Source: a virus
Reading direction: 5' to 3' (one strand)
Length of the DNA: 23,414 nt
IMG/VR virus record: IMGVR_UViG_3300046010_011531
Coordinates: 1-23,414 of that record
The notes beneath the pieces are model-generated. The model ran no database searches. It was given only the letters and a program-made list of their open reading frames with translations, and was not told the DNA's origin. Positions 1 through 23,414 of the stretch are shown here, one piece after another (position 1 is the stretch's first letter; every line of letters begins with the position of its first letter). Made by a program: the position numbers and the translations under genes.

Positions 1-941
1 AGAATTTAACTTCATCTGCTGCTGAGATTTATTCATATGGTTCTTTATACAACTATAGAACACTACAGGTAGGTAATAATATTGTAGGTGATGTTGAATT
101 ACCTAATGGAAATATTGTATTTTATGATGCATTTACCGAAGTATCCACTACAGAATTAACTTTACATACACCAAACACTGGATCTAATTGGCAACGAATA
201 TTTTCTGGATCCACAGCAGCAACAATAAGTGTTCGAGGAGGATTAGGACAATCTGGTCCTACTTCTACTATAGCAAACGTAGGTGTATTATATGTAGCTA
301 GTGCTTCAATGTCAACACCTGATTATGAAGTTAAATTTACAATGGGTGTTCAAACATCTGCCGATGATAATATCTGGCTAGCATCCCGAATTTTAGATGT
401 TAATAACTTCTATGCAGTTAAATGGTCAACAACCGCTGCTAACTGTATTTTATATAAAAAAGTAGCAGGTGTATGGACTGCTTTAGGAACTGCTGGATAT
501 TCATATGCTGGTACAAATATTGATTTATCATTACGTGTAGTTGGTAATAATATATTTGTAATAAATGCTGGTAGATTAATTTTATCAACAACAGATTCTT
601 CTATTACTGGATCAGGTTTTGCTGGTTATGGCGCCGGTAACTTAGGTGCAGTGTCAACTGACGATTTATCGAATGTATGGGAAATCAAAAACTTTACAGT
701 TACTGAGTATAACATTACAAATTCTAAATCCTATATTGAAAGAGGTAATTTTGGTATTGGCACAACTAACCCATCAGCTTCATTACATGTATCCGGTTCT
801 ACTAGAATAGATAATGTATTAACATTAACCCCACAAAATCCATTACCTACAGGAATTCCAACGGGTTCATTTGCTGTATCTTCAAGTACCCCTCCAAAAC
901 CATATTTTTGGGATGGAAGTACCTGGAATGCTCTATATTAA
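1..941 (+). CDS. Fibre-like virion protein, 3' part only
   Basis: The reading frame is open from the first base (codons begin at position 3) to the TAA at 939-941, so this is the C-terminal ~312 residues of a longer protein; the ATG at 309 is internal. The sequence is rich in Ser, Thr, Gly and Asn. Two stretches look like concanavalin/LamG-type beta sandwiches: one ends near base 300, the other spans about 309-660 and contains DYEVKF, NFYAVKW and IDLSLRVVGN. The end carries GNFGIGTTNPSASLHVSG, a pattern typical of tail fibre and tip proteins, followed by a PPKPYFWDGSTWNALY tail. No peptidase S74 chaperone domain is visible. A host-binding or virion surface role is an inference from composition and from its place beside the neck genes. 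Confidence 0.6.
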   Translation, partial: NLTSSAAEIYSYGSLYNYRTLQVGNNIVGDVELPNGNIVFYDAFTEVSTTELTLHTPNTGSNWQRIFSGSTAATISVRGGLGQSGPTSTIANVGVLYVASASMSTPDYEVKFTMGVQTSADDNIWLASRILDVNNFYAVKWSTTAANCILYKKVAGVWTALGTAGYSYAGTNIDLSLRVVGNNIFVINAGRLILSTTDSSITGSGFAGYGAGNLGAVSTDDLSNVWEIKNFTVTEYNITNSKSYIERGNFGIGTTNPSASLHVSGSTRIDNVLTLTPQNPLPTGIPTGSFAVSSSTPPKPYFWDGSTWNALY

Positions 942-958
942 TTAGGATATTCTTATTC

Positions 959-975
959 ATATTTATAATAAAATA
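959..975 (+). promoter_or_regulatory. Conserved late element, copy 1
   Basis: ATATTTATAATAAAATA in the 42-base gap before the gp13-like gene. It contains TATAAT at 964-969, ending 14 bases before the ATG at 984. It is identical to the copies at 4482 and 14676. A late promoter is the best explanation; no experiment supports this here. Confidence 0.55.
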
Positions 976-983
976 GTTAGGCA

Positions 984-2129
984 ATGAATATATCAATTTG
1001 GCCAGGTTCAAGTAGTTTCTTCCCAGGCGATACACCATTCGGATTTTACGATAACGATTATCAATTCCAACAAGACGCTGACAAATTTGCAAAATTTGCT
1101 GCTCAACGTCTAGGATATCCATTGGTTGAAGTTGAATTACAGGACATTAACTTTTATACTGCCCTTGAAGATGCCGTAACTACTTATGGAAACGAATTGT
1201 ATGCCTACCAAGTAGCAGACAATTTATTGACGTTTCAAGGAAACCCAATGACTATTGCCCCTGCAAACAACAAACTAGTGCAAGAAACACTAGCAAACGT
1301 TGTACTTCTCTCAAACCAATATGGAACCGAAGCAGGTGTTGGAGGTAAAGTAACTTATCATAGTGGTTCTATTCGATTAGAAGCAGGCAAACAAGAATAC
1401 GACATGAATGAATGGGCGATTTCCCAAAGCATTTCAGGTGGTATTGAAATCAAACGCATCTATTATGAAGCACCCCCTGCAATTATGCGATACTTTGACC
1501 CATACGCAGGTACAGGTACTGGTATGATGCAGATGTTAGATAGCTTTGGATGGGGTTCATATTCTCCTGCAATCAACTTTATGTTGATGCCTATTAACTA
1601 TGACTTACAAAAAATTCAAGCAATTGAATTCAACGATCAAATTCGTAAATCGCAATACACATTTGAATTAGTAAACAACCAACTTAAAATATTCCCTATC
1701 CCAGTTGTACATTATCACGAATTGTGGTTCCAATATGTAAAACTAGATGATACGAGACAACCATATGCAGATGTTAGTGGTAGTGTAATTGTTACCCCTG
1801 GAGATGTACCATATGAAAACCCAATATACTCTAATATTAACTCAATTGGACGTTCTTGGATATTTGAATATGCTCTAGCTCTAGCAAAAGAAATGTTAGG
1901 ATATGTTCGTGGAAAATACTCAACAGTACCAATCCCAGGATCTGAAATTACATTAAACCAAAGTGATTTGATCACTGCAGCTACTAATGAAAGAAATGCA
2001 TTGATTGAACGCTTACGAATATACTTAGATTCTACTTCACGTAAAGCTTTACTTGAAAAGAAAGCAGCCGAAGCAGAAAACCAGAAAAATATATTGAACG
2101 ACGTACCAATGACAATTTTTGTAGGATAA
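984..2129 (+). CDS. 13: Neck protein, gp13-like (head-tail connector)
   Basis: A 381-residue protein beginning MNISIWPGSSSFFPGDTPFG. Residues ~36-85 hold the most recognisable block (RLGYPLVEVELQDINFYTAL, then AVTTYGN), which I associate with gp13-type neck proteins of T4-like marine phages; T4 gp13 has 309 residues. In T4, gp13 and gp14 form the neck that closes the filled head and accepts the tail. The C-terminus (~325-375) is helical and charged. The gp14-like gene starts one base after the stop and gp15-like follows, the T4 order 13-14-15, which is the strongest support. The ATG follows the conserved late element. The family name is from memory of sequence patterns and is less certain than that of its two neighbours. 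Confidence 0.65.
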   Translation: MNISIWPGSSSFFPGDTPFGFYDNDYQFQQDADKFAKFAAQRLGYPLVEVELQDINFYTALEDAVTTYGNELYAYQVADNLLTFQGNPMTIAPANNKLVQETLANVVLLSNQYGTEAGVGGKVTYHSGSIRLEAGKQEYDMNEWAISQSISGGIEIKRIYYEAPPAIMRYFDPYAGTGTGMMQMLDSFGWGSYSPAINFMLMPINYDLQKIQAIEFNDQIRKSQYTFELVNNQLKIFPIPVVHYHELWFQYVKLDDTRQPYADVSGSVIVTPGDVPYENPIYSNINSIGRSWIFEYALALAKEMLGYVRGKYSTVPIPGSEITLNQSDLITAATNERNALIERLRIYLDSTSRKALLEKKAAEAENQKNILNDVPMTIFVG

Positions 2130-2130
2130 T

Positions 2131-2703
2131 ATGGCATTATTTGGAACCCAACGAGACGTATCCTTATTTAGACACCTTAGCCGTGAGCTGATGTGGGATA
2201 TTATTACTCAACAATGTGCTTATTATCAACTAATAGAGAACCAAACTAAAGTAAACATTTATGGTGAGGCTGCAGGTGCTAGATACTACAATGGACCTAT
2301 TCTCCTTAACACTTTAATTGTAAGAGGTGATAATCAATCCCCAGTTGATGATTTTGGTGTGGGTTACGATCGTTCAATGGAATTTAGATTTTTACGTGAT
2401 GATTTACGTGGTAAAAATCCTGTTAACTCTGGTGGTGGTCCTGATGTAGGAAACTATAATGGAACACCTTATGGAGCAGATATTGTTCCTGAAACAGGAG
2501 ATATAATCATGTGGGAAAATTCATATTGGGAAATAGACAATACAAACGACAACCAATTATTTGTTGGAAAAGACCCAGCCTACCCAAATAATCAAAACCC
2601 ATTAAACCCAGGACTAGAAAATTACGGATCGGATTATTCTATTATTTGTTTCTGCCATTATGTTCCTGCAGACAAAGTCCAAATTACACGAGAAAGACTA
2701 TAA
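2131..2703 (+). CDS. 14: Neck protein, gp14-like
   Basis: A 190-residue protein starting MALFGTQRDVSLFRHLSREL, closely resembling the start of gp14 neck proteins of T4-like phages. A central segment (KVNIYGEAAGARYYNGPILL, residues ~41-60) also fits the family. T4 gp14 has 256 residues, so this is a shorter version. With gp13 it forms the neck to which the tail and collar attach. The start lies one base past the upstream stop (TAATATGG), suggesting coupled translation. The region around residues 97-160 is Gly/Asn/Pro-rich and probably loop. Confidence 0.75.
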   Translation: MALFGTQRDVSLFRHLSRELMWDIITQQCAYYQLIENQTKVNIYGEAAGARYYNGPILLNTLIVRGDNQSPVDDFGVGYDRSMEFRFLRDDLRGKNPVNSGGGPDVGNYNGTPYGADIVPETGDIIMWENSYWEIDNTNDNQLFVGKDPAYPNNQNPLNPGLENYGSDYSIICFCHYVPADKVQITRERL

Positions 2704-2706
2704 GAC

Positions 2707-3612
2707 ATGCCATCAGCTAGAAAACCAAATCCAAAAAGCCAACTCCAGATCTCAAACGATCAGGTGGATCCTTATGTTTTCCCTGAAACCGGTGAATCTT
2801 ACGATAATCCAAACATACCTTCGGAATTTAATCAATTTACTCCAACAAAACAAAGTGGTGTTGATTTTAACCGTTCCGAACAAATGTCCTTTAAAGGAGA
2901 TACTGTTAAACCATTTACAGTAGGTCTTCAAGACATAGACGAATCGATAATGTTTTATTTTCAAAATGTTATACGTCCATTTGTTTATCAAAACGGTGTA
3001 CGAATTGAAGTACCTGTAATTTATGGCTCACCTGAAAAGTGGAAATCTGTATCAAAAGACGGATACTACAAAGACAAAAACGGTGCTATAATGGCCCCAC
3101 TAATCATGTTTAAAAGAGATACAATCGATAAAAACCGATCTCTTACAAACAAATTAGATGCAAACCACCCTCACCTATACACTTCTTGGGCAAAAGGATA
3201 TAATGCAAAAAATGGCTACTCAAACTTTGACGTATTAACAAACCGTAAACCAGTTGAACAATTCGTTGTCAATGTAGTGCCTGACTACGTTAATTTAACG
3301 TATACATGCGCCATTCAAACATACTACGTTGAGCAAATGAACAAAGTAATTGAGGCAATCAACTATGCTTCCGATTCATATTGGGGGGATCCGGAACGTT
3401 TTAAATTTAAAGCATCTATTGATTCATTTTCCACAGCAATCGAAATATCTGATTCTACAAATCGTATCATCAAAGGTACATTTACATTAAAAATGTTTGG
3501 CTATATTGTCCCAGACACAGTACAAAAAGAAGTAACAGCAATTAAAAAATATAACAGTAAAGCACAAGTTATCATTACAACAGAAACAGTTAATAATTTA
3601 AATAATCTATAA
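2707..3612 (+). CDS. 15: Tail sheath stabilizer/completion protein, gp15-like
   Basis: A 301-residue protein that fits T4 gp15 (272 residues), the terminator ring capping the finished tube and sheath and docking to the neck. Supporting features, in the order seen in gp15: VRIEVPVIYGSPEKWKS (~98-114); APLIMFKR (~130-137), a beta segment with PDYVNLTYTCAIQTYYVEQM (~197-216); then a helix, FKFKASIDSFSTAIEIS and a final GTFTLKMFGYIVPD block (~260-273). The first ~70 residues are polar, Pro/Asn-rich and probably disordered or an added arm. It starts three bases after the gp14-like stop. The context (13-14-15 order, then sheath and tube) supports the call. Confidence 0.75.
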   Translation: MPSARKPNPKSQLQISNDQVDPYVFPETGESYDNPNIPSEFNQFTPTKQSGVDFNRSEQMSFKGDTVKPFTVGLQDIDESIMFYFQNVIRPFVYQNGVRIEVPVIYGSPEKWKSVSKDGYYKDKNGAIMAPLIMFKRDTIDKNRSLTNKLDANHPHLYTSWAKGYNAKNGYSNFDVLTNRKPVEQFVVNVVPDYVNLTYTCAIQTYYVEQMNKVIEAINYASDSYWGDPERFKFKASIDSFSTAIEISDSTNRIIKGTFTLKMFGYIVPDTVQKEVTAIKKYNSKAQVIITTETVNNLNNL

Positions 3613-3614
3613 CA

Positions 3615-3761
3615 ATGGCAGCAAAAGCAAAAACACAATCCTCGGTTTCATTTATTGGTAAACCAAAAAAGAAAAGACCAGGCGTTCACGCCAAATCAAA
3701 ACAAAGTAAAAATAAGAATAGCAAAAATTACGTTAAGTCGTATATTTCACAAGGGAAGTAA
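3615..3761 (+). CDS. Small, very basic conserved phage protein (48 aa)
   Basis: An ATG two bases after the gp15-like stop opens a 48-residue frame ending at TAA 3759-3761. The product is strongly basic, with about 13 Lys plus Arg, and contains SVSFIGKPKKKRPGVHAKSK followed by SKNYVKSY near the end. I recall similar short KKRPGVHAK-type proteins in T4-like marine phages, but no function is known to me. Composition suggests nucleic-acid or acidic-protein binding. The tight spacing to the gp15-like gene and the late element beginning on its stop codon argue that it is the last gene of the neck unit. Confidence 0.7.
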   Translation: MAAKAKTQSSVSFIGKPKKKRPGVHAKSKQSKNKNSKNYVKSYISQGK

Positions 3762-3777
3762 TATTTATAATAAAACA
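3761..3777 (+). promoter_or_regulatory. Conserved late element, copy 2
   Basis: ATATTTATAATAAAACA, one mismatch to the consensus; its first A is the last base of the preceding stop codon. TATAAT lies at 3766-3771, 13 bases before the ATG at 3785. Confidence 0.55.
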
Positions 3778-3784
3778 AAATAAA

Positions 3785-4162
3785 ATGGCAGTACAAGTAA
3801 CAGGATTGTTTCAATCAACCGCAACAGGATTAATTTATCAATCCCCACTTTTAACATTAGTTCCACATTTAGCATATGCTGGAATGATCAAAATGGATGT
3901 TTACATTGCAGACAATGGTGCAATTGGATATGAAAATATTGACAAGTCAACCTTAACATATGATCCAACAATTACAGATCCATATTCACAATTAATTGAT
4001 GCTTTAGATACATTTGTAATCGATAATTTACAAAATGCAAATGAAATCAACTCCCAAGCAACATTTGAAAAATATAATCCACCAACCCCAGAACCAACTC
4101 CAACTCCAGAAGAACCAGTAATTGAAGAAACACCAGTTGTTGAAGAAGAAGGTGGAGAATAA
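3785..4162 (+). CDS. Unknown phage protein with acidic Pro/Glu tail
   Basis: A 125-residue protein I do not recognise by function. Residues 1-95 look folded, with an early hydrophobic beta-rich part (VQVTGLFQSTATGLIYQSPL) and a helix around DPYSQLIDALDTFVIDNLQN. Residues ~97-125 form a low-complexity acidic tail of repeated PTPEEPV/EETPVVEEE type, likely disordered. It lies between the tail-completion and sheath genes behind its own copy of the late element, which points to a virion or tail-assembly role. The acidic tail beside a very basic 48-residue protein could mean charge-based pairing, but that is speculation. Confidence 0.6.
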   Translation: MAVQVTGLFQSTATGLIYQSPLLTLVPHLAYAGMIKMDVYIADNGAIGYENIDKSTLTYDPTITDPYSQLIDALDTFVIDNLQNANEINSQATFEKYNPPTPEPTPTPEEPVIEETPVVEEEGGE

Positions 4163-4188
4163 AACCCTATTTAGTACATTAAACCCTA
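4162..4188 (+). repeat. Short direct repeat AAACCCTA x2
   Basis: AAACCCTA at 4162-4169 and again at 4181-4188, 19 bases start to start, in the 37-base gap between two small genes. It could be a regulatory half-site pair or chance; the gap lacks the late element seen elsewhere. Confidence 0.3.
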
Positions 4189-4199
4189 AAATATAAATT

Positions 4200-4463
4200 A
4201 TGTCAATCGTTTCAGAAAAAAAGTTCTTAACAGAAGAAGAAAAAAACACGTTAAAAGAAATTCAAACAAGTACCCAAGCACTTATTGCTGAGTTGGGAGA
4301 AATTGAGTTAGTTAAAATCCAATTGGAATCACGTTATGATAACGCGAAAAAATTCTTAGCCGAACTGGGTGAAAAAGAAAAAGAATTTACCCAATCGGTA
4401 TTTAACACATATGGTAAAGCTAGTATCAACCCTGAGACTGGTGAAATCACCCCAGTAGAGTAA
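4200..4463 (+). CDS. Small coiled-coil protein, unknown function
   Basis: An 87-residue, mostly helical protein. Residues ~10-66 are rich in Glu, Lys and Leu with heptad-like spacing, consistent with a coiled coil or helical hairpin. The last ~18 residues (TYGKASINPETGEITPVE) are a Gly/Pro-containing tail. It starts 37 bases after the preceding gene and shares no late element of its own, so it is probably cotranscribed from 3761. I recall similar short proteins in T4-like marine phages, without function. Position next to the sheath gene suggests tail assembly, but nothing in the sequence proves it. Confidence 0.6.
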   Translation: MSIVSEKKFLTEEEKNTLKEIQTSTQALIAELGEIELVKIQLESRYDNAKKFLAELGEKEKEFTQSVFNTYGKASINPETGEITPVE

Positions 4464-4481
4464 TCTAGGCCAAAATACACC

Positions 4482-4498
4482 ATATTTATAATAAAATA
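4482..4498 (+). promoter_or_regulatory. Conserved late element, copy 3
   Basis: ATATTTATAATAAAATA upstream of the first sheath gene, preceded by C as in copies 1 and 4. TATAAT at 4487-4492 ends 17 bases before the ATG at 4510. Confidence 0.55.
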
Positions 4499-4509
4499 AT
4501 TTATTTACA

Positions 4510-6252
4510 ATGGCAGAAACAATTGTATCACCTGGTGTATTAGCAATAGAAAACGACCAATCATTTATCACTCAAGGACCTGTTACCGCAGGTGCCGCTA
4601 TTATTGGACCAACCGTTAAAGGTAAAGTAGGTATTCCAACCCTATGTACTACTTATAGTGACTATTTAAATAAATTTGGCTCTACTTTTTTAAGTGGGAG
4701 CCAAACTTATTCTTATTTTACCTCAATTGCCGCTTACAACTATTTTAACAATGGAGGGACTACCCTATTAGTTACTAGAGTAGTAGGAGAACCATTTACA
4801 GCAGCAACATCATCTTTTATTTCAGCATCAAGCCACGGAGCTGGTTCACCTTATAACACCAATGTATTTGTTTTAGAAACATTATCCCAAGGTGAACTTA
4901 TGAATAGTACTGGCCCTACAGGTTCAAATGGTACTCTATTAAGCGGATCAGCAGATAATTTTAGATGGGAAATTGCTTCTTCAAATACTGGATCTGGAAC
5001 TTTTTATGTATTAATTCGTCAAGGTAATGATACTACAAATTCACCTTCAATTTTAGAAAGTTGGGGTCCTGTATCATTAGATCCATTTGCTTCAAACTAT
5101 ATTGAAAAAATAATTGGTAATCAAGTTGAAAATGTTCGAAGCGATAGCGGTGAATTTTTTGTTCAACTCTCAGGAAGCTATATTAACCAATCACGTTATG
5201 TTCGTGTAAAACAAGTTAATCAAACAACTCCAAATTATTTTGATAACGTTGGAGATCCAAAACCACAATACACTGGTTCAATTCCATTAAACGCAAGTGG
5301 TTCTTTTGGTAGTGCTGGTGGGAAAAATGTACCAACAGGTGTTGTAGCAAAATATTATGAAAACATTGCTAACGATAATATTCAAGGTATTTCTGCTAGT
5401 GCATATACTCAATCAATATCATTGTTAGCTAACCAAGATGCATACAATTACAATTTACTAGTTGCTCCTGGTTTAGTTAGTAGCTTTGGTTTACCAACCA
5501 CAACTGCTATTAACTTAATGCTTAATACAGTTCAAAATAGAGGAGATGCAATGACCGTCCTTGACCTAGTAGGTTATGGTTCCAACATCAACCCAGTAGC
5601 AACTCAAGCAATTGGTTATAATACTTCATATGCTGCAGCTTATTGGCCATGGCTTCAAACTATTGATCCTGATACTGGAAACCAAGTTTGGGTACCTGCT
5701 TCTGTTATGATCCCTGGTGTGTATGCTTTTAATGATAATGTATCTGCCCCTTGGTTTGCTCCTGCTGGAGTTAATCGTGGAGTTTTAAGTAACGTAATTA
5801 GAACAGAACGTGTATTGACTCAAGGAAATAGAGATTTCTTATACGAAAATAATGTTAACCCAATTGCTACTTTCCCTAATACCGGTGCTGTAGTATTTGG
5901 ACAAAAAACATTACAGAAAAAAGCAAGTGCTTTAGATCGTGTAAACGTACGTCGTTTATTGATTGAACTTAAAAACTACATTTCTCAAATTGCTAATACT
6001 TTAGTATTTGAACAAAATACAGTTACTACTAGAAATAATTTCTTATCTCAAGTAAATCCATATTTGGCATCTGTTCAACAACAACAAGGTTTAACAGCAT
6101 TTAGAGTTGTAATGGATGAAACAAATAATCCACCATCTGTAGTAGACCAAAACCAATTAGTAGGTCAAATCTATTTACAACCTACTCGAACAGCTGAATT
6201 CATTGTACTTGATTTTAATGTATTACCTACTGGTGCAACGTTTCCTGCTTAG
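4510..6252 (+). CDS. 18: Tail sheath protein, first paralogue (gp18-like)
   Basis: A 580-residue protein with the hallmarks of contractile tail sheaths. The N-terminus has SPGV (7-10) and AGAAIIGPTVKG (~27-38), followed by YSDYLNKFG and SIAAYNYFNNGG (~74-85). A variable middle (~90-290) probably forms the protruding domains. The conserved C-terminal core has NVRRLLIELKNYISQIANTL (~479-498), FEQN and a final PTRTAEFIVLDF (~558-569). T4 gp18 has 659 residues. Subunits stack around the tube and contract on infection. The next gene encodes a close paralogue with matching ends and a diverged middle. The ATG follows the late element by 11 bases. Confidence 0.92.
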   Translation: MAETIVSPGVLAIENDQSFITQGPVTAGAAIIGPTVKGKVGIPTLCTTYSDYLNKFGSTFLSGSQTYSYFTSIAAYNYFNNGGTTLLVTRVVGEPFTAATSSFISASSHGAGSPYNTNVFVLETLSQGELMNSTGPTGSNGTLLSGSADNFRWEIASSNTGSGTFYVLIRQGNDTTNSPSILESWGPVSLDPFASNYIEKIIGNQVENVRSDSGEFFVQLSGSYINQSRYVRVKQVNQTTPNYFDNVGDPKPQYTGSIPLNASGSFGSAGGKNVPTGVVAKYYENIANDNIQGISASAYTQSISLLANQDAYNYNLLVAPGLVSSFGLPTTTAINLMLNTVQNRGDAMTVLDLVGYGSNINPVATQAIGYNTSYAAAYWPWLQTIDPDTGNQVWVPASVMIPGVYAFNDNVSAPWFAPAGVNRGVLSNVIRTERVLTQGNRDFLYENNVNPIATFPNTGAVVFGQKTLQKKASALDRVNVRRLLIELKNYISQIANTLVFEQNTVTTRNNFLSQVNPYLASVQQQQGLTAFRVVMDETNNPPSVVDQNQLVGQIYLQPTRTAEFIVLDFNVLPTGATFPA

Positions 6253-6276
6253 TAATATATTTTAAAGAGAATATTC

Positions 6277-6293
6277 ATATTTATAATAAAAAA
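6277..6293 (+). promoter_or_regulatory. Conserved late element, copy 4
   Basis: ATATTTATAATAAAAAA with C before it and ATTC upstream, close to copies 1 and 3. TATAAT at 6282-6287 ends 11 bases before the second sheath ATG at 6299. The similarity of this leader to that of the first sheath gene suggests the duplication included the regulatory region. Confidence 0.55.
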
Positions 6294-6298
6294 ATACA

Positions 6299-8020
6299 AT
6301 GGCAAATTTCACAACTTCTCCTGGAGTAGCAATTAGCGAAGTAGACAACACTTTCTTAACTGGACAACCAGTTCAAGCAGGTGCTGCTATTATAGGTCCT
6401 ACAGTAAAAGGTCCTGTTGAAAACCCAATTCTTGTAACTTCTTATTCAGATTTCGTAGCAATCTTTGGAGATACATTTATTAGTGGTGGTCAAGCACAAT
6501 CTTACTTAACTTCAATTGCTGCTTACAATTATTTTAATTACGGAGGAACTTCATTATTGGTTGCTCGTGTAGTATCTGAATCTGTTAGCTGGTCCTCAGC
6601 ACAAAGCACTACAATTCCATCTTACCTAAATGCAACTTCAGCTTCATTTGTTTTAGAAACAATTTCTGAAGGAGTTATTATGAATAACTCTAGTTCAATT
6701 GTTGGAGCTTCAGGTTCATTAGTTTCAGGTTCAGAAAATAACGTTCGTTGGGAAATTACTAATTCAAATACTGGATCAGGTACGTTTAATGTATTAGTTA
6801 GACGTGGTAACGATATTGAAAATAACAAAGTTATTTTAGAATCATGGAATAACTTAACATTAGATCCTAATTCAAATCGCTATATCGCTCAAGTAATTGG
6901 TGATCAAGTACTAAACTATAACTCATCAACATTCCAAATGGAATTATCTGGAAGTTATCCAAATAATTCAAAATATGTTCGTGTAAGATCAGTTAATTTA
7001 CCTACTCCAAACTATTTTGATGCAAATGGCATTGCATTAAATGCTTATACCTCTTCTATCCCAGTAAATGGTAGTGGCTCAGCAGGAGGTTCATTTACAA
7101 GTGCTACAGGTACTGTAAATAATACTATTAACTTGTATGATACTATTTCAACAAATACACAAGGATTAACTGGTGCTAGTTATAATAATATGATTGCATT
7201 GCTTGGAAATCCTGAAGCATATCAATTTAACTTATTATTTACTCCTGGTTTAACAAATGATAACCATGCAGCTCAAGTAACTAGTATTATTAACAATACT
7301 ATTGCTAGAGGTGATAACATGTATGTTGTAGATCTAGTAGATTACAATAGCACCGTTGGTGAAGCAGTAACACAAGCCCAATCTCGTGATACTTCATATG
7401 CCGCAGCTTATTGGCCTTGGGTTCGCATTATCGATCCAGGAACAGGAAGACAAGTTTGGGTACCAGCTTCTACAGTAATCCCAGGTGTTTATGCTTTCAA
7501 CGATAGAGTATCAGCTCCTTGGTTTGCCCCAGCAGGTATTAACCGCGGTGGATTAAACACAGTACTTCAAGCACAATTGAAATTGACGCAAGGTAATCGT
7601 GATACGCTATATAGCAACAATATTAACCCTATTGCAACGCTACCTAAACAAGGTGTAGTAGTATACGGTCAGAAAACATTACAAAAATCTCAATCTGCTC
7701 TTGATCGTGTAAACGTTCGTCGTTTAATGATTGAATTAAAATCATATATCAAGCAAATTGCAGATACAGTAGTATTTGAACAAAATACAATTGCAACTAG
7801 AAATTCATTTGTAGCACGTGTTACCCCATTCTTAGAAGGAATCCAACAAAAACAAGGATTGTATGCTTACAAAGTTGTTATGGATACTACAAATAATGGT
7901 CCGGCTGTAATTGATCAAAACCAATTAGTAGGTCAAATTTATATCCAACCAACTCGCACAGCTGAATTCATTTCATTAGATTTCATCTTAATGCCAACAG
8001 GAGCTGAATTTCCAGGATAA
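6299..8020 (+). CDS. 18: Tail sheath protein, second paralogue (gp18-like)
   Basis: A 573-residue sheath protein in tandem with the first. The same landmarks are present: SPGV (7-10), AGAAIIGPTVKGP (~27-39), SIAAYNYFNYGGTSLLVARV, then SYAAAYWPW, VWVPASTVIPGVYAFNDRVS and SAPWFAPAGINRGG in the core. The C-terminus has NVRRLMIELKSYIKQIADTV (~472-491) and PTRTAEFISLDF. By eye the two are well over half identical at both ends and much more different at ~90-290. Both keep all core segments, so neither looks decayed. T4 itself has one sheath gene. A mixed sheath, or alternative use of the two, is possible. Confidence 0.92.
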   Translation: MANFTTSPGVAISEVDNTFLTGQPVQAGAAIIGPTVKGPVENPILVTSYSDFVAIFGDTFISGGQAQSYLTSIAAYNYFNYGGTSLLVARVVSESVSWSSAQSTTIPSYLNATSASFVLETISEGVIMNNSSSIVGASGSLVSGSENNVRWEITNSNTGSGTFNVLVRRGNDIENNKVILESWNNLTLDPNSNRYIAQVIGDQVLNYNSSTFQMELSGSYPNNSKYVRVRSVNLPTPNYFDANGIALNAYTSSIPVNGSGSAGGSFTSATGTVNNTINLYDTISTNTQGLTGASYNNMIALLGNPEAYQFNLLFTPGLTNDNHAAQVTSIINNTIARGDNMYVVDLVDYNSTVGEAVTQAQSRDTSYAAAYWPWVRIIDPGTGRQVWVPASTVIPGVYAFNDRVSAPWFAPAGINRGGLNTVLQAQLKLTQGNRDTLYSNNINPIATLPKQGVVVYGQKTLQKSQSALDRVNVRRLMIELKSYIKQIADTVVFEQNTIATRNSFVARVTPFLEGIQQKQGLYAYKVVMDTTNNGPAVIDQNQLVGQIYIQPTRTAEFISLDFILMPTGAEFPG

Positions 8021-8035
8021 AAACTGAAAAATTAG

Positions 8036-8052
8036 ATATTTATAACAAAATT
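8036..8052 (+). promoter_or_regulatory. Conserved late element, copy 5
   Basis: ATATTTATAACAAAATT upstream of the tube gene; TATAAC at 8041-8046 ends 20 bases before the ATG at 8067. Confidence 0.5.
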
Positions 8053-8066
8053 AAAATAGAAAACAA

Positions 8067-8555
8067 ATGGCAATTTTAAATCCAAACGAAATATTTTTTA
8101 CAGCGTTTGAACCTAAACAAACAAACCGTTTTATCCTTTATATGGATGGTGTTCCATCATATTTGGTAAAAGGAGTAAGTGCAGTATCTTTAGCACAAAC
8201 CGCAGTTCCACTCAATCATATTAACGTTCAACGTTATGTAAAAGGAAAGACCATTTGGAATACAATTTCCTTTACATTATATGATGCAATTACTCCAAGT
8301 GGTGCACAAGCGGTAATGGAATGGGTACGTTTAGGCCACGAATCAGTAACAGGCCGTGATGGTTACTCAGATTTCTATAAAAAAGATATTACGTTTAATG
8401 TTATTGGACCTGTAGGTGATATCGTTTCTGAATGGATCATTAAAGGAGCTGTTATTACAAGTGCTGGATTTGGTGATTATAATTGGGATGACGATGGAAC
8501 TCCAACAAACATCACAGTTGAAGTACAACCTGATTACTGTATCTTGAATTTCTAA
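8067..8555 (+). CDS. 19: Tail tube protein (gp19-like)
   Basis: A 162-residue protein, essentially the length of T4 gp19 (163). It starts with an N-terminal PNEIFFTAFEPKQTNRFILY segment (~6-25) followed by the beta-rich tube fold (VPSYLVKGVSAVSLAQ; WNTISFTLYDAITPSG). The C-terminal part includes WIIKGAVITSAGFGDYNWDD and a final beta strand (ITVEVQPDYCIL). Hexameric rings of this protein form the rigid inner tube through which DNA passes. It lies directly after the sheath genes, the usual order in contractile phages. A strong terminator hairpin follows the stop by 25 bases, so the sheath-tube region ends as a defined transcription unit. Confidence 0.9.
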   Translation: MAILNPNEIFFTAFEPKQTNRFILYMDGVPSYLVKGVSAVSLAQTAVPLNHINVQRYVKGKTIWNTISFTLYDAITPSGAQAVMEWVRLGHESVTGRDGYSDFYKKDITFNVIGPVGDIVSEWIIKGAVITSAGFGDYNWDDDGTPTNITVEVQPDYCILNF

Positions 8556-8580
8556 GAACAAAACAACAAAATATATGAAA

Positions 8581-8614
8581 GCTCCAAAGAAATTTGGGGC
8601 TTTTATTTTCTTTC
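8581..8614 (+). terminator. Rho-independent terminator after the tail tube gene
   Basis: GCTCCAAA (8581-8588) pairs with TTTGGGGC (8593-8600) through eight pairs with one G-U wobble, closed by a GAAA tetraloop (8589-8592). A T-rich run (8601-8614) follows, and three A residues before the stem can extend the pairing into it. It is the only clear intrinsic terminator I see in the window. Its presence also argues that the ATG at 8575 is not a real start. Confidence 0.8.
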
Positions 8615-8628
8615 AATATATTGGATCT

Positions 8629-10593
8629 ATGAAAAAACTATTAATATTTCTTTTATTGACCTTTGTAGGTTATGGTCAATACTGTCCTGCTTTAGGACCT
8701 GATCAAATTTTGCCCTGTGGTGTAGGATCAACAACACTTACTGCTGACTTGAGCCAATGTGGTACTGGAGCCTTACCCAAACAAACCGTTAACTATGCAG
8801 TTTCCAATATACCCTATGTAACCCAAAACAACACCGGAATTCAGTTGTTTATGGGTGATGATACCCAACAAGGACCATTTAATATTGGATTTACATTTTG
8901 TTTCTTTGGCCAAACATATACACAATTTTGGGTTGGATCAAATGGTTGGATTTCATTCTCCCCAGGACAACCTACTACTTTTACAACACAAACAATTCCA
9001 ACAGGTAATGCTTTAGTACCTAAAAATTGTATTATGGGTCCTTGGCAGGATTGGCATCCTGGAATTGGAGGGCAAATTAGATACCAAACAAGTGGGGTTG
9101 CACCTTGTAGAAAACTAACAGTAAGTTGGACAAATATGCCAATGTTTAGTTGCACTGGAAATCAGGGAACATTTCATATTGTAATTTATGAATCAACTAA
9201 TTTTATTGAAAGTTATATTCAAAATAAACCAGCCTGTTTACAATGGCAAGGTGGAACTGCTACCCAAGGCATACACAATGCTGCTGGTACTATAGGAATT
9301 ACAGTACCTGGGAGAAATTCCTCAGCTTGGACAACCACAAATGATGCTTGGAGATGGACTCCCTCTGGACCAACAGTAAATCCTATTTTAACTTGGTATC
9401 AAGTAGGTAATCCTGTAGCTATAGGAACAGGACCTACCCTTAATGTAACACCTGTAGGGCCTACTCAATATACTTGCCAATTAACTTATCCAACATGTAA
9501 TGCTGGTTGGTCGGCTTGTAATGGAGGTACTGGTTTAGGTCCCGATACAGTACTAGTTGTGCCTGGTCCACCCATTCCATCAACAGGACCTATTAATGGA
9601 GTAGATACTATATGTTATTTAAGTTCCTATGAAATGTATGATGTACCTGCAGTAGCAGGATACAATTACTTATGGAGTAGTGTTTCCCCTATCACCTCAG
9701 GACAAGGAACTAATATTATTACAGTAGACTTCAGCCCATTCACCCCAGGATTTATACCAGGAGCTATCCAAGTTACTCCAGAATCAAATGGATGTATTGG
9801 TGCTCCTGTTACTATAGATTTATTTATTTTAAATGTAGTACCTACAATTGATCCTATAGGACCGTTTTGTGAATACGACGAATTTGTTACTTTAAACATG
9901 AATCCAATCGGAGGAATACTTAGTGGTATAGGTGTTGCTGGTAATGAATTTTATCCATCAAACGCGATAGGAACAAATACTATTAATTACGAATACACAT
10001 TAAGTGGATGTACTTTTGATACAACTACTTTAGTAACAGTGTATCCTCAACCAACACTTGATTCAATTGCTCCATACAATCCATTTTATGAGTTATGTGA
10101 AGGTGACTCAGTATCAACATTATTTACAGCCATATCAAACTTACCAGGATATAATGAATGGTCATTTATGGGTGTTACATACCAACAAGATAATTTAAAT
10201 ATTACGTTTGATACTGAAGGAATGTTCCCTTTATCAGTAATACATTATTCAAATGGGTGTGCTTCACCTCAACAACAAACAGTAATTACAATTGTAGTTT
10301 GTCCTGAACTACTATTTTATATTCCTAACTCATTTACACCCGACGACAACGAACATAATCAAACCTGGTTACCCGTATTTACTACTGGTATAGATTATTA
10401 TGATTATCGCTTAACTGTTTATAATCGCTGGGGAGAATGTGTATTTGAATCATTAAATGCTGCCGAAGGTTGGGATGGAACATATAATAATCGTAAATGT
10501 CAAGATGGAATCTATGTATATGATGTTAACTTCGGTGTAACTGAAACCAGCTATCAATATACAGTTCGAGGACATTTTACTTTAATTCGATAG
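8629..10593 (+). CDS. Secreted lectin/Ig-like protein with T9SS type B sorting domain
   Basis: A 654-residue protein from ATG 8629. That start places a classic signal peptide (MKKLLIFLLLTFVGYG, cleavage likely before or after Gln17) at the N-terminus; the in-frame ATG at 8575 would put the terminator hairpin in the coding sequence. Residues ~20-240 look like the beta-sandwich of large Bacteroidetes surface proteins (FTFCFFGQTYTQFWVGSNGW; FHIVIYESTNFIESYIQNKP). Ig/PKD-like repeats follow (~245-560), with many Cys. The last ~90 residues (565-654) match the gliding-motility-associated C-terminal domain: IPNSFTPDD, YRLTVYNRWGECVFES, WDGTYNN, DGIYVYDV, GHFTLIR. In Bacteroidetes this directs export by the type IX system. 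Whether the product is on the virion or the host surface is unknown; host origin is likely. Confidence 0.85.
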   Translation: MKKLLIFLLLTFVGYGQYCPALGPDQILPCGVGSTTLTADLSQCGTGALPKQTVNYAVSNIPYVTQNNTGIQLFMGDDTQQGPFNIGFTFCFFGQTYTQFWVGSNGWISFSPGQPTTFTTQTIPTGNALVPKNCIMGPWQDWHPGIGGQIRYQTSGVAPCRKLTVSWTNMPMFSCTGNQGTFHIVIYESTNFIESYIQNKPACLQWQGGTATQGIHNAAGTIGITVPGRNSSAWTTTNDAWRWTPSGPTVNPILTWYQVGNPVAIGTGPTLNVTPVGPTQYTCQLTYPTCNAGWSACNGGTGLGPDTVLVVPGPPIPSTGPINGVDTICYLSSYEMYDVPAVAGYNYLWSSVSPITSGQGTNIITVDFSPFTPGFIPGAIQVTPESNGCIGAPVTIDLFILNVVPTIDPIGPFCEYDEFVTLNMNPIGGILSGIGVAGNEFYPSNAIGTNTINYEYTLSGCTFDTTTLVTVYPQPTLDSIAPYNPFYELCEGDSVSTLFTAISNLPGYNEWSFMGVTYQQDNLNITFDTEGMFPLSVIHYSNGCASPQQQTVITIVVCPELLFYIPNSFTPDDNEHNQTWLPVFTTGIDYYDYRLTVYNRWGECVFESLNAAEGWDGTYNNRKCQDGIYVYDVNFGVTETSYQYTVRGHFTLIR

Positions 10594-10597
10594 GCCA

Positions 10598-10614
10598 ATA
10601 TTTATAAACATATG
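10598..10614 (+). promoter_or_regulatory. Conserved late element, copy 6, abutting the start codon
   Basis: ATATTTATAAACATATG: the first ten bases match the consensus, but the ATG at 10612 begins only three bases after TATAAA (10603-10608). As a -10 box this would put the transcript start at or inside the start codon, so either the mRNA is leaderless or the element is not a simple -10. Confidence 0.4.
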
Positions 10615-10983
10615 AAACTAGATAGTTTACGTACATTAGTTAAAGAGGAGCTTAGTAAGCGACTAAATGAGGATTACCAAGACAAATTTAAAATGGTAGG
10701 TATGCTTATTACCAACATTAAGAAACGCCCTCAAAAAGAAATCTTTTCCGATATCCGCTCAATCCCAGGTGTTACAGTAGCATCTGTAAAAGAACCCATG
10801 GAATATAGTGAACAAAATACAGAAAAATTCCAATCTATAATGACCGTTAAAGTAGATGGACATCCATGGATTTCTTCTAGTGGGTTTGACCGTTCGAAAA
10901 TGGAAGATATCCGCAAAGCTATATTGAAAGTAGAAGGAGTATTATCATACAATGTAAATCCTGATAATATTTCTGCTCTTTAA
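10612..10983 (+). CDS. Small conserved phage protein, ferredoxin-like fold suspected
   Basis: A 123-residue protein with no function I can name. Residues 1-25 form a charged helix (MKLDSLRTLVKEELSKRLNE). Residues ~28-115 alternate strands and helices: KMVGMLITNI, then a helix with FSDIRSIPGVTVASV, a strand around SIMTVKVDG, a helix DRSKMEDIRKAILKVEGV and a closing strand. This suggests a beta-alpha-beta-beta-alpha-beta (ACT/ferredoxin-like) fold. It sits 18 bases after the secreted protein and before the gp26-like gene. A tail-assembly role follows only from position. Confidence 0.6.
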   Translation: MKLDSLRTLVKEELSKRLNEDYQDKFKMVGMLITNIKKRPQKEIFSDIRSIPGVTVASVKEPMEYSEQNTEKFQSIMTVKVDGHPWISSSGFDRSKMEDIRKAILKVEGVLSYNVNPDNISAL

Positions 10984-10984
10984 T

Positions 10985-10996
10985 ATATTTATATAA
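10985..10996 (+). promoter_or_regulatory. Conserved late element, copy 7 (diverged)
   Basis: ATATTTATATAA, 28 bases before the ATG at 11025; it keeps the TATTTATA core but loses the A-rich right half. Weaker than the other copies. Confidence 0.35.
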
Positions 10997-11024
10997 GACA
11001 ATTAAGTTATAACAAATAAAAATT

Positions 11025-11753
11025 ATGAGCGAATTTAAATTACCAACTGAAACAGTTGAATTACCTTCTAAAGGTTTACTTTACCCTGAAGATTCTGAAT
11101 TAGCAAAAGGAGTAGTAGAAATTAAATACATGACTGCTAAGGAAGAAGATATCCTTACAAACCAATCATATATTAAAAACGGTACTGTACTCGATAAATT
11201 ACTCAAATCGTTAATTGTATCAAAAATTAATTTTGATGAACTTTTAGTTGGTGATAAGAACGCAATCATGGTTGCAGCCCGTATCCTAGGATATGGCTCA
11301 GATTACTCATTTGATTATTTGGGTGAATCACACACAGTAGATTTATCTCAAATTGAAAATAAACCACTACATGAAGACTTATTAAAGTCTAAGTCAAATG
11401 ATTTCCCATTTACCCTTCCTAAATCAGGTAATACAATTACATTTAAGATTTTAACTCATAAAGACGAACAAGATATTAACCGTGAACTAGAAGGTTTAAA
11501 GAAAATCAATAAAGATGCTTCCCCTGAACTTTCAACTCGTTTAAAATATCTTATTACTTCAGTAAATGGAGATAGAGAAAAAAAATCTGTTCGAGAGTTT
11601 GTCGACGGGTATCTGTTAGCTCAAGATTCTCGGGCATTAAGAGAATATGTTAAAGAAGTTCAACCCGACGTTGATCTAACTTTTTTTCCCGACGAGTCTG
11701 ACAGTAGAGTCAATATCCCAATTGGGGTTAGCTTTTTTTGGCCTGACATTTGA
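11025..11753 (+). CDS. 26: Baseplate hub assembly protein, gp26-like
   Basis: A 242-residue protein whose N-terminus (VELPSKGLLYPEDSEL, ~11-26, then VEIKYMTAKEEDILTNQSYI, ~31-50) is characteristic of the T4 gp26 baseplate family; T4 gp26 has 208 residues. In T4 this protein acts in assembly of the central hub. A helical segment with VLDKLLKSLIV follows. The C-terminus is SFFWPDI. It lies between the tube and tape measure genes, the place of the tail-assembly chaperones in other contractile phages. Its 3' end overlaps the next ORF by 32 bases at a run of seven T residues (11733-11739), where a frameshift could fuse the two products. Confidence 0.75.
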   Translation: MSEFKLPTETVELPSKGLLYPEDSELAKGVVEIKYMTAKEEDILTNQSYIKNGTVLDKLLKSLIVSKINFDELLVGDKNAIMVAARILGYGSDYSFDYLGESHTVDLSQIENKPLHEDLLKSKSNDFPFTLPKSGNTITFKILTHKDEQDINRELEGLKKINKDASPELSTRLKYLITSVNGDREKKSVREFVDGYLLAQDSRALREYVKEVQPDVDLTFFPDESDSRVNIPIGVSFFWPDI

Positions 11754-12060
11754 TGTAGCAGCTCAAGCAAGAGCAGCTTTATTTAAGCAAATCCATGAAA
11801 TAGTTTTTCATGGTAAAGGAGGATATGATTGGAATACAATCTATAATATGCCTCTTTGGCTTCGTAAGTTTACTTTTATTCAAATTCAAAATTACTATAA
11901 AGAAGAAAAAGAAGCTTTAGAAAACAAAGGTAAAAAAGACAACCAAACTGTAATCAATTCTGATGGAACCATTAAAACCCCAGAATTATTACAAAAGGCA
12001 GCATCAAACACCACACAAAAATTTACTCCACCACCAAAAAGACCAGTAAGCTATAAATAG
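11722..12060 (+). CDS. Overlapping gp26 partner, non-ATG start or frameshift product
   Basis: A 112-codon frame overlapping the end of the gp26-like gene. No ATG or GTG is available: the frame opens after the stop at 11677-11679, and the possible initiators are CTG 11698, ATA 11713 and TTG 11722; the first in-frame ATG encodes the Met of YNMPLWLRKF, inside the conserved part. The body has ARAALFKQIHEIVFHGKGGY, WNTIYNMPLWLRKFTFIQIQ and a charged helix, then a Pro/Lys tail. I recall similar short NMPxWLRRF proteins next to gp26 in T4-like phages. It is made either from TTG 11722 by coupling or as a gp26 fusion by +1 or -2 slippage on the T7 run. The coordinates assume TTG. Confidence 0.6.
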   Translation: MGLAFFGLTFDVAAQARAALFKQIHEIVFHGKGGYDWNTIYNMPLWLRKFTFIQIQNYYKEEKEALENKGKKDNQTVINSDGTIKTPELLQKAASNTTQKFTPPPKRPVSYK

Positions 12061-12063
12061 TTA

Positions 12064-12080
12064 ATATTTATAACAAAATA
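12064..12080 (+). promoter_or_regulatory. Conserved late element, copy 8
   Basis: ATATTTATAACAAAATA in the 26-base gap before the tape measure gene; TATAAC at 12069-12074 ends 12 bases before the ATG at 12087. Confidence 0.5.
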
Positions 12081-12086
12081 CTTTAG

Positions 12087-14669
12087 ATGGCTCAATTATC
12101 CCCAGCAGATCAAGAAAAGTTAAATAAACTTATCGAAGAAGGAAAAAAACTAGCTAAACAGTTAGGTGATGAATTATCCTCAGCTAGTTTAGATAATATC
12201 AACAATGATTTAAATATTGCTGAACGACTGGTTCAAGGGTTAAGAGACGAATGGAAAGAATATACTAGTGATGTTGCTGGATCTAGAGAAGGTTTTACTC
12301 GTATCGTTGATGAATTAAAAAACATGAACAGTGGTGCTAAACTCGCTCGTTCCTCCTTTAAAGGTTTAGCCAGTTTAGCTCAAAAATTACAATCTCATCA
12401 AGAAGGGATTAGTAAATTATCTTCTAAAGAAATAGCTAATTTAAAAAAACAATCTTCTGAAAGAACAAATGATTTAAAATTAGCAGGTAAATTAGCTAAA
12501 GATCAAATCAGATCCCTAGAAACTAGAAATAATCTTTCTAATAAAGAACAAAAACAATTAGAAGAAGCTAGAGCGGCCCATGCTAATATTACTCAAGAAA
12601 TCACTGAAAATATTGGGTTTATTAAACAATTTGAGGCCCAATTAGACGAATCAGGTAAAAAGGCTAAAAATTTAGAAGATGCCTTAGGATTAGGTGGTAA
12701 TGCTTTAAAAGGCATGCAAGATGCCATGGGTAAACTTGGTCTTGGCGGTTTAGCAGATAAATTAGGTTTAGATGAAGCTCAAGAAGCCATGGATGAAATG
12801 GCTGCTAAACTAACTAATAATGGGGAAAATGCTGCAACTTTAGGAAATAAATTTAAAATCCTGGGTGCTGGAATGAAATCAGCATTTTCTGGTTTAGCTA
12901 AAAATTTACTTGATCCTAAGGTACTTATTGCAGAATTTGTAACATCCCTTCAATCAGCAGATGAAGCTACAGGTAAATTAGCAAAAGATTTTAATTTAAC
13001 ATATTCTGAAGCATTAGCCACTCGAAGAGAATTAAGTAATATGGCTACCATGTCTGGAGATGTTGCTTTAAATGCTCGTGCTCTTCAAGAATCGATGGTA
13101 GCTGTTGGTCAATCATTAGGCACCAATGCTAAGTTAAATGAAGCTGATTTAGCTACATTTACTAAATTACGTGAACAAGCTGGTTACACTAATGAAGAAT
13201 TAGTAGGAATACAAAAACTTTCATTAGTAAATGGTAAAACATTAGAAGATAATACAAAAGAAATATTGGGTGGTGCCGAAGCATATGCTACTAGAAATGG
13301 ACTTGTTGTAAATGAAAAAGATGTGTTACGAGAAGTATCCAAAGCATCTGCTTCATTAAAATTATCATTGGGTGGTAGCGCTAAAGCAGTAGCTGAAGCT
13401 GCAGTTCAAGCTAAACAGTTTGGTTTAAATTTAGAACAAGCTGAAAAAATTTCTCAAAGTCTTCTTCAATTTGAATCTTCTATTGAAAATGAGTTAAGTG
13501 CTGAATTATTAACTGGTAAAGAATTAAATTTTGAAAAAGCACGATCATTAGCTTTAGAAGGTAAAACTGCTGAAGCTGCTGCTGAAATAGCAAAGCAAGT
13601 AGGAACATCTGCTGATTTTGGTAAAATGAATGTTCTCCAACAAGAAGCTATTGCTAAAGCTGCTGGGATGGAACGAGATGAATTAGCTCAATCATTAATA
13701 GATAAAGAATCCTTAGCTAAAATTGGATTTAAAGATGCTGCTGCTGCTAAAGCAAAATATGAAGAATTAAGAAAAACTATGTCTGCCCAAGAGGCCTCCA
13801 AAGCATTAGGAGATGCAGCTTTAGCTACCCAATATGAACAACAATCAGTCCAAGAAAGATTTGCTCAAGCCACAGAAAAACTTAAAGAAGTATTTATTAG
13901 TTTAGCTGAACCAGTTTTAGCATTTATATCTCCTATAGTAGATTTAGTGTCTAGTATTCTTCCATTAGTTAATATAGTTTTGCAACCTGTAATATTTACT
14001 GTTCAAACTTTAGCCTCTTTATTCACTTCTATAAAAAATCTTATTACTGAATCAGTCCCAGGCTTAATTACTTTTGGAACTGTTCTTGCAGGTATACTCT
14101 TAAACCAACAAAGAATAGCATTTGCTCAAAAAGAAGGTTGGATGTATTCAACATATGAGTATGCTATGAAGAAAAAAGAACTAGTTTTGACTACTTTAGC
14201 AACAGCAAAAGAAGTCTTTTTAAATAATATTAAACAAAAAGGATTATTAAAATCAATAGCAGAAGCAGCTATGACTGCATTTAAATCAGTTGCTAGTATT
14301 CCTATTGTTGGTCCTCTTCTTGGAGCTGCTGCTGCAGCAAGTGCTGTTGCCTTAGGTTATAGCCTTATGAAAGGAGACGACGTAATATCCCCTGGTGATG
14401 GATCCTCAGGTTATGGTAAACGTACTTTATTTGGTCCTGAAGGTGCTATCCAATTAAACAATAAAGATACTGTAATAGCAGGTACTGATTTATTTAAGAA
14501 GGGTGATGATGTAATGTCTGCTCCTAAAGGCGCTATAACTGTTGCTAATAGCACTTCACCAAGATCCACGCAAAACCAAGACCCAAGTGCAGGAACCAAT
14601 GCCCGATTAGATGCCCTAATCTCAGCAACTACAAAAGTGAATGCTATTCCAACATTGAAAATTCAATAA
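12087..14669 (+). CDS. Tail tape measure protein
   Basis: An 860-residue protein with the architecture of tape measures. A long, charged, helical and coiled-coil region (residues ~1-200) leads into an Ala/Gly/Lys/Glu-rich helical middle (~200-600) with GNALKGMQDAMGKLGLGG and similar segments. Hydrophobic, membrane-like stretches follow at ~600-650 (FISLAEPVLAFISPIVDLV and onwards), ~666-685 and ~738-758 (IPIVGPLLGAAAAASAVALG). The C-terminus is Gly/Asp-rich and soluble. Such proteins fill the tube lumen, set tail length and may form a channel in the host membrane. At about 0.15 nm per residue the length would suggest a tail near 130 nm or less. It plays the part of T4 gp29 but is longer (T4: 590 residues). 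Confidence 0.82.
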   Translation: MAQLSPADQEKLNKLIEEGKKLAKQLGDELSSASLDNINNDLNIAERLVQGLRDEWKEYTSDVAGSREGFTRIVDELKNMNSGAKLARSSFKGLASLAQKLQSHQEGISKLSSKEIANLKKQSSERTNDLKLAGKLAKDQIRSLETRNNLSNKEQKQLEEARAAHANITQEITENIGFIKQFEAQLDESGKKAKNLEDALGLGGNALKGMQDAMGKLGLGGLADKLGLDEAQEAMDEMAAKLTNNGENAATLGNKFKILGAGMKSAFSGLAKNLLDPKVLIAEFVTSLQSADEATGKLAKDFNLTYSEALATRRELSNMATMSGDVALNARALQESMVAVGQSLGTNAKLNEADLATFTKLREQAGYTNEELVGIQKLSLVNGKTLEDNTKEILGGAEAYATRNGLVVNEKDVLREVSKASASLKLSLGGSAKAVAEAAVQAKQFGLNLEQAEKISQSLLQFESSIENELSAELLTGKELNFEKARSLALEGKTAEAAAEIAKQVGTSADFGKMNVLQQEAIAKAAGMERDELAQSLIDKESLAKIGFKDAAAAKAKYEELRKTMSAQEASKALGDAALATQYEQQSVQERFAQATEKLKEVFISLAEPVLAFISPIVDLVSSILPLVNIVLQPVIFTVQTLASLFTSIKNLITESVPGLITFGTVLAGILLNQQRIAFAQKEGWMYSTYEYAMKKKELVLTTLATAKEVFLNNIKQKGLLKSIAEAAMTAFKSVASIPIVGPLLGAAAAASAVALGYSLMKGDDVISPGDGSSGYGKRTLFGPEGAIQLNNKDTVIAGTDLFKKGDDVMSAPKGAITVANSTSPRSTQNQDPSAGTNARLDALISATTKVNAIPTLKIQ

Positions 14670-14675
14670 TATTTA

Positions 14676-14692
14676 ATATTTATAATAAAATA
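14676..14692 (+). promoter_or_regulatory. Conserved late element, copy 9
   Basis: ATATTTATAATAAAATA, identical to copies 1 and 3; TATAAT at 14681-14686 ends 13 bases before the ATG at 14700. It is the last copy I see. The genes from 14700 to 22201 are packed with gaps of at most 11 bases and could be one transcription unit driven from here. Confidence 0.55.
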
Positions 14693-14699
14693 ATTAATC

Positions 14700-14972
14700 A
14701 TGGGCATATTAACTAAATTAACTACTGAAGGATCTATCTTTAGCGCACACGATGGATTAAATCCACCTGTAAACCCACTTGCAACACAGCAATCAAAATT
14801 ACATGCTGATGGTAATGCACCTGGATACTCATTGAATGGAGCAAACGCTAATACAGTAACTACTCAATACAATGGGTATGAAGACGGAACACCAAACCAA
14901 ATTCCACTTCCGTCACAACTAGATTTGAATGGTACAACACCACCACAATATTTAGACAATTTACCTCAATAA
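14700..14972 (+). CDS. Small Pro/Asn-rich virion-type protein
   Basis: A 90-residue protein of unknown role. It begins MGILTKLTTEGSIFSAHDG and has little predicted helix; the rest is rich in Pro, Asn, Gly and Thr and contains QQSKLHADGNAPGYSLNG and PLPSQLDLNGTTPPQYLDNL. I recall comparable short proteins with an SKLH and LPSQLDLNG pattern beside baseplate genes of T4-like marine phages. Its start (MGILTKL) resembles that of the next gene (MGLLIKL), eight bases downstream, which could reflect a shared binding element or chance. A baseplate-associated structural role is inferred from context. Confidence 0.55.
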   Translation: MGILTKLTTEGSIFSAHDGLNPPVNPLATQQSKLHADGNAPGYSLNGANANTVTTQYNGYEDGTPNQIPLPSQLDLNGTTPPQYLDNLPQ

Positions 14973-14980
14973 AAAATTGA

Positions 14981-17149
14981 ATGGGTCTTTTAATCAAATT
15001 AAAGAATGGGGATACCCAACTAAAATCACTCAAGTTTGGTAAAGACCAACCTGGTGGAGGGGATAGTAATCAACCTTTCATCAAAAAAAGTATAGAACAA
15101 GATTCAAAAAATCCTGCATTTTACAATGATTTTATTTTACGTGGTGGAATAGAAGCTCCTTTAAGTGCTGCTGAAGATGTTGCTCGTTTAACAAAATATT
15201 TTTTTAATTTTAACAATCCTAGTGGTCTTTTATTTACAGCTAAACAGAATATTCTTTCTCGTAGCGGTACTAAAACTGAGGCTTCTAGAGGTGCAGCATA
15301 TTTAGGAGGTGGATTAAACGAAGGTGCTTATACTCCATTATCTACATTAGCAGAAGCTGGTGTGGGTTTTTTAGGTATTCATCTCAATAAACAAGGTATA
15401 GACCCTACAGGACTAATCCCATCCCTTTCCATTAAAAACTATCAGGATGCGATCAAACAAAACCAATTAATTGGTCCGTTTATCCCTGAAAACAATCGAC
15501 TTACCCAATTAACCCGTTTAATCTCTTCAAGTCGATCAGAAAATAACTTTTCCTTTGTAAAAGGATATGGATTGAATGTAGGAAATTCTGTAGTTTCCTA
15601 TACTGGAGGCCCTGATTCAGTAATTGGAGTAGGAACTACATATGTAAAATTTGCTACTGACAATGCTGATGTTCCTTTAAAAACATTAACCCCTAAACCT
15701 GCGGGATATTTAATTCAAAATAGAGATTATTACATCCCTACAGGCAGTGTTTATAAACCAGGTCAACCTTTAGTTAAAAATCCTGATAAATATTTAGGAG
15801 ACGAATTTACTGATCCAACTCCACTAATTCCAAGACAAGACTTAAATGATTATTTAATAGGGAAAACTTATAAAAGTCTCCAAGCAAACACTAAGTGGAT
15901 CTACCCAACTCAAGCATCAGCTTTATATAATTCAGTTTCAAAATCTGTAGATGATAAAGTTGAAGAGGTATTAAATTTAGGAGGAGATTCTTGGGAATTA
16001 GATATTAATACATCTGTATATAAAGAAAAATATTCTTTAATTCCTATTAATAGTATAGATTCATATTTAACGGGTTCTTACTTTACTACTACTCGATCAT
16101 CAGGAAGTATAGTATATTCATCATCTATTAGTCAAAAATTAAAAGATTTTGGTCGTCAACTTATTACGTTCCCTAAATATAATACTAATATAGGACATTA
16201 TACTGGAGTTGATCCTACTAAAAAATATTTAGGATTTTATTCTTCATTTAATACTTTAAAAGTTGATAGTGGAATAGCTAATAAAGATGGAGATAAATGG
16301 AAAGATCTTCAAAGTAAACCAATAAAAGGATATTTAGCTAATTTAAACAAAAATGCAGGTGATTATGAAGAAGCTGATGGAATTAAAACATTAAACAACC
16401 CATATAGAGTAGGTGGTAGAGGTATTTCTTTTGATTTTCGTTTAGTAGATAGAAAAAAACGAGGTTTTAAAGACTATCCAACCCCTTATGATTACATTAC
16501 TACTAAAGGATCAGATTATTCTAAAGATGAACCTTATAAACCCCTAGATAGAATTTATTATAATTCCTCCGGATCTAAAAGACTTTCAAATCCTATAAAT
16601 AACGGAGATGATATAATTAAATTTCGTATTACTATAGTTAATCCAACATCTCCATCTGATAGTAGTAACACTCTTAATTTTAGAGCTTACATAGATGATT
16701 TTTCTGATTCATATGGTGCTGATTGGGGTTCACAAACTTACATGGGTCGTGGAGAAAAATTCTACAAATACAATAATTTTACTCGAGACATAAGCCTTGG
16801 ATTCACTATTGTAGCCGACAACTCTTCCAGTTTAGATATAATGTATTCCCAGTTAAATGCATTAGCTGCTTCTATTGCCCCTACTTACACTAACGAAGGA
16901 TATATGGCAGGTAATTTGCATAGGTTAACAGTTGGTGATTATCTTTATGAACAATGGGGGATTATGGGTGGATTTACTTATGAAGTTATACAAGATTCTC
17001 CTTGGGAAATAACCGAAGGAAAACAAGTTCCTATGTATATTAAAGTATCCGGGATTAAGTTTACTCCTATTCATAACTTTAGACCAGAATATGATTGGAA
17101 TGGAACCAACAAATACATTCTCCAAAACTCAGCAACTAATAATAGTTAA
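14981..17149 (+). CDS. Baseplate tube-cap-like protein (gp48/gp54-type C-terminal domain)
   Basis: A 722-residue structural protein. The C-terminal ~150 residues (~565-710) carry the pattern I associate with baseplate tube-initiator proteins of T4-like phages: FRAYIDDFSDSYGADWGSQT, YMGRGEKFYKYNNFTRDISL, then a helix with LDIMYSQLNALAASI and a closing VSGIKFTPIHNF. In T4, gp48 and gp54 (364 and 320 residues) cap the hub and start tube polymerisation; this protein is about twice as long. The N-terminal ~550 residues are Ser/Asn/Lys/Tyr-rich and unassigned. It starts eight bases after the previous stop and six bases separate it from the gp53-like gene. The C-terminal assignment is moderate; the rest is open. 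Confidence 0.6.
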   Translation: MGLLIKLKNGDTQLKSLKFGKDQPGGGDSNQPFIKKSIEQDSKNPAFYNDFILRGGIEAPLSAAEDVARLTKYFFNFNNPSGLLFTAKQNILSRSGTKTEASRGAAYLGGGLNEGAYTPLSTLAEAGVGFLGIHLNKQGIDPTGLIPSLSIKNYQDAIKQNQLIGPFIPENNRLTQLTRLISSSRSENNFSFVKGYGLNVGNSVVSYTGGPDSVIGVGTTYVKFATDNADVPLKTLTPKPAGYLIQNRDYYIPTGSVYKPGQPLVKNPDKYLGDEFTDPTPLIPRQDLNDYLIGKTYKSLQANTKWIYPTQASALYNSVSKSVDDKVEEVLNLGGDSWELDINTSVYKEKYSLIPINSIDSYLTGSYFTTTRSSGSIVYSSSISQKLKDFGRQLITFPKYNTNIGHYTGVDPTKKYLGFYSSFNTLKVDSGIANKDGDKWKDLQSKPIKGYLANLNKNAGDYEEADGIKTLNNPYRVGGRGISFDFRLVDRKKRGFKDYPTPYDYITTKGSDYSKDEPYKPLDRIYYNSSGSKRLSNPINNGDDIIKFRITIVNPTSPSDSSNTLNFRAYIDDFSDSYGADWGSQTYMGRGEKFYKYNNFTRDISLGFTIVADNSSSLDIMYSQLNALAASIAPTYTNEGYMAGNLHRLTVGDYLYEQWGIMGGFTYEVIQDSPWEITEGKQVPMYIKVSGIKFTPIHNFRPEYDWNGTNKYILQNSATNNS

Positions 17150-17155
17150 AAAATA

Positions 17156-17473
17156 ATGTCTAGATACACATTTATTCCTTTTATTTCAATTCCTGAAAAA
17201 CCCGAAAGAAGATACATTAATGTTAAGTATCCTTCCATCCCTCGTGACTCTCAGGACATTTATGTGTATGTTACTCAAGGTGATAGATATGACGTTTTAG
17301 CTCAAACATACTATAATGATTCTACTTTATGGTGGATTATAGCTCGAGCTAATGCAACTGTATCATCTACTGACTCTTTATACCCATCACCAGGAACTCA
17401 AATACGAATTCCTAGTGTTAATAGAATTTCAATCATTCTTGGTGAATATGAAGAAATAAATAGAACTTTATAA
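17156..17473 (+). CDS. 53: Baseplate wedge protein, gp53-like (LysM-like fold)
   Basis: A 105-residue protein. Residues ~35-88 resemble a LysM-type module as found in T4 gp53 and P2 gpX: IYVYVTQGDRYDVLAQTYYN, then STLWWIIARANA and a PSPGTQIRIPS closing strand. In T4, gp53 (196 residues) clamps neighbouring baseplate wedges together; here only the core is kept, with a short Pro-rich N-terminal arm. It lies between the tube-cap-like and hub-like genes, fitting a baseplate part. A LysM fold usually suggests peptidoglycan binding, but in this position the structural reading is more likely. Confidence 0.7.
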   Translation: MSRYTFIPFISIPEKPERRYINVKYPSIPRDSQDIYVYVTQGDRYDVLAQTYYNDSTLWWIIARANATVSSTDSLYPSPGTQIRIPSVNRISIILGEYEEINRTL

Positions 17474-17482
17474 AAAACAGTT

Positions 17483-20077
17483 ATGTCAAATATTATAGGT
17501 GAACCGTTTAAAAACTACGTTGCTTATCAAATCAACGCAAGACAAAAAGCTCATGGCTCAGGCACAGATGGTACATCCCGAACTCCAGAACAGATTGCTT
17601 ATTTAAACTCTAAAACTGCTTGGATAAAATTAGCCTCAGGGATTAAAGTAGATAATGGAGAAAATAAATCAACAAATCCATATTCGTACAACCGAGTTAA
17701 GGAAGAGGGTATTCGACCTAATTTAGCTTGGGGGCAACTAGCTAGAAATTATATTTTATATAGTGGTGTATCTTCATTACAAAATAATTACCTAAAACAA
17801 AGAGGTACCTACTCAGATGCCAATAATGTTTGGGACTTCCTTAAAGGAACCTATAATGTTTCAGCTAAAACTACAGATAATAAGAACACAGGTGATTTTG
17901 GTTTAGCTCCTATGCCTGGTATTATTGGAGCTGAAATAAAAAGTTTAAACCGAGGTTCAATTAAGCGTGCTGAAGTTACTATTAAATGTTATACACCTGA
18001 TCAATTTCAAATTATAGATTTACTATATCTACGAATAGGGTATACTATGTTTTTAGAATGGGGTTGGTCTCCATATTTAGATAATAGTGGACAACTTGTC
18101 TCAAATTATACCACATTAATTGAATCTGAAAAGGGTTTCTTCTCTGATGATCAATGGAAAGACCAATCCTATGCATCCTTCCTCCCAGCAATAGAAGCAT
18201 ATAGAAAAGGAAAAGATGGAAATTATGATGGATTACTTTGTAAAGTAGTAAACTTTAGTTGGACATTTGCTCAAGATGGTTCATATGATATTACTTTAAG
18301 TCTTATAAGTTTAGGAGATGTTGTAGAATCGTTAAAAACAAATATTGCACCATCTAAACCAATGAACGAATTTATTAACCAATCTTATGCTCTTTACAAC
18401 AATAAAGATTCTGAAGATACTTCAATAATTCCTTCTCCTTCGGATAATATAATTTCATCATATCTCTTTCTTCAAAAATTATATCTTGACAAAGACAATA
18501 ATCCTGATGGGAATGGAAAAGATTCTGATGAAAGAGCAAATGTTGATAGTTGTGATGTTTATTCTACTATAAATGGGACTAGAATTCCTTTAGCTGGACA
18601 CTTTATAGTTCCTCCTAAAGATGGAGCTATTTCTCTTCCTGGAGGGATTAAAACTTATTCAAGAGAATTTGACAGTAAAAAAGAAGCTTTAAATTATGCT
18701 CAATCAACTTATCCAAACCATACCCAAGTAGATAACCTAGGAGATGTAAACACTTCAGAAAAAAATGTTTGGGCAATTGTAGGAAATGGGGATTACATAG
18801 TAGTATCAAAATCATATCCATCATTAGAAGCAACTGAAACTAACCAAAAGAAAAAAGATGTAGTTTATTTAAACTACAATGATGGAGAAAATGATAGTGA
18901 TTTTATAAATGACACTGGCTTTTATATGAGATTAGGTCATTTACTTGAATTCATTCGTAATTTTGTCCTTCCTAAAATTGATGGAACTGAACAACCTATT
19001 GTAGATATTAACTACGATACATGGTCTAATTTAATGTATGCTGTTCCTTATCAAGTTTCTTTTGATCCTAGAGTGTGTATTGTGAATGGAGGTGAATTAA
19101 TAAGTAAAAAAGATTTCTTTCCAACTCTAGCAGGATGGAAAAACACTGAAAAAGGATATGCCTGGATTATGAACATATATGTTAGCCATAACCAAATTCT
19201 ATCTAGTTTAAATAGCAACACGGATGAAAAAGGTAATGTAGCTCTATTTGATTTCCTCCAGAACTTATGTGAAGCTATAAATAAAGCTATGGGTGGGGTT
19301 AATAACTTAGAAGTTACATTAGATGAAGAAATTAATACATTAAAAATAATTGACGGAAATTATACTTCAACAAACGTTAAAAAGTCATATGAATTAGAAC
19401 TTTATGGGTATAATAATAATTATTTGAATAAAAATACTGTTGCTTCTAACTTTGTTAGAAATTTTACTTTAAAAACTGAAATTACAAACGATTTTGCTAC
19501 AATGGCTACTGTTGGTTCTACAGCAGGAGGTTATGTTAAGGGAACAGAAAATACAATGTTTTCTAAATGGAATAAGGGTCTTATAGACCGTTGGAAAGAA
19601 AAACTAGTTCCTGGAGATGGAGCTTCTAGAGAAAAAACAGGTGAAGTAGCTGAACCTAACGTAGAATATAAGGAAAATATTTGGAAACAAACCATATCTG
19701 CTTTTGGATATACTAAGAAAAATATTGAAAACTGGGATCCGTTTGATGGAGATTCATGTGGTTTAAGTGATGAAATCATTGACAAAAACATAGCTATAGT
19801 AACAGAATTCTATAAATACGTTCAACCTGAAATCCAAAAAGAAGTTCCTAAATATGGTTCTCCACTTCAAGGATTTATCCCAATTAATCTCTCCATAACT
19901 ATGGATGGAATCTCAGGTATAAAGATATATAACGCATTAAATGTTTCTACTAGATTTTTACCTCGTAACTATCCAGATTCATTGAAATTTATTATTAAAG
20001 GAGTTAATCATTCTTTAAAAGATAATGATTGGGAAACAAATATTGAAACTGTAACTATTGCCCAAAACGAAGAATAA
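17483..20077 (+). CDS. Large baseplate hub-like structural protein
   Basis: An 864-residue protein. Residues ~142-195 hold a striking conserved block (APMPGIIGAEIKSLNRGSIK, then AEVTIKCYTPDQFQIIDLLY and GYTMFLEWGW) that I recall from large virion proteins of T4-like marine phages. The C-terminal ~65 residues (NLSITMDGISGIKIYNALNV, then RNYPDSLKFIIKGVNHSL and a DWETNIETV ending) resemble the end of hub proteins of the gp27/gpD type. T4 gp27 is only 391 residues, so if homologous this one carries large insertions; the Asp/Asn/Lys-rich middle (~300-470) is the likeliest. Its TAA overlaps the next ATG by one base (TAATG), coupling it to the hydrolase genes that presumably dock on it. The gp27 identity is inference. 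Confidence 0.6.
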   Translation: MSNIIGEPFKNYVAYQINARQKAHGSGTDGTSRTPEQIAYLNSKTAWIKLASGIKVDNGENKSTNPYSYNRVKEEGIRPNLAWGQLARNYILYSGVSSLQNNYLKQRGTYSDANNVWDFLKGTYNVSAKTTDNKNTGDFGLAPMPGIIGAEIKSLNRGSIKRAEVTIKCYTPDQFQIIDLLYLRIGYTMFLEWGWSPYLDNSGQLVSNYTTLIESEKGFFSDDQWKDQSYASFLPAIEAYRKGKDGNYDGLLCKVVNFSWTFAQDGSYDITLSLISLGDVVESLKTNIAPSKPMNEFINQSYALYNNKDSEDTSIIPSPSDNIISSYLFLQKLYLDKDNNPDGNGKDSDERANVDSCDVYSTINGTRIPLAGHFIVPPKDGAISLPGGIKTYSREFDSKKEALNYAQSTYPNHTQVDNLGDVNTSEKNVWAIVGNGDYIVVSKSYPSLEATETNQKKKDVVYLNYNDGENDSDFINDTGFYMRLGHLLEFIRNFVLPKIDGTEQPIVDINYDTWSNLMYAVPYQVSFDPRVCIVNGGELISKKDFFPTLAGWKNTEKGYAWIMNIYVSHNQILSSLNSNTDEKGNVALFDFLQNLCEAINKAMGGVNNLEVTLDEEINTLKIIDGNYTSTNVKKSYELELYGYNNNYLNKNTVASNFVRNFTLKTEITNDFATMATVGSTAGGYVKGTENTMFSKWNKGLIDRWKEKLVPGDGASREKTGEVAEPNVEYKENIWKQTISAFGYTKKNIENWDPFDGDSCGLSDEIIDKNIAIVTEFYKYVQPEIQKEVPKYGSPLQGFIPINLSITMDGISGIKIYNALNVSTRFLPRNYPDSLKFIIKGVNHSLKDNDWETNIETVTIAQNEE

Positions 20078-20772
20078 TGAGCACAACATCATATTCTAAA
20101 GTTTTTGATATTGTAACCAAACTTATAGGAAGTGAAGGTGAAGGCGAATATACTTCAACTTCTTCTAATAGAGGAACCTCTACAGCCCCAACAAAACCAT
20201 TTAAAGCAGTAGCAGCTAATAAAAGTTTAAGAGAAGTTCTTCTTAGTGCAGGATATAAAAGTGGTACTTTTGTTTTTGAATTAGCTGCTATTATAGGAAC
20301 CAAAGAAGGCTACCAAAAAGGTTCTAAAAATAGACCCTCACGAAACAATAATCCCGGAAACCTTACAGGAACTAGTTATAAAGATATTGATGCCGGAGTA
20401 GTATTAGAACCCGCTAATTCAAAAGGCGAAAGACGCTTTGCAAAATTCTCTACCCCTGAACTTGGTGCGGAAGCATTAGTTGAAAGAAAAATTAAATCTT
20501 GGGCGGATGGTAATTACCCTGGCACTATAGTAAATGCCCCCTCAAAATCCAAAGAATCAAACCTTTACCGATCAACTTGGAGTGTACCCAACTCACTCAT
20601 AGGTATTGCAGGTAAAGCAGTAAATATTACTTTAGAGCAATTCTTTTACATATATGCACCACCAAGTGAAAATAATACTGAAGGATACATTAGTAGTGTT
20701 TTAGCTACGTTAATTAAAACATATCCTAAAATTACAAGAAATTCAAGATTAATAGATTATATTGATAAATAA
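20077..20772 (+). CDS. Tail-associated peptidoglycan hydrolase (lysozyme/transglycosylase-like)
   Basis: A 231-residue protein. Residues ~5-42 form an N-terminal module (SYSKVFDIVTKLIGSEGEGE, then Ser/Thr-rich to TAPTKPF) that recurs in the next protein. The enzyme part (~47-231) has a Glu at 77 in a GTKEGYQKG context, RNNNPGNL at 89-96, RRFAKFSTPELGAEALVERK (~119-138) and YAPPSENNTEGY at 193-204. RNNNPGNL followed by a GAEAL helix and a YAPPSENNT motif is a pattern of phage cell-wall hydrolases of lysozyme-like fold. The likely task is local digestion of peptidoglycan as the tube enters, the role of gp5 in T4. There is no signal peptide. The exact bond cut and the catalytic Glu are not proven. 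Confidence 0.65.
   Translation: MSTTSYSKVFDIVTKLIGSEGEGEYTSTSSNRGTSTAPTKPFKAVAANKSLREVLLSAGYKSGTFVFELAAIIGTKEGYQKGSKNRPSRNNNPGNLTGTSYKDIDAGVVLEPANSKGERRFAKFSTPELGAEALVERKIKSWADGNYPGTIVNAPSKSKESNLYRSTWSVPNSLIGIAGKAVNITLEQFFYIYAPPSENNTEGYISSVLATLIKTYPKITRNSRLIDYIDK
20089..20202 (+). repeat. Shared N-terminal module, first copy
   Basis: Codes for residues 5-42 of the lysozyme-like protein. About 21 of 37 aligned residues match the second copy at 20790-20900 (by-eye count, one gap), including LIGSE, EG and STAP. The bases themselves are also visibly alike, for example CTTATAGG followed by AGTGAAG. Confidence 0.65.
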
Positions 20773-20774
20773 TA

Positions 20775-21554
20775 ATGGCCCTTATAATTACATATAATAA
20801 AACTTTTGAAATCATAACTAGACTTATAGGTAGTGAAGTTGAAGGATCTTTTAATTCATCTTCAAACCAAGGTTCTTCTACTGCTCCTAGTGAAACCTTT
20901 ACTGCTGAAAATAAAGGTGAAGTTAAAAAAGGACCTATTGAGATTTATAATGGAGGTGTTCTTCGAAAAAGTGTTGATAACTTTAAAAAACACCATAGTT
21001 CTCATAAAGAAAGATTATTTGAATTTAAGGATAAAAGTGGAAAGAAAACCTCATCAAGAACTGTTAGTTACAGAAAATCAGGATGGGCTCCTTTATTTAA
21101 AAGTTATTTAGATAAAGAAGATTGGGAAATCTACACTAAAAACAATTCTAATACAAACCATGTTGTGTATGACCTTACAATTAAACAAAACGGAGCTAGT
21201 CAACCTGTAGGGATTATGGCTCCTTTTGATTGTAAAATAGTTCAAGTTTTCGGTAATCCTAACTCTGGGATAATGATGATAGGTACAGGTAATGATAAAG
21301 GAAAAACAGCTATTTTCCTTCACGTATTACCTTCTACTCAAAACAAAAGCACTAAAAAACAATTTGGATCTAACGTGTTTAAAACGTTAAAAGAAGAAAC
21401 ATTAAATAAAACATTTAAAAAAGGAGAACTTATGGCATACCAAGGAAATTGGGGTGAACATAGTTCTGGAGTGCACCTTCATGTGGAAGCAATGACTAAA
21501 GAAGACTTTGATAATTATATTACAAATCTCCCATCATATTATAAAGAAAATTAA
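20775..21554 (+). CDS. Tail-associated M23 (LytM-type) endopeptidase
   Basis: A 259-residue protein with the same N-terminal module as its neighbour (residues ~6-42), a Lys-rich linker (~43-115) and an M23 zinc metallopeptidase domain (~125-250). The metal-site motifs are visible: HxxxD as His129 and Asp133 (NHVVYDL), His183 (FLHVLP) and HxH as His234 and His236 (GVHLHVEA). GEL followed by AYQGNWG (~217-227) before the HxH is also typical. M23 enzymes cut peptide cross-links in peptidoglycan, complementing the glycan-cutting enzyme upstream. The start lies two bases after the previous stop. No signal peptide, so action from the virion tail is more likely than action as an exported lysin. All motif residues are present, so it should be active. 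Confidence 0.82.
   Translation: MALIITYNKTFEIITRLIGSEVEGSFNSSSNQGSSTAPSETFTAENKGEVKKGPIEIYNGGVLRKSVDNFKKHHSSHKERLFEFKDKSGKKTSSRTVSYRKSGWAPLFKSYLDKEDWEIYTKNNSNTNHVVYDLTIKQNGASQPVGIMAPFDCKIVQVFGNPNSGIMMIGTGNDKGKTAIFLHVLPSTQNKSTKKQFGSNVFKTLKEETLNKTFKKGELMAYQGNWGEHSSGVHLHVEAMTKEDFDNYITNLPSYYKEN
20790..20900 (+). repeat. Shared N-terminal module, second copy
   Basis: Codes for residues 6-42 of the M23 protein (TYNKTFEIITRLIGSEVEGS, then Ser/Asn-rich to STAPSETF). Partner of the copy at 20089-20202, about 700 bases upstream, in the same relative place in its gene. Confidence 0.65.
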
Positions 21555-21565
21555 TTTAATAAAAC

Positions 21566-22201
21566 ATGCCTTACTATCCATCATCTCAAATAAAACCTAA
21601 TCTTTATACTAATGGGGATGAATATGTACTTTCTACTACTCAAGAACTTTATATAGGATATTACTATGAATTATCTAATGGGAAAAAATTTACAGGAAAA
21701 ACTCCTCAAGATGGAGTAAATATCCAACTAACTCCATACCTTCAAATTTCTAATAAACTAATTGAAAATACAAATGGAAAAGTCATTGAACCATTTAATA
21801 TTCTAACCCCAGATACAGATAATCCATCTTTAATTGATCCTTTAAATAAAAAAATCCTTAATGGACTCTCTTATAGATCAGTTCCTTCTTATAACCCAAC
21901 AACTCCAACCCAACAAGATTATACTACAGGAGTATTTACAAGATATTTCTGCAAGAAAAATAACGAAAATATCTATATCGAAACCAATCAACAAACCTAC
22001 AAAGAACTTATTGCTAAAACCCCAACCATAGCCTGGGACCTATACACCCCAGAATTGACATTATGGTACCTTACAGGTAACAAAGACACGGTAGCTAAAG
22101 CAAATAAAGGTTTAGTTGATAATATAGAACGTACTAAAAATTGGTACGGATTTTCTCAATATTTTAAAAACGACTTTTTAAAGTATTACTTGGGATCCTA
22201 A
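21566..22201 (+). CDS. Conserved virion-type protein, unknown function
   Basis: A 211-residue soluble protein with no enzyme motif that I can see. It contains NLYTNGDEYVLSTTQELYIG (~12-31), YYELSNGKKFTGKTPQDG (~33-50), then a long Pro/Asn-rich middle, TTGVFTRYFCKKNNENIYIE (~119-138) and a helical C-terminus ending in YFKNDFLKYYLG. I recall this pattern (YTNG near the start, RYF-CKK-N---IYIE in the middle) in structural proteins of T4-like marine phages. It closes the run of packed baseplate genes, 11 bases after the M23 gene, which suggests a baseplate part. The polymerase gene follows after 23 bases. Confidence 0.6.
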   Translation: MPYYPSSQIKPNLYTNGDEYVLSTTQELYIGYYYELSNGKKFTGKTPQDGVNIQLTPYLQISNKLIENTNGKVIEPFNILTPDTDNPSLIDPLNKKILNGLSYRSVPSYNPTTPTQQDYTTGVFTRYFCKKNNENIYIETNQQTYKELIAKTPTIAWDLYTPELTLWYLTGNKDTVAKANKGLVDNIERTKNWYGFSQYFKNDFLKYYLGS

Positions 22202-22220
22202 AAATAAGTTAGTATCTTTA
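22190..22220 (+). promoter_or_regulatory. Candidate Bacteroidetes-type promoter for the polymerase gene
   Basis: TTG at 22190-22192 (the -33 element) and TATCTTTA at 22213-22220 (one mismatch to the -7 consensus TAnnTTTG) are separated by 20 bases, within the usual spacing. The -33 part lies inside the end of the previous gene. The ATG at 22225 would coincide with the expected transcript start, implying a leaderless mRNA. No late element is present here, in line with early or middle expression. Confidence 0.4.
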
Positions 22221-22224
22221 CAGC

Positions 22225-23414
22225 ATGTACTGGCTGATAGAAGATCCTAAACATATTGAATTACTCGCAAGTTTAAAACATGACGTTGCTTATGTTGATG
22301 TAATACCTACATCACATAATTTACACGCTGTTGAAAACGATGTGTGTGCCATTTATATTAGACCAAAACACGATACAAAGGGATATATCATTCCAATAAA
22401 CCATAGCGAAACAATAAATTCAACAGTAGAGGATTGTTTAAAAGTATTAAACAGTATTAAAAGTATTTATGTAAGGGATAGAAAAGAATTTTTACATTAT
22501 TTCCCTATAAAGCATTGTACCCAACCATCACCCTCCCCCCATACGTATATACCTCAATTAACACAAGCCCACACGCAGTTATACAACAGATATCCGGAGA
22601 TACAAAATCTAAACACAATTGTACCGATCGTAAAACACTATGAGGTATGTGAGCAAAACTTTGCAAACTACGAAAAAACAAGATTTAATTCGTTTTACAA
22701 TAAGGCGGCATTGGTGTTCAATCAACTAGAACGAGCGGGTATAAAAGTGGACCAATCGTTATTTGAGCAATACTATGGTAGAGAAACAAACGAGTTTATT
22801 TACACGCACTATAACCTCAACACCTTAACAACAAGACCCTCAAATACTTTTAATAATATAAATTTTTCAGCTTTAGACAAAAACAATGGAGAAAGAGAAT
22901 GTTTTATACCGCGCAACGATGCGTTTATCGAGATGGATATTTCTGCTTATCACCCTACCCTTCTTGCTAATTTACTTGACTACACTTTTGACAGTAGTGA
23001 TATTCATGGGAGTTTTGCTACAATGTATAATGTGGATTACGCCAAGGCAAAAGAGATCACATTTAAGCAACTATATGGAGGGGTTTGGAAAGAGTATAGG
23101 GAACTACCCTTCTTTAAAAAAGTAGTAGCATATACGGACGATTTGTGGGATTCATTTAACTATGGGGGACATATCAAATGTCCAATTTCAAATTATGAGT
23201 TCTCTCAAAAAGAACTGGAAAATATGAACCCACAAAAGTTGTTGAATTACGTGTTACAAAACTTGGAGACCGCAAATAATGTTAATATATTGTATGAAAT
23301 ATTTAAGATATTGCGAGGGAAAAATACTAAACTCGTGCTATATGTTTACGATTCGTTTTTATTTGATTACGATAAAAGTGAGCCGGATGTAATGCTTAAA
23401 ATATTAGGAATATT
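22225..23414 (+). CDS. Divergent family A DNA polymerase, 3' end outside window
   Basis: Open frame from ATG 22225 to the window end, 396 codons without a stop. The polymerase motifs of family A are readable: TTRPSNTFNNINF (202-214), matching the TGRLSS-PNLQNIP region; motif A, EMDISAYHPTLL (236-247, catalytic Asp238); motif B, KEITFKQLYGG (276-286, keeping Lys276, Phe280, Tyr284 and Gly285); motif C, YVYDSFLFD (373-381, Asp376), where the usual His-Asp-Glu reads Tyr-Asp-Ser. Motifs A and C are only 138 residues apart (175 in Taq). The first ~110 residues resemble a 3'-5' exonuclease whose first motif, normally DxE, is Asp25-Val-Ile27, so proofreading is probably lost. T4 uses a family B enzyme instead. 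Replicative role is inferred; the C-terminus is missing. Confidence 0.75.
   Translation, partial: MYWLIEDPKHIELLASLKHDVAYVDVIPTSHNLHAVENDVCAIYIRPKHDTKGYIIPINHSETINSTVEDCLKVLNSIKSIYVRDRKEFLHYFPIKHCTQPSPSPHTYIPQLTQAHTQLYNRYPEIQNLNTIVPIVKHYEVCEQNFANYEKTRFNSFYNKAALVFNQLERAGIKVDQSLFEQYYGRETNEFIYTHYNLNTLTTRPSNTFNNINFSALDKNNGERECFIPRNDAFIEMDISAYHPTLLANLLDYTFDSSDIHGSFATMYNVDYAKAKEITFKQLYGGVWKEYRELPFFKKVVAYTDDLWDSFNYGGHIKCPISNYEFSQKELENMNPQKLLNYVLQNLETANNVNILYEIFKILRGKNTKLVLYVYDSFLFDYDKSEPDVMLKILGI

Follow-up and report, generated by a model that had tools for sequence, protein, structure and literature searches.

Background

The type IX secretion system (T9SS) is limited to Bacteroidota and relatives. 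The type B sorting domains of its cargo pair specifically with PorP/SprF shuttles (PMC9143113, PMC12618676). Type B secretion requires five conserved CTD motifs, and orphan cargo that shares the shuttle of another cargo is known (PMC12618676). The occurrence of Q directly after the signal peptide is known as the Bacteroidota Q-rule (PMC5837995). Cargo of this kind has been predicted in phages: Cryophage encodes an endoglucanase, a glycoside hydrolase and a PA14 protein predicted to be type A T9SS cargo (Bellas et al. 2020, PMC7468147), and sorting domains near structural genes are described for crAss-like phages by de Jonge et al. (2019, PMC6949934). Here we describe a phage gene for a predicted type B cargo that is inserted into a tail cassette, together with its relatives in other phages.

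The window and the position of the gene

The window, i.e. the whole analysed stretch of 23,414 bases from IMG/VR, contains tail genes of a T4-like phage, among them those for a head-tail adaptor, two sheath proteins, the tube and a baseplate hub. The sheath genes are arranged in tandem (4510-6252 and 6299-8020), and in relatives the two sheath proteins share 53-58 % identity. The immediate neighbours of the gene under study, here called the exported-protein gene, are the tube gene and the accessory gene gF (Table 1). Re-examination of the sequence showed that an earlier note on this DNA had correctly described the ORF, its start and the motifs of the product, and had correctly placed the gene between the tail tube and the tape measure. 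The program-made list of ORFs begins this frame at 8575, but the correct start is the ATG at 8629, since the alignment of homologs begins there and the stretch 8575-8606 forms a terminator-like hairpin.

The product of gF opens with a short leader, MKLDSLRTLVKEEL. Proteins opening with short leaders, e.g. MKIIITESQ or MKKIIRLTESDL, were also seen in L063, L070, L077, L081 and L044, and all of these could possibly be capsid-targeting leaders of internal proteins.

Table 1. Features of the insertion slot and of the exported-protein gene in the window
Feature	Position	Strand	Remarks
Tail tube gene, 5' flank of the insertion slot	8067..8555	+	PHROG 4542, E 3.7e-19
Terminator-like hairpin between the tube gene and the exported-protein gene	8575..8606	+	
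TATATTGG, 5' of the exported-protein gene	8617..8624	+	At this place the exact late-like TATATTTATA stands in several three-gene operons of the slot
Exported-protein gene, 654 aa	8629..10593	+	
Sec signal peptide MKKLLIFLLLTFVGYG, then Q17	8629..8676	+	Sequence inspection; Q at the same place in 80/80 viral homologs
N-terminal domain, residues 17-314, cysteine-rich	8677..9570	+	78 % mean identity among phages
PKD_6 domain, residues 318-389	9580..9795	+	In the three-gene form, carried by a signal-peptide-bearing protein of its own
T9SS type B sorting domain, residues 565-654; block swapped among relatives	10321..10590	+	
Late-like element ATATTTATA ahead of gF, the next gene	10598..10606	+	
123-aa accessory gene gF, 3' of the slot	10612..10983	+	Found with or without the exported-protein gene
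Baseplate hub-like gene, conserved 3' flank	11025..11753	+	PHROG 150, E 8.5e-9

Export signals and domains of the 654-aa protein

The T9SS sorting domain that the earlier note had proposed for the last 90 residues was clearly recovered with profile models. Residues 565-654 matched TIGR04131 with 47.5-51.8 bits (curated cut-off 35) and the C-terminal domain matched Pfam CHU_C with 47.5 bits (curated cut-off 27), which is far from chance. In aligned relatives these 90 residues form conserved blocks, whose invariant core comprises N567, F569, T570, P571, N599, R600, W601, G602, W615, D616, G617, G627, Y629 and G648 (alignments of 25 and 40). A scan of viral records yielded 141 relatives, and in all of the best 80, which were fetched, Q directly follows the hydrophobic signal peptide; the pattern used permitted Q or E after the cut and only Q was seen, while in L080 the contig edge cuts inside the signal peptide. 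The dN/dS ratio was about 0.12-0.13 overall and 0.08-0.11 over the sorting domain. These values, the invariant Q and the invariant core residues indicate that the export signals are under selection.

The protein contains 20 cysteines (3.06 %), whereas the 21 other proteins of the window together have 0.26 % (Fisher p 4.7e-12). Such richness fits what would be expected of a disulfide-bonded extracellular protein, unlike one assembled in the cytoplasm. For the N-domain, searches of Pfam, PHROG and NCBIfam gave no match, and no solved relative was found by sequence. SprB repeats were not found in the window protein; several phage relatives, e.g. L063 and L065, have them.

The AlphaFold2 model of the protein is a chain of beta domains (mean pLDDT 82.8, pTM 0.43). 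Its best match among solved structures was to repeats of GhpA, the grappling hook protein of Aureispira (E 9e-13, TM-scores 0.20-0.42), a likeness that in the model is one of Ig/PKD repeats alone. Matches in the viral structure library include separate phage proteins of 185-187 residues, the size of the split modules described below.

An accessory gene in and outside tail cassettes

A scan for tube genes, together with three named records, gave 83 cassettes, of which 65 do not have the gene, six have it (one in split form) and 12 are cut off. The tube gene in the 65 cassettes with an empty slot is mostly followed directly by gF or the hub gene. L167, whose tube and gF are 91 and 95 % identical to those of the window, respectively, lacks the exported-protein gene, and in the isolate Flavobacterium phage Immuto the hub gene directly follows the tube gene. 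Small genes of other kinds (267, 222, 89 and 573 aa) occupy the tube-hub interval in L177, L190, L223, L239, L198 and L243, and this variety marks the slot as an insertion hot spot. The suggestion of the earlier note that the gene might be a moron is supported by the empty slots in close relatives and by its insertion between genes that are adjacent there; its absence from relatives also suggests that the gene would be dispensable for virion assembly.

Tail genes homologous to those of the window adjoin the gene in 52 of the 80 loci, whereas no homolog of a window gene is nearby in the remaining 28, some of which are short contigs. In a 169-kb contig (G007) the sheath gene lies about 85 kb from the exported-protein gene. 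A copy is also carried by the 634-kb phage LR745206; genomes of this size have been described as curated, Bacteroidetes-infecting Mahaphages (PMC7162821). LR745206.1 (W01) matches the type B sorting domain at four places, three of which exceed the cut-off, and type A above the cut-off at two, and several large IMG/VR contigs also carry one type A T9SS protein. One tail-context copy (L040:967) has its frame broken after 174 codons and is possibly a pseudogene or an assembly error.

The place of the gene in the tail cassette, between the tube and baseplate genes, could be taken to mean that its product is a virion protein, i.e. a tail-associated adhesin that reuses a Bacteroidota surface fold and is built into the particle in the cytoplasm. 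Ig/PKD-like domains are common on phage virions, and the structure matches include virion proteins of similar fold. Such an adhesin is nevertheless unlikely in view of the invariant Q after the signal peptide, the cysteine richness, the absence of the gene from close relatives whose tail cassettes match in other respects and its location distant from tail genes in other phages. With 20 cysteines, a slot left empty in 65 cassettes and relatives that lie far from tail genes elsewhere, the 654-aa protein is probably not a tail protein. Of the two possibilities raised in the earlier note, export and a virion fold reused, the former is favoured by the invariant Q, the 12-fold cysteine content, the invariant core of the sorting domain and the dispensable, mobile position.

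Relatives and exchange of the sorting domain

Bacteroidota genomes encode longer homologs with the same N-domain, many of them with a sorting domain. The nearest full-length cellular homologs have 815-1400 aa, in comparison to 654-743 aa for the phage proteins, and of 395 Bacteroidota species sampled, 49 have the N-domain. All 46 phage rows group together in a maximum-likelihood tree of this domain, as a single clade (100/97) apart from the Bacteroidota homologs. Tail and non-tail contexts are mixed in the tree (8 changes) and a tail-only clade was rejected (p-AU 0.001), so the gene has moved repeatedly between phages or positions. Among named phage isolates no relative was found, the only hits being three metagenomic records, and a plasmid search gave nothing beyond sorting-domain matches or short partial matches.

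The abundance of bacterial relatives might raise the suspicion that a mis-assembled metagenome fused a bacterial gene to a phage contig. This is hardly credible and already refuted by replication: the same junctions were found in about 50 contigs from many samples. The separate phage clade (100/97) and the copy in the LR745206 record also argue against it.

The mean identity among phages is 78 % for the N-domain and 55 % for the sorting domain. Compared with L007, the window has about 85 % DNA identity along the gene, but 67 % from 10317 to about 10600 and, immediately after that, 94 %. Judged by sequence, the sorting domain is exchanged as a block between close relatives.

A phage-encoded PorP/SprF shuttle was considered and rejected, as a search of 27 phage records revealed no shuttle gene, whereas the same search detected 10-22 PorP/SprF copies in each of nine cellular genomes with a homolog. 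With no shuttle from the phage, a host shuttle must accept the domain, and the phages may exchange the sorting domain to match the shuttles of their hosts. These natural swaps of the address domain provide ready material for working out the cargo preferences of the shuttles.

The lack of a shuttle gene in the 27 records would also suit a protein that is exported but remains periplasmic or is released by lysis and acts there, e.g. on the envelope, its sorting domain being vestigial; the same may be said of the three-gene form, whose first two proteins have no T9SS domain. A vestige is difficult to reconcile with the purifying selection on the sorting domain and with its invariant core, and we rank this improbable explanation below the virion adhesin.

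Upstream elements

The element ATATTTATA occurs in nine + strand copies in the window, each directly before a gene and never before the 654-aa gene. The statement of the earlier note that no late element stands in front of the gene is thus valid for the exact ATATTTATA, but it overlooks a partial TATATT at the equivalent place, which is present in most tail-context fused copies. TATATTGG may possibly be a degenerate late element. In non-tail contexts TATTTAT is found within 45 nt in 13 of 19 copies, in comparison to 2.2 % of background tiles, and in the three-gene operons within 60 nt in 14 of 18. Late expression of the gene appears likely. The terminator reported ahead of the gene is a clear hairpin, although it is also kept in L167, where the slot is empty; most fused-form tail relatives have it as well.

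A host-type promoter, TTTG-N20-TATATTxG, was matched by 19 of 29 tail copies, versus 1.1 % of the background. This candidate was rejected since in most cases the -7 box stops 4 nt short of the ATG, which would put the start site at or after the start codon, and since the copies are near-identical.

The three-gene form

In L169 (3865-5630) the slot of the window is occupied by three ORFs in a row, all of which start with a signal peptide followed by Q. A further scan yielded 103 relatives of the middle protein, with three-gene loci among L256-L334. In about 70 loci that were fetched, of which some are truncated or varied, the genes encode, in order, a first protein (usually about 197 aa, varied), a PKD_6 protein (about 187 aa) and a sorting-domain protein (about 188 aa). 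The three-gene form lies in the slot of the window in 21 loci (20 with the tube gene upstream and L314 with gF downstream). In a quick tree the split modules group as a single clade (SH-aLRT 99), and in the 395 Bacteroidota species the middle module was found only within longer ORFs, the shortest listed having 252 aa.

The T9SS domain is confined to the third protein, so the first two would either stay in the periplasm or be co-exported by binding. These two proteins end in an I-x-H-N tail, rarely in H-D. The fetched viral loci have 322 ORFs with a signal peptide, and of these 120 end in HN, always as I-x-H-N, in comparison to 6 of 2000 other ORFs; four further signal-peptide ORFs end in HD. 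The codons of the tail vary synonymously (CAT/CAC, AAT/AAC and ATA/ATT/ATC), which indicates selection on the peptide, and a nucleotide-level cause such as start/stop coupling was rejected on the same ground. In sequence comparison the tails match the linkers between modules of the fused protein, which in the window read GPIN-GVDTICY and DSIAPYN-PFYELCE. Donor-strand complementation by the tail was also rejected, as the 187-aa middle protein is predicted to be complete, with pLDDT of about 95 in the body, a free tail and no missing strand.

Tentatively, the three-gene form may be a phage-built multi-subunit surface fibre. The subunits, each with its own signal peptide, would be joined by docking of the I-x-H-N tail into the next module in the manner of the linker of the fused protein, and the whole chain would be hauled through the host T9SS by the sorting-domain subunit. 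In this possible, though rather doubtful, arrangement a complex assembled beforehand would be secreted piggyback, and the fused gene of the window would be a one-piece version of it. The three-gene form and its tail could reveal a principle of T9SS assembly or co-secretion; to our knowledge no such principle is known for T9SS.

Proposed function

The explanation that we favour, with a probability of roughly 0.8, is that of an accessory phage gene (moron) for a T9SS type B cargo, which would be displayed on the infected cell via the host T9SS and most likely alter the cell surface. Sec would export the protein in the infected Bacteroidota cell, and the signal peptide would be cut off before Q17, which would be cyclised to pyroglutamate. 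The host T9SS would then move the protein through the outer membrane with the help of a host shuttle of the PorP/SprF type, and the disulfide-rich multi-domain protein would be displayed on the surface with its conserved N-domain outward. Export is well supported by the predicted signals; as to the purpose, we infer that the changed surface of the infected cell may block re-adsorption or superinfection, or may mediate adhesion. Blocking of re-adsorption or superinfection is ranked by us as the most plausible use, followed by adhesion or aggregation and, lastly, by decoration of the virion. The family offers testable subjects for phage remodelling of the infected-cell surface.

Comparison with known systems

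In the literature, as far as open-licence papers are concerned, no report of this type B phage family or of a split form was found. Phage T9SS cargo has been predicted before, and what appears to be new here, judging from sequences, is the type B family and its split form. Cargo addressed to the T9SS of the host is carried by a broad range of phages, which extends from T4-like tailed ones to a huge phage of 634 kb.

The window protein resembles cellular type B cargo such as SprB of Flavobacterium johnsoniae in its signal peptide, in middle domains of PKD/SprB type (the SprB repeats being those of several phage relatives) and in an over-cut-off sorting domain. It differs from cellular type B cargo in being phage-encoded and shorter and in that no shuttle gene was found in the phages. 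Its likeness to GhpA of Aureispira is that of Ig/PKD-like repeats and gives no evidence of a hook architecture. As in Cryophage, the T9SS-labelled protein is phage-encoded, accessory and variable, with a proposed hijack of the host system; unlike the type A cargo of Cryophage, it is of type B, has a conserved N-domain, is common to different phages and occupies a slot among tail genes. The crAss-like phages of PMC6949934 share with the present locus T9SS sorting domains near structural genes of Bacteroidota phages, but they are gut phages whose T9SS proteins are linked to BACON repeats and are described in the relevant passages without a multi-gene form, whereas the family reported here exists both as a fused gene and as three.
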